A stretch of DNA of 64,000 nt from Bactericera cockerelli. Its lineage: Eukaryota; Arthropoda; Insecta; Hemiptera; Triozidae. The DNA is taken from positions 23,253,676 to 23,317,675 of the forward strand of contig CM044963.1 of assembly GCA_024516035.1 (NCBI GenBank), in the 5' to 3' direction. The notes beneath the pieces are model-generated. The model saw only the letters and a program-made list of their open reading frames with translations, was not told the DNA's origin and ran no database searches. The translations under genes and the position numbers were made by a program. This document shows, piece after piece, positions 1 through 64,000 of this stretch. Each line of letters starts with the position of its first letter. The stretch's first letter is position 1.

Positions 1-1300
1 TGATGGTCGAACTAATATTGAACAAACAGAACCTAATCGGGCGTGTAATGAAAGGAGACTTGGTCTGTGGGTTTCTCAAAATCCAATGAATGGATAATGA
101 GGCTTCGCCCAGGATTCTAGACGCGGACTTGATTGCTTGATCTAGTCACAGAGGAAGGAGCAATGTATGCAAAGTGTAAGAGATAGTGAACAAGTCGTAG
201 GAGATAATACAGAGCATCGTAAAGTGGTAATATAAAGCAATGTATCACATAGAATAATCGAATTTGATTTTAGTAAAAACGGTTCAATAATTGGTAAGTA
301 AAAATCAAAATTCAAACTAGTGACTTCACGAGATTAACTACGAGGGGATGTAACAAAGTAAAACGACTTTAAGATCACAAATCCCCCTGTACTTGAAACC
401 CTCCAATTTCCCAACAGTTCCCCCTTCCCTCGTTACGCAAGATGCTCCCTTGGCACAAGCTAGAACCCTCTTACGAAACTACGGATTCAGCCTTTGTCGA
501 AAAGAAAAATCCCCAGCTGTCGGTCCAGATGTCTTTCAAGGAAATAAAAGAAAACTAGTTCCTCTCGTCTTTTGGAAAAGATGTAAGACAAAAAATAAAG
601 ACGTTCTCACAAAAGCAGACAAAAGATCTTACGAAGGAGCCCCCTGAAGAAAAGGAGCCTCTTGCTTTACCCCCTCCACTGGGGTATTTCTGAATCCACA
701 AAAGGAACGCCAGGACACCCCTATTTTCCCACAGGGGTAGAACAAGGCGATGTCCCGCACACCTGGAACTATTGGTACACATGTAGGAAATGTGTTCGAA
801 GTTCTCAAACCAAGGGATGAAAGAAAACGGGTCTGTGAAGAAATCAAATCAGCAAACATCTGCATGATCGGCATAAAAAACACCACGTGGAGATCATTTG
901 GTGGGAAAAAATCAAATGAATGAAACTAATCTCGTAAAAAATTGAAAGTAAAAAAACTACATCTTGTAAAAAAAATCATACTATAGATTTTATGAATGAA
1001 GTCTTAGGCTTTTGAAAAATTCTAGTTACTATGAAGAACCCTGTTGTGAGGAGAGGAAATGACAAGAAAAGAGTTTTTGGAAGTGTCTTTGATCTGTCGA
1101 GTATTGAAAACAAACTAAGTACACAAAGGGGTGTATTTAATGTATTTGGGGTATCTACTACGAAGATCTTAGAATTTTTGTTTCAAAAGGATGTAAGAGA
1201 TTGATTGATATCTCGAATTGTTTGAAATGAATGGTTTAATTGAGGTTACAGTGCAACCTTGTGACATGTGATGGATGGCAGAGATATGGGTTTGATGGCA
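1..1300. other. no supported gene
   Basis: AT-rich sequence with short open frames only. The longest (393-647, 84 codons) resembles nothing I know and has no splice or promoter context that would support it. I see no RNA gene or clear repeat here. Confidence 0.5.
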
Positions 1301-1374
1301 GAGATTACCTCAGGCAATAATCACGCCCTTTGTTAATATTATTCTTGTCAATAAAGAGTTATTATTATTATTAT
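1301..1374 (+). repeat. 3' end of a non-LTR retroelement
   Basis: The stretch reads gagattacctcaggcaata, then a pyrimidine-rich stretch, then AATAAAGAGTTATTATTATT. The same order (gagattgccataggcaata, spacer, AATAAAGAGTTA, TAA-type repeat) occurs on the minus strand at 35388-35595. A shared tail ending in a polyadenylation signal and a short TTA repeat is what 5'-truncated LINE copies leave behind. No coding part is visible upstream, so the family is not assigned. Confidence 0.45.
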
Positions 1375-2157
1375 GATTTGATTCTTCAAAATCCTTCCAT
1401 ATCCTTCCATACAAAATCCTTCCAATTACCAAATGTTGGAATCATCATTATGTGAACAAAGTGACCTCATTCCACCAAAACATGAACTGGGAATGAATCA
1501 GTACTATGTCCAGTCAAGAGTTCAGCTGTAAATCTGGTGTGTAGATTATTTTGTCTTCTGTTGCAACATATTACGTGGTTTTTGTATCAACTGTCTATTT
1601 ACTTGTGCAACTTCACAGCTGTGAAGTAAACGTTGAGTTGAACCAACACGTACAATCTCTCTTTACAAACTTAGAACTGAAAAGTGAAACCTAGTCTAAA
1701 ATTACTGTAATTATCTATGAGTGTAAACTTCATTGATAATGCACACAGCTGATAATGCGTGTAACACATTTCCAGGTAGTCACTTCAGTGGTATGAATTC
1801 AAAATATCCAGGTGTCTCGTTGAAATGTTTACTGCTTGTCCTTGCAATAATGTCTGAAAGCAATTATTGCTTGTTTTGGGTGTTAGAAATTAGGTGTCTA
1901 AAAGCAAATATTGCTTGTTTCTTCAGTTTGTTTCACGTGTTCATATATTCTAATTCATCAAATTTTGGCTTTCTTTCATTCTGTGAGATTTCTGTATTTG
2001 ATTTTAATTTTAATGATTCCTGTTTAATTTTTGACACATACAATATAAGTAGATAATGGGCTTAGTACGTTGTTGGATGTTCCAAACAATCTTACAGTTA
2101 ATTTTGCTCATAGCTTGTTAGTTGCTTGGCAACAAAGTAACAAGATCTTTTCTCATC
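1375..2157. other. no supported gene
   Basis: AT-rich. A short imperfect direct repeat (aaagcaattattgcttgttt near 1857 and a relative near 1898) is the only structure seen. The 107-codon open frame at 1733-2056 has no recognisable content. Confidence 0.45.
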
Positions 2158-2810
2158 TACAGGGTGGACCAAAAAAAACGTTTACACCCGTTAATGGTAG
2201 ATTACTGACGACATTTCCAGGCCGGATCTGGAATCCGTTTTTTCGGATTCGCCTTCGTAACTGCACAAAGTGATTTTTTGTAACTTTCCAAAAAAGTCCG
2301 ACTATGGCTTATTCTTCGGATCAGTGCTTTGTTTCTGTTTAAGATGAATTGATTCTGAACAGTTCTGCAGAAAGCCAACAAAATTTCGATGTTTTAAGCT
2401 ACACTATTTTGTTTTTTACGGTTTGGTTTGTCATATTTTTTCACACCTGAACAGAAAAAAAACACACGAAAAAACTTTTTTACTAAATAAAACACTCGAC
2501 ATTTGTCCGAACAAATTTTGGCACAGACACGGGCAAGTTTGATAAAAGTTGGCGGCCGCCCCGAGGATGCTAAAAAATAATTTTGCGATTTTTTATCACG
2601 TGATCTTCTGGGAAAAATTATTAGATGTTTGCCAAAAACTCTTCAAAATTCCTAAGAGTTTTCTAGCTGTAGACTGTGTAAGGGCGTCTTGTATTGTTTA
2701 CAAAATTTGTTTACATTGCTGTTTTTGAATACCGCGGTCTTACATGTCTTCATCAGCCAGTTTAGGAAAATTCAAATGATAGTTTTCGTGCTTTTCAGAT
2801 TGTCAGTGGT

Positions 2811-2873
2811 GTTAGCTAGATGTGCTAGTGCTAAGAGTATTAGTCGCATGACCGATGTTCAATTCTCGGCGAT
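2811..2873 (+). repeat. tRNA-like SINE head inside the transposon
   Basis: Contains a B-box-like GTTCAATTCTCGG and an anticodon-arm-like gtcgCATgac, as in a decayed tRNA-derived SINE. The same sequence is found on the minus strand in the sister transposon (33774-33838), so it was inside the element before both copies were placed. Confidence 0.5.
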
Positions 2874-3372
2874 CAATATTTTTTTATTTATCAAAAAAAA
2901 TCTGATGGAATATTTTATTCATACCTGTATCTGACTTGTTGTAACACCAACAACTTATGGTTTTTTTTGGAGGTAATGCCATATGTAAATTGAGTTATAT
3001 CAGATACTATTGGTATCACAATTCACATAATTATTATTCATGTAAGACCCTGAGAGACTGCCTTGATAATGGATGGTTTTTCTTATGCTTCCCTAAGAGA
3101 GAAAATAAACTGGTGAATTTTCCTAACGAAAGTAGAGTTCATAAAATAATGCCAGGTAAATATGTAGGTAGGTTCTTCTATCATAAACAATACTAATTAA
3201 ATAACAAATATTTACCGACTGCCAACTTCTAATAGAAATCCTGAAAAAAAAACAAGATAATATTTTGTAAAATGAATAAAATTTTATTATGTTTTATACT
3301 ATTTGGGTATAATCAAAAAGGTATTAAAAATAAACATTTTGTCTGAGTATGTTCAATGAGAAACGATTAGAA

Positions 3373-3449
3373 GCGCACGATTAGCTCAGTGGTAAGCTAG
3401 TCACTTGCCATGCGGAAGATCCCACCCGGGTCCGAACGCCAGAGACAGC
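3373..3449 (+). repeat. tRNA-Gly(GCC)-like SINE head
   Basis: GATTAGCTCAGTGGTAAGC matches a tRNA A box and D arm; acttGCCatgcgg sits where a Gly anticodon arm would be; ccgggtccgaacgcc is a mutated B box. The arms no longer pair fully, so this is a tRNA-derived repeat and not a working tRNA gene. Minus-strand copies occur at 18218, 22051 and 33168. Confidence 0.6.
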
Positions 3450-3465
3450 AAATCATGTTCCGTCT

Positions 3466-3650
3466 AATGTTGCGGAAGATTTCAGGTTTTTCTGTCAGGT
3501 CATCAAATGCCAACAGGATTCTTGCTGCCAGATTCTGCTACTCTTGCGTCTCCACTGGTATTTCGTAAACTATGTTTTTCACGTGATCTCAAATGTTCCT
3601 GTTGGCAGCTCCAAATTCTGCCAAATGCAAATCAGCCATTTCAGCATCCG
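3466..3650 (-). pseudogene. transposase remnant in transposon copy 1
   Basis: Read on the minus strand, a frame runs from an AEMADLHLA-like start into GAANRNI and then a DHVKN-like C-terminal stretch, with a stop in place of the Trp before DH. The same fusion is better preserved in the sister element (32716-32976), where the logic is explained. The C-terminal end (GGRHFQQFL-like) present there is deleted here. Confidence 0.5.
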
Positions 3651-4363
3651 AATAATAATTATTATGTAACTTGTACTAAAAAAACTCAAGAAGTTTAAAA
3701 ATAATATTTCATAGAATGCAGAAAAAATATGCTTGAAAACTATCGTCGAGAAACAAACAATCATTCATTTGACTGGCCTTTAATTAATTCCAAGGAAAAT
3801 AATTATCAGACATAAATAGCTAATTACTCTTTGAGTACAAGACGACCCTACACGGTCAACACTTTTAAGATTTTGAACATAATTTTTTGAGACTTACCTG
3901 GTTCGTTTTCCCAAAAGATCACGTGATAAAAAATCGTAAAATTATTTTTTAGCATCCTTGGGGTGGCCGCCAACTTTTATCAAACTTGCCCATGTCTGTG
4001 CCAAAATTTGCTCGGGAAAATCTTGAGTGTTTCAAAGTGTAAAAAACTTACATGAGAATTTTTTTTCTATTCAGGTGTCAAAAAAGATGCCAAACCAAAT
4101 TGTAAAAAACAAAGTAGTGTAGCTAGAAACATCGAAATTTTGTTGGCTTTCTGCAGAAATGTTCAGAATCAACTCATCTTAAATAGGAAAAAAGTTCTGA
4201 CCTGAAGAATAAGCCAAAGTCGGACTTTTTCAGAAAGTTGCAAAAAATCACTTTGTGCAGTTATAAAGGCGAATCCGAAAAAACGGATTGCAGATCCGGG
4301 CTGGAAATGTCGTCAGTAATCTACCATTAACGGGTGTAAACGTTTTTTTTGGTCCACCCTGTA

Positions 4364-7300
4364 GATCTAGGTACAAGATTTCATTACGTGGCTATCGTGG
4401 CAGCTCCATCATTTCAAGTTGGATAATTACAACAGTCTCTAAGTACTTACGTGTCGGTAATTGAATACATTAACGATCAACGTACAAAGATTAAGACTAG
4501 AACCTAGAACCGAAGGACTTGTTTAGCATGTGTAAAATATTTCAATGAAGAAATCCTAGAGCATGTAAAAAGTACCAACGGTCGAGATAGAATAGAATTG
4601 TTGGAAAGTACCAATTTATAATGAAGATAGTAATGCAACGTCTGCAATGAGTGCTAGTACTTCAAGAGAACCAATAAATGCCTTTAGTAGTCTAGTTCTC
4701 TAGTACTAAACTACTATACATGCCTTTCGTTCTATTACGGCCCCAGTACTTTGTTCGTTCTGTACATCGTCTATCTATATCATTGAGTCCAACAGTTATG
4801 AGAGTTGTGGGTAGTAATTGTATGCATTTGTTGCTTCGCCATTAGGTGTGATAAGGTTCTCACGATTTCTGTTCACGCAGCTGTCCGCTAAATGGGACAA
4901 CGTTCACATTTTTGTGAAGGCACAGCTGTTCGTGTCTATGTGTTCCTGATGAATGAGTACTTGAGAAGTAAGATAGCATGAAACTAACTAACTTTTAACT
5001 CGGTTTCTTCAGCTGTGATTTGGTTTGATTTCATTATTATGTTTTATTTGAATTCGATTTCAACTGATACCTTTTTTTTGTATAATACATATTGATTTGT
5101 TTTGATAGTTTACTTTATTTGCAGTTTAATTTTTCAATGTTGTGAATTAGTAAATCCAAGATATAATTAATTTCCGTATTGTCTTTGGATTTTCTTCCCT
5201 GCAATACTGCATTATATTCAATCACTCACCAATTTGAGTAGTTTTTTGCCATTTAACTGAATAGGTATCTCACAACTTTCAAATATTTACATCAAGGATA
5301 TTCAATAGCCCAGACAAGGGCGCATTGTGTATTCCGTCATCTACAATTCCCATCAAAAACATTTAGTGAGTGTGATAACAAGACCTTTTGTTGTCACTTA
5401 AAATATTAATTGATCATAAAAATAAAACACGCTCAAAAAGAGGGACCGGGAAGTTCATAAACATTTGGAGTAATTATGGAGGGTGTGGACGTATTAATTT
5501 TTCGTCTTTCTAGACGGCTTGCAGCCCATGTGTTGAAGATTACAGGAACAGTATGGAGTGCATGGTGGAAATAGAAACAAACGTAGCCAATGTAACCCGA
5601 GTAGGACACATGCTCACGATATTAATGATGCTCGCAACAGTCCTGGTAATTATTTCGAGAGTTTAATTAGAAGTGATGCAGCGGAACAAAGAGGATTAGA
5701 AGAAACAAGAGAACGGGCGCCGACAAGGAGGGTTTGACAAAGATCAAAAGGTGAAACTAGAGAAAGAGAGGAAAAAACCCAATGTTCAAAATATTCAGTC
5801 TCATTTGAATAACTTGTGTTTCAGTTACACATTGACGGATTTTTGGTCTTACTGATTGTATCGATAGCAAGAATACGTGTTTATCTTTTACACAAAAGAC
5901 AATTGTACTAATGAATCTAATTAGATGCCATAGACAAATATAAACGTTTTCGAATGCTTACAAATAAAACTCTTTAGAACGGTAACCGTAAAACATGAAT
6001 ATAAAATACACACAATAGAAAAATCTACCTCTTCACTGAAAAAGATATTTCATACGTACAAAGTGTACTTGAGAGTTCAGTTCTAAGATAAAAGGATTAT
6101 AAAGTATTGGTAATTAACAGTAAAGAGAGATCAATTAACACGAACATCAAACTATCACAAGATGAAGCTGTTTATCCTCCAAGTACGAGTATTGGTTTCT
6201 ACATCTTGAAGGAAGCTATTGCCAATCAAGATACACAAGATAGCAAACCAATCAAAGCCATGATTAATTCACCGCCGACCTGATGCAAGACGGGAAATCC
6301 TTGCAATGAAGACAGGAGTATTCCGCAAGGCTCTTGGCAATAAATTAAACATCACAAACGAGCGGCTGCAAAAAAACATTAAAGGAATGCTAGAAGAATT
6401 CAAAGAGAGAATACTCACAAGAACGCTGCACAGAATACACACTACCTGCACTAATCATGAATGATAATGAGTTTGGAAAAAAGTCACATTCTAGATGTTT
6501 AAGTGAATTGTAGAAGGTAATTGTCTTTGTATCAATTATAGGGGACAAGAGTATGTCCCCTGGTTGCAACAGTGTTTATAATTCTCAGACGCCGGCGCCA
6601 ATGGAGTTATGACATGTCGGGTATTGTTCTCAGCTGTTATGACGATATCTTGGACATGACAGCAGTGAGAACACTTGTCATCAACAACCTAGTTCTCACT
6701 GGAGAAGCGATAGACGATGATGGAATACCAATGGGGAAAAGGAAAGAGGGCGCCAAAGTAGGTGATCTTCCAAGCCATGACAAGATTTAAGAAGTTAAAA
6801 TTTTAAAATATTACGATTTAAAAAAGTCATGTAATAAAAACCTCAAATTATAAGATACCAACAAAAATACTCAATAAATAAATCACTCATGCAATAAGAA
6901 ATACCTCACTTAGGAAAGAGCATGATAATATTGAGAAGTTTCTGAAGCAGAGAGTGAGATAAGGTAAATCTGGTAATAAATAAATTGTACTAGTCTACAA
7001 GCTATCAGTCAAGAAGAAGTAAAATGTAGAAACGAGGAAAAATTTAGAGCAATGAAAAATTATATTGGTGAAATAAAATAATGTTCACACTCATGAACAT
7101 GAAATTTTGTTGAATATATGCTACCAATTTTGCCACAGAGTTCTTGTAAATGTTTATTCTTCTTCTTATTTTTAACACTCTACAATATTAAATTTTACAC
7201 AATTTCAAAACAACTTCTTATGTTGAAATAAAGTCTCGAGATTTATCGTCTGAGTCTCAAGAGTCTGACAGAACACAATTTTCTAAATGTTCGATTTAAT

Positions 7301-8017
7301 TGGATTTGAGTAGGTAATCCATCTATTTTTAGCTTGAACATGAGAGTTCTACAAGAACAAAATATTTGAATACATTAAAATCTACATACGATTTTTGTAG
7401 TGATTTGTCTGAGTGCCAGAATTTTCGTCAACAATATTGTGCACTATTAAGACAGTATTATGGTGAGATGTGTTTGCTTTTGTGAACACATATCATTTAG
7501 TACAATATTATATCAAATTTAAAATGAGATTTAATCTCAATTCTATGGTCCCTATCTAAGAGTTAGACCTTTTTCTCAAGAGGGAAAATTAAAACACAAT
7601 AAATACAAGAAAAATTGTTGTATGATTTTTGAATTGGCAGTTTCAGAACTAAAAGAGGAAACTTTTACCTCTGTACTCGGTCTGTACTCGGTCACTGATA
7701 ATTTTCATAGTACCTATGTTAAAACAACTGTTCTATCATTACAATAAATTAGGAATAACCTTTGAAGATGTCAAAAAATACTTAGATCTATCGACTTTTA
7801 AATATTTAAGAGAATATTTTAACATTCTAAAAACAGGCTGTTGAACAATACCAAAAGTCAGACGAAGTATTTGGTATTTCGAATTCCCCACGATTCTGTA
7901 AGTTATCATGTATTAGTTTTTCGGAATGACCTATTCAAATTTGCCTCACTAATATTAGTCGTACTTGAGACTCAAACCATCATCAGGTTGGTTACTAATA
8001 TTCTGTTCACAATATAG
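4364..8017. other. mostly unassigned; intron/3' side of emc
   Basis: No gene could be supported. At 6271-6468 a frame reads as a charged helical stretch (RRPDARREILAMKT followed by GNKLNITNERLQKN) closed by a stop. It could be a decayed mobile-element fragment, but I do not recognise it. The second exon of the emc gene should lie somewhere on the minus strand in or beyond this interval; I could not identify it. Confidence 0.4.
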
Positions 8018-8041
8018 CTACAGGAAACTGTAGGAACTTAC

Positions 8042-8458
8042 CGAACTAACATCTGATGAGCTAACTAGAGATGACCGGATGGTGGGGTTGGGGATGAGGA
8101 CTCCCAGGGGTTGCCGACTGCTGGCAGGTGTCCTGCTGATGGACTCTGAGGCCATCTCGGATTGCCTGGAGTTTGCTGTCAACATGGCGATGGCTGCTGA
8201 TTCCACAGCGGCTGGGTCCAGGGTGGGATGGGTCTCCAGAGCATACTGAAGGTCACAGATGTATTCAATGACGTAGTGGATCACTTCCAATTTCGACAAC
8301 TTCTTATTTTTAGGCATGAAAGGGACGAGCTCCTTTAATTTAGAAAGGTACATTTGGATTTCCTCGTTTTCGATGTTTTTGGTTTTGTTGGGTTTGGCAA
8401 CTTTGCCGTTGATGATGTTGTTGTTGTTAGATAAGATATCAGCTGGTATGGCCTTCAT
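8042..8458 (-). CDS. emc: extramacrochaetae/Id-type HLH protein, first coding exon
   Basis: Encodes 139 residues from ATG to a consensus splice donor (TCG|GTAAGT, GT at 8041-8040 on the minus strand); the frame runs only 7 further codons to a stop, so the protein continues in a later exon. Residues about 34-76 form a helix-loop-helix ([17 protein letters not shown], loop KNKKLS, then [20 protein letters not shown]). No basic DNA-binding region precedes it, which defines Id/Emc proteins: they dimerise with proneural and E-type bHLH factors in the nucleus and stop them binding DNA. The following [11 protein letters not shown] resembles the RQPL segment found after the HLH in insect Emc. An intron shortly after the HLH is typical of the family. 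Drosophila Emc is longer. The start is the first ATG after the TATA-driven leader. The family assignment is firm; the C-terminus is missing. Confidence 0.9.
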
Positions 8459-8955
8459 TTTTAAATTTAAAGTAATAGAATTAAAAGAAATAATAAAATA
8501 GGAATCTTAAAGATTGTTTGCTGAAAATATTAATTTTATTTTTAAACTGAACACAATTTATTGTTATATTCAATTTATTGTTATATTTCCCAGAGAAAAT
8601 ATTTTATTAGTCGAGTTAGTTATTATTATTTCCACAAATCGATAATCCTTTGGGGCGTGGAAAACACAAGTCACACTATTCACTTGATATAAAAAATACA
8701 AAGTACGGGTCAGTAAAATAAGGTAAATCAAAATAAAAAAAATGGGTTGTTCACCAAATAAAAACACTTCACAGGGAAATAAATATCTTAAAAAAACAGA
8801 TGAGAAAAAAAATTGTAAATTAAAAGTTAAAATATATTACGTAAACACGTCGAATCAAGACCAGGTTAGACAAGAAACTAAACTTCAAACGTAGGAGACA
8901 CGCTCAATACGAGAGATAATTCATTAATAAGTTCCCCTCCACGCATGCTCGCACT
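8459..8955 (-). other. probable emc 5' leader
   Basis: AT-rich sequence between the TATA box and the emc ATG. A 5' leader of about 450-470 nt is implied if transcription starts roughly 30 bp downstream of the box. The ORFs inside look accidental. Confidence 0.45.
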
Positions 8956-8962
8956 TTATATA
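8956..8962 (-). promoter_or_regulatory. TATA box upstream of emc
   Basis: TATATAA followed by AG on the minus strand, inside a locally GC-richer stretch (8930-9070) unlike the surrounding AT-rich DNA. It is the only good TATA box within 600 bp upstream of the emc ATG in the right orientation. An initiator is not obvious. Confidence 0.55.
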
Positions 8963-9031
8963 CTCCTTCCCCCACCAATCACGAATCCTATTCAACATCC
9001 ATTGCCCCTCCCGAATTTTTATTCGCGTTCT

Positions 9032-9037
9032 CACGTG
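9032..9037. promoter_or_regulatory. CACGTG E-box upstream of emc
   Basis: Palindromic E-box about 70 bp upstream of the TATA box. E-boxes bind bHLH proteins, the partners Emc antagonises, so feedback is possible. A single 6-bp match is weak evidence. Confidence 0.3.
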
Positions 9038-9624
9038 TTCGGACAAGTTGAGTGGCTCCAGGTTTTGTTTCACGAAAACAATAGCCAAGGTAGCTCGAGC
9101 TGAGATTGTTAAAAAAAAGTTCACACGCTAGCTCAAAATATTCGAATCAAATGCATTCGGTATATCCTGTCTTGTTGTACTTTTGCTTTTTTTCCCGTGT
9201 AGTTAGTTAATTGTTTTGAATATTATCTGCCCCATTGTATTGTGCAATGCGGGATTTCCTACTGTGATTTCATTTGTTTCAGCTGTTTCTACCGAGGCTT
9301 CATGGGAGTTTAGCTATGGGAAAATGTTTATTTGTAGGTACAATTATTTTTGATTATGACATTGTAGGTAATAAGACCTTTCAGTATGAATTAGCCATTG
9401 TCTGACTTAGATAATACACCTGCAGTCTAGCTGAGAGAATCAAAATAGGGAGTAGACAAGTATTCTGTATAGAGTTTACAAATAGGTACTAGACCAGCGG
9501 AAACCCACAGTATACGTTATTGGTGTAAATTTTTGGATAAGTGGTGACTTAATTTAGATACCTTTTATCTTCATATAATATGATGAATGTGACTACCTAT
9601 GACCTTTTATAAAAGGCAAAGCGA

Positions 9625-9691
9625 CTTCTGAAGTTCGACTAATAAAGTTGCGTACTTGTAACCTGAGGGTCGGTGGTTCTAGTCTCAAGCA
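9625..9691 (+). repeat. tRNA-Thr-like SINE head (decayed)
   Basis: cgtacttgtaacctgagggt and ggtcggtggttctagtctc match the anticodon and T-arm parts of the Thr(TGT)-like SINE family seen better at 25296 and 30191. The A-box half is eroded. Confidence 0.5.
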
Positions 9692-12600
9692 TACACGGTC
9701 GGAATTAAATACCGAACTCTACCATCATCCCTGTGTTTAACTATTCACTCAACGATAATACTCAACTACTGATGGCTTTTCAGACAAAACAACAATCAAC
9801 AATGTTCAGCTACTTACTAGATACAAGTCTGTGTGGATGAAAAACTCTTTAGCCACATGGACTGGGCACTCAAATAAATCAAGCGATAATAATGTCTTCT
9901 TTATTTATCTCTTTTATTAACGTCTTCATAATTTGAAACTTTAAACCAGCTACAAATTTCCCTCTGCGTCTTCTCCATGATGTACTGTTTGTATGTATGC
10001 ACCTGAACGAGAGAGATGTTGTTTTCTCCATGGCGGTTCAAGAGGAGCCCCCCATCGATTCTGGAATTCTCAGTCAAGGGAGACGGGATTCGTGTAATCT
10101 CTTGAATCATCTAAACTACATCCTCAATTCAAAGAAACTTGATACAGAGAGCTTGGCAGCTCTGTGAACACTTCGTAACAACTTGAGTTTATATTGGAGG
10201 ATTTAGACTTTTGTCCAACTTGACCCACAGAACTTGGAGGATTTAAAAAAAAACATGATCTTCAGAACTTCAAAATAACATTGTCCCTCTTTTATCTAAC
10301 CACTTTGCTGAAAGTAGCTATCAAACTACAGCATAAGTATGTATATTGGCTTACCAGGACAGTCAGGTTTAGGTTTGACGAGCCACTCTCCACTCTACCA
10401 CTTACCTCCTTGATGACTTAGAAGTAAATAATTTCCATAATACTGTAGATACATATCACAAAGCAATAATTACCTATGTAGGTTCAAACTGATAGGCCTG
10501 GCGCACTGCCATGTGCCTATTAGATGTCCGAATCAGCGAATCGATCGAAAAAGTAAAATGGACACATCCACTAATAAAGTGAAATTGACGCATCCACTAA
10601 AGGAACAAAAGTAACGGATGTGCTAATTTCACACAAAGAGCGTTGCATATTGCATAACGCAAGCGGCGCGAATGAAATTTTCTCGTTGTAATAAACAGCA
10701 AAAAAAAGTTGAAAAAGAAGAAAGAGTTTTCACAGACCAAATAATGGTAACTTTTGAAGTCAGAGCTAAACGATAAGATTTTTAACAAACTTATTAAGTA
10801 CTTTCGATTATACAAAAAAAAAGAAATCATTATTTTCAATACGTAGGTACCTAACTGTTATGGGTCGACATTTTTGGAAGTAACAAATTTAATATGAATA
10901 CAGAAACATATTGTGCTGTATCCCTGTAAAAACACCACCTAGTTCAATGAAACCCACCCAACCTGTTGCGTTGTAGAGTGTTTCAAACCATCTAGATAAT
11001 TTTATTCATTTATGTAGAATGTAGATAGGTACTTAAATTTATTTACTAAGAATGCATTTTGTTATTATAATTTAATAATAATAATTATATACCTAATCTT
11101 AAATTTAGATACATTCATAAAAATAAATAGAATGTAATTTATTTACATTCTAGGTAGTATAAATCACTTCGATTAAATATATAAAATAATCCACGTACAG
11201 TATAAAATACATACATAAAAAGTGTATTTCTTTTATCATGTTTCTCTATTGAAGGTGCCTTTTGATATCTGAATTCTGAAATGATTTACCGTTGGGTTCT
11301 GAAAATAAATCAGCCCAAAAGGGTTACGTGAGATTTTCTAGCATGATTAAAGTGGTCTTGATGTTAACAAGATATTTCTGTTAGAATAATGTAAAAGATA
11401 AAATTAATTAAATTGTTTTAATGTTTACTCTATCGATATGTCTGGTACTCTTTCATTTTCAGTAGTGAGGATGAGCGAGTGGGTTTGATCCCTGACTGAG
11501 TATCTTGTACTTTGGATGTTCTCAACAGCTATTTCAATTTTGTCATTTGTAATTTTGTAATTTGTAATTTATTTGCATTAATAATTGTACATAATAGGTA
11601 TAATAGGTAACATATATTTAATGCGACTACCCCACACTAAGGGGATGCAGTCCTCTTGTTATGTGGGGTAGTTTAAATTTAATTCTCTTTATTGTCTTGT
11701 TTAAAACAAAAGATTTCTTTTCCTGTTGACATCTTGTAGAAAACAACTTTTATTACTGTGTTTTCATAATGTTTGGTCATTGTTTTTGTTGATCAATTGT
11801 TTATGACGGTGTCGGTATTTATTAAGACCTTTGAAAGGAATTGAATTAGATTGTTAATGACGTATCCGTATATTTCTATAACCAACTATTTCTGTTTTTT
11901 ACCCCTCTTTGAAACTGAACATTCGTTTAAAAATTTGGGCTCTTACTTCTTCAGTATTCGCTGAGTTCACCGATTCAATGGAAATCAATAATAGTCTTGT
12001 CAGGGTTGATTTTCATCAATTAATTTCAAACCTTCGAGCATTAGACAAACTGGTTTATTTGGGGCCGGATATTGGTTGTAAATTATTCTCTGAAAACAAT
12101 CAGTTCACAACACCCTCCAAAAAATAAACAAAGCTTTAAATAATAAGAGATTAAAATTCACAACTCGGCAGTTTCATTAGTGCCTTTTCATTTTATATTA
12201 GATGAGGAACTTAGTGTTCTTGAACACAATTGACGAAACAAAGTCCCACAAAAAGCGACATCAAGGAACCATAAAAAATAGAAATTGCCATTAAAAATCC
12301 AAATCCATCACGGGAGACGCCCAAAAACCTGATCAACATCGGAAATTGGATGATTTGTTTGGGACCTGGAAACATTAAATGTGTGAGTCAATCATGTTTA
12401 GTTTTCGATTTAATTTTAGAAGATCTCCGGCACCACTTTCAGGTAGGTCAATTGTGACACGTTTCTTTTCGTTCTCAAACTCTGTTTGTAATACTTTTTT
12501 TTTTGATGGGTTGCTTGAATTGTTTGACTAATTTGAAAGTTATGTTTAGGAATCATTTGTACGACAATCGTTTAGTTCTGGAATTATTTCTAGAAGATCA

Positions 12601-14561
12601 CTGGCACCACAAGCTAGTAGATCAATAATTCTAACCCTCATTTGTTGTTGTCAATTTAAAACTCCGTGTGTGATACTATTGACACATTGGTGGGTTTTAA
12701 CAATTTTATTATTGTTGGACTAAATTTTAATTTGTTAATAGAGGTTGAGATGAGTAAATTGGATAGGTCACGATAGTTGTATTTTGTATGTATTGTGGTT
12801 TAGCTACGATATTACATAGACAGATTTAAGAAGAAGAATAAATGAAGCTTCTCAGGTTTAATTAGACCCTGATCAAATAAAACTTTAGACACTCCAGCAA
12901 ACATCCCACGTGTCATATTAAAAACATGATCAAACTAATAATCATATCCTTCCAATTCTTCATCACCCCATTACTGAACAATCAAACAACAGCTTTCGTC
13001 CAAGTGTTCTTCTCAGCTGTTTCCATCAGCTATGAAAAGCCAGGAGACACATTGGCAGCTGCTCTGTTTCAACCGTTACGCGAGAGTCTCGAAAACCGAA
13101 TGCCAGATGTATGGTGATGCAAACGATAAAGTGATTGTTTCAGGAAATTTTTGATACGAATGGGTAAATAAATTTGATTGTTTCACAAAATTTTGATCTG
13201 ATAAGTCAAATGATTGACTGATAGATTGTATGATTGACGAATGATTTTTACTGGAAAATTAGATTCAACTGATAAAACGATTGACTTAGGACTATTATTG
13301 CAGTAAACTGAAGGACTTTTTAGATCAATTTGTTGAGTGAATGTTCAACGAGGGAGCTTTATTGTTGGGCATTCGATTGCCAGATTTTCGGTCGAGGGTA
13401 TTTTTTTTTTTTTTTTTTTTTCTTTCTTACAAGTAAAATTTCAAGTATGTAGTTAGGTCACAACAAAGACGATATTTGGTCTGAATTCTCGACAACTGAC
13501 AGAAAAAATGAATTCCAGTTAGGGCTACGGAGAGCAAAGACTATGGAGAGCACTCGAAAGCTGTCGATCTTGCACAGCTAAGAAATTGACGGTAGTGGTA
13601 GATAACATATTTCTTTGTTATTTTAATACAAAAGTAATACTATTTTAATTAATGACAAAACTAATTACAAATCGAGAACAACAAGACCCCTCCAGTCAAT
13701 GAACTGCAGTTGTTAAATCGATCTTATAATTAAGCTCAAGCAGCATTGTAATTGTCGAGACTTCTTGAACTATAAAATTGTTGATAGCCGTCATTTTTAT
13801 TTTTTATGACAAGTATAGCTTACCCAGGAATTTTTCGAGTTCAATAAATTCAGAAAAATGGAATAATAATAAATTTATTTTTCTTTTACTTCTCGCTATT
13901 TCTATGTTAGATACTTGTGTACCTACTTACACAAGTAATCGTGTCCTGTAGAATTTACTTGTTATTACCTGTATTTTACATACTTCGTTTGGTCAAGTTC
14001 TCAAATGAACCCAATTTATCTTCCAGTTGTGTTCTTGATAACTTCTTTTTCATGAATAAATAAAATATCTCTCTATTTTAAATTCCAAAAATCGATCTCC
14101 ATCAAGTTAATTTTCCTAAAAATTTAACTGAAAAAAGCATCAGGACATATCACCAACTGCTATCGTCGAACGCCAGCTGTTCCGAAACCCAATGACCAGT
14201 AAAACGCGATCACCAATAAGGGATGAGAAAATCAAAAAACCAATGCTCATTTCAAATGCAAACAGTTTGCAAACACACAAAACAAAACAATAATGAGCCC
14301 TGAGAAAAATAACTTATTGAGAAAAAATGAACGTTAAAAGCTTTTTTCCCACCCTAGCGCAAGAGAAAAACAATGAACATGGTCCCAGTAGTCAACCCTG
14401 GAGAGAGCAACTTTTCGCGATACATCCCATCGGAAAAACCAGATGCAAAATCTGTCCAGATGTGTTCGAAATGCACCTTGTCAGATGCGTCCTAGTTTCC
14501 CACATGTCTGCTGCAGCTTGAAAACTATTTGATTGGGAAAATTAGAATAGGATAGAGAAAA
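9692..14561. other. 4.9 kb without a supported gene
   Basis: AT-rich, with a poly(T) tract near 13399-13421 and a short inverted repeat at 11626-11672. Open frames at 9901-10110 (minus), 12926-13117 and 14327-14521 are short and unrecognised. This lies upstream of emc on its strand and could hold distal regulatory DNA, but nothing in it shows that. Confidence 0.4.
11626..11672. repeat. 11-bp perfect inverted repeat, hairpin
   Basis: ACTACCCCACA at 11626-11636 pairs exactly with TGTGGGGTAGT at 11662-11672 across a 25-nt spacer. It is GC-rich in AT-rich surroundings. It could be the ends of a tiny foldback remnant or a transcribed hairpin. Confidence 0.5.
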
Positions 14562-15944
14562 TCAAAAGCCTGTTAAAGGTCGAGAAGGGTGGGGATAACC
14601 CATTTAAAGTACGCGATTCCCACACCGGCGCTGTTTAGACAATGTATTTATGCAAGGGGGTATTTATTTACAGCTGATCTTGAAGGGGTTCCGGTTTGTG
14701 TCCCCCTGATTTTTTTCTCAAAGGTCGTTGTTACACCTTTTCCGAGGGTTTTTTCACATGCTGTCTCTGTAGACAGTCGCGGACCTTCATGAATTTCCAG
14801 TTGTGCATCTGTCTCTTTAGTGTCCCATACCTTGTTTCAGCGTGCCACCTTTGCTTTTTCTCACAAGGATGCAGGAAGCATCCAGGTGTTTTGTTTATTC
14901 AATTATTCAGGGAGGACTGACAATTATCGGTTGCATTTTTGTGTCTGGGTTCAGATTTTTTCACGAGGCCCCACGGGCCGTTCTGATTCGAGGGGCAGGG
15001 TTTCTACAGTCATAATAGGGGCGCTTGTCTGCATTGTGTACAAAGTTGTTAAAGGATCTCGAAAAAACGATGAAATAATGCCTCATTATAGCATAACTGT
15101 CCTGCACAACTGATTTGAAATTCTCAGCAGTAATTTTCCATCTGCTCTTTTTAAACCTCTAATATCACGGTTTAGTCATAGTGAAAATACTCATTTGCTT
15201 TTTCTTTTTTCCAAGATGAAATATTTAAAAAGTACACTATAATCGATAGAAGTGACAGAACCGGCACCGGATTGGGCATCAGACAATGTACATGACTGTC
15301 CAAAGATTTTTTAATGATACCTAGATTTTTTCATAAAAAATCTTAAAAGAATAGACTGTAACCTCAAAACTTCTATGTTTCAATATATATCCTATCATAT
15401 TGAGACACCTGACGAACTCACCTGTCAAGACAAAATCTTAGTAGCTTCAAATGAAACATAGTCCACATTCAACCAACTACAAATTCCAGCAGGTATCTCA
15501 AAGAAACACATAACACCAATCCCAAACCAAAAAGAATTTGGAAAGGGTTTAATAAAAGAAGATAGATCACCTAATTTTATTTATCATGTACCTGTTTGTT
15601 TGTAAATCACCTTATTTTCAAACCTTCTAAACTCTAAACAAATCGAGTTGATTGTCGGTACCACTCTGTGATGATCGCATTGAACAAACATCTTCTATTC
15701 CAAGGTGAGCCACTCCCAGTGAAATATGAAGCCAGGAAAACATCAACAGGTATAATCAGTGCCTATTATATTACTTAGCTGGGGATTTTTGTAGAGGTGA
15801 TCAATTAATCAGTCTGCAGGTATGCTAAAGAAAGTAATAAATTAGAATGCCATGTCATTTCAATAAAAAATATTTAAAAATCATGTTACATAATTCAAAT
15901 TAAAAGACTTGATAATTATAAAAGCTTTTAAGAATTCTCAGAAT

Positions 15945-16060
15945 CTTGCATGTTGACTACACCACTTTCTCATGAAACACTAAAGTTAAGTCAGGGTAGA
16001 CCTGGTAAGTAAATGGATTGGTGACGGTCTGATTCATATTATTCATGCAACCTTTGCTGG
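15945..16060 (+). repeat. 5S rRNA-like SINE segment
   Basis: Contains catgttgactacacca, cactaaagttaagtcagg and aaatggattggtgacggtctg. In that order and spacing these match the 5S rRNA internal control region (CACCGAAGTTAAGCAACG, then TTGGATGGGTGACCG). It is heavily mutated, so a 5S-derived repeat and not a 5S gene. A copy lies 3780 bp downstream. Confidence 0.6.
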
Positions 16061-16145
16061 CCACACTGAGAAAGAACTTTTTTAATATTCCAACTAGGAC
16101 ACCAGCCGGGGCGAAAACGCCACGTTCATAAACATTCCATCAGCG

Positions 16146-16210
16146 ACCGTAGCGAAGCATTGGCACTTAGAGTGTACTTTGGCACATGGCCACTCGTGGG
16201 TTCGACCCAT
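16146..16210 (+). repeat. tRNA-like segment
   Basis: gtgggttcgaccca is a good B box with paired T stem, and cgtagcgaagcattgg is a possible A box upstream. The anticodon arm is not convincing. A copy lies at 19926-19990. Confidence 0.4.
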
Positions 16211-17876
16211 CTTATAAATGTATACCACATTACAAATCTACTATTAATAAAATAGAACCCTTCAATGACAGCATTAGTAATTTGTCGTTATTAAAAAGAC
16301 GTGTACTAATCCCACGTTATTACTCCACTTTAAAAGCTGCAGCTACTAAAGCATATTGACCCTTCTGCCCTCTTACCCCTGAACTCAATAATTTAGTATT
16401 CTCTCTAGTTTCCTATTTTGATAATCACTTGACTGGTAGTTCTGCAAACTGTAGACCTCGCTCAGAATTCCTGGTTTCTTTTGATATTCCAAAATGATAT
16501 TTTTTTACTTGACCCAGCCAGGGTCTCCAGGGATCCAAATCATCCCAAAAACCCATCACCATTTTTTGGTCTCACTCTTGAGTCTTGACAGTACTTGACA
16601 ATCAATACATCTAGTGCCCGTCTCGAATGGCCTGAATATAGAAAAAACAATATTTTCTATACCTTCTAGGTAATAGAAAGTAAAAACGTAGGTATACCAA
16701 AAACACATTTTACAAAGTGTCATTTTTTAAAGAATTTCGCTTTTCGAAGAAAGAGTGTTCAACGAAACAATGGATTTTTTCTCGTCAATGTTTGCTTTTT
16801 AGTTATTTAAATTTAAGTGTCTCCCTCTCATTTCTTAATATAGGAACCTATACTCCCCTTTTCTATATTTAACTCTCTTATTAAAATTCTATTTTAGAGC
16901 CCCCCTCCTCTAATATAAGTGGTTCTATATTTCTTTTAACCCCCCCTAGGAATAGTTTGTCTTACCGTCTGTTATTGGTAACAATATGTATCCTATGTGG
17001 GGCAATGTAGGTCCAGGGATGTACACATAAAATATTAATACTGAGGTCTCTGGGAGTTGTTAATTTCAGAGAAATGTTTTTCTTTTTTTTTGGTTTAAAC
17101 GTCGTTTTTTAACTGCATGGTCAAATACATACATACACGTACGACGAGATGTTTTACACTCCATTCGCAAGAAACTCGAAAATCTGCTATCCACATTAAC
17201 CTCACCAGGCTTTGAGGTTTTTTGGTCCTAGCACGAATTAATAGACTAATATTAAATAAAATATCTCCTTTATGAAATGTTTGTTATCTTCTTTTTCTTC
17301 TTCTTTTTTTGTGAATTACTTCTGTCACGTCACAACCAACTATCTCCAGGTTACAAGTCCGCCGACTTATCGATCAAGCTACTTTCGCGTTTATTCTATC
17401 AAAAGAAAACTATTTATCAAATATTTAAAAACACTTCAAAAAAATATTCATAAAAAATAAATAGAACAAAAATAATTATGAGCAAAGATTTTCCAGAACT
17501 GATAAGACCAGCATGTTTAGCTGACAGCATGTTTTGTCCTCAATCATGTTCATTTGATCAAATTGAGAAAATTGGTCATTTAATAATGCTGACAAGTGGT
17601 TAATAATTCCTGTTAAGTATTGTGCTAATTAATGCGAAAAATCGATTTATTCAATGGTATGAGTGTTATTGGAAGATTGTGTGTTTTTTTCAATACATGG
17701 CGAATATATAATATATTAACAATGTAGAATTATGGACAATTCGGGATTTCAGGCAGCCCTAAATTAATGCACGGCAATACCTCATTGTGTAGGGTAGGGA
17801 AAAATATAAATAGGGCCATGTTTTTCAAGATGACTGTTTTTCACAGTATTTTCTATTTCTTATCCATGGAACTCCG

Positions 17877-17948
17877 ATCTCAGTAACTTGATCGAAAAGG
17901 CGGCGAACTTGTAATCCGGAGGTCGGTGGTTCAAAACCCAAGTTAAGC
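17877..17948 (+). repeat. tRNA-Thr(TGT)-like SINE head
   Basis: CTCAGTAACTTGATCG (A box), cgaactTGTaatccgg (Thr-type anticodon arm) and ggtcggtggttcaaaaccc (B box). The downstream body cgattgtgattaacacaaa also appears near 28690, so a SINE body follows the head. Confidence 0.6.
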
Positions 17949-18217
17949 ATACATTTAGAAATGTCGAGTTCGAGTAGATGTGTTATCACGATTGTGATTA
18001 ACACAAAAAATATGATAACTTATCCATGGAACAGTAACTACTGTAAATGCTAGTCTGTGTTCTAGCTTGCCCATCCCGTGTACTTTCTATACCTTCTGAT
18101 TGGTAGAGAACTGTGAAGTGACACAATACTTCCCATTTAGGTGCTGGAGCAACTCGAGTGCACCGGAAGGTATCCCTTACAAACAACTGTAACCAAAATT
18201 TGAATAGAATTTTCTTG

Positions 18218-18290
18218 TCGGCTCTGAGATTGAACCTCGGAGCTTCCGCATGGCAAGAGAGTAGCTTACCACTGAGCTAATCGTGTGCTC
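18218..18290 (-). repeat. tRNA-Gly(GCC)-like SINE head
   Basis: On the minus strand it reads GATTAGCTCAGTGGTAAGC, then cttGCCatgcggaagc, then gaggttcaatctcagagcc. Same family as at 3373. The T stem is nearly intact. Confidence 0.6.
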
Positions 18291-19724
18291 ATATTGGTAT
18301 ATTTTTTTCCAGAGCGACCTTAGCACTCTAAGCAAGGCTGGTCAAAAGCCTGTTAAAGGTCGAGAAGGGTGGGGATAACCCATTTAAAGTACGCGATTCC
18401 CACACCGGCGCTGTTTAGACAATGTATTTATGCAAGGGGGTATTTATTTACAGCTGATCTTGAAGGGGTTCCGGTTTGTGTCCCCCTGATTTTTTTCTCA
18501 AAGGTCGTTGTTACACCTTTTCCGAGGGTTTTTTCACATGCTGTCTCTGTAGACAGTCGCGGACCTTCATGAATTTCCAGTTGTGCATCTGTCTCTTTAG
18601 TGTCCCATACCTTGTTTCAGCGTGCCACCTTTGCTTTTTCTCACAAGGATGCAGGAAGCATCCAGGTGTTTTGTTTATTCAATTATTCAGGGAGGACTGA
18701 CAATTATCGGTTGCATTTTTGTGTCTGGGTTCAGATTTTTTCACGAGGCCCCACGGGCCGTTCTGATTCGAGGGGCAGGGTTTCTACAGTCATAATAGGG
18801 GCGCTTGTCTGCATTGTGTACAAAGTTGTTAAAGGATCTCGAAAAAACGATGAAATAATGCCTCATTATAGCATAACTGTCCTGCACAACTGATTTGAAA
18901 TTCTCAGCAGTAATTTTCCATCTGCTCTTTTTAAACCTCTAATATCACGGTTTAGTCATAGTGAAAATACTCATTTGCTTTTTCTTTTTTCCAAGATGAA
19001 ATATTTAAAAAGTACACTATAATCGATAGAAGTGACAGAACCGGCACCGGATTGGGCATCAGACAATGTACATGACTGTCCAAAGATTTTTTAATGATAC
19101 CTAGATTTTTTCATAAAAAATCTTAAAAGAATAGACTGTAACCTCAAAACTTCTATGTTTCAATATATATCCTATCATATTGAGACACCTGACGAACTCA
19201 CCTGTCAAGACAAAATCTTAGTAGCTTCAAATGAAACATAGTCCACATTCAACCAACTACAAATTCCAGCAGGTATCTCAAAGAAACACATAACACCAAT
19301 CCCAAACCAAAAAGAATTTGGAAAGGGTTTAATAAAAGAAGATAGATCACCTAATTTTATTTATCATGTACCTGTTTGTTTGTAAATCACCTTATTTTCA
19401 AACCTTCTAAACTCTAAACAAATCGAGTTGATTGTCGGTACCACTCTGTGATGATCGCATTGAACAAACATCTTCTATTCCAAGGTGAGCCACTCCCAGT
19501 GAAATATGAAGCCAGGAAAACATCAACAGGTATAATCAGTGCCTATTATATTACTTAGCTGGGGATTTTTGTAGAGGTGATCAATTAATCAGTCTGCAGG
19601 TATGCTAAAGAAAGTAATAAATTAGAATGCCATGTCATTTCAATAAAAAATATTTAAAAATCATGTTACATAATTCAAATTAAAAGACTTGATAATTATA
19701 AAAGCTTTTAAGAATTCTCAGAAT

Positions 19725-19840
19725 CTTGCATGTTGACTACACCACTTTCTCATGAAACACTAAAGTTAAGTCAGGGTAGACCTGGTAAGTAAATGGATTG
19801 GTGACGGTCTGATTCATATTATTCATGCAACCTTTGCTGG
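19725..19840 (+). repeat. 5S rRNA-like SINE segment (copy in duplication)
   Basis: Identical to 15945-16060. Confidence 0.6.
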
Positions 19841-19925
19841 CCACACTGAGAAAGAACTTTTTTAATATTCCAACTAGGACACCAGCCGGGGCGAAAACGC
19901 CACGTTCATAAACATTCCATCAGCG

Positions 19926-19990
19926 ACCGTAGCGAAGCATTGGCACTTAGAGTGTACTTTGGCACATGGCCACTCGTGGGTTCGACCCAT
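19926..19990 (+). repeat. tRNA-like segment (copy in duplication)
   Basis: Identical to 16146-16210, with the gtgggttcgaccca B box. Confidence 0.4.
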
Positions 19991-21710
19991 CTTATAAATG
20001 TATACCACATTACAAATCTACTATTAATAAAATAGAACCCTTCAATGACAGCATTAGTAATTTGTCGTTATTAAAAAGACGTGTACTAATCCCACGTTAT
20101 TACTCCACTTTAAAAGCTGCAGCTACTAAAGCATATTGACCCTTCTGCCCTCTTACCCCTGAACTCAATAATTTAGTATTCTCTCTAGTTTCCTATTTTG
20201 ATAATCACTTGACTGGTAGTTCTGCAAACTGTAGACCTCGCTCAGAATTCCTGGTTTCTTTTGATATTCCAAAATGATATTTTTTTACTTGACCCAGCCA
20301 GGGTCTCCAGGGATCCAAATCATCCCAAAAACCCATCACCATTTTTTGGTCTCACTCTTGAGTCTTGACAGTACTTGACAATCAATACATCTAGTGCCCG
20401 TCTCGAATGGCCTGAATATAGAAAAACAATATTTTCTATACCTTCTAGGTAATAGAAAGTAAAAACGTAGGTATACCAAAAACACATTTTACAAAGTGTC
20501 ATTTTTTAAAGAATTTCGCTTTTCGAAGAAAGAGTGTTCAACGAAACAATGGATTTTTTCTCGTCAATGTTTGCTTTTTAGTTATTTAAATTTAAGTGTC
20601 TCCCTCTCATTTCTTAATATAGGAACCTATACTCCCCTTTTCTATATTTAACTCTCTTATTAAAATTCTATTTTAGAGCCCCCCTCCTCTAATATAAGTG
20701 GTTCTATATTTCTTTTAACCCCCCCTAGGAATAGTTTGTCTTACCGTCTGTTATTGGTAACAATATGTATCCTATGTGGGGCAATGTAGGTCCAGGGATG
20801 TACACATAAAATATTAATACTGAGGTCTCTGGGAGTTGTTAATTTCAGAGAAATGTTTTTCTTTTTTTTTGGTTTAAACGTCGTTTTTTAACTGCATGGT
20901 CAAATACATACATACACGTACGACGAGATGTTTTACACTCCATTCGCAAGAAACTCGAAAATCTGCTATCCACATTAACCTCACCAGGCTTTGAGGTTTT
21001 TTGGTCCTAGCACGAATTAATAGACTAATATTAAATAAAATATCTCCTTTATGAAATGTTTGTTATCTTCTTTTTCTTCTTCTTTTTTTGTGAATTACTT
21101 CTGTCACGTCACAACCAACTATCTCCAGGTTACAAGTCCGCCGACTTATCGATCAAGCTACTTTCGCGTTTATTCTATCAAAAGAAAACTATTTATCAAA
21201 TATTTAAAAACACTTCAAAAAAATATTCATAAAAAATAAATAGAACAAAAATAATTATGAGCAAAGATTTTCCAGAACTGATAAGACCAGCATGTTTAGC
21301 TGACAGCATGTTTTGTCCTCAATCATGTTCATTTTCTTGATCATAAATTGAGGAAAATTGAGTCATTAACTTAATGCTGACAAAGTGGGTCTAATAATTC
21401 CCTGCTGTTAAGTATTGTGGGCCTAATTTACCATCTGGCGAAAAAATCGATTTATTCAATGGTATGAGTTTATTGGAAGATTGTGTGTTTTTCTTCAATA
21501 CATGGCACGTTGTGTTTTTCGACACTATATTATAATTTATGACATATCCACGACCTAAGAATTCAGTGAAGACGAATTCGGGATTTCAGGCCTAAATTAA
21601 TGCACGGCAATACCTCATTGTGTAGGGTAGGGAAAAATATAAATAGGGCCATGTTTTTCAAGATGACTGTTTTTCACAGTATTTTCTATTTCTTATCCAT
21701 GGAACTCCGA

Positions 21711-21781
21711 TCTCAGTAACTTGATCGAAAAGGCGGCGAACTTGTAATCCGGAGGTCGGTGGTTCAAAACCCAAGTTAAGC
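21711..21781 (+). repeat. tRNA-Thr-like SINE head (copy in duplication)
   Basis: Same sequence as 17877-17948. Confidence 0.6.
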
Positions 21782-22050
21782 ATACATTTAGAAATGTCGA
21801 GTTCGAGTAGATGTGTTATCACGATTGTGATTAACACAAAAAATATGATAACTTATCCATGGAACAGTAACTACTGTAAATGCTAGTCTGTGTTCTAGCT
21901 TGCCCATCCCGTGTACTTTCTATACCTTCTGATTGGTAGAGAACTGTGAAGTGACACAATACTTCCCATTTAGGTGCTGGAGCAACTCGAGTGCACCGGA
22001 AGGTATCCCTTACAAACAACTGTAACCAAAATTTGAATAGAATTTTCTTG

Positions 22051-22123
22051 TCGGCTCTGAGATTGAACCTCGGAGCTTCCGCATGGCAAGAGAGTAGCTT
22101 ACCACTGAGCTAATCGTGTGCTC
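22051..22123 (-). repeat. tRNA-Gly-like SINE head (copy in duplication)
   Basis: Same sequence as 18218-18290. Confidence 0.6.
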
Positions 22124-22209
22124 ATATTGGTATATTTTTTTCCAGAGCGACCTTAGCACTCTAAGCAAGGCTGGTGACAACTGGTGGTGACAAAGGCTGG
22201 TGACATATA

Positions 22210-23861
22210 CAGGGTGTCCCACCAAACTTGGACACCTCAAATTACTCGGCCCCTGAAAGAGTTTTTGAAAAATAAGAAAATCTAGGGTACATGTGCTAAT
22301 TATGCGGTTTCAGTTATGATATTTTTTTATACAGGGTGGTTCAAAAGTTAGAAATTGAGGTGTCAACTTTCGATTTTTAAATGGATCGACCTGAAATTTA
22401 TTTGATAATTTTACTTCTAAATGATTCTTGAGTACTTTGTGAAACAAAAATATTACATACAGGGTGGTTTTTTTTCGACCAATTTTTTTTCTAAATCTTG
22501 AATAACTCAAGTTCGGTTAATTTTTTCGATAACAAGAATAGAATGTGTTTGTGTAATGAATACACGGACTTTCAATTGGCATCAAAAAAATTTATACAGG
22601 GTGGTTCACAAGTGAAATAATGACTTGATTTTTTTTAAAACCGAGTTTTTTTTAATTTTTTATTTAGGATTAATAATTCTCGTCTAATTTTACACATTTT
22701 TCGTTAGTCATATCGAAAAACAAAACTAAAGTGTTGTACAGGGTGAGACATAATTTTTTTGTAACACCCTGTATATGGGCAGTCAAAGAGACGCAAAATT
22801 AAATATAAAGACTAAATATGCAAGAAAAACTTTGATTGTTAATTTAACTAAAAAGTTATAGTGTTTTAACTAATATTGTCGCATGGACCACCCTGTAGAT
22901 ATTTTCTTAAACCATCATATGGGTAGTCGAAACTGTCTAAAATTCAACAAGGAGTCCAAATCTGAAAGAAAAAAAATGAATTCAAAAAGCCATGCTCAAT
23001 TTTGTGTCTACACCTACCTACTTTTTATTTCAAGTTTTAAAATCATTCAGTGTGGACACCAAATTGAAAATGGCTTCAAATTCGTATTTTTTTCTTGTTT
23101 TTCTCACATGATTTGAAGTGTTTGTTAAATTTTATACAACTTAGAGTACCTACATGATAGTTTAAGAAAATATCTACAGGGTGGTCCATGCGACAATATT
23201 AGTTAAAAAACCATAACTTTTTAGTTTAATTAAAAATCAAAGTTTTTCTTGTATATTTAGTCTTTATATTTAATTTTGCGTCTCTTTGACTGCCCATATA
23301 CAGGGTGTTACAAAAAAATCATGTCTCACCCTGTACAACACTTTAGTTTTGTTTTTCGATATGACTAACGAAAAATGTGTAAAATTAGACGAGAATTATT
23401 AATCCTAAATAAAAAATTAAAAAAACTCGGTTTTAAAAAAAATCAAGTCATCATTTCACTTGTGAACCACCCTGTATAAATTTTTTTGATGCCAATTGAA
23501 AGTCCGTGTATTCATTACACAAACACATTCTATTCTTGTTATCGAAAAAATTAACCGAACTTGAGTTATTCAAGATTTAGAAAAAAAATTGGTCGAAAAA
23601 AAACCACCCTGTATGTAATATTTTTGTTTAAAAAAGTACTCAAGAATCATTTAGAAGTAAAATTATCAAATAAAATTCAGGTCGATCCATTTAAAAATCG
23701 AAAGTTGACACCTCAATTTCTGACTTTTGAACCACCCTGTATAAAAAAAATTCATAACTGAAACCGCATAATTAGCACATGTACCCTAGATTTTCTTATT
23801 TTTCAAAAACTCTTTCAGGGGCCGAGTAATTTGAGGTGTCCAAGTTTGGTGGGACACCCTG
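22210..23861. mobile_element. foldback element: 1.65 kb near-perfect palindrome
   Basis: Runs from CAGGGTGTCCCACC to GGTGGGACACCCTG with TA on each side. The two arms (about 22210-22920 and 23151-23861, roughly 710 bp each) are almost exact reverse complements; the unique centre is about 230 bp. Each arm contains further CAGGGTG modules in the same orientation at 22332, 22460, 22597 and 22739, spaced 122-142 bp, then inverted ones at 22765 and 22888. There is no transposase; ORFs on either strand are reflections of the arms. The termini and TA target match the CAGGGTGG transposons elsewhere in the window, so it is probably mobilised by a Tc1/IS630-type transposase. Confidence 0.85.
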
Positions 23862-23863
23862 TA

Positions 23864-24366
23864 TGAGAGTGAAATAGAAAGTACCCGCACTGCCATTCCA
23901 GTCAACGTGACCCTGTTATACCTACATAAAATATTGGATACTAAAAAATTACTGGCATAGTAAATATGTAATAACAGTAATCATCTCCCGGTAACACTAA
24001 ACCAGGACTTAAATGGAAAGTAGGTATTGTGTCACTTCTTGCCCGTCAGAGGAAAGCCAAAAGACTTGTTTAGATGGTAGTTGAGGCTATAGTGGCCTGG
24101 TAAAAGCCAGAAAAGATTTGTAATTCTCTTTGCTCAGACAGAACACTTCTTTTGCTCTTTTGGGCGGATAAGTTATGAAAATTGTCGTCTTCCTGTGGCC
24201 GGGACTCATCTGGGAAGTTCTTCAGAAATACTCACACTTCTAATGGCTTCAGGGCGTATGCAGAGCTTTGAGAAGCAGTTAGGTTTTCGAATGGCACCTC
24301 TCCACTATCCGCTGTACAAAAGAGTGTAGTTGAGGTTGTTGGCATCTTCTGCCTCTTCTGCTCCGT
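23864..24366. other. no supported gene
   Basis: About 500 bp between the foldback element and a SINE, with no recognised content. Confidence 0.45.
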
Positions 24367-24379
24367 TAGCTTTTCACCC

Positions 24380-24741
24380 AGCCAGCCTCCGTGGCGTAAT
24401 GGTTGTGACTACTGCCCGTAGTCCAGAGATCCCGAGTCCGATCCCCGGTCGGAGCAGACTTTTCGAAGAAAATTCTGTTCCCTCCGAACACGTGAGGCTG
24501 GCATTTCCGGCCCTACCCAGGCTGGGTGAGGTTCATGTGGGTAGCTGGTACGATTCCCAGCGAATGGAGGGTAACACCCCCGTCCAGATCAGGACGTTAA
24601 AACCAAATAGAATCGTTGGCGTTAGGAAGGGCATCTAGCCATAAAAGAACATGCTCCACCCTATCAACCTCAACTATGAGGTTGAACAATGCCGACCCCA
24701 AAAGCAACATAAGCTAATATGGGATAAAGGCAAGGGAGATA
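24380..24741 (+). mobile_element. complete tRNA-headed SINE with 13-bp target duplication
   Basis: Flanked by exact copies of TAGCTTTTCACCC (24367-24379 and 24742-24754). The tRNA-like head (24384-24456) has A box GTGGCGTAATGG and B box GAGTCCGATCCCC. The body holds the blocks cctacccaggctgggtgag, cgaatggagggtaacaccc and ggacgttaaaacc; the 3' end has ggcgttaggaagggcatc and a cgaccccaaaag block. The body blocks recur after a 5S-like head at 26998 and in a truncated copy at 54365. The 3' block resembles tails shared by SINEs and RTE-type LINEs in insects (recalled, not checked). Confidence 0.8.
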
Positions 24742-24949
24742 TAGCTTTTCACCCTAATGCTCTGGAGTGGTTTCTTCTGAACGAGGCTTATTTTTGGTGC
24801 TTCTTTACTGAGAAGTGGCTTTTACCCGGTTTCTTGTGAATTAAGGCATTGTTTGAACAGCCATTTGAACCGCTTCACAGCATCTTCTAAGAGTTTCATA
24901 AAGATCTCTTAGTTTTGAATTTTTTCAACAGCTTCTGAGAGATGTTCCT

Positions 24950-24990
24950 GTTAGTCGCCTTTTACGACAGGGGAGCACTCCGTGGTCTTA
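24950..24990 (+). repeat. GTCGCCTTTTACGACAGG repeat motif
   Basis: tagtcgccttttacgacagg followed by a near-palindromic ggagcactccgtgg. The reverse complement of a variant (gtcgccttctacgacaggcg) occurs at 55018-55058, in the 3' region of the basic-protein gene. I remember similar motifs as widespread in arthropod transcripts but cannot name the element. Confidence 0.4.
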
Positions 24991-25295
24991 TTCTTAGCCG
25001 AGAGCCACACGGACATTCCATTTTCAGTTACAGCCGTTTTCTGAACTTCACAGACACTGTATATTTTATGTATAGATTGTATAGGTTAGGAATAAAATGC
25101 AATAATTTTTATACCATAAACCATAATTCTCAATAGCATTAAATCAATAATTGGAAACAGGACCTTAAATAAATAAATGTATTAACAAACACTATAATAA
25201 GTGCCAACGTAAGCAATTATTAACAGGGCCGACGTTTGAGGGAAGAATTCTAAAAAATAATCGAAAATATTAGAATATGTCAACTACATATACGC

Positions 25296-25367
25296 ACCTC
25301 AGTAGCTTGATCAATAGAGCGACGGACTTGTAATCTGGAGGTCAGTGGTTCAAGTCCCATATCAGGT
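25296..25367 (+). repeat. tRNA-Thr(TGT)-like SINE head, best preserved
   Basis: 72 nt with tRNA layout: TAGCTTGATCAATAGAGC (D arm/A box), acggacttGTaatctgg (TGT in anticodon position), AGGTC, and agtggttcaagtcccat (B box). The acceptor ends (acct...aggt) pair in part. Two acceptor mismatches and the repeated occurrence elsewhere argue for a SINE head rather than a working tRNA gene. Confidence 0.6.
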
Positions 25368-25369
25368 AA

Positions 25370-25860
25370 TCAAAAATTCAATAAAGCTAGTTTCAATAGT
25401 TGTAATATCATTATAGTCCCACAGCCAGACTGCTGGTCTACTCCCTGTTTATAGTCCCCTAGCCAGAAATTTTCGATAGATAGTAGAAATTCTACCCCGG
25501 CAGTCTGAATATTTTTTTCTCAATAAAACAGTTGTGTTATACTGACATGATGACACCTAATATAATACATGAAACCCATTTCAAAAATTTATGTTATTGA
25601 CTTTTCCATATATGTCACTGGTTTGCGTGTTTCATGAGTCAACAAAGTTGGTATAAAACCAACTCGTGAATTCCTCCGCAATTCATTTTATGATATCAAA
25701 ATTCAAAAATCAAGTATTTCGTGAAGTTATTCCAATAGGATTTTTTTTACAAATTTTGATGGCACTCAAGGCTCTCCGATTGCTTGCTCTGTGTGTGACG
25801 TTTATGGTAAGTAGATGCTCAACCACTGAGCGCGTGAATAGATTAGTAAAAAAATAAACA
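25370..25860. other. no supported gene
   Basis: AT-rich. The open frame at 25666-25857 (63 codons, hydrophobic middle) is unrecognised. Confidence 0.4.
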
Positions 25861-25869
25861 AAATAGTAC

Positions 25870-25990
25870 TAACCTCGCAAGACGTTGCTTAACTTCATTA
25901 TTCAAAGATCTCAGGAGAACTAATGTAAACAAAAAAGCCCTAACCTCGCTGGACGTTGCTTAACTTCGACCATCTCACGAGACCTGCTGT
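25870..25990 (-). repeat. two partial 5S rRNA-like copies
   Basis: On the minus strand a copy reads ggtctcgtgagatggtcg, then aagttaagcaacgtccagcg and aggttagggc, following the 5S order closely. A second, shorter copy (gaagttaagcaacgtcttgc, aggttagtac) lies next to it at about 25870-25900. Both look like decayed 5S-derived SINE heads. Confidence 0.6.
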
Positions 25991-26105
25991 ATTCTTGTTG
26001 GTTTCAGGTGGTAGTGTACTTGGGAGAAAGGAGGAGAAGAAGCATTGATGACATGATGCCCTGGAGGAGGCACTGAGGGGTGTTGGGTGGAAGAGAACGC
26101 CCTGA

Positions 26106-26320
26106 ATAAATATCTCTTCATCCTTCTTTCTCCCTTACTCCCCCTTCTACCCCCCCTCCCCTTTCCCCCGTCTTTCTCTCTCTCTCTCTTCTATTTTCCC
26201 CTTTACCGATTCTCCCTTTTTCTAATCTTCTTTGCGTCTTAATCTCTCTCTCTCTCTTATTTCTCACTTGTTTCTCTCTCTCTCTCTTCTTTTCTTCTCT
26301 TTCTCTCTTAACCTCCACAA
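26106..26320. repeat. CT-rich microsatellite beside scaffold gap
   Basis: Long runs of tctctctctctc and ccccttt on the + strand; the other side of the gap (26486-26520) is purine-rich (gagagaga). Low complexity probably caused the assembly break. Confidence 0.85.
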
Positions 26321-26385
26321 AAATGTATAATTATTATAAAAGGAGCTGAACTAATTTGGGATTCTTTGTCTTCCATCACTTTGCC

Positions 26386-26485
26386 NNNNNNNNNNNNNNN
26401 NNNNNNNNNNNNNNNNNNNNNNNNNNNNNNNNNNNNNNNNNNNNNNNNNNNNNNNNNNNNNNNNNNNNNNNNNNNNNNNNNNNNN
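26386..26485. other. scaffold gap (100 N)
   Basis: Exactly 100 N, the usual placeholder for a gap of unknown size. Confidence 0.99.
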
Positions 26486-26876
26486 GAAGAGAGAGATAGA
26501 GAAAGAGAGAGGGAGGGGAATGTTTTTGACAGCATTAAAATATTAATGTTATAATAATAACAATAATGATAGTAATAATAAACTAGCAAAAAACCACCAT
26601 CTCATCCAAAAAACACTTCCACACTACGAATACAATACCGAAAGGATCCTATAAAATAAAAATAACAAACTATACTGGAATAGAACATTACACACCGACA
26701 AAACAATATCACACAACCACCCAGATATCTGATATCGCCCAGGCTTCTGAAAAAGCCCGAAAAACGTATGTAGTAGACACAGCTGTACCTAAAGATAAAA
26801 ATGTCATTTATAAAGAACAAAAAAAGATCACAAATATAAAAAAATCCACTAGCAATCGAAATTAAAGAAATATACA

Positions 26877-26997
26877 GCCAGCGTCGATGGCATGTTGAAT
26901 ACACCGGTTCCCTTCAGAACACCGAAGTTAAGTGACATCCAGCGAGGTTAAGACTTGGATGGGTGACCATTCAAATTCTAATTCTCATGACGCTGGC
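26877..26997 (+). repeat. full-length 5S rRNA-like SINE head
   Basis: 121 nt, the length of 5S rRNA, starting gccagcgtcgatggcatgtt and ending gacgctggc, so the terminal helix (gccagcgtc/gacgctggc) is fully paired. The internal promoter is close to 5S: accgaagttaagtgacatcc for box A and acttggatgggtgaccat for box C. A real 5S gene would end in a T run; here it runs on through ttttcccggccccactcagg into the body of the SINE family at 24380. I call it a 5S-derived (SINE3-like) element. A 5S pseudogene next to an unrelated SINE body is the alternative. Confidence 0.75.
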
Positions 26998-27125
26998 TTT
27001 TCCCGGCCCCACTCAGGCTGGGTGAGGTCAATGTGAGTAGCAGGTTTGTGAGTTTCCTGCGAATGGAGGGTAAAACCCCCGTCGTGATATGACAATGGTA
27101 GTTGAAAGCGACGTTAAAAACCACT
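26998..27125 (+). repeat. SINE body joined to 5S head
   Basis: actcaggctgggtgaggt, cgaatggagggtaaaacccc and gcgacgttaaaaacc follow the same order as in the tRNA-headed SINE (24500-24605). It ends in an A-rich tract. Confidence 0.65.
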
Positions 27126-27394
27126 TAAAAAAAAAAGAAATATACAACCAAACCAAAGTCATAGTAGTTCCAATAGTAATATCTGCCACCGGTATAACAT
27201 CCATAAACTTCATAAATCATCTGAAAATCATAGAAATATCAACCTTCATCCATTCCAAAAAGCAGTCATTCTGAAAACAGAAAACATCGTTAGAAAATTC
27301 CTACAGTAAAAAGCTTCCATGCACAGTTGTATACAACTTGGTAAGCCCAAGACGTATTATTATGTGTCAAAATCCCGAATGGAAGGATAACATG
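27126..27394. other. no supported gene
   Basis: AT-rich; nothing recognised. Confidence 0.4.
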
Positions 27395-27464
27395 TCATGT
27401 CCCGGCCGGGTTTCGAACCTCTGGATTACCAGACCGCCGCCTTTACCACTGAGCTACCGTGACA
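27395..27464 (-). repeat. tRNA-like SINE head
   Basis: Minus strand: GGTAGCTCAGTGGTAAAGGC (A box/D arm), ggtctggtaatccagaggtt, then ggttcgaaacccggcc (B box). A- and B-box quality is good, but the arms around the anticodon do not fold as a standard tRNA. Confidence 0.55.
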
Positions 27465-27584
27465 GAACTACATAGTATTTTCGGATTCGGAACATCTTGT
27501 ACCAAGAATCCCATCAGAATCATAATATTAATATCGTGAGAATATTCGCGTGGACATTCCCAGAATTCTGTGCGAAGTTTTGAA

Positions 27585-27645
27585 TTGTCTGCAGTGGAGT
27601 GGTCATCGGAGAACTGTGGGTTCGAATCTTAATATGGCTGAGTTA
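27585..27645 (+). repeat. tRNA-like fragment
   Basis: tgtgggttcgaatct is a B box; the 5' half is degenerate. Confidence 0.35.
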
Positions 27646-27865
27646 TAAACTAGGAAAGCTTTCTGGAAGTGCGCCTAGCACAATTACCTACTGAGTATCT
27701 AAAAATTTAATGCTGCTATATCTTGGGAACACTGGCTGAAGGAAAAGAGTTGGAAGATAAATACGAGAGTACCTATCTCCTGTGTTGATATTCATGTACA
27801 TTGTATAGTGTACACCTAGTACAATTCTTTTCTTTTTCTGTTGTGGCTGTCATATTAAAATTTGT

Positions 27866-27936
27866 TCCGACAGAGATTCGAACCCTGAGGTCACATTGAA
27901 TAGTCAACCCACCCCACACCACTGACACAGCCGGAC
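27866..27936 (-). repeat. tRNA-like SINE head
   Basis: Minus strand: ggctgtgtcagtggtgtgg, then cagggttcgaatctctgtcg with a paired T stem. Confidence 0.5.
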
Positions 27937-27943
27937 ATTCAAT

Positions 27944-29440
27944 TCAATTGTGAGAGAATCGCTCACATTTCAATTCGGTTCCCAACCAGAACCCGATTCC
28001 CAGCATATCAACTATTCCGTTCTCATCACTTACACCGCTGGAGAGATAGAGTTTACACCGGTGAATCATGTGTGAATACTTCTCACGTAGATATACGTAT
28101 ATTCTTACACCGGTAACTCTGCTGAGATGATCAACCGCTGGGTGATGAGCTTGATGAATTTCCCAGCAACAATCTGTGGGACTGAGAAAATGGACTTTTC
28201 TCATCGGTTTCCAGTGGGAGACTTGGAAAAGGAATTTTCTCAGCGCGAACTGTGGGAGAATTTTTGTGAGAAAATTATGTTGAGACTTTGACATGAAAAT
28301 TGATGGAATATTTTCTTGGGATTTTGGATGGGTGGGTACCGATTGGTTTGATGAGGCTGTAACTTTTTGCCTGAAGTCTCTACATACAGGTTATTCAAGA
28401 GTATATTATAGGTAGACATTGAAATGTAGTTTTTAAAACAATTTTGAGTAAGAGATTCTTTTTTTACACATGGTTAGTGTGAAAATAAATTCTGACATTT
28501 TGTAGAAGATCTTCTAATAGATTTAATATCCTGCGATTGGAAACATACAATTTTACATGAAAATATTCTTCTATATTTCTGGAAAATAACCATCTAGGTA
28601 AAAGGGTGAAATTTGTCACTAAAGTAAAATTTGAAATTTGGTCACTGATTGAAGCCCCATGTTAAGCAAAAATTTAGTCAATTTGAGTGATTGTGATTAA
28701 CACAAATATTACTACCAAGAATCGATTTTCTAAACAATTATTATTATTGATTCCGTCTCAGAGAATTTCTCAGGAACAAATCTTTCCCATGACATTTCAT
28801 GAGACATCAATCGTGTGAAAATTTGTCTGGATCTTGTACAATTGAATCATTTGATCCGCCATCTCTATAATATCTGTTCCAGTTTTCATTATGAGTGGAC
28901 ACAGTTTTTACTATACTCTATGTGGCTGTGTGAGAAGTTTTTATTTGTCATGGAAGGTGTGATTGTCATGGGTGATGTTGTATTGAATTTCTATGCAGCC
29001 ATGCCATACGAGTCTGTTATTCCATGAGCCAGAACATGCCTGCACCCGAGACAAGGTCCTATATCTATTTTTCCTAACCCTACTCTACACAATGAGGCAT
29101 TACCGTACATCGTTTTGGGCCGGAAGAACATAACCAACCAACGGATCTGGATAGTTTTAAAGTAATCTTCCTCAAATTCAACAAGATATAAATGATTTGC
29201 TAAAAGGGTTCCTCAAGCATCGGGAAATAGAGTGTACAACTTTTTTTTTTTTTTTTTTTTTTTTGAGAAATAGAAAAAATCATCTAGGCCAATCTACTTA
29301 AAAAGCCATCTTTCAATGTACCTAATTTTACATTCGAAATAACAAGTAAATTTGGAAAAACTGGGTAGTCAGGTGTAATTTGAAATACCTCATTTGAATG
29401 AATACGACACATTACTTATGATTACGTTATCATAATACAA
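27944..29440. other. unassigned; one 116-codon frame
   Basis: A minus-strand frame at 27944-28294 encodes 116 residues that I do not recognise (starts MSKSQHNFL). It has no splice or promoter context and may be chance. A fragment of the Thr-like SINE body (gattgtgattaacacaaata) lies near 28690, and a copy of the CCTAACCCTACTCTACAC repeat (see 50531) at about 29070. Confidence 0.35.
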
Positions 29441-29446
29441 TATTAG

Positions 29447-29505
29447 TAGACAAGTGGTTAACCAGGTAGCGTAGTGATCTGTTGGTTCGAATCCCACTCA
29501 ATGCA
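29447..29505 (+). repeat. tRNA-like fragment
   Basis: gttggttcgaatcccac is a good B box after aggtagcgtagtg. It is followed by a repeated body unit at 29570. Confidence 0.4.
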
Positions 29506-29569
29506 TGAATTTTTCCTCGTTTATGTGAGTATGTGACCACATATCAAAAAGACTCTAAGGGTTAGGTGG

Positions 29570-29765
29570 TAGAAAATGCTTTAAGAGTTAACCTCGCCTG
29601 GTGGTTACTTTCCACTTAAGATTATTATTAATGAAAATCAGGGATAGACATTTGCAAAAAGCAAAGGAACCTCATAGTATTAGGTGGCAGAAAATGCTTT
29701 AAGTATTCACCTCGCCTGGTGTGGTTACCTTCCACTAAAGATTATTATTATTATAATATCAGGGA
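29570..29765 (+). repeat. two-copy direct repeat
   Basis: agaaaatgctttaag, cacctcgcctggtg, ggttac, ttccac and aagattattatta occur twice in the same order, about 117 bp apart, with small differences. They end in a TTA microsatellite. Confidence 0.6.
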
Positions 29766-30111
29766 AAGACAATAAAATTTCAACAAGCAAAGGATTCTCC
29801 TAGGAATCAACATCTGGCATCAGAAGTCAATAGATAAAAGACGTAAAAATATTTATCTCCTAATAAAGAATAGGAAAAGTTGTCCAAACTCTGAAGGATA
29901 ATTTCCTTGGGGACCTATTTGCAAGGAGTACGTGACATCCAACTACTCTTTGGCAGGATAATAAAGGGTTTAGCGGGGATAGAAAACTTCTGTTTGAGGA
30001 AATATTTTCAAAGGGGTAGAAATAAAATTCACTTGAAAAAAAGCGCTAGAGGCTTGCTCCACTTCTGTCGCGGCTTGACCCGATATTACAGTATCGTTCA
30101 ACTGAAAAACA
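29766..30111. other. no supported gene
   Basis: The 99-codon frame at 29907-30206 runs into the 5S-like and tRNA-like repeats that follow and is not convincing. Confidence 0.4.
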
Positions 30112-30162
30112 GAGTGTTAAGCAACGTCCAGTGTGGTGAGAATATGGATTGGAGGAGATCGT
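30112..30162 (+). repeat. partial 5S rRNA-like copy
   Basis: gttaagcaacgtccagtgtg then gagaatatggattgga follow the 5S internal control region. Confidence 0.55.
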
Positions 30163-30190
30163 TTTGTCTTCAAATCCATCCATTGTTACC

Positions 30191-30263
30191 GACCTCAGTA
30201 GCTTGATCGATAAGGCGGCGGACTTGTAACTTGGAGGTCGGTGGTTCAAGTCCCAAGTTCAGC
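30191..30263 (+). repeat. tRNA-Thr-like SINE head
   Basis: cctcagtagcttgatcgat, cggacttgtaacttgg and aggtcggtggttcaagtccc give clear A and B boxes. It lies directly behind a 5S-like fragment. Confidence 0.65.
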
Positions 30264-30515
30264 AAAGATTTTAAGGAACATTTTTCAAATTATCAGTTTT
30301 AATTGCATCATTTCAACACACTACACATACACCATACACTACACACTGGACACGGAAGGAGCTCAGCACACTGTTTCTGGGCGCCCAAAAGGATCACCCA
30401 TATCAATCCTTCCAACACCATGACATCACACGTGGACACGGAAAGTAAAGAAAGTAAGCCAAGATTTAGTAAAACGAGTTTGAGTGGTTGTGACATGATA
30501 ACTTTAACTTGAAAA

Positions 30516-30572
30516 AAAGTGTGAAACAACGTCCACTGTGGTGAGAACATGGATGAGAGGAGATCGTTTTGT
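30516..30572 (+). repeat. partial 5S rRNA-like copy
   Basis: Paralogue of 30112: gtgaaacaacgtccactgtg then gagaacatggatga, both followed by ggagatcgttttgtcttc. Confidence 0.5.
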
Positions 30573-30964
30573 CTTCGAATTCATCTAGATATTACTGGCA
30601 CCACTCAGTCCAGGTAAGGTTGATTTGAGTTGCTGTGTTGTTTGCATGGCCAATTGTCATTAAAACCATACAAACATAATGTTTAATAATACATGATGTT
30701 AAAAGTTACGTTAATACCAAATGAACAATGAAATGTTTCCTTAGGAGTTGGCCGAAGGCAAGATTTCAGAGAGCCGAAAAAGAAAGCCCTTTCTACGATC
30801 ATCAATCTTACAAAGCCACGGTTGGTCTGCCTTGCCTTTGCATTCGTCATTAGGGGCTATAAAACGTTCCGCACTTTTAATCAAATGAATTCTGTTCATT
30901 AGTTATATTAAAAACGTGCCTCTCGCACTTTCACAACAGTGGCGCAATATGACAAAATTAAAGG

Positions 30965-31155
30965 TTAAGTTAAAAACTTATCACACTCAAACTCACTTTT
31001 TTGCGAGAGTAAAGGGACTCTTTAGTGGCATTTTTGCAGGATAAGCAGAGTATTGTATTGTATTTTATTGTACTGTATTATCAAATCCATGCTGAAACCG
31101 GGACTTGAACCACCAACCTCCAGGTTAAAAGCCCGCCGCCTTATCTCGATCAATA
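30965..31155 (-). mobile_element. Thr-like SINE, left of an inverted pair
   Basis: On the minus strand the head (31155-31088: ggcggcgggcttttaacctg, ggtggttcaagtccc) is followed by an agtacaataaaat stretch, ttatcctgcaaaaatg, ccactaaagagtcccttta and aaagtgagtttgagtg. The plus-strand partner at 31268 has the same order, so head and body form one SINE of about 190 bp. Confidence 0.7.
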
Positions 31156-31267
31156 CATTAGTCAAACAGATCCTCAGACGGTCCGGCCCATCTTTCTTGC
31201 AATCCTATTTTGTTTAACACCTCTTTTTTTTCTTGTTTCTAAGATTTTCATACGATACAATTTTTGC

Positions 31268-31465
31268 CTATAGCTTGATCGTTTAGGTGGCGGAGTTGTA
31301 ACCTGGAGTTTGGTGGTTCAAGTCCCGGTTTCAGCGTGGACTTAGAAAATACAGTACAATAAAATGCAATACAATACTCTGTTTATCCTGCAAGAATGAC
31401 ACTAAAGAGTCCCTTTATTCTCACAGAAAAGTGAGTTTGAGTAAAACTTTAGCAGCGTCAGTTTG
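31268..31465 (+). mobile_element. Thr-like SINE, right of an inverted pair
   Basis: tatagcttgatcgtttagg, acctggagtttggtggttca, then the body acagtacaataaaatgcaat, ttatcctgcaagaatgac, actaaagagtccctttatt. It mirrors 30965-31155 across about 110 bp, so a transcript through both would form a long hairpin. Confidence 0.7.
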
Positions 31466-32009
31466 AGTTGTTGTGAAATCACGAAAGTAATTAATACAAA
31501 TATGATAACTTTTCTTTTCCGAATGCTCTTGAAAAGCAACCACCATCCAGCACTGCACATCTCATCAATATGAATCAGTCAGAGCTTTCTATAACGCCAC
31601 CACCCGAAGCAGTCTACCGACGCACCAATCATCGTAAAAGCTTTCTTAACAGCCTGAAAATACTTTAAAATAGCAAGGGCTGAGTTTCCCATCTACATTT
31701 TTTTTATGTATAAGTATTAGTAATATGGCCCGGTAAACAGATGTACGAGGCACGTCCAGAAAGACAAGTGTAATACTTGATTTGTGTATGCATCGAAAAA
31801 TGTTTAAAAGAGAAAATAACCTGGTTACATGTGTATATGTGCCAGTTATTTTTCAACGTATTTGTCAACCTTCTCGATACAGGTGGTGAGGCATGGGATC
31901 AAGTTTTGTCTGCCTTCACATGACTGAAATACTGAAATCACATACTATAGTAACAGTGTCCACCACAGCACCGGAGTAGAACAAATTGTTAATATATTTA
32001 AAGTACCTA
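31466..32009. other. no supported gene
   Basis: AT-rich intergenic sequence, no recognised content. Confidence 0.45.
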
Positions 32010-32715
32010 TACAGGGTGGACCAAAAAAACGTTTACAACCCGTTAATGGTAGATTACTGACGACATTTCCAGCCCGGATCTGCAATCCGTTTTTTCGGAT
32101 TCACCTTTATAACTGCACAAAGTGATTTTTTGCAACTTTCTGAAAAAGTCCGACTTTGGCTTATTCTTCGGGTCAGAACTTTTTTTCTGTTTAAGATGAG
32201 TTGATTCTGAACAATTCTGCAGAAAGCCAACAAAATTTCGATGTTTCTAGCTACACTACTTTGTTTTTTACGGTTTGGTTTGGCATCTTTTTTGACACCT
32301 GAATAGAAAAAAAAATTCTCATGTAAGTTTTTTACACTTTGAAACACTCAAGATTTGCCCGAGCAAATTTCGGCACAGACATGGGCAAATTTGATAAAAG
32401 TTGGCGGCCAACCCAAACATGCTAAAAAATAATTTTACGATTTTTTATCACGTGATCTTCTGGGAAAACGAACCAGGTAAGTCTCAAAAAATGATGTTCA
32501 AAATCTTAAAAGTGTTGACCGTGTAGGGTCGTCTTGTACTCAAAGAGTAATTAGCTATTTATGTCTGATAATTATTTTCCTTGGAATTAATTAAAGGCCA
32601 GTCAAATGAATGATTGTTTGTTTCTCGATCATAGTTTTCAAGCATATTTTTCTGCATTCTATGAAATATTATCTTTAAACTTCTTGAGTTTTTTTAGTAA
32701 ACGTTACATAATTAT

Positions 32716-32976
32716 TATTATTCGTATGCTGAAATGGCAGATATGCATTTAGCATATGGAGCTGCCAACAGGAACATTTGGGATCACGTGAAAAACATAG
32801 TTTACGAAATACCAGTGGAGACGCAAGAGTAGCAGAATCTGGTAGCAAGAATCCTGTTGGCATTCGATGACCTGACAGAAAAACCTGGAATCTTCCGCAA
32901 CATTCGATGGAACATGATGAAGAGGTTCAACCTTTGCATACAGAAAGGTGGACGCCACTTCCAACAGTTCCTCTGA
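32716..32976 (+). pseudogene. internally deleted DUF4817/DDE-type transposase
   Basis: One frame joins what look like the two ends of a transposase. The start SYAEMADMHLAYGAANRN resembles the N-terminal DUF4817 segment of IS630/Tc1-superfamily transposases common in arthropods. It passes directly into IWDHVKNIVYEIPVET and, after an in-frame TAG, continues to IFRNIRWNMMKRFNLCIQKG and GGRHFQQFL, the usual C-terminal end of the same proteins. The DDE core between them is gone. Such proteins are normally several hundred residues; here about 87 codons remain. Family recall is from memory; the deletion and stop are read directly. The element therefore depends on a transposase encoded elsewhere. Confidence 0.6.
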
Positions 32977-33167
32977 GGGAATTGAGAAGGGAGAGAGAGA
33001 TAGAGAGAGAGAGAAGCAAGAAGGTAGAAGGTAGAGGGACAGTTCTGAGTTAGAACTAAGGTTAGAACCATTGGTTTCAAAAATTTGTGTGAGGAGAATC
33101 CATAGTTTGTACAATGGCTAAATAAAAAATGGCAACAGTTTTTTTTGTTTTGTAGTAATGAATTTTG

Positions 33168-33243
33168 CTGGCTCTGGCGTTCGGACCGGGGTGGGATCTT
33201 CCGCATGACAAGTGACTAGCTTACCACTGAGCTAATCGTGCGC
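33168..33243 (-). repeat. tRNA-Gly-like SINE head in transposon copy 2
   Basis: Minus strand GATTAGCTCAGTGGTAAGC with a mutated anticodon region (cttgtcatgcgg); counterpart of 3373-3449. Confidence 0.6.
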
Positions 33244-33773
33244 TTTTTATCGTTTCTCATTGAACATACTAACACAAAATGTTTTTTAAAATACCTTTTT
33301 CTTTATATCAAAATAGTAAAAAACATAATAAAGACTGCAAAAGTTTATTAATTTTACAAAATATTATCTTGTTTTATTTTTATTTTCAAGATTTCTATTA
33401 AGAGTTGGCAATCGGTAAATATTTGTTATTTAATTAGAATAATTAGTATTGTTTATGATAGAAGAACCTACCTACATATTTACCTGGTTTCATTTCATAA
33501 ACTCTATTTTCGTTAGGAAAATTCGCTAGTTTTTTTTTTTCTCTCGTAGGGAAACATAAGAAAAACCATCCTTACATTATCAAGGCAGTCTCTCAGGGGC
33601 TTACATGAATAATAATTATGTGTATTGTGATACCAATAGTATCTGATATAACTCAATTTACAGATGGTATTACCCCCAAAAAAACCATAAGTTGTTACTT
33701 TTACAACAGGTCAGATACAGGTATGAATAAAATATTCCATCAGATTTTTTTGATAATTAAAAAAATATTAACC

Positions 33774-33838
33774 GCCGAGAATGGATCCTCGGTCATGCGA
33801 CTAACACTCGAAGCACTACCACATCTAGATAACATCAC
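33774..33838 (-). repeat. tRNA-like head in transposon copy 2
   Basis: Counterpart of 2811-2873, with gtcgcatgaccgaggatc on the minus strand. Confidence 0.45.
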
Positions 33839-34485
33839 TGACAATCTGTAGAGCACGAAAATAATCATTTAAATTTTCCTAAACTGGCTGATGAAGGCAT
33901 GTGAGACCGCGGTATTCAAAGAAAGCAATGTAAACAATTTTTGTAAACAATACAAGACGCCCTTACACAGTCTACAGCTAGAAAACTCTTAGAAATTTTG
34001 AAGAGTTTTTGGCAAACATCTAATAATTTTTCCCAGAAGATCACGTGATAAAAAATCGTAAAATTATTTTTTAGCATCCTTGGGTTGACCGCCAACTTTT
34101 ATCAAATTTGCCCATGTCTGTGCCAAAATTTGTTCGGACAAATGTCGAGTGTTTTATTTAGTAAAAAAGTTTTTTCGCGTGTTTTTTTTCTGTTCAGGTG
34201 TAAAAAAATATGACAAACCAAACCGTAAAAAACAAATTAGTGTAACTAGAAACATTGAAATTTTGTTGGCTTTCTGTAGAATTGTTCAGAATCAACTCAT
34301 CTTAAACAGGAAAAAAGTACTGACCTGAAGAATAAGCCAAAGTTGGACTTTTTTGGAAAGTTGCAAAAAATCACTTTGTGCAGTTACGAAGGCGAATTTG
34401 AAAAATCGGATTGCAGATCCGGCCTGGAAATGTCGTCAGTAATCTACCATTAACGGGTGTAAACGTTTTTTTGGTCCACCCTGTA

Positions 34486-35387
34486 TACAATAGCGGCAGT
34501 CTACCTTTGGTAGATTGCTAATACACAGCAAATTACATCAATCCAGAAAATATGAACTTTCTCAATGTTGGGGATTTCTCTATTTCTTTCATTTAGTCTT
34601 TCATTTCTTCTTTCCATTTTCAATTTCAATTACACTCCATATACGTGGTGATGCAGGATATGTATGAAATTTTTTATGATGTTTTCACTGAACACTTCTA
34701 AAGTTTAATTCAGCACTCTGACTAGTTACTAGTATTCTTACTTAGCTATTTTATTATTGCAACCTAGTATTCATACAGAGAAGCAAGAGATTTTTCTTGC
34801 GAAATTTGAAATAAAAGCTTTTACTACAAAGCAAAAGTATTTCCTTCTTTGGAAGTAAATGGTTCACGGATAAGTAGAGCTTTTCCTTATTAATAGAGCT
34901 CCTCTAACTTATACATGGATCAATTGCTTGTGAGAAAAAGCAAATGCTTGTGAATAAAAGCAAATGCTTGCGAATAAAAGAAAATACGTAAAAGAGAATT
35001 TGCTATTTCTTCTACCTTTTCCTTCATGCTCTTTGCTACTACTTCGAGACTTTGCTCACAAGTAACTGCTTCATTGAACAATTGAACATGATCCATTGTC
35101 ATGTTTAATGAATTAATATTCTAATAAACTCCATAAGCAAGTCATTCTCCGCATACATAGTAGATACTAATAATGTCATGTCTATTGATCTAATATTCTA
35201 ATACACTCTGTAAGCCATTCTGCACATTCAAGAGCTTCATTAGAGGACACGTGACCCCTGGCGAGAGCTTTTTAGTTCACTAGGGATTCCGTGCAGCTCT
35301 TCAAGTTCCTGGGAAACGCTTTCCGGCATTATCTGATAAGAGTTTCCCGTCTTTTTTTCTAATGAGGAGCTTAAAACTTTGCTAAAA
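34486..35387. other. no supported gene; short tandem repeat
   Basis: At about 34928-34985 a 20-bp unit, gcaaatgcttgtgaataaaa, occurs about three times. A 60-codon minus frame (34920-35102) partly built from it is not convincing. Confidence 0.4.
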
Positions 35388-35595
35388 AGAATTATTATTA
35401 TTATGTAACTCTTTATTAGTAGGAGACATAATAATTATGTACAAACAAGTAATTATAATAAATTAAAAATTTAGAACAATATAAACTAGAAAAAAAAGAA
35501 GATAAACAACATTGATAAAATATACAGATGTCCTAACTAAAGAGCGGGGTTATTGCCTATGGCAATCTCTTCCACCCAACAAAAGAATGAGTGAA
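35388..35595 (-). repeat. 3' end of a non-LTR retroelement
   Basis: Minus strand: gggtggaagagattgcc, ataggcaataaccccgctc, an AT-rich stretch, aataaagagttacataat and a TAA-type repeat tail. Matches 1301-1374 and is typical of LINE 3' untranslated ends. No RT frame remains. Confidence 0.5.
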
Positions 35596-35822
35596 ACAGT
35601 CCCGGTACTAGCCATGTTAGGTTTGTTAGGTCAATAGAAGTCATCTTATCTGTATTCTTTTGTCAAATGGGGCTTTCCCAAATGACTATTTTTTTCGAGC
35701 AGATGATTGATTCTAATGTAAAAAGACCCGAGGAACACGATTTTGATGTCCAAAAATTAAAAAAGTCATTCCTTAGGGATGAAAAGGCTCTCCAAAGGTC
35801 TTCCTTGAAATAACGCAATCTG

Positions 35823-35847
35823 ATTGGTCGCCTACGCTGTGACGTCA
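35823..35847 (+). promoter_or_regulatory. CCAAT-box and CRE-like sites
   Basis: Inverted CCAAT (ATTGG, 35823-35827) and a perfect TGACGTCA (35840-35847) lie about 150 bp upstream of the ATG at 35999. This is plausible as a promoter for that ORF; no TATA box stands out. Confidence 0.3.
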
Positions 35848-35998
35848 AAAGTATGTAAACAAACAATTTTGAAACGCTACTTCGAATTTTGTGTGTAGAG
35901 TTACATTAGAGTTGAATGTGAAGAGTCGATTTAAAACTGTAATAAATTTGTGAATTTTAACTCTAATACAGTATTTTAAACTTTAATGTTAACTAACA

Positions 35999-36178
35999 AT
36001 GTCTAAAATATCAGTAGATGACGGTATTGCAAAGGCTGTCAGTGGAAATTTACCTGCAGTAAGGACTTTTACAATGGCCAATTTCTTCAATTTACGCGTG
36101 TATTTCACGCGTGCTGCAGACGTACTTTGCAAACCAAATTCAAGTGCAGCCAGCCATCCAATCGCTCGCTTTGGTTAA
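35999..36178 (+). pseudogene. N-terminus of a YqaJ-exonuclease-type mobile-element ORF (tentative)
   Basis: ATG-started 59-codon frame beginning MSKISVDDGIAKAVSGNLPA and continuing into TMANFF. I recall arthropod ORFs with a YqaJ-like viral recombinase/exonuclease and SWIM-type zinc finger that start in a similar way (a short MSK stretch, then GNLP and an M-x-NFF motif). After about 45 codons the sequence runs into a 5S-like repeat (36150) and stops, so any full protein is lost or continues after an intron (ctgcaGTAAGG at 36057 could be a donor). The call rests on pattern memory for about 30 residues and is uncertain. Confidence 0.3.
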
Positions 36179-36225
36179 GAAACGTCCAGCGTGGTTAGGA
36201 CAAAGATCGGTGAACGGTTTGGTTT
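36150..36225 (+). repeat. 5S rRNA-like copy
   Basis: ggttaagaaacgtccagcgt, ggttaggac and agatcggtgaacgg follow the 5S control region. Confidence 0.55.
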
Positions 36226-37003
36226 ATTTTAAAGTTTATCATTGGTAATTACAAGCCCCACGATATACTGGTAAGTAAATCTGAGAAGGATAACTTTATT
36301 GTGTATGATGAAAATTAATAGATTGCGAACCAACTATATACAAGGTTATTGTGTTATGTAAAAATGAGAAATTCTGTGCTATTTATATACGTATAGGCTA
36401 GAGATTTTATCAAAGGAATCTCTATATTGCTTTTTTACGTCCGACTATCGAATATGACGCTAATGTAAATCTTCTTCGTATTGGGTATTGCATTTTTTCG
36501 TTTTAAAACAATTACGGACACAATGCTTCTTCGTGATTGATTCGCAGTGAATACACGTGGCTATTATGAGATTGGAAGTGTTAACAATAAGTAACAACAT
36601 CATCAGTCTTCTGTGAAAGTGAAACGTGAATTTGCAAAGTGTTCAAAGGCCCAGCATCCTAGCTCGATCGTAGCAACCGGTTTTGAGAGACAGTATGCTG
36701 GACTCTTCAACCCTTCGCGAATCACGAATTCTCACAGAACGAAAACAGAAAATAGACATTATCACGCAAGGTCGCGACTGAAGTATCGGCAAGCTAGACT
36801 TGAGGAGTCTAGAGAGAATACCGCGTTTTCAATTGACGTGTTCCACATTGTTTTCACAACGTGTTCCACAATCAATTCTTGTAATAGTCAGCTATAGTAT
36901 CAAGGATAGTACTTACAACAAATTAAATACTGTTTTTCATTCACTGAAGACTTAAAAAATCAATTTCATTGAAGTGATACCTATGAGAAACCTATGGAAA
37001 CTG
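36226..37003. other. no supported gene
   Basis: The 94-codon frame at 36613-36897 is basic and unrecognised. The sequence before the gap does not match the retroelement on the other side. Confidence 0.35.
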
Positions 37004-37103
37004 NNNNNNNNNNNNNNNNNNNNNNNNNNNNNNNNNNNNNNNNNNNNNNNNNNNNNNNNNNNNNNNNNNNNNNNNNNNNNNNNNNNNNNNNNNNNNNNNN
37101 NNN
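37004..37103. other. scaffold gap (100 N)
   Basis: Exactly 100 N. The retroelement layer to its right starts abruptly, so the 5' part of that layer is hidden or missing here. Confidence 0.99.
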
Positions 37104-37208
37104 TAAAATACTTAAAAAATTACAGGCCTTTAGCATCTCGGGGAATATGCTTAGATATCTTTCTAACTTTCTTTATAATAGACGTATTAGAGTAAAGTGC
37201 AATGGTAT
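37104..37208 (+). mobile_element. I-like element copy 1, 5' piece
   Basis: Matches 58830-58933 almost exactly (gcctttagcatctcgggga, ctttataatagacgtattag, aaagtgcaatggtat). The remainder resumes at 42246 after the inserted CR1-like element. Confidence 0.85.
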
Positions 37209-37490
37209 TATAATTTTAATTGGTATGGTATTATAAGTGCATTATAATTTTAATTTAATTTTAACTACTCTTTACTGTGAATTCGTACCACCCCTTTGAT
37301 AATTTTTTGTTATTTTGTATATTTTTCCTGTGTTTTGTATTACCAATTACATATTATCAAACCTACTTAATTAAAAAAATAAATATATTAATTAATTTTT
37401 AAACTTTGACAAATCATTTCATTGTATATGATTCAATAATTTCTTTCATATAATCAGCGGCTCGTGTAAAATTTTTGTTCAAATTTCATA

Positions 37491-38756
37491 ATGTTGACTA
37501 GAGCTGCAAGTGCTGCGAAAGCCCTTAATAAACCAAGAACTTCTTTTACCCGAACTCCTACATTGCAGACTTCACCAAAAACAACCAATACCAAGATCTC
37601 TATTAAAAATAAGTCTAATCCACAAAACAGTACCTCTACTCCACAGATAAATTCTCAAACATTTAATAAACCTAAAAGTGCAACCCCCAAATCAAATAAA
37701 CTTACTAATCTACCTACTGTTATTGAAAAAAATAAAAATAAAACTCAAGAACAAGATGTAATTGTCACACTAAAGAAACACAATGCTGAGCTCCTAACAA
37801 CAATAAATGACCTGAAGAATGAACTATCGATAGTTAAAGATCAACTAACAAAATTGAGCAAGACAGCTCCAACCTGTGATCCAGAGTCTCCATCCCCCGC
37901 TACTCTCATCGGCTCAGTTTCAACACCTCCGTCTCAAGACTCTCAAGCCGCCACTCTTATCCCTGAACCTGTCACTCACAACTTACCAACACAAACTGAG
38001 ATGTCTCCTATAGTGAATATACCGGGTACTCTTAATGTCTCCCCCTCGTCAACACGTAAGAGAAAACTTCTAATTTTTACAGACAGTATGGGAAAAGGAA
38101 TCAGTGAACAGCTCTTGGATGTACTACCTAACTTAGATGTTACTGCATCTGTCTACCCTAATGCTACTTTCAGTCAATGTCTGAATAATATTGACACTCT
38201 TTGCTCATCACTTACTAAAGAAGATTTTGTCTTTATTTTGTGCGGCACAAATAATATCCCAACATTAGAACCAATGAGTTGTCCTAGGCTCAATCTTTCA
38301 AAAATTAAACATTTACAATCTAAAACTAATGTCATTGTGTGTTCCATTCCATATCGTCATGATGTTTATAATTTTAAAAATTCCAATATCTACTTTGCGA
38401 ATGAGTATTTACAACATAGAGTGAAAGATCTCAACTCTAATTATTATGACTGCAATACATTTCTCAGAAGACGTCATTTTACCCATCATGGTTTACATCT
38501 CAACCATGTGGGTAAACGAATCCTAAGTGCTAATATCAAAGACTATATAATGTCTCACACTTTGGCCTCTACTACTGATATTGCCAAACTATCTCAACCT
38601 GGAACTAATATCATCGATCTAACTAAAACTGCCAATTCAATCCTGGATGTCACATGTCCATTCTCCGAATCTTTCGAGTCAACTTTTGGAGATCTTCATC
38701 CTAGCTCTGCTCCTGAACCAAATGCATCTCAAATGTTTTTTCGAGCATTTGATTGA
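37491..38756 (+). CDS. CR1-like ORF1 protein with SGNH esterase domain
   Basis: 421 residues. N-terminal about 85 residues are basic and rich in Thr, Ser, Asn and Lys, suited to RNA binding; about 89-124 (IVTLKKHNAELLTTINDLKN...) form a probable coiled coil for self-association; then a Pro/Thr/Ser linker. From about 190 there is an SGNH/GDSL-type hydrolase: LLIFTDSMGKG with the nucleophile Ser at 199 (TDS in place of GDS), LCGTNNIP at 251-257 (block III Asn), and HHGLHLNHVGK near 332-342 with candidate catalytic His 336. Esterase domains occur in ORF1 of CR1-group LINEs, where the protein binds the element RNA. The usual Asp before the His (DGxH-type) reads as HHGLH here. No zinc knuckle is seen. 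The stop lies inside the ORF2 frame. Confidence 0.85.
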   Translation: MLTRAASAAKALNKPRTSFTRTPTLQTSPKTTNTKISIKNKSNPQNSTSTPQINSQTFNKPKSATPKSNKLTNLPTVIEKNKNKTQEQDVIVTLKKHNAELLTTINDLKNELSIVKDQLTKLSKTAPTCDPESPSPATLIGSVSTPPSQDSQAATLIPEPVTHNLPTQTEMSPIVNIPGTLNVSPSSTRKRKLLIFTDSMGKGISEQLLDVLPNLDVTASVYPNATFSQCLNNIDTLCSSLTKEDFVFILCGTNNIPTLEPMSCPRLNLSKIKHLQSKTNVIVCSIPYRHDVYNFKNSNIYFANEYLQHRVKDLNSNYYDCNTFLRRRHFTHHGLHLNHVGKRILSANIKDYIMSHTLASTTDIAKLSQPGTNIIDLTKTANSILDVTCPFSESFESTFGDLHPSSAPEPNASQMFFRAFD

Positions 38757-41700
38757 AAGAAAGTCACTGCCCATATTGTCTTCAACTTCATCTCTAAATG
38801 ATCTAACACTAACTACTGGCTCACCCTGTAATTTATCTAGTCAACTCTTATCTAGTCATCGAACATCTTATCTCTCTTTGTATTCTACTTCCAATGTTAA
38901 TGCACTTAATGTAAACTCTATGTATTTTATGTATCCAGAAAACCCAATGAGTACTTGTAACATTAATAACTGTTCTCGAACGAATATTTATGGCAATGAG
39001 ATATCAGATATACTTGAATCCAATGAAACTTTCACAGATCAAAGATTTCCTATCAATGTTGTACCTATTTCATCACGCTGTACGAATAATTCCTACTACA
39101 ATAAAAATACCATCTCTCATAAGAATCTCGTAACAATTAAACCTATACATACTTTTGTTCCCTTATCTAATAATTCAATCACCAGTATTTGTAATAATAG
39201 TAATAGTAATCTTAATAACAATTCAGGAAATATAAGCATCTACTATCAAAATGTGCGTAGTCTTAAGAACAAGCTTCAATCATTTATTACCACAGTTACT
39301 GGATGTTCTTACGATTTTGTCCTCCTTACTGAAACATGGTTAGATGATTACATATTAACGTCTGAGATATTTTCCTCTACTAACTTTCATATTTTTCGCA
39401 AGGACCGTGACCCCCAAATTACAAATAAAGCACGTGGAGGTGGCTTATTGGCTGCTGTATCCTCTGAGCATCATGTTGAGAGACTTACTGATTTTGAAAC
39501 GACCACACAATTCTATGAATTCCTACTATTAAAATGTCATTTACCTGTTTCCACAATCTATCTGTGTCTTGTTTACTTTATTCCTCCTGTTTCTCCTGAA
39601 ACTTACTTTAACTTTCTTCTTTCTCTTGAAAAGTGTTATTTCATCACAAGTCAAAATCTCCTTTTAATCGGAGATTTCAACCTTTCTGAATGTTATGGAG
39701 CCGATTTCATCTTTTCGAACGGAAACACGACTTCTCGAGCTTTTAATCTTATTTACTCATATTATAATTTACACTCATATAACAACATTAAAAACCCTCT
39801 GAACAAGACTTTAGATTTAGTTCTATGCAATAATCCTAACTTTAAAACTATTAATGTCTATCATGAATCACCTATTGTGAGAGAAGATTTTTACCACCCA
39901 GCACTTAATATCATTTTAGACACCAAGCAAAATATAATTAGCAACATATCTGAAGACCTTTCATTACCTAACTTATCAACTCGTTACAACTTTCGTAAAG
40001 CTGACTATCCCTCACTTTATGCTGCTATCCGGAGCCATGATTGGGAACCCCTTTACAACATACAAGATCCTAATAATGCACTCCAATATATTTACAATAC
40101 TCTCTACTCACTGTTTGACATCTATGTACCTAAAGTACCCTTAAGACTAAATTCCCATAAATTTCCAGTATGGTGGTCCAATAAAGCTAAAAAAACATAT
40201 AAAACTAAGAAACGTTTATTTTTTAAGCGAAATCGAACCTTTCGAGCACGATTAAAATATCGCAACATGGTAAAAATTCTAAATAAAAAACTTACTGAAG
40301 ACTATCGTTCCTATATACAAAGAGCATGTAAAAATATGAAACATTGTTCAAAATCATTATGGCAATTTACTAAGAGTAAGAAAACCTCACCTCAACTAAA
40401 TGCCTTCAAAATTAATAATAACCTAATTACAGATAGTACACAAATCTCGAATGCCTTTGCTGAAAAATTCAAATCTGTCTTCAACCTTACCTCTTGTGAT
40501 TATTCCTGTAACTTCATTCAAGAACCATCTCAACCTTTAAGTTGTGATGAAAATGTTAATTATCCTGGATTTCAGCCTTTTACTTTTGACTTGAATGACT
40601 TTTCAAAAGCTATTAAACAATTAAAAATCTCAAAATCTCCTGGATCTGATAAAATACCTGCTAATGTAATAAAAGACTGTTCATCTTGTTTAAGTAACCC
40701 TTTACTATATTTATACAATCTTAGCTTAAAAACTTCTATCTTTCCTGATGCACTCAAGTGCACTCTCATTACACCTGTCCCTAAGAAAGGAGATTTACAA
40801 AATATTAAAAACTACCGTCCTATTGCTACCCTCAATACACTAGCTAAACTTTTTGAACGCATGCTATTTAACCAGATATGTGCATTTACCTATTCTAATA
40901 TATCCACACAACAACATGGATTCACTCGCTCTAGATCTACTACATCGAACTTATCTTGTTTCCTTCACTCTGTGTCATCGCTTTTTCCTCATTGTGTACA
41001 AGTAGATACAGTGTACACCGATGTTCAATCTGCCTTTGATAAGATCTCTCATGACATTCTTCTCTCGAAACTTTACACTTTTGGCTTTCCTATTCCTCTT
41101 GTAAAACTATTCTCTTCCTACCTCTATCAACGCAAGGTCTGTGTAAAGTACAAAAATGTTCTCTCTACCCCCTACTATCCTTCTTCTTCTGTACCGCAAG
41201 GTAGTTTACTTGGGAATGTTTTCTTTCTAATTATGTTTGATGGCATTACTAAGGTAATCAAACACTCTTTATTTCTCCTTTATGCTGATGATCTAAAAAT
41301 CTATTGTCCTATATCATCTCTCTATGATGCCAGTCTCTTGCAGGAGGATCTGGACAGTGTCCAGGCATGGCTACTACGAAACAACTTATCATTCTGTCCT
41401 GATAAATGCGAACTGGTGACTTACTCGAGAAGACAGAACACGATTCCCAGCACATATACCATTAATGGTGTTACAATTCAAAGCCTTGAAAACAAAAAAG
41501 ATCTTGGTGTTACCTTTAGCAAAGATCTGAGTTTTCATACTCATATTAAAAATACTATTTCATCTTGTTTTAAAAGCTTAGGTTTCATCATGCGTACACT
41601 ACACCCTGTACATGATATTGACTGTCATCTCTTACTTTTCAATGCTCTTGTTCTCTCTAAACTCGAGTATGCTTCACCGGTTTGGATGCCGCAAACGCAA

Positions 41701-42117
41701 TGTGGTTCCCATGCCCTGGAGTCTGTTCAGGCGTCCTTCTGTAGAAGACTCTTCTACAAGATCAACGGTTTCTACCCTTCCTTCCCAAACAATATCTCCT
41801 ACACAGACCTGCGCTCACACCTCTGTCTTCCTTCTATCCAACAACGACACAAAAAAATTCTTCTCCTTACTTTATTTAAAATTATTAATAATAAAATTGA
41901 CTGTATGGATCTTGTTCATGCATTGCAATTTAAAATACCGTATAACTTAACAAGACCAACTAACCATTCTACTTATTTCAATATTCCTAACTCTTCATAT
42001 GCAATCTTATCACCTGTAACTAAATCAGCAAGTCTCTACAACCTTTTTTCCAAAGAACTTGACTTATCAGCCTCTTACTCAGCTTTTGAGAAAAATATTA
42101 ACTTAGTAATTAGTTAG
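38647..42117 (+). CDS. CR1-like ORF2: APE endonuclease and reverse transcriptase
   Basis: Up to 1156 codons in the +1 frame relative to ORF1, overlapping it by 110 nt; the first Met is at 38647, but translation may begin later, since residues 1-190 look unstructured. The endonuclease starts near 195 (ISIYYQNVRSLKNK), with catalytic Glu 229 in LLTETWLDD, RGGGLLAAV, GDFN at 342-345, and DFYHPALNI in the place of the SDH motif. The RT has KSPGSDKIPANVIK, the QHGF fingers motif, Asp 792 in YTDVQSAFD, SVPQGSLLG, and the YADD active site at 879-882, followed by thumb-region motifs. There is no RNase H. It performs target-primed reverse transcription: it nicks DNA and copies the element RNA at the nick. 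The frame is fully open. Confidence 0.92.
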   Translation: MSHVHSPNLSSQLLEIFILALLLNQMHLKCFFEHLIERKSLPILSSTSSLNDLTLTTGSPCNLSSQLLSSHRTSYLSLYSTSNVNALNVNSMYFMYPENPMSTCNINNCSRTNIYGNEISDILESNETFTDQRFPINVVPISSRCTNNSYYNKNTISHKNLVTIKPIHTFVPLSNNSITSICNNSNSNLNNNSGNISIYYQNVRSLKNKLQSFITTVTGCSYDFVLLTETWLDDYILTSEIFSSTNFHIFRKDRDPQITNKARGGGLLAAVSSEHHVERLTDFETTTQFYEFLLLKCHLPVSTIYLCLVYFIPPVSPETYFNFLLSLEKCYFITSQNLLLIGDFNLSECYGADFIFSNGNTTSRAFNLIYSYYNLHSYNNIKNPLNKTLDLVLCNNPNFKTINVYHESPIVREDFYHPALNIILDTKQNIISNISEDLSLPNLSTRYNFRKADYPSLYAAIRSHDWEPLYNIQDPNNALQYIYNTLYSLFDIYVPKVPLRLNSHKFPVWWSNKAKKTYKTKKRLFFKRNRTFRARLKYRNMVKILNKKLTEDYRSYIQRACKNMKHCSKSLWQFTKSKKTSPQLNAFKINNNLITDSTQISNAFAEKFKSVFNLTSCDYSCNFIQEPSQPLSCDENVNYPGFQPFTFDLNDFSKAIKQLKISKSPGSDKIPANVIKDCSSCLSNPLLYLYNLSLKTSIFPDALKCTLITPVPKKGDLQNIKNYRPIATLNTLAKLFERMLFNQICAFTYSNISTQQHGFTRSRSTTSNLSCFLHSVSSLFPHCVQVDTVYTDVQSAFDKISHDILLSKLYTFGFPIPLVKLFSSYLYQRKVCVKYKNVLSTPYYPSSSVPQGSLLGNVFFLIMFDGITKVIKHSLFLLYADDLKIYCPISSLYDASLLQEDLDSVQAWLLRNNLSFCPDKCELVTYSRRQNTIPSTYTINGVTIQSLENKKDLGVTFSKDLSFHTHIKNTISSCFKSLGFIMRTLHPVHDIDCHLLLFNALVLSKLEYASPVWMPQTQCGSHALESVQASFCRRLFYKINGFYPSFPNNISYTDLRSHLCLPSIQQRHKKILLLTLFKIINNKIDCMDLVHALQFKIPYNLTRPTNHSTYFNIPNSSYAILSPVTKSASLYNLFSKELDLSASYSAFEKNINLVIS

Positions 42118-42324
42118 TATAAATAATATTATTAAGTAGATAGTGCTAGTTTTTAAGTAATTAATCTTATGTTTTGTAAATTGTGTATAATGTATGTTTA
42201 ACAACACAATAAATATATTGAATTGAATTGAATTGAATTAAATTGTATCCTTTCTGATTTCTTCTCTTTAGAGAACGGAATCATTCAAGGAAGTTCTCTT
42301 AGCCCTCTGCTGTTCATAATCTTC

Positions 42325-42917
42325 ATGGATGACCTACTGGATATCATACATTTACCCCTGAAGCGACTTCTTTTTATTGATGACCTTATTATTGTTGCTA
42401 GACACAGATCGCCAGATATAGCGGTCCGTCGTCTTCAAGATACGTTGAACGACCCACTAGAATTGTCGAGAAGTAATGGTCTAATTTTTTCTTCTGACCC
42501 AAGTAAATCCATGTCTATGAACTTCTCGAGATCCAGAAACCAAGCCACACCCCTTTTAGTGTATGATGGTTGCCCCTAAGCTATGTAAATAAAACCAAAT
42601 TCTTAGGCCTGGTATGGGACGTCAAAATGACTTGGTTACCACATATTGCTTATATTAAGGACCGTGCACTCAAAACTCTAAATGTACTCAAAATGGTTTC
42701 TTGTAAGAAATTTGGCGTGCGTAGATCCGTCTCTATAAAGCCTATATTCTTCCTATTATCGACTATGGCTCCATTGTCTATAATTCAGCCAAAGACAATG
42801 TGTTGTGTAAAATTAACCCTGTACACAATTTGGGCATTAGGATTGCAACTTGGGCATTGCGCTCAAGTCCGGTACCTAGCCTACACGTCGAGTCTGGTGT
42901 TATGCCACTGTCCCTGA
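42325..42917 (+). pseudogene. I-like reverse transcriptase fragment, copy 1
   Basis: MDDLLDIIHLPLKR, FIDDLIIVARH (RT active site with FIDD), then VYDGCP and a stop at 42577; the frame resumes with LSYVNKTKFLGLVWDVKMTW. The same stop/frameshift at GCP exists in copy 2, so the element was already dead when duplicated. The 10-bp deletion then scrambles this copy further. Confidence 0.8.
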
Positions 42918-43227
42918 GGAGAGATAAGCTCACTATGAGCTACATCTCTAAACTAGTCTCATGCCCATTCAATCCTGTTCGAGATTTACTCCTATCTCCT
43001 AACCTAAATGTTACCCGATATCCAGTTAACAAACCTAAACCCCTGTGCGTAAGGTTTAAAAGCATGGCACAATTCTCTGAGGTTATCCTAGACAGTGAGT
43101 TTGCTCCTTACAAGAAACTTATGCCTCCATGGAAGATAGGGGTACCCAAGTTTGATGATTCCTTATGTTTTGAAAAAAAAAAGAAAATGTTCCCCCATTA
43201 GTATTCAAGCAGCAGTTCTCAAACCTA

Positions 43228-44043
43228 GTGAATAATAAGTATGCCAACTTTACTCATTGCTATACTGACGGATCCAAATCCATCAACGGGACAAGTTGTG
43301 CTTACAGCATCAACAATACCCTAGTTTTCTCCGTTTCATTGCTCCATGTTAACTCCATCTATTCATGTGAACTGATTGCTATCTTGTTGTGCCTCGAACA
43401 TTTAAGTTTCCTCCCTAATAGTCATTTCCTCATAATCTCTGATTCTAAAAGTGCCCTTAGTTCCATCTCTAATCCAGCCTCCGATAACCCCATTGTTGCT
43501 AGAATCCTTGAAATTTGGCTTAAACTTCTAAATAGGGGAAAGTCCATCTCTTTCTTGTGGTTTCCTTCTCATTCAGGCATACCCGGAAATGAGATTGTAG
43601 ACAACGCTACCAGGAACCCCCGTCCTGGGTATACTTACAAACTTACCTCAGTCCAGGACATGAAGCCATACGCCTCACAAATTGTGAGAGAAGCCTGGCA
43701 AAACCAATGGAATGAAACTCCCAACTCAAATAGGCTAAAGAGAATCAAACCCTCTATAGAAAAGTGGTCTACCTCTGATAGGAACAACAGGTATGAGGAG
43801 GTTGTGCTTACGCGTATGATAATTGGCCATACACGCGCCACCCACGCTTTCCTATTCAAGAAAACTCCCTCTCCTTCTTGTACTTGTGGTGAGCTACTCA
43901 CTGTTCCTCACATCTTGTCATGTCCCCTTAAGTCCAATATTAGATCTGCATTACCTGTTCCTCCAGCACTATTAGATGACAATGAAAGCGTCGATTCACT
44001 TTTTAAGTATCTGAAAAAACTAGAAATGTACACCATGATTTAG
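43228..44043 (+). pseudogene. RNase H and zinc-knuckle domain of I-like element, copy 1
   Basis: 271 open codons: CYTDGSKSING, SCELIAILLCLEHL, LIISDSKSALSS and SHSGIPGNEIVDNATR give the four acidic positions and the His/Asp motif of RNase H (all present in this copy). The end has the HTRATHAFLFKK type of sequence and a Cys cluster (CTCGELLTVPHILSCP) found at the C-terminus of I-clade elements. RNase H removes the RNA strand during reverse transcription. It is an intact stretch of a broken polyprotein. Confidence 0.8.
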
Positions 44044-44111
44044 AAACAGGACATCAGCGCGAACGACCTGCTCCAGCAGAGTTAAAGTCCCTAAAAGGAA
44101 AAAAAAAAAAA

Positions 44112-44745
44112 AAAAAATCCCTTTATTTTGCTTACGTTCGATCTGATCTTGAGTACTGCTCTGTACTATGGTCTCGCCAATATCAAATTCATAACAAATC
44201 TCTAGAGGCTGTCCAACATTAATTTTTACGTATTCTGGCATATAAACTTCACTCAAAAATAGAAAATCACAATTATTTGGAAATAATGGAAACCAATAAT
44301 ATTATTAGTCTTGAACACAGGAGATCTTTACAAGATGCTATATTCCTATTTAAATTACTAAGAAACGAAATAAATGCTCCTGATTTATTAAGCAAAATAA
44401 ACTTCAAAATGAACACACGTAATACAAGATTACATCATATATTCAAAAATAATAAATGTCACACAAACCAAGCCCAACATTGTCCCATGAATAGAATTCA
44501 AAATCTTGGTAATATAATCAGCGGTGCTGGAGTCGATGTCTTTTCCTGTACAAAGGATGAAATGGTTTCATTTCTGACTTCATACTTTGGTCTGTTTGGT
44601 TTTACTAGTTGGTAAGTAGTTTTGGCCATTTTTAGAATTGTAAAATCTAGCTAAGATTTATGATTTTAAAATTATCTTTTATTTAATTTTAAGATTTTGT
44701 ACAAATGGAACTTGTTCCGTAAACTTTCAAAAAAAAAAAAAAAAT
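44112..44745 (+). mobile_element. older RT element (layer D) copy 1, 3' piece
   Basis: Begins aaatccctttattttgctta, the continuation of the element that starts at 57345. The frame LEYCSVLWSRQYQIHNKSLE leads to an intact C-terminal stretch (44277-44615, ending FGLFGFTSW) and then a 3' UTR with a poly(A) run at 44730-44744. The I-like element was inserted in its RT thumb region. Confidence 0.75.
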
Positions 44746-44990
44746 TGTAGAGGCTTTTTTCGGAAACAAGATGGGTAAAATCTATTTTCGACAGAAATTG
44801 TCGACAGCCATCCTAAGAGGCAATGCGGCCAGCTTGCTAGGCAGTCTGCCACAGAATGGTGGACCGGAAGAGACATTTCTTTTGCAATGTTCATTTCGAA
44901 ATATAATTTTACAGAAGATCTTCCCTTCAGTAGGAGTTTTCGGCTATTACAGCGCACCATAACTTAGATAAGGGAATGTCCTATTTGACC
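44746..44990 (+). other. duplicated unidentified short ORF, copy 1
   Basis: Directly after the poly(A) a frame reads EAFFGNKMGKIYFRQKLST and ends GVFGYYSAP (stop at 44960-44962). It is preserved at 61415-61630 with one or two silent-looking changes. I do not recognise it. It could be the end of a gene or of another mobile element into which layer D was inserted. Confidence 0.45.
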
Positions 44991-45634
44991 TATCTTATTC
45001 TTGTTGTGAATGTCGTAATGTAGATAATCCATTTTTTTAAATGTTGAATTTTCTTAAGTTCAAAACACACCCATTAAGTGTTTTTTGATTCTAAAATTAT
45101 CGAACGTAATTTTCAGTGCACTTTTACTTTGCCCTTTTTCAACACAGTTTTTTTTTTTTTAATTTTGAGAAAGGGTGCCAGTCTACAATTTTAAAATCTG
45201 TAATAATTTAATGTAATAAATACTCGATTTTTTTTTTTAATTCCATTAAACTTTGACGTTAGCACATCTAGCCATAAAAATATGACACAACAAAACAATC
45301 TCAAACATGCGGTTGAACTATGTCGACCCCAACTAGGATTGGGAAAAGGCAAAGTGAAAGAAGAAGAGTAATATCATCATCGTTCTTGTCCCCAATTTTA
45401 TTATTATTGATATGTATATTTTGTACACATCGCTATGTAGATATGTACTTATGGTAGAAAGTACATCCTGCTATCTACTCTTACCAAGAAGAAGCTATAC
45501 TACCTAAACTCCTAATCACATCAAGTTTCATAGCTAACAAAGACGGTAGAAATACTTTTGACATAAAAAAAAGCAGCTGGGAAGTTGAACAATAACATTT
45601 ATGTGTCAACTTTGTAGCTACATATTATCTAGGA
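44991..45634. other. SINE-tail fragment, otherwise unassigned
   Basis: AT-rich. At about 45258-45370 the 3' block of the tRNA-SINE family recurs: acatctagccataaaaatat, caaacatgcggttgaact, tgtcgaccccaactaggatt, gggaaaaggcaaagtg. Confidence 0.5.
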
Positions 45635-45696
45635 TTTAAGTCTAGCGCTAGGCATTGCACGTCCGGTGACCTGGGTTCGATCCCCAGCGGGGCAGG
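45635..45696 (+). repeat. tRNA-like SINE head
   Basis: gacctgggttcgatccccag has a perfect 5-bp T stem and B box; the 5' side (gtctagcgctaggcattgc) is a decayed A box. Confidence 0.5.
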
Positions 45697-46214
45697 TTTT
45701 TTTCTGCTCTGTTCTGGGGTGTTCGGTGTCCACTCATTCCTCGTGAGGAAAAATTAGTAGCTGCTTTAAAAGTAGCAGCGACCAGTGTCGAAATTATAGG
45801 CAAAAATAAGATATTAGGATATTAAAAGATTTGGAAAAGTCCTATAATTCTGCGCTACCTACTAAATTTTTTGATATAATAAGAATAAGACAAAGAAACA
45901 CATTTGTTATAATTTGTCACATTGAAAAGCCCATGTTGCGATGAATAATAGTCATTTATTTTACCAAAAATCAATTATTTAGAAACGATAAGCGGACCTG
46001 TATAAGAAGAAGATAACGATAAACAATTAAGTAAAACTAGTTATCCGTTTTCGTGGTAGAAAATATCTAGCGGCTACAATGAAAGTCTCGTCTGTACATT
46101 GCTGAAAATGTCATAAATAAACATAATAAACGTTGATTATATTAAAAACAACAACTGACATCTCATGATGTTTGCCTATAGACACAGTAGTACATAGTAT
46201 GGTGATTTTGGACA
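45697..46214. other. no supported gene
   Basis: AT-rich, nothing recognised. Confidence 0.4.
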
Positions 46215-47482
46215 TTAATAATGGTGGATGAATTTCTTTTTTTTTTTTTTTTTTTTTTTTTTTCTTTGCTTTTGATGTATTGTTGAGGCGTTGTTTTTAT
46301 AGAGATGGTTATGGATAATCTTGCAAGAACCTCTAACTGTTGATGTCGTTATTTCTTTTAAAATGGATTTCGGAAGGTTAAATTTTGTTCTGAACTCTTC
46401 AAAAAAACTCGTCATTGCACCTCGTGCACCAATCAGCAATCCGATCACTTTGATTTCTTTTAAGTTAAAATTTTCTTTAAAATAGGGTCCACAGGGTTCA
46501 TAAATTGACTTTTTCTCCTCATCCACTTCTTTGGCTTGATTACATGACTTTTCTGTGCGCACTGTTGGATCAATAATAAAACCTTTGTCTCCTTTCCAGC
46601 ACAGGATATCCACTCTACGGTTGGAACCATCATCAGCCACACAATGAATCTCTTCTTGCACCTGCCAACTTTGTTTTCGCAGTTCCTTTGCAATGATTTT
46701 TCTGATTTCGTGGTGTCTTGAGTTCCGGAGCAGGTCAACAACATGACAGGAGCCAAGTACATGGGCAAGGGTTTCTCTCGCAGTATTGCATCTTCTGCAC
46801 TGAGGAGTACTTGAGCTTCTGCCAGGGATGGATCGTATGTGACCCATTCAAATATGGTTAAACCATCTTTGTTTACAATGAGATGGTTAGATGTAGGGCA
46901 TTCCGTGAAAATTTCAACTCCTATCCCCCTTTGAGTCAAAGCACACCAATTTTCATACTCTTTTTTTCTTAAATGTTCTCTCATTATAGTTGATGGTTTT
47001 GTCTTTCTAGTTTGCATTTCTTCTTGGAGCTGTTGTTTGTTTTATCCCAATTCTTCGATACATTTGTTCATTTCAGCTTCAATGACCTTGCAGTAAGGAA
47101 TATACTTATCATTGCATTTTAGGAGAGTAGTACAGATGTTGAAATGTTGCACAAATGTTTCCCATGATGGACGTAATATCTGGAGACCACGGAACATCTT
47201 AGGCGCATATAACATGGAGTTGGGGGAATCATGAGGAAGTCCTATTATCGACTTGATTGTTGTTCTAATCATTTTATCCAAGTCATCAATAAATGCTTGG
47301 GTTATTTTTATTAGAGGAGCATTTTGCAAAGCATAGATCAGGCATGGCCAGATATATTGGTTGATGATGGATATCTTTTGATGAGGGTAAAGCATTTGTG
47401 TTGTGATGAGGTTCTGTAGATCTTTATTGAACCTTTCCATGATTATTTCTGGTTTGAAAACTATCTGATCTTCAAATGTCAC
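46215..47482 (-). pseudogene. R2-like element: RT C-terminus and restriction-like endonuclease, degenerate
   Basis: Read on the minus strand. From 47482, IVFKPEIIMERFNKDLQN to EMNKCIEELG is RT-thumb-like; after an in-frame TAA (47042-47044) the same frame continues (MQTRKTKPSTIMREHLRK...). A frameshift near 46850 moves the reading to the frame of 46847-46215. There CRRCNTARETLAHVLGSC is the CX2CX7HX4C zinc motif that precedes the restriction-like endonuclease of R2-group LINEs, and RRVDILCWKGDKGFIIDPT carries its Asp-containing core. GLLIGARGAMTSFFEEF follows. Ends in poly(A) (T run at 46239-46263 on the + strand). The 5' two thirds of the element are missing. R2-type enzymes cut a specific site; the flanks here are not rDNA, so this belongs to a dispersed relative. 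Confidence 0.75.
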
Positions 47483-47815
47483 ACCAAAATATTTGATGGC
47501 TTCTTATCGCATCAAATATCACCACTTATCGCAAAGTCGAAATGAGCCAGTAAAATCAAACTGTAAAATAAAATAAGTTAGTAAAACAGCATCATTACAG
47601 TTTCACAAAATCTGATCTCACAAAATTGAAAAATACCAAATCACACTAATACCCACCGATACACTTTCAACATGGAACCCTTTAACACCAAAATTTTGTA
47701 CGAAAACTTATTATTGCCATCAACGAAGATCATGTCTAACAACATCAGGTCACAAGATCATAAAAGGAAAAATGATGGATGACTCAACAACCCATTCCAA
47801 TTCTCAACAACCAAG
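47483..47815. other. no supported gene
   Basis: AT-rich spacer between the R2-like remnant and the 3' repeats of the basic-protein gene copy. Confidence 0.4.
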
Positions 47816-47900
47816 ATGCCACACTACAAGGTGTCGAGGTGGCTCTTGTGAACTTCGAATTTTCTTGTGAAGACAATTTTGATAGTTGTAGGTGTCATAA
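47816..47900 (-). repeat. 3' motif unit of basic-protein copy B
   Basis: Minus strand: aactatcaaaattgtcttca, caagaaaattcgaagttcac, aagagccacctcgacacc. It is the same 55-60 bp unit that follows the other two exon copies. Confidence 0.65.
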
Positions 47901-48047
47901 CTTGGCTTCTTTGTTGACGATTTTTTTTTTATATATATAGGTAATTTTGAGTGCGTTTCAATTTGGTGTGGGATCATCAAATATTTTTTGTAAGTTTTCA
48001 TGTTTTTTTTTTTTACAAAATAACTTCATCACCACGGGAGTATTCTA

Positions 48048-48204
48048 TTATCCCCTCCCCCTCAGGGTGGAACCTTTTCTATAGTAATATAACGAATAGT
48101 CCACTATCCTGATTATCCATTCTCTTCTCTCACTTTCCTTTTTGATTTTTAAGTATGCTTCCCAATATCGGGATTTTGGATTTGGGCAGGTGTTTTTATG
48201 AATT
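48048..48204 (-). pseudogene. basic-protein family, last-exon copy B
   Basis: Encodes TCPNP, SRYWEAYLKIKKESE, RREWIIRIVDYSLYY and then lacks the stop used in the other copies, reading on to RKGSTLRGRG and TAA at 48048. The terminal TGA/TAA has become TATAGA. It abuts copy A head to head with about 15 bp between, so no splice acceptor or first exon can lie upstream: an inversion has broken it, or it is a partial copy. Its protein sequence is nonetheless close to the intact copy at 54813. Confidence 0.65.
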
Positions 48205-48213
48205 CTTCTTAAA

Positions 48214-48327
48214 AAAACCTGCCCGAATCCACAATCCCGATATTGGGAGGCATACTTGAAAATCAAAAAGGAAAGTGAAAGGCGTGAATGGATCATCAGG
48301 ATTTTAGACTTCACGTTATATTATTAA
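48214..48327 (+). pseudogene. basic-protein family, last-exon copy A
   Basis: 37 codons and TAA: KTCPNPQSRYWEAYLKIKKE, SERREWIIRI, LDFTLYY. Compared with the 54813 copy, 23 of 37 codons differ but only 5 change the residue (T/A, Q/K, R/Q, L/V, F/Y). No acceptor precedes it because the inverted copy B lies directly upstream. Downstream it keeps the family's ccaccctgagaagggggaga block and the 3' motif units (48386-48740). Confidence 0.65.
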
Positions 48328-48385
48328 AGAAAAGTCTCCACCCTGAGAAGGGGGAGAATATTTACTCCCTCTGTTGATGACACCT

Positions 48386-48740
48386 ACTACCTTCAAAAAT
48401 ATCTGCATGAGAAAATCCACACGAGCCAAGTTATGACACCTTGCAGTGTGGCGTCTTCAACCACCATGGTGTTCACATGATCATGTATACACTGGTATAT
48501 GAGCTGTTTGCATTATGGCCTGCGTTGTTGGACCATAAGTTTTACTAGTATTCAACAACTTTCACTGGTAAATGAATGGGTTGATTAAAATTGCTTGTTT
48601 AATCGTCATATTACAACCTTCAAAATTATCTGCATGAGAAAATTTGAAGTCAACACAAGAGCCAAGTTATTACACCTACATCGCTCAAAGTAATCAGCAT
48701 AAGAAAATTTGACGTCCTCACACCAATTTTATTTTGAAGG
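48386..48740 (+). repeat. 3' motif units of basic-protein copy A
   Basis: Three spaced units of the type ttcaaaattatctgcatgag, aaaatttgaagtcaacacaa, gagccaagttattacacc, at about 48390, 48610 and 48685. They match units behind copies B and C. Confidence 0.65.
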
Positions 48741-49792
48741 CAAAGTATGTAGAAGGAATACGACGAGCAAGAGAAACACCGCGGAAGAAATGTATAGACA
48801 ACACCTTGCAGTCTTAACAAAATCTAATCTCCAAAATTTAATAATAATTGGAAAAATAACAAGTCAATGAAATACCTACCTCTTAACATGGGATGAGACC
48901 TGAACGAAAAATTTCTAGTATGACTTAATTCATGAAATGGAATTTTGCGGTATTTGTCACAGACTCCTAAGAGTCATTGTTTCCATCAACGAATAATGTT
49001 TAGAAAGGAAACTGATATTGCAACGACCAATATTGAAATCCTCAAAATTTATCTGTGATTTTTTTTTCATAAAAGAGTTGGACCAGAGAAACTCATGGTC
49101 CAACAATGCAGGCCATAATACACAGCTTTTGTATGCAAGGCGACAGACTCAAGATGCAAAATCCAATATACTCCTTATGGTTTATCAGTGAATGTTGTCA
49201 AATACTAGATATACTTATGGTCAAGACGAAAGACACAGATGTGAATACCATGGTCACTGAAGACGGCACACCACAAGATACACAGCTCGCTGTCTTCAGA
49301 TCTTTGTGAATGAATCGAAAGTTGGCATCCTCTTCATCTCTTCTAGCTGTATAATTCATCGCCCTAGTACTTTGGTCAATATAGCAGGCCTATGGAACAA
49401 GCGTCATCGAATTTGGCCTTTTGCCGTCTTCCCTACAGAGTCCTACCGCCTGTCTTGTTGATGTTACCTGAATTTATGTCAGAGTTTGGTGTATGTTGAA
49501 TAAAATATTCTATTCTAATCTAATACTGTTTTAATTGATCCAGGACATGATTTGTTGACCAAAATTTTTTGGTCCCATGGTCACAGTCTTCCAAGCTAGA
49601 TATTCAGATCCTTTCTTTTTTTGTTTACCTTCTCCTATATTGGTTCAGAATGGAACATTTAATAAAACTTACTTCTTTGAAATCCGGAGTCTTATTCGTC
49701 CAAAAATGTTATCAGATCAGATTTGAGAAAAAAATACTAACGTAAACAATAGGTATTTTCTATAACTTATAGGTAAGTATTTATATATTTTT
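48741..49792. other. unassigned, with a distant inverted repeat
   Basis: gttggaccataagttt near 48530 (preceded by cattatggcctgcgttg) is mirrored by aaactcatggtccaacaatg and caggccataata near 49090-49118, so part of the copy A flank is inverted here. The 67-codon frame at 49106-49309 is unrecognised. Confidence 0.4.
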
Positions 49793-50028
49793 ACTAGCGG
49801 GCTGTCGCCCGCTTTGCGGGCTGAGGCATGGCCGTGAAAGCAAAAAATCCTTTTTCGCCAATGGCAGGTGTTGTAGTGGGAATTTTGAAAAAATCCCGTC
49901 TTATTGCACATCTAGAATATAAGACAAAGCTACCTACCAAATTTCAGCTCGCTAGGTATTACGGTTTGGGCTGTAGAGCGATGATCAGTCAGTCAGTCAG
50001 TGACTTTGACATTTATATGTATATTAAG
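49793..50028 (+). repeat. GCCCGC-hairpin repeat, unit 1
   Basis: Starts actagcgggctgtcgcccgc with ttgcgggc, continues ggcatggccgtgaaagc, acggtttgggctgtagagcg, atgatcagtcagtcagtcag and ends tttatatgtatattaag. It is followed directly by unit 2. The 5' end folds on itself (gcgggc/gcccgc). Confidence 0.75.
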
Positions 50029-50275
50029 ACTAGCGGACTGTCGCCCGCTTTGCGGGCCGAGGCATGGCCGTGAAAGCAAAAAATCCTTTTTCGCCAATGG
50101 CAGGTGTTGTAGTGGGAATTTCGAAAAATCCTGTCTTATTGCACATCTAGTCTATAAGACAAAGCTACATACCAAATTTCAGCTTCCTAGGACTTACGGT
50201 TTGGGCTGTAGAGCGATGATCAGTGAGTGGTCAGTCAGTGGTCAGTCAGTGACTTTGACATTTATATATTAGGAT
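50029..50275 (+). repeat. GCCCGC-hairpin repeat, unit 2
   Basis: Direct tandem copy of unit 1 with an expanded cagtgagtggtcagtcagtgg stretch, ending in tttatatattagg. Confidence 0.75.
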
Positions 50276-50530
50276 AACTAATAAAAAAATAAAAAATAAA
50301 ACAATAAAAAGTGAGCAGGGTTTGCTAAAATGTTGTTAGATTTTTTTTAAACAAATTATATTTTTTATTAAATTATAACAGGAGCTGCCAGTCTTTGACT
50401 GGTTGCCATTCCGGACAGCATATCCATCAAATCTATCAGACAATTTTCTAACATAAAAATTATATTTTTTTAACTAACTTTTTTAAAATTAACTTTTAAC
50501 TTACATTCTACACATTTATAATATATCCGA
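50276..50530. other. AT-rich spacer
   Basis: Nothing recognised. Confidence 0.4.
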
Positions 50531-50853
50531 GGCATTGTCCTAATATATATTTCTCGAACCCGACTCTACACCCGAATCATGTCCCTATGATTATGTAGGT
50601 ATATTCCTAACCCTACTTTACACCCGAATCATGTCCCTATGATTATGTAGGTATATTCCTAACCCTACTTTACACCCGAATCATGTCCCTATGATTATTT
50701 AGGTATATTCCTAACCCTACTTTACACCCGAATCATGCCCTATGATTATGTAGGTATATTCCTAACCCTACTTTACACCCGAATCATGTCCCTATGATTA
50801 TGTAGGTATATTCCCAACCCTACTTTACACCCGAATCATGTCCCTATGATTAT
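50531..50853 (+). repeat. 52-bp minisatellite, array 1 (about 6 units)
   Basis: Unit contains tatgattatgtaggtatatt, cctaaccctactttacaccc and gaatcatgtccc; the period of 52 bp was counted directly (50586 to 50638). The cctaaccctactYtacac part also appears as single dispersed copies at about 29070 and, inverted, at 17785 and 21622. Confidence 0.85.
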
Positions 50854-51091
50854 CTTAATATATAAATGTCAAAGACACTCACTGACCACTGACCACTGAC
50901 TGATCATCGCTCTACAGCCCAAACCGTAAGTCCTAGGAAGCTGAAATTTGGTAGGTAGCTTTGTCTTATAGTCTAGATGTGCAATAAGACGGGATTTTTC
51001 GAAATTCCCACTAGAACACCTGCCATTGGCGAAAAAGGATTTTTTGCTTTCACGGCCATGCCTCGGCCCGCAAAGCGGGCGTCAGCCCGCT
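50854..51091 (-). mobile_element. GCCCGC-hairpin repeat inserted in the minisatellite
   Basis: Minus-strand copy of the 49793 unit (cttaatatataaatgtcaaa ... cccgcaaagcgggcgtcagc). It splits a minisatellite unit at gattat|gtagg, so it behaves as a mobile element and its ends are the true element ends. Confidence 0.75.
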
Positions 51092-51245
51092 TGTGTAGGT
51101 ATATTCCTAACCCTACTTTACACCCGGGGCATGGCCCTATGATTATGTAGGTATATTCCTAACCCTACTTTACACCCGGGGCATGGCCCTATGATTATGT
51201 AGGTATATTCCTAACCCTACTTTACACCCGGGGCATGGCCCTATC
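51092..51245 (+). repeat. 52-bp minisatellite, array 2 (3 units)
   Basis: Same unit but with cccggggcatggccctatg in all three copies, so this half was homogenised separately from array 1. Confidence 0.85.
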
Positions 51246-51662
51246 TCTGCTTCCTAAGACCTACTACAATCCTACTGAATAAAATTTTCATTCCACCTTG
51301 ATTTGAAATTTTCACGTAAGTAGGTATATCATTATTTCAAATTTGTTGCGTTGGGGGAGTTTATCTTTAATTATTATGTGAAAATGAAACAATACTTTTT
51401 AACAATCCCTATTACCTATCTGCGGAATATTGAAAATGAAGAAAAAACTGAAGAAAGATTCCAAAGAATGTTTTTTTCCGTGTGTGTATAATTTGGCTGT
51501 TATGGGCAACAATTAAAATTTGGCTCATAAATATAGTGCAATTGTTTAAAAAATGATGAAAATATTTCATTCTGAAAATTCCTCGTGACCTAAATTGTTT
51601 TGGTACTTCTATCGTTTCCTAATTTAGAACAGTTAAGTTTTGATTTCGCTTCGTTTTGAACG
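51246..51662. other. region upstream of the basic-protein gene
   Basis: AT-rich. No TATA box or initiator stands out just before the ATG at 51663; tttagaacagttaagttttg lies within 50 bp upstream. Confidence 0.4.
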
Positions 51663-51879
51663 ATGGATGTTCGGCGTACACAAGCCATCGTCAATATGCG
51701 GAACCCAGAGAAAATAAGAAAGACAAAACCGAAGATCAAAAAAAGCACGAAACCAATGGTGCCCAAGTCCATCAAGCCCAAGCCCATCAAACCCAAGTCC
51801 ATCAAGCCTCACCTGCGCCGAAAAACATCAGTGGCCAAAACCAAAACCTTGGTTAAGAAATCAGTCAAAAAACCAACAG
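51663..51879 (+). CDS. lysine-rich basic protein, exon 1
   Basis: 72 codons plus one base, ATG to a donor ACAG|GTAAATA. Starts MDVRRTQAIVNMRNPEKIRK; about residues 35-53 repeat a KSIKPKPIKP unit two and a half times; then HLRRKTSVAKTKTLVKK. Very rich in Lys, Arg, Pro and Thr with almost no acidic residues, like H1 tails or sperm nuclear basic proteins. Splicing to 54813 restores a GAT codon and gives a 127-residue protein. I do not recognise the family. Chromatin or RNA binding is an inference from charge only. The ATG is the first in frame and the donor is intact. Confidence 0.6.
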
Positions 51880-51990
51880 GTAAATATTTAATAATGTTAA
51901 AATCATAGATATTTTAATAATTTATTTGTCATTGACGAAAACTAAAATCTTGGTTAAAAAATCGGTCAAACCAACAGGTAAATATTGTAA
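51820..51990 (+). repeat. 98-bp tandem duplication over the exon 1 splice donor
   Basis: aaaaccaaaaccttggttaa ... ccaacaggtaaatatt (exon end and intron start) recurs 98 bp later as aaaactaaaatcttggttaa ... ccaacaggtaaatattg, giving a second donor at 51978. The second unit lacks an acceptor of its own but could be used as an alternative donor. Confidence 0.7.
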
Positions 51991-52171
51991 AAATCATCGA
52001 TATTTTAATAATTTATTTGTTTCAAAACGTCCTCAACTTTTCCAAAGATGAGATTAATAAATTGACAATTCATAAGGAAGAAGAACATTTTCTATGTTTT
52101 CTTTTAAACAATTTTCACAGATATAATTATACAGGTATATTTTATTTGTTTCATTTTTTTTTTTAATAATT
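51991..52171. other. intron sequence
   Basis: AT-rich, no recognised content. Confidence 0.4.
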
Positions 52172-52389
52172 CAAAAACCAGCCATGATTAATAATTTAAT
52201 AATTCTATTAAATTATTAATCATGGCTGGTTTTTGAAGATTATACTTTAGTTAAAGGCTTATGACAGTTATGTATGACCTTCCTAGAATTTTTCAGATTC
52301 ATCTTCTTTTTAAAAATCAATAATTGATACACGAATACGTGAGTCTAGCATTTCCTGCCTTAACCAGGCTGGGTGAGATTACTGTACCT
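52172..52389 (+). repeat. 218-bp unit: hairpin plus SINE fragment, copy 1
   Basis: Contains a perfect hairpin at 52173-52234 (two 29-nt arms, 4-nt ATTC loop; arms begin AAAAACCAGCCATGATTAAT), then ttatactttagttaaaggct, then 73 bp of the SINE body (52317-52389: tcaataattgatacacgaat ... gattactgtacct). The unit is repeated from 52390, where an RT element splits the second copy between the hairpin part and the SINE part. Confidence 0.8.
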
Positions 52390-52534
52390 CAAAAACCAGC
52401 CATGATTAATAATTTAATAATTCTATTAAATTATTAATCATGGCTGGTTTTTGAAGATTATACTTTAGTTAAAGGCTTATGACAGTTATGTATGACCTTC
52501 CTAGAATTTTTCAGATTCATCTTCTTTTTAAAAA
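52390..52534 (+). repeat. 218-bp unit, copy 2, hairpin part
   Basis: Base-for-base repeat of 52172-52316 as far as I can see, with the same hairpin at 52391-52452. The SINE part of this copy lies at 54365-54437, beyond the inserted element. Confidence 0.8.
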
Positions 52535-54328
52535 TCTTTTGCTCCTGACTCATGCACTTATAATATCTTTAACCTTCCACCTAGTATCTCGAGTGACTTT
52601 TTCTCTTTGCCAAAGGTTAGAGAGTCCGATATTTTGTTTCAAATCAATCAAATTGAATATAAAAAACCAGCAGGCCCAGACGGAATTCTACCCGGGTTTA
52701 TCAAAAAAATTCCAAATGGATTCGTACGACCTCTTATGATTCTTTTTAACCGCTCATTAGATAAATCTGTCTTTCCATCCAAACTAAAAGAAGCTGTCGT
52801 CACTCCTATTCCTAAAAAAAGTTCCGATAAAATAGAGGACCAGCGTCCTATTTCAAATATTAATGCTTTCGCTAAAATCTTCGAAGGAATAATTTATGAT
52901 ACCTTATCAGTTTTCATATTCAATCATGTAAGCATTCATCAACACGGGTTCATTAAAGCACGTTCTACTGTTACAAACTTGGTAGAGTTTTCTCACTTTA
53001 TAGCTGAAAATATTGAACGTAAACAAATCGACGTACTATATACCGACGTTGAAAAAGCATTTGACCGACTTAATCATGATGCCATACTCAGAAAAATGAA
53101 TACTCTAGGTTTTTCCAGACCATCTTTATCTTTCTTCACATCATACCTAAGAGACCGCAAACTAAAAATCGGAGAAGTTACAATCACACCTAACTCTGGA
53201 GTAGCTCAGGGGTCAAAAATATCTAGCCTTTTATTTATAATGACGTATGACGATATTAGAAATCATATTAAATATTCTCACTACAGCCTTTATGCTGACG
53301 ACTTCAAAATTTACAAAGCTATTAACTCGCCTGAAGACTGCTACCTTCTTCAACGTGACATAGATGCTGTATCTGATTGGCTAACAACAATTGGATTAAA
53401 TTTCCATCCACTTAAGTGTAAACAAATTTCTTATAGTACTAAAGAAAAACGCATCGCAAGCACATACACCATAAATAATCAACCCGTGGAAACTACAAAA
53501 TCTTTCAAAGACCTTGGTGTGTTATACCAATCAAACTTCTCCTTCATACCACATATAGAACAAATTGCAACCACGGCCTACAGAAACTTGGGTATGATTA
53601 TTCGATATTGCAAACAAATCGATGATATTGATGCTATTCGAGTTCTGTATTTATCTTTAGTTCGATCAAAAGTTGAATACGCCTCACTGATATGGTCTCC
53701 TAGTCAAAAAAATCATTCAAAAACAATCGAAAATATACAAGCTAAATTTGCTAGATATCTATTCAAAAAAGTAAATAATTTTTATCCGACATATCCAGAG
53801 CAAATCTCTTACTCGCTTCTTATTGAAAACCTTGACCTGCTTAAGCTGGAAGATCGAAGAGAACTAGAAAAAATGAAATTTCTTTACAAAATAATAAATA
53901 ATAACATTGACGCACCACAAATTCTTTCAAAGATCTCCTTCAAAGTTCCTCGACCAGGCCTGAGACAAAGAAACTTATTCTTTGACATACAAAACAATAT
54001 TTCACCAAAATCCCCCATCACATCGTCCATGAAGACATTCAATAACTTGGACATAAAACCTGATTTTTCGTTAAACTACAACGATTTCACAGATTTTCTG
54101 AACCCTCAATAGCAGAGCCTAATTCAAAAATGAAATATTCGTTAATACATTTTAAGTAGGTACATAGAATTTATCAATCTATTCATATTTACCTTTATGT
54201 ACTTAATTATAAGAATTAGTTCTATGAAAATTATTATCCTATTGTATCGATTAACGAATCCTATATGTATATTTATGCTAGTATTGTTACATTTAATTCC
54301 TTTATTATATGTAATGTTGCATATCTTA

Positions 54329-54364
<36 letters not shown>
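52535..54364 (+). mobile_element. 5'-truncated non-LTR retrotransposon (layer C)
   Basis: RT coding sequence starts within a few bases of the junction (APDSCTYNIFNLPP), and the element ends in about 33 A residues at 54331-54364. Junctions share aaaaatc, the probable target duplication. Only the RT part was copied, the usual result of incomplete reverse transcription. Confidence 0.8.
52607..54112 (+). CDS. reverse transcriptase, truncated LINE (layer C)
   Basis: About 500 open codons of an RT without its endonuclease; the open frame extends upstream of 52607 to about 52540. KPAGPDGILPGFIKK and VVTPIPKKS are fingers motifs; QHGFIKARSTVTNL follows; Asp at 147 in YTDVEKAFDRL; GVAQGSKISS; active site YADD at 229-232; then FKDLGV and thumb motifs to DFTDFLNPQ. 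It is related to the CR1-like ORF2 in this window (same layout of Y-T-D-V-x-x-A-F-D and S-T-Y-T-I-N) but clearly a different family with poly(A) tail. No lesions in this part. It lies inside the intron of the basic-protein gene, same strand. Confidence 0.85.
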   Translation: MPKVRESDILFQINQIEYKKPAGPDGILPGFIKKIPNGFVRPLMILFNRSLDKSVFPSKLKEAVVTPIPKKSSDKIEDQRPISNINAFAKIFEGIIYDTLSVFIFNHVSIHQHGFIKARSTVTNLVEFSHFIAENIERKQIDVLYTDVEKAFDRLNHDAILRKMNTLGFSRPSLSFFTSYLRDRKLKIGEVTITPNSGVAQGSKISSLLFIMTYDDIRNHIKYSHYSLYADDFKIYKAINSPEDCYLLQRDIDAVSDWLTTIGLNFHPLKCKQISYSTKEKRIASTYTINNQPVETTKSFKDLGVLYQSNFSFIPHIEQIATTAYRNLGMIIRYCKQIDDIDAIRVLYLSLVRSKVEYASLIWSPSQKNHSKTIENIQAKFARYLFKKVNNFYPTYPEQISYSLLIENLDLLKLEDRRELEKMKFLYKIINNNIDAPQILSKISFKVPRPGLRQRNLFFDIQNNISPKSPITSSMKTFNNLDIKPDFSLNYNDFTDFLNPQ

Positions 54365-54367
<3 letters not shown>

Positions 54368-54500
54368 ATAATTGATACACGAATACGTGAGTCTAGCATT
54401 TCCTGCCTTACCCAGGCTGGGTGAGATTACTGTACCTGGTACGATTTCCAGCGAATAGAGGGTAAAACTTCCTTCCTAATCAGGACGTTATATTAAATCA
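54365..54500 (+). repeat. SINE body fragment
   Basis: ccttacccaggctgggtgag, ctggtacgatttccagcgaa, tagagggtaaaact and caggacgtta match the body of the complete SINE at 24380. The head is missing. The first 73 bp are also the tail of the 218-bp unit. Confidence 0.7.
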
Positions 54501-54812
54501 GAGTTTTATGATATGTCACGTTAAATCATATCATCACATTTTCAACTAAATTTCTTCTAAGTTTTCTTGAATTAAACGTTTTCTTGGGCGCTTTCAAAGT
54601 GTTTCAAAGTTTTCAATTTTTGTGGTACGTTTCTCTCATACATCAAAATAATAACTAATTATATGCTAAAACATTAAACAAGTGAAATAGACTTAATTTT
54701 AACATGAACATTAAAACATTATATTTAAAGAAGGTATTATGTATATTTACCAACCTATTTTATGTTGACTACTTTGTACAATGTACATATATAATTTTTT
54801 TTTAACTCACAG
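54501..54812. other. end of intron
   Basis: AT-rich, finishing in a good polypyrimidine tract and acceptor (tttttttttaactcacAG, AG at 54811-54812). Confidence 0.5.
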
Positions 54813-54979
54813 ATGAATCAATAAAACGGAAAAAGGAAGAAGCGAGGGTAAAGAGAATACGAAAGAAAGCCTGCCCCAACCCCAAATCAAGATATTGGGA
54901 AGCATATTTGAAAATCAAAAAAGAAAGCGAACAAAGAGAATGGATAATACGGATAGTGGATTATACCCTGTACTATTGA
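54813..54979 (+). CDS. lysine-rich basic protein, exon 2
   Basis: After a strong acceptor the frame continues DESIKRKKEEARVKRIRKK, then ACPNPK, SRYWEAYLKIKKESE, QREWIIRIVDYTLYY and TGA. The two exons sum to 384 nt, exactly 128 codons. The first part is a highly charged probable helix; the second is the family's conserved block with one Cys, two Trp and several Tyr, likely a short folded domain. Two further copies of the block at 48.06-48.33 kb keep the protein while codons change, so the coding frame is real. The gene's 3' flank has the family's gttccaccctgagagg block and motif array. Function unknown; a male-germline nuclear protein is one guess based on composition and rapid local duplication. 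Confidence 0.65.
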
Positions 54980-55017
54980 AGAATGGTTCCACCCTGAGAG
55001 GGGGGTGATAGAATACT

Positions 55018-55058
55018 CTCTCGGTATCTCCACGCCTGTCGTAGAAGGCGACTAAGGA
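55018..55058 (-). repeat. GTCGCC...GACAGG repeat motif
   Basis: Minus strand tagtcgccttctacgacagg, cgtggagatacc. Variant of the motif at 24950. Confidence 0.4.
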
Positions 55059-55119
55059 GGCCGTATGATCGACGGCGTTAAACACATATGATCCCTCACC
55101 AAGTTCAATCACAATCAAA

Positions 55120-55600
55120 ATTATGCGCAAGTACACACAAGGCCAAGTCAACTCACCACTATACATTTATCGAAATTATCTGCAAGACAAAATTTTCTGC
55201 AAAACAAGCCAAGTTATAACACACCACCATCAAAATTATGCGCAAGAAGAAATTTGTTGTTCACAAGAGCCAAGTTAACACACCACTTTATATCAAAATT
55301 ATCTGCGAAACAAGCCAAGTTATATCACACCACCATCAAAATTATGCGCAAGAAGAAATTTGTTGTTCACAAGAGCCAAGTTACCACACCACTATATATC
55401 AAAATTACCGGGAATGGAAATTTTTCGTCTAACACAAACTAAGTTATTACACCCACCAATATCAAAATTATATGCAAAATAAAATTTTCGTGAACACAAA
55501 TAATAAGTTATGACACACTACAGTAAAAATTCTCTGCAAGGATAAATTTGACGTCTACACATTAATAAACTACACCTGCAAAATCAAAAATTTCTGTAGA
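55120..55600 (+). repeat. 3' motif array of the basic-protein gene (about 7-8 units)
   Basis: Imperfect tandem units of about 45-65 bp: atcaaaattatgcgcaagaa, gaaatttgttgttcacaaga, gccaagttaacacaccac. Two of them (55228 and 55337) are nearly identical. The same units follow last-exon copies A and B, so this is probably 3' untranslated sequence and may carry a regulatory or RNA-structural function. Confidence 0.7.
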
Positions 55601-56647
55601 GGAATATTCAAAAATAAGAAGAAGACTTAATTGTAACATCTTGGAAATTCGTGTTCCAACTAACTGGAGGTTAGGGATCGGCTACAAGGGGTGATGAGGA
55701 GGCCGACTGGACTCACAACATCTGAGTCCAAATCAGTGGAACACGAATCAGTGGAACAAGATACGCAGGACTTGTTGAAGACAAAGATAGACAAAGTAGA
55801 TGGAAGGCGAGGAAGAGATTGACAACATCTTGGACTGAATGAACAGTATGAACACACCAACTTTGAAGAATGCAAGAGAATGGCCGAAGATCAATGGGAG
55901 ACAGGATGTTAGAAGGAGAATATAGCAACCTTCTGAATTAAAAGAAGATACCTGTGATCTGTAATGAACTGATCAAAAATAAAGATTCTAAACTCAAAAA
56001 GGAATTTTTTGGTTTGTCTTTTTTTTGTGTTTCTAAAATTTCCTTGGGATTTTTTTATTATCTATATCTACAAACTAATTCTGTAGGTATGTATGTGTGT
56101 GTATATGTATGTTATTTATACATATCTACAATGTTCAACAGATTTCGATGAAATTTAGTATTCATGTCCTTTGAAGCCTGGAAAGTGCACGCGTGAATCC
56201 TTATGTCTCTAACATTAAGTAACATCGATAAAGGATAAAAATAGGACAGGTGACTGAGAATTTTTCTTTGAATTTACAATATTATTGCGGTTTTTCACCA
56301 GGAACTTGAAATTTTTGATACCAATTTCACAAAACACTACTTTTTGGTTTTGGCCCAAAAATGTTCCTTCTTGAACTGTCAGGACGCGAATATTTAAGAC
56401 GATGAAACGTCGTATGTTTGTTACTTTTAATAAGATGGATGTATATTTATCATTCACTGGGGTTTCGCAATTTCGTATTTTATATACAGGGTAATTCAGC
56501 ATATTTGGGACTCAAGAATAAGAACACGAGGAATAATAATAACACCATTTAGTGGAAGGTAAATGCTCAGAGAACTTACTACCACCTGGACTTAAGTCTC
56601 ATAGTCTTATTATTAGGTGCTCCCAAACTCGAATGAAAAAAAATTAA
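55601..56647. other. unassigned
   Basis: At 55780-55900 cagactttgaagaatgc-like coding (FEECKRMAEDQW-type) hints at a decayed LINE C-terminus, but stops interrupt it. A single CAGGGTAATTCAGC terminus-like site sits at 56487 without a matching end. Confidence 0.35.
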
Positions 56648-56733
56648 TGCACTGAGTGAGATTCGAACCAACGGATTCCTACGCTGACTGGATTACCAGA
56701 CTAGCGCGTTATCCACTTGACTACTAGTGCACG
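56648..56733 (-). repeat. tRNA-like SINE head with long variable part
   Basis: Minus strand: tagtagtcaagtggataacg (A box), gctagtctggtaatccagtc, then cgttggttcgaatctca (B box). The spacing between anticodon and T arms is long, as in Ser/Leu-type tRNAs. Confidence 0.5.
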
Positions 56734-57344
56734 GTTTACGATGTACTAGTAGAACATTGTTTGAGAAACACAATACACAATAATTATTGCGAATACACTA
56801 TGAACGAGATACTGGGTGGAATAGGTGTATTCTTGTTTAAATTGACGCTCGTCCCCTGAGTTCTGTTTAACCGATTAAAAAAATGTTTGAGGCTGTGTTC
56901 TATTTTTTCAAAGAGGCTGTGAAATCCTTGACTCTTACGGTCTAAAGACAGTCTCATTTATTGGTGTGATTTGTTTTACAATACATATTTACAGTACATG
57001 ACAAATTGTCCTCCCATTTTTCTGTTTATACTGATTAAAGTGAATAAAATAGAGAGGTTAGTTGATCAGATGGATACTCAGAATTATTACCTGCTGATGA
57101 GACCAAAAAAGCTCGAAACAGCTGTCCAGGTATGTTCTGATATTCATGTACATCTAGTACAACTTCTCACTTTTCTGTTTATACTGATACTGATTTGGGA
57201 TTTTGACTACATTATGCTTAGTTTTACTGTATGAATAATGGGACTTGGCTTTGGTCCTAGTGGGACAATATTCGTAAGGCGATATCATTGTTATCATTTT
57301 ACTATTGAGAGCCAAATGAAAATAAAATTACAGCAAAGATAACA
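56734..57344. other. no supported gene
   Basis: Contains a stretch (tgatattcatgtacatctag, tacaacttctc, ttttctgtt) also present near 27788, so some of it is an unclassified dispersed repeat. Confidence 0.35.
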
Positions 57345-58091
57345 GAAGAATGAACAACAAGGTTTTCTCAAACATAAATCCACTACCTCTAATTTAGTCT
57401 CCTTTACGGAATTTGTTTCAAATGCAATTGATGATGGTAACCAGGTGGATTGTATCTACACAGATTTCAGCAAGTGTTACGACCGAATCAATCATAATCT
57501 TTTGATATCTAAACTTAAATGTCTCGGTATTCACGGCTCTCTACTAGATTGGCTCGACACTTTTCACAGCAATCGGACTCAAACAGTAAATTTGAAATCC
57601 ATGGGCACTAATTATAATAATGTAACCAGCGAATCAGAACCAATCGACGTACCCTCAGGCTGTATCCAGGGCGGGCATTTGTCCAGCATCCTATTCCTTT
57701 GCTTTGTTAACGACATAGTATTTATACTACCACCTGAGGTCACGGGTTGGCTATTCGTTGATGATTTTAAGTTTGCCATGAGAGTGCGTAGCCCTGCTGA
57801 CGCGCTGATATTACAGGAGGTATTACGACGCCTGCACTGCTGGTGCCAAGATAATATCATGAATCTAAATCTGGATAAATGCATGGCATTGACTTATCAC
57901 ACTAATAAAAATCGCTAATTCTATCATAAGCAGAGTAAACGAAGTCAAAGACTTGGGAGTGACATTTAGTCAGAACCTTAAATTCAACACCCACTACATG
58001 AATATTAAGAGCAAAGCTCTTCGCATGTTGGGATTCCTGTACAGACATACTCAAGACTTCAGAAATACAAATACTTTAAAATCCCTTTATT
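57345..58091 (+). mobile_element. older RT element (layer D) copy 2, 5' piece
   Basis: RT-coding fragment beginning with the QQGFLKHKSTTSNLVSF motif. It is interrupted at aaaatccctttatt (58078-58091) by the I-like element; the same 14 bp recur at 60796-60809, where the frame resumes (KSLYYAYIRSDLEYC). Confidence 0.85.
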
Positions 58092-58138
58092 TTCAGCTTT
58101 GTCTTCAGGCGAGGTCTTCCACAAGATGGGCAAACTGA
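57445..58138 (+). pseudogene. reverse transcriptase fragment, layer D
   Basis: DCIYTDFSKCYDRINHNLL carries the first catalytic Asp; DVPSGCIQGGHLSSILF and GWLFVDDFKFAMRV (FVDD active site) follow; then WCQDNIMNLNLDKC. A frameshift near 57916 moves the frame to EVKDLGVTFSQNLKF. The 3' portion is beyond the inserted element. There is no endonuclease part, so the copy was 5'-truncated. It is the oldest layer of the stack. Confidence 0.8.
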
Positions 58139-59651
58139 GGAGTAAGTACTCCCCTAGGCATATACCGGCCATTAAAGACCCGGAAACCCCTGGACAGCTT
58201 CTTTATGATAGTCCGTCTATAGCTAAGGTACTGGGAGCACAATTTGCAAGTGTTTCATCCAACACTTACTACTCCCCTGAGTTCCTCCCTATTAAGTTTG
58301 AAAAGGAGAGCGTACCCATAACGTTTGACTTTGCTAAGACGGATGAGTACAACTCGCCCTTTTCCATTGATGAACTCATGTCATCCTTAATGTCCTGTGG
58401 TTCTAAAGCTGCTGGGCCAGATGGCATATCTTTCTCATGCTGGAGCAGTTACCCAGCAAAGCGTTGGAAAAACTCCTCGAGTTGTACAACCTGGTGTGGT
58501 TAACTGGTAAGTTTCCTTTTCTCTGGTCTGAAGCTACCATACTACCCCTGATTAAGCCTGGTAAAGACCGAGTTATTCCAGCTAGCTACAGGCCAATCTC
58601 TCTGTAGAATTGCTCTAGCAAAATTCTAGAGAAGATGATCAACAAAAGATTATTTTGGACGCTTGAAAACAAGGGTTGTTTAAACAAGTTTCAAAGCGGC
58701 GGACGCTATAAACGCTCCACCACTGACAACTTGGTTGCTCTAGAACATGAAATTTCTCAAGGTTACGCTAGAAATGAGTTTGCTTTAGCAGCATTTATGG
58801 ATGTCCAAAAGGCCTTTGACTTGGAGACATAAAATACTTAAATAATTAGAGGCCTTTAGCATCTCGGGGAATATGCTTAGATATCTTTCTAACTTTCTTT
58901 ATAATAGACGTATTAGAGTAAAGTGCAATGGTATCCTTTCTGATTTCTTCTCTTTAGAGAACGGAATCATTCAAGGAAGTTCTCTTAGCCCTTTGCTGTT
59001 CATAATCTTCATGGATGACCTACTGGATATCAGACATTTACCCCTGAAGCGACTTCTTTTTATTGATGACCTTATTATTGTTGCTAGACACAGATCGCCA
59101 GATATAGCGGTCCGTCGTCTTCAAGATACGTTGAACGACCTACTAGAATGGTCGAGAAGTAATGGTCTAATTTTTCCTTCTGACCCAAGTAAATCCATGT
59201 GTATGAACTTCTCGAGATCCAGAAACCAAGCCACACCCCTTTTAGTGTATGATGGTTGCCCCTAAGCTATGTAAATAAAACCAAATTCTTAGGCCTGGTA
59301 TGGGACGTCAAAATGACTTGGTTACCACATATTGCTTATATTAAGGACCGTGCACTCAAAGCTCTAAATGTACTCAAAATGGTTTCTTGTAAGAAATTTG
59401 GCGTGCGTAGATCGCTCTTTCTCCGTCTCTATAAAGCCTATATTCTTCCTATTATCGACTATGGCTCCATTGTCTATAATTCAGCCAAAGACAATGTGTT
59501 GTGTAAAATTAACCCTGTACACAATTTGGGCATTAGGATTGCAACTGGGGCATTGCGCTCAAGTCCGGTACCTAGCCTACACGTCGAGTCTGGTGTTATG
59601 CCACTGTCCCTGAGGAGAGATAAGCTCACTATGAGCTTTACTCTAAAGTAG
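58099..59651 (+). pseudogene. I-like reverse transcriptase, copy 2
   Basis: SSGEVFHKMGKLRSKYSPRH starts the visible part; AAGPDGISF then a frameshift near 58440-58500; TILPLIKPGKDRVIPASYRP with a stop; FQSGGRYKRSTTDNLVAL; FMDVQKAFD (first catalytic Asp) followed by a stop and an apparent loss of about 30-40 codons; NGIIQGSSLSPLLF; FIDDLIIVARH; stop at GCP shared with copy 1; then LSYVNKTKFLGLVWDVK. Many lesions, so long dead. Confidence 0.85.
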
Positions 59652-59937
59652 TCTCATGCCCATTCAATCCTGTTCGAGATTTACTCCTATCTTCTAACCT
59701 AAATGTTACCCGATATCCAGTTAACAAACCTAAACCCCTGTGCGTAAGGTTTAAAAGCATGGCACATTTCTCTGAGGTTATCCTAGACAGTGAGTTTGCT
59801 CCTTACAAGAAACTTATGCCTCCATGGAAGATAGGGGTACCCAAGTTTGATGATTCCTTATGTTTTGAAAAAAAAAAAAGAAAATGTTCCCCCATTAGTA
59901 TTCAAGCAGCAGTTCTCAAACCTAGTGAATAATAAGT

Positions 59938-60735
59938 ATGCCAACTTTACTCATTGCTATACTGACGGATCCACATCCATCAACGGGACAAGTTGTGCTT
60001 ACAGCATCAACAATAATTCTCTCCGTTTCATTGCTCCATGTTAACTCCATCTATTCATGTGAACTGATTGCTATCTTGTTGTGCCTCGAACATTTAAGTT
60101 TCCTCCCTAATAGTCATTTCCTCATAATCTCTAATTCTAAAAGTGCCCTTAGTTCCATCTCTAATCCAGCCTCCGATAACCCCATTGTTGCTAGAATCCT
60201 TGAAATTTGGCTTAAACTTCTAAATAGGGGAAAGTCCATCTCTTTCTTGTGGTGTCCTTCTCATTCAGGCATACCCGGAAATGAGATTGTAGACAACGCT
60301 ACTAGGAACCCCCGTCCTGGGTATACTTACAAACTTACCTCAGCCCAGGACATGAAGCCATACGCCTCACAAATTGTGAGAGAAGCCTGGCAAAACCAAT
60401 GGAATGAAACTCCCAACTCAAATAAGCTAAAGAGAATCAAACCCTCTATAGAAAAGTGGTCTACCTCTGATAGGAACAATAGGTATGAGGAGGTTGTGCT
60501 TACGCGTATGAGAATTGGCCATACACGCGCCACCCACGCTTTCCTATTCAAGAAAACTCCCCATCCTTCTTGTACTTGTGGTGAGCTACTCACTGTTCCT
60601 CACATCTTGTCATGTCCCCTTAAGTCCAATATTAGATCTGCATTACCTGTTCCTCCAGCACTATTAGATGACAATGAAAGCGTCGATTCACTTTTTAAGT
60701 ATCTGAAAAAACTAGAAATGTACACCATGATTTAG
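59938..60735 (+). pseudogene. RNase H domain of I-like element, copy 2
   Basis: Same domain as at 43228 with two lesions special to this copy: a 5-bp loss near 60015 shifting the frame after ACAYSINN, and ISNSKSAL where copy 1 has ISDSKSAL, which replaces a catalytic Asp. The C-terminal Cys cluster CTCGELLTVPHILSCP is kept. Confidence 0.8.
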
Positions 60736-60795
60736 AAACAGGACATCAGCGCGAACGACCTGCTCCAGCAGAGTTAAAGCGCCTAAAAGGAAAAA

Positions 60796-61411
60796 AAAAT
60801 CCCTTTATTATGCTTACATTCGATCTGATCTTGAGTACTGCTCTGTACTATGGTCTCGCCAATATCAAATTCATAACAAATCTCTAGAGGCTATTCCACA
60901 TTAATTTTTACGTATTCTGGCATATAAACTTCACTCAAAAATAGAAAATCACAATTATTTGGAAATAATGGAAACCAATAATATTATTAGTCTTGAACAC
61001 AGGAGATCTTTACAAGATGCTATATTCCTATTTAAATTACTAAGAAACGAAATAAATGATTTATTAAGCAAAATAAACTTCAGAATTAACACACGTAATA
61101 CAAGATTACATCATATATTAAAAAATAATAAATGTCACACAAACCAAGCCCAACATTGTCCCATGGATAGAATTCAAAATCTTGGTAATAAATCAGCGGT
61201 GCTGGAGTCGATGTCTTTCAAAGGATGAAATGGTTTCATTTCTGACTTCATACTTTGGTCTGTTTGGTTTTACTAGTTGGTAAGTAGTTTTGGCCATTTT
61301 TAGAATTGTAAAATCTAGCTAAGATTTATGATTTTAAAATTATCTTTTATTTAATTTTAAGATTTTGTACAAATGGAACTTGTTCCGTAAACTTTCAAAA
61401 AAAAAAAAAAA
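60796..61411 (+). mobile_element. older RT element (layer D) copy 2, 3' piece
   Basis: Thumb and C-terminal coding part (MEIMETNNIISLEHRRSLQD...), with 6- and 7-bp deletions relative to 44277-44615, then a 3' UTR and poly(A) at 61397-61411. Confidence 0.8.
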
Positions 61412-61664
61412 ATTGTGGAGGCTTTTTTCGGAAACAAGATGGGTAAAATCTATTTTCGACAGAAATTGTCTACAGCCATCCTAAGAGGCAATGCGGCCAG
61501 CTTGCTAGGCAGTCTGCCACAGAATGGTGGACCGGAAGAGACATTTCTTTTGCAATGTTCATTTCGAAATATAATTTTACAGAAGATCTTCCCTTCAGTA
61601 GGAGTTTTCGGCTATTACAGCGCACCATAACTTAGATATGGGAATGTTCTATTTGACCTATCTT
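61412..61664 (+). other. duplicated unidentified short ORF, copy 2
   Basis: 71 open codons (61415-61630) ending SFRNIILQKIFPSVGVFGYY and SAP. It matches 44755-44962. The segmental duplication ends at about 61664, where the RTE-like element begins. Confidence 0.45.
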
Positions 61665-64000
61665 ACTTACTTACTTACTTACTGCCAGGGCCATCTATAC
61701 CCAAGTTGGTATTTAGCCTCATTCACTGCTTACCTCCATTTGACTCTGTCTTGTGCGTCTTCTTCTCGTATTTCTAATCTTCTGAAATCTTGCTTTATTC
61801 TGTCTTTCCATCTTGATTTAGGTCTCCCTCTTGGTCTCTGACCATCTGGTTCATTCATCCATACTTGACTAGTTGTGCTGTCTTCATCCTTTCTGAGTAT
61901 ATGGCCAATCCATCGTACTCTTCCACTCTTAATTTCACCAACAATATCAGGTTCTTTGTACAGGTCTCTAATTTCTTTATTATGTTTAATCCTCCATTCT
62001 CCTTTTTCAAAAGTAGGTCCAAATATTTTCCTAAGAATTTTATTTTCAAATGTAACAAGCTTTCTTTCGGTATCTTTGTTGATGATCCAGTTTTCGCTTC
62101 CATATGTCAATACGGGTCTTATAATTGACTTATATAATCTAATTTTGGATGTTCTAGATAGATCTTTTGAGGATAGTAATTTGTTACATGCATGCATACT
62201 TTTATTAGCTTGGTTCAGTCTCACTTGAATTTCAACACTTTCTTCATTTTTGTCTGATAGGGTGACCCCGAGATATTTGAACTCCGAACATCTGTCAAAG
62301 TCATGGCCATCAATACTTAGAGTAGGGGGGATGTTGTTTCCGTGTCTGTCAATATACATGAATTTGGTTTTAGCATCATTTATTTGTAAGCCTACTTCTT
62401 TCGTTTCATTAATTAATATTCTTGTTAAGTTAATCAAATCTTCATTTTTCTCTGCCATAATTACTACATCATCAGCGAAGGCCAAGATGTTGACGGTTTT
62501 GCCAATGTGAATGCCCAAGTTGGATGCTTTGACTCTCTTGGGAGCCTCTTCTAGAGCAATGTTAAACAAGATAGGAGAAGTTCCATCCCCTTGACGTACA
62601 CCAGTATTTACTAAGAAAGGTGAAGATAACTGTCCGTTTATTTTTACTTTACATTGGGATCCTTCAACAGTTGTTCTTACAAGGTTTATTAATTTATCAG
62701 GTATTCCAAATCTTTCCATCTTATACCACAATTTCTTTCTATTAAGGGAGTCATATGCTTTGGAAAAGTCTATAAACAGGAGGTAAAAGTTCTTATCGTA
62801 CTCCCAATACTTTGCTATACATTCTTTTACTATACAGATTTGATCATTAGTTGATCTTCCTTTACTGAACCCTGCCTGATGTTCTTCTATGATTGAATTT
62901 ATGTAAGGATCTAAACGTTTTTGTAGTATTTTGGAAAAGACTTTGTACGTGGTGTTTAGTAAAGATATCCCTCTATAGTTTTTACAATCCTGCTTATCGC
63001 CTTTTTTTAGAATTGGCACAACAATAGCCTCTTTCCATTCACTGGGTATAGTTTCTGTTTTCCAAACTTCTAGGATGATTTTATGTACTTCTCGGGCAAC
63101 AATCTCTTTTCCTTCTTTCAGAACTTCCGCTGGTAGACCATCTTCCCCGGGCGCTTTATTATTCTTTAAATGCTGTATGGCTTGTTTCACTTCTTCTAGA
63201 GTTGGTTCTAGAGTTTCTGGTTGTACATTCATAAACTTTTCTAGAGCTTCATCATTATCGGTTTGTTCACAGTTCAGTAAATCCGAAAAATAATTTTTCC
63301 ATATTTCCAAAACTTTGCTTTCCTCAGTGATGACATCTCCATTCTCATTCTTAACACCATATCCCTTAGGTTGGTATCCTTTTTTGAAATACCTCAAAGT
63401 GCGGTAAAAGTTCCTCGCATTGTTTTGTGTTCTATCATTTTCAGCTTTTTGTAATAATCCTTTAACCCACTCTCTTTTCTTCCTTCTTATCAGTTTCGTT
63501 GTCTCTCTTACTTGGTTGTTACACCTCATTTTACTTTTTTCATCTTTGTTTTGTAATAATTTGTTCTTCAAGATTTTTCTTTTCTCTATCATATCTGAGC
63601 ATTCCATGTCAAACCAGGGTTTCTTTTCTCTTCTTTCCTTTTTCCCACATACTTCAGCAGTTTTTTCCTGTAGTATATCTTTTAAATTATTCCACACATC
63701 ATCTACATTATTATTCTCTTCGTTAGTTGTTCCTTGATCATTGTCAAAACGGTTTTGTAGTTCTTCTTTAAAGTTGTTCCTTATATTCAGATCTTTCAAT
63801 TTTTCAAGGTTAATCGGTGGCTTTTTGTTTGTTTTTTCTTTCTTTTCTATAGCGAGTCTCTGTTGAAATTTCACAAGAACTAAATGATGATCCGATCCAA
63901 CTTCGGCACTTCTCAGTGATCTTACATTGGTGATGTGTCTAGAGTGTCTTTTGTCAATGAGAACATGATCAATTTGGTTTTTTGTTACTCCATCTGGGTG
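61665..64000 (-). mobile_element. RTE-like retrotransposon, runs off the window
   Basis: The 3' end is a GTAA-type short tandem repeat (cttacttacttacttact on the + strand, 61665-61683), a tail form used by RTE-clade elements. Its insertion cuts off the duplicated flank, which in copy 1 continues attcttgttgtgaatgtcg. So it came after, or at the edge of, the segmental duplication. Confidence 0.8.
61730..64000 (-). CDS. RTE-like endonuclease/reverse transcriptase (5' end outside window)
   Basis: At least 756 open codons with no lesion. At the window edge the end of the APE endonuclease is visible: NQIDHVLIDKRHSRH, then RSAEVGSDHHLVL with the catalytic SDH. The RT follows: APGEDGLPAEVLKEG, VPILKKGDKQDCKNYRGISL, EEHQAGFSKGRSTNDQI, LLFIDFSKAYDSL (first Asp), GVRQGDGTSPILF, ILAFADDVVIM (FADD active site), FKYLGVTL. 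The end has the RVRWIGHILRKDED and RGRPKSRWKDRI motifs common at the C-terminus of this group, stopping at DRVKWR. Single-ORF layout and FADD fit RTE-type elements. Open reading suggests a recent insertion; the missing 5' part lies to the right. Confidence 0.88.
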   Translation of the reverse strand, partial: HPDGVTKNQIDHVLIDKRHSRHITNVRSLRSAEVGSDHHLVLVKFQQRLAIEKKEKTNKKPPINLEKLKDLNIRNNFKEELQNRFDNDQGTTNEENNNVDDVWNNLKDILQEKTAEVCGKKERREKKPWFDMECSDMIEKRKILKNKLLQNKDEKSKMRCNNQVRETTKLIRRKKREWVKGLLQKAENDRTQNNARNFYRTLRYFKKGYQPKGYGVKNENGDVITEESKVLEIWKNYFSDLLNCEQTDNDEALEKFMNVQPETLEPTLEEVKQAIQHLKNNKAPGEDGLPAEVLKEGKEIVAREVHKIILEVWKTETIPSEWKEAIVVPILKKGDKQDCKNYRGISLLNTTYKVFSKILQKRLDPYINSIIEEHQAGFSKGRSTNDQICIVKECIAKYWEYDKNFYLLFIDFSKAYDSLNRKKLWYKMERFGIPDKLINLVRTTVEGSQCKVKINGQLSSPFLVNTGVRQGDGTSPILFNIALEEAPKRVKASNLGIHIGKTVNILAFADDVVIMAEKNEDLINLTRILINETKEVGLQINDAKTKFMYIDRHGNNIPPTLSIDGHDFDRCSEFKYLGVTLSDKNEESVEIQVRLNQANKSMHACNKLLSSKDLSRTSKIRLYKSIIRPVLTYGSENWIINKDTERKLVTFENKILRKIFGPTFEKGEWRIKHNKEIRDLYKEPDIVGEIKSGRVRWIGHILRKDEDSTTSQVWMNEPDGQRPRGRPKSRWKDRIKQDFRRLEIREEDAQDRVKWR

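Follow-up and report, generated by a model that had tools for sequence, protein, structure and literature searches.

A predicted two-exon gene for a small basic protein, with a constrained C-terminal block and a nearby palindrome of its second exon, in probable psyllid DNA

A 64-kb stretch of DNA (the window, by which we mean the whole of the sequence analysed) carries a predicted two-exon gene for a small basic protein, and a 35-codon block of its second exon recurs in two further copies that differ from it mostly at synonymous positions. We refer to the gene as copy C and to the other two as copies A and B. The predicted gene structure of copy C and the protein-level constraint on the block can be read from the letters directly; the explanation we favour, at somewhat better than even chances, is that the three copies come from a host gene family, small and restricted to its lineage, that was duplicated locally in a psyllid or a closely related insect.

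The predicted gene of copy C

Copy C is read on the plus strand from an ATG through exon 1 (51663-51879; 72 codons plus 1 nt), a GT..AG intron of 2933 nt (51880-54812) and exon 2 (54813-54979), giving 127 residues followed by TGA. The complete gene proposed in an earlier note was thus recovered in full, with the same start, exon boundaries, in-frame junction, length and stop, and the donor, the acceptor and the KSIKPKPIKP repeat described there are all present. The predicted protein has a mass of 15.2 kDa and a pI of about 10.7 (10.72); exon 1 contributes a Lys/Pro-rich basic tail (pI 12.0), and exon 2 a basic helix and the conserved block. Exon 2 was predicted from its single sequence to form two helices, the second of 28 residues (pLDDT 83, pTM 0.39).

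Scored with consensus frequencies, both splice sites are strong: the donor is equalled or beaten by 37 of 6957 GTs and the acceptor by 32 of 7233 AGs, both strands counted. A stop lies two codons upstream of exon 2, so the reading frame is open only from the splice site onwards. The end of exon 1 with its donor is included in a 101-bp tandem duplication (51828-52020, plus strand); the second donor (after 51977) has the same score as the first, and reading past the first donor into the duplication leads to a stop. GC3 is 0.57 in exon 1 against a GC of 0.22-0.29 in adjacent DNA, and 0.38 in exon 2 against 0.37 in the DNA 3' of it, so the argument from composition is valid for exon 1 only. Exon 1 by itself is unremarkable, since dinucleotide shuffling of the kb around it gave an ATG-initiated ORF of at least 72 codons in 37 of 500 cases, and the 64-kb window holds no second copy of exon 1 with which constraint could be compared. 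Within the intron lies a LINE insertion with a reverse transcriptase ORF (52607-54112, plus strand; RVT_1, 8.4e-27), flanked by 78-bp repeats that are 99% identical, which indicates that the insertion is probably recent. The window as a whole is rich in LINE ORFs, and a neighbouring emc gene assigns it to Psylloidea or a group close to them.

Protein-level constraint on the 35-codon block

The block lies at 54872-54976 on the plus strand in copy C (CPNPKSRYWEAYLKIKKESEQREWIIRIVDYTLYY), at 48084-48188 on the minus strand in copy A and at 48220-48324 on the plus strand in copy B. A tblastn comparison of exon 2 with the window matched 43 residues in copy A (E 6.8e-24) and 38 in copy B (E 5.3e-22). 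The block DNA of A and B is 85% alike and that of C differs from both by 20-27%; in the coding frame, residue identity is 31/35 for A-B, 33/35 for A-C and 31/35 for B-C. Identity is lower in the other five frames (23-28 for A-B, 19-27 for A-C and 14-24 for B-C, of 34-35 residues), most of which contain stops over this stretch.

Across the 35 codons that A, B and C share, the ratio of synonymous-only to replacement codons is 16:2 for A-C, 18:4 for B-C and 9:4 for A-B. The earlier note had reported a synonymous excess of 18:5 between A and C over 37 codons; its direction holds, and our counts are 16:4 over 37 codons and 18:6 over 42. When the same base changes were scattered at random, 13.5 replacements were expected for A-C (2 observed) and 17.2 for B-C (4 observed), with 0/20000 trials reaching the observed value in either case, and 11.0 for A-B (4 observed; P 5e-5). 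Because the differences between copies are mostly synonymous (null P ≤5e-5), the block evolved as protein. The purifying selection claimed in the earlier note is therefore supported, replacements being far fewer than under the random null. Polarised single changes on the individual copies were synonymous in 7/11 cases for B and 3/4 for A, together 10/15 against 3.3 expected (P 1.5e-4). These counts are consistent with A and B being what is left of the 3' ends of two more family members, which may still have been coding over most of their divergence.

A different reading of the codon pattern is that copy C is itself dead, its ORF having survived by chance, and that constraint acted in functional relatives elsewhere. 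The truncation of A and B would fit this, as would the probably recent LINE insertion in the intron; the start, splice sites and stop of copy C are all intact, however, and 15/16 of the polarised single changes unique to C are synonymous, although these may belong to the A-B stem. We consider such neutral survival very unlikely.

The A/B palindrome and the shared 3' unit

The earlier note took all three copies to be last exons, a description that A and B do not bear out: both are 5'-truncated, covering only the 43 and 38 of 55 exon-2 residues given above, and in the 150 nt upstream of them no acceptor scores higher than 3.6 and 3.9, respectively, compared to 7.2 for copy C. Copy B ends in TAA (48325-48327); upstream of its block the frame stays open for 6 codons before it meets a stop. 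Copy A has lost its stop codon, with TAT at the expected position. It is not plainly dead, given that the frame of its block stays open for 44 codons more upstream, across the antisense strand of B, and includes a Met; about 82 codons separate this upstream Met from the next stop.

Together A and B form the arms of a palindrome (48026-48380), a feature absent from the earlier note, whose arms meet near 48203. Aligned with its own reverse complement, the 355-bp palindrome is 81% identical over 359 columns, and the arms are 79% alike overall (141/178 columns). An assembly foldback artefact was ruled out, as the arms differ by about 20%. A GAATTC lies near the centre, and one idea is that it mediated a symmetric deletion. 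Our best reading of the palindrome is that of a relic beside one intact family member, A and B having later been joined, perhaps, at their 5' ends with loss of their first parts. Under this reading, it takes a special event to account both for the constraint between A and B and for their nearly symmetric truncation.

The palindrome might instead be a hairpin-RNA (hpRNA) locus, in which a long duplex would be processed into Dicer-2 siRNAs that silence copy C or its paralogues, and the arms would look protein-constrained as they track a coding target. In 2015 Wen et al. reportedly described co-evolution of hpRNAs with their targets. We found a long inverted repeat homologous to the gene (73-80% identical to C within the block), made of an exon-2 fragment and lying about 6.5 kb from the gene's exon 2. 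Its transcript is predicted to fold into a hairpin with near-continuous pairing (-215.6 kcal/mol for the plus and -211.3 for the minus strand, raw values without shuffle control). Furthermore, 21-mers of the plus-strand transcript come within 2 mismatches of copy C, both G:U, and those of the minus strand within 2 mismatches, one of them G:U, and copy B is constrained though it lacks a comparable acceptor. Against this, the similarity of the arms is only 79% overall and 85% in the block, and C is 20-27% off in the block; in addition, G:U arm mismatches are evenly divided (8 minus versus 8 plus), which gives no hint that pairing was selected on either strand in particular. An hpRNA locus appears quite unlikely.

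Similarity among the copies continues beyond the block. The 3' flank of C (54980-55030, plus strand; CCACCCTGAG..GGGG) is common to A (48026-48083) and B (48325-48380), with identities of 45/55 for A-B, 40/54 for A-C and 38/54 for B-C, where columns are counted from the stop-codon position onwards and gapped ones are left out. A minisatellite with units of about 53-60 bp follows copy C (55082-55570, plus strand), with AATAAA at 55478 and 55564, and the same minisatellite is found 3' of copy B (48355-48747, plus strand; E 0.0069 for 48355-48470 and 1.2e-6 for 48586-48747) and 3' of copy A (47809-47933, minus strand; E 1.7e-5). All matches to the block and the minisatellite in the window fall inside one 8-kb stretch, and the remaining 56 kb gave no significant match; such clustering is what local duplication predicts. 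The flank of C also contains a dispersed motif, AGAATA..CGG..CCTGTCGTAGAAGGCGACTAAGGA (55010-55058, plus strand), with a second copy around 24951 on the minus strand. The motif CCTGTCGTA..GGCGACTAA, which we presume to be widespread in insects, gave 0 matches in viral contigs, genome contigs and the literature.

Relatives and known systems

Searches of about 5.8 billion proteins, some of them from psyllids, returned 34 candidates for the 127-residue protein and 1 for the three-row exon-2 alignment, none at E≤10, the comparison covering proteins whose length was 0.55-1.75 times that of the query and that have exact 5-residue words in common with it. Nothing exceeded the Pfam cut-offs for the whole protein or exon 2 (scan at E≤10, with HMMER filters discarding most matches above 0.1); DUF4110 (E 0.015 and 15.8 bits against a cut-off of 27 for exon 2, E 0.14 for the 127 residues) and DUF1087 (E 0.059, 13.9 bits against 22.8) were dismissed as chance. 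No PDB entry matched exon 2, and Foldseek found 0 PDB matches to the predicted fold. Among viral contigs (14 stretches) and prokaryote genome contigs (51 stretches) 0 were confirmed, and phages gave no relative; insect genes are not expected in any of these three collections, and the results from them carry little weight. The suggestion of an unrecognised family accordingly stands for Pfam, PDB and proteins of similar length, its reach being that of the libraries' length window.

These results bear on the possibility that the block forms the C terminus of an ORF belonging to a mobile element, that A, B and C are copies, 5'-truncated or partly decayed, from related lineages of such elements, and that the synonymous pattern reflects selection on active elements. 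The shared flank and minisatellite resemble an element's 3' end, the dispersed motif recurs at an unrelated place, LINE ORFs are abundant in the window, and constraint without a similar-length relative fits a patchy element. On the other hand, block and minisatellite are clustered in 8 kb of the 64-kb window, no reverse transcriptase, integrase, transposase or gag family was found in Pfam for the protein or exon 2, and copy C retains an intact spliced reading from start to stop. We regard a mobile-element origin as unlikely, while noting that old (synonymously saturated), strongly constrained paralogues without a similar-length database relative are odd for a host gene.

Under the favoured reading of a host gene family, the copy C protein is probably nucleic-acid-binding. 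Its Lys/Pro-rich tail (KSIKPKPIKPKSIKP) would lie along DNA or RNA through charge, and the conserved helical segment of exon 2 may be the part responsible for specific docking or for folding; chromatin, possibly that of the germline, would be the most likely setting. Expression, location and binding are here what we infer from the predicted protein. If expressed, it would represent a new, strongly constrained protein family for which the protein set searched contained no relative of similar length, and an instance of a gene that similarity searches miss but codon patterns in the raw sequence reveal.

Most D. melanogaster sperm nuclear basic proteins (SNBPs) are shorter than 200 aa with a pI above 10 (PMC9917458), and the copy C protein (127 aa, pI 10.72) is likewise small and basic; PMC12216123 also concerns insect SNBPs. 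A basic tail and local multicopy occurrence are further likenesses. Unlike insect SNBPs, it has no HMG box or linker-histone domain that we could find, and its block is strongly constrained. Kinship with HMG boxes, hinted at by PNPKSRYW..YLKIKKES, was rejected (no HMG family in Pfam, a predicted fold of two helices and 0 Foldseek PDB matches), and the Pfam scan gave no linker-histone winged-helix domain of the kind expected in an H1-derived protamine-like SNBP. The literature on sperm proteins yielded no psyllid case among the matches listed, as did that on hemipteran hairpin RNAs. Among the taxonomically restricted (orphan) genes of Hemiptera, those of aphids, described in a paper that by its title concerns secreted proteins (PMC3574423), resemble the present family in that no relatives were found outside the lineage; the three copies here differ in showing protein constraint internally.

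The palindrome invites a comparison with Drosophila, in which conflicts between hairpin RNAs and protamine-like genes have been described (PMC10292708). By analogy, a psyllid hpRNA locus that arose out of exon 2 of a gene for a basic protein, and was retained for silencing the family of that gene, would parallel those conflicts in a distant insect order, a scenario we hold to be very doubtful. As in hp58 of D. simulans (PMC10317233), a fragment of exon 2 forms an inverted repeat near its parent gene; unlike hp58, the arms here are only 79% alike and 20-27% off C in the block, and are known from sequence alone. In contrast to Drosophila hairpin RNAs, the arms also include 3' flank and minisatellite. 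With a palindrome of the gene's own exon nearby, a conflict between gene and hairpin could be directly tested by small RNA outside Drosophila.

Structure of the putative two-exon gene

The earlier note had described a complete two-exon gene with an in-frame join, and we found each of its elements. The putative gene (gene C, plus strand) runs from an ATG at 51663 to the end of exon 1 at 51879, crosses a GT..AG intron of 2933 nt (51880..54812), and continues through exon 2 from 54813 to a TGA ending at 54979, giving 127 residues. When splice sites were scored with a consensus matrix, the donor was equalled or beaten by 37 of 6957 GTs and the acceptor by 32 of 7233 AGs, both strands included. An in-frame stop lies two codons upstream of exon 2, so that the reading frame becomes open at the splice site. 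GC3 is 0.57 in exon 1, compared to a GC of 0.22-0.29 in adjoining DNA, and 0.38 in exon 2, similar to its 3' flank (0.37). Taken alone, the length of exon 1, equalled in 37 of 500 shuffles of the surrounding kb, is weak evidence for the gene. The predicted product (15.2 kDa, pI 10.72) contains 30 Lys and 13 Arg in its 127 residues, and the part encoded by exon 1 has a pI of 12.0.

The end of exon 1 and its donor have a tandem duplicate inside the intron; the two donors score alike, but read-through of the first hits a stop. The intron also contains a LINE RT ORF. On both sides of the inserted LINE lies a 78-bp direct repeat (52312-52389 and 54360-54437, 99%), which would be of unusual length for a target-site duplication. 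Adjoining it is a perfect 148-bp repeat (52171-52318 and 52389-52536) that contains a palindrome.

Selection on the shared block

A block of 35 codons is shared by gene C (54872-54976, plus) and two further copies, A (48084-48188, minus) and B (48220-48324, plus). As had been claimed, the protein is kept while the DNA drifts, and the original signal proved real and carefully seen: synonymous-only to replacement codon differences were 9:4 for A-B, 16:2 for A-C and 18:4 for B-C, with differences at codon positions 1, 2 and 3 of 4, 1, 11; 5, 1, 15; and 7, 2, 19, respectively. Placing the same base changes randomly gave 11.0, 13.5 and 17.2 expected replacements (P 5e-5 for A-B; 0/20000 for both A-C and B-C). 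Residue identity in the remaining five frames was lower (14-28 of 34-35). The A-B dN/dS is 0.055, from very few sites; none is given for A-C and B-C because their synonymous sites are saturated. Constraint fades upstream of the block: with seven extra codons included, the ratios become 9:9 (A-B), 18:6 (A-C) and 19:9 (B-C).

We polarised single changes by two-out-of-three, leaving out one site at which all three copies differ. Changes unique to C were synonymous in 15 of 16 cases, although this comparison is unrooted and they may fall on the A-B stem. Those unique to B were synonymous in 7 of 11 (2.2 expected, P 0.0015) and those unique to A in 3 of 4 (P 0.047); pooled, A and B gave 10 of 15 against 3.3 expected (P 1.5e-4). 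Our reading of these counts is that all three lineages retained the block at the protein level, and that either the truncation of A and B is young relative to their divergence or the arms they form track a coding target.

Copies A and B and the shared 3' unit

The proposal of three separate last exons did not hold. A and B form the two arms of one palindrome (48026-48380, centre near 48203; self-alignment 81% over 359 columns; arms identical in 141 of 178 columns). They match only the last 43 (A) and 38 (B) of the 55 exon-2 residues, so that homology does not start at the splice site, and the top-scoring acceptor in the 150 nt upstream reaches 3.6 for A and 3.9 for B, versus 7.2 for C. B has six open codons 5' of the block, then a stop. 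A has TAT at the stop-codon position, and its frame is open for 44 codons upstream along B's antisense strand with one Met en route, so that about 82 codons, by our count, can be read without splicing; copy A is not plainly dead. More inverted repeats (82-83%) lie beside the B arm, at 48440-48572 and 49082-49277, in shuffled order.

A bold alternative is that the palindrome could be a hairpin-RNA locus, by analogy with the Drosophila case in PMC10317233. Its plus-strand hairpin has a predicted energy of -215.6 kcal/mol, and it includes 21-mers that differ from C at just two positions, both G:U; however, the arms are about 20% different and G:U mismatches show no strand bias (8 vs 8).

About 55 nt 3' of the block are common to all copies (identical ungapped columns: A-B 45/55, A-C 40/54, B-C 38/54), followed in each by a minisatellite, its units about 53-60 bp long: 55082-55570 for C, 48355-48470 (E 0.0069) and 48586-48747 (E 1.2e-6) for B, and 47809-47933 (E 1.7e-5) for A. 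With the array as query, nothing else in the window matched at E<=10; one hand-made unit, unfiltered, gave only weak matches outside these arrays (E 4 or worse). A 50-nt motif in C's flank has a second copy around 24951 (minus; score 22.5, against a maximum of 16.5 in 1000 shuffles), which favours some mobile-element content in that flank. At 49778-50277 and 50850-51104 are three repeat copies, one inverted, carrying CTAGCGGGCTGTCGCCCGC or close variants, and a 52-bp minisatellite (50557-50853, 51094-51244) lies among these CTAGCGGGCTGTCGCCCGC copies.

Searches for relatives and comparison with sperm nuclear basic proteins

Pfam returned no family above cut-off for the gene C protein. For exon 2 only, the best PDB sequence match had an E of 2 and the PDB fold search gave 0 matches; a single-sequence model predicted two helices (pLDDT 83, pTM 0.39), too simple to carry weight. 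The protein database search found 0 relatives among proteins of 0.55-1.75x query length. A longer protein with the block at its end would thus be missed, and this length range is the main gap as regards a mobile-element origin. An extra-macrochaetae-like ORF (8018-8458, minus; Id-type HLH, with HLH in Pfam) served as positive control: of its 560 candidates, 541 proteins reached E<=0.001. Among the best 120 of the 541, its best named relatives were psyllids, Cyamophila willieti (85%) and Diaphorina citri (84%), with Cacopsylla melanoneura at 78%, the alignments spanning 86% of the query in every case; the database therefore covers psyllid proteins of NCBI, UniRef and nr at least in part. These matches also mark the window as insect DNA, of a psyllid or a very close relative. 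Elsewhere in the window, weak matches at 14.7-22.0 kb repeat at an offset of about 3780 bp (for example 16293/20073, 17398/21177, 15117/18897), probably a 3.8-kb tandem duplication. RNA matches at 26877-26998 and 25296-25368 were a 5S rRNA (58.9 bits) and a marginal tRNA (29.5 bits, gathering 29), and N gaps of 100 bases each lie at 26386-26485 and 37004-37103.

Most likely, gene C is the only intact member of a local family restricted to its lineage, an orphan gene family of an ordinary kind apart from its unusual palindromic relic. Judging by composition and conservation, the Lys/Pro-rich tail of its product may bind nucleic acid while the conserved helical part docks. The locus is of moderate interest, which would rise sharply only if the palindrome yields small RNAs. 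Use of the product in the manner of a sperm nuclear basic protein (SNBP) is possible. In PMC9917458, D. melanogaster SNBPs tend to be <200 aa with a pI mostly >10, and PMC13148410 describes two H1-derived protamine-like SNBPs in use in Nasonia. However, an HMG or H1 domain was not found in the gene C product, and the strong constraint on its block is counted as a difference from SNBPs.
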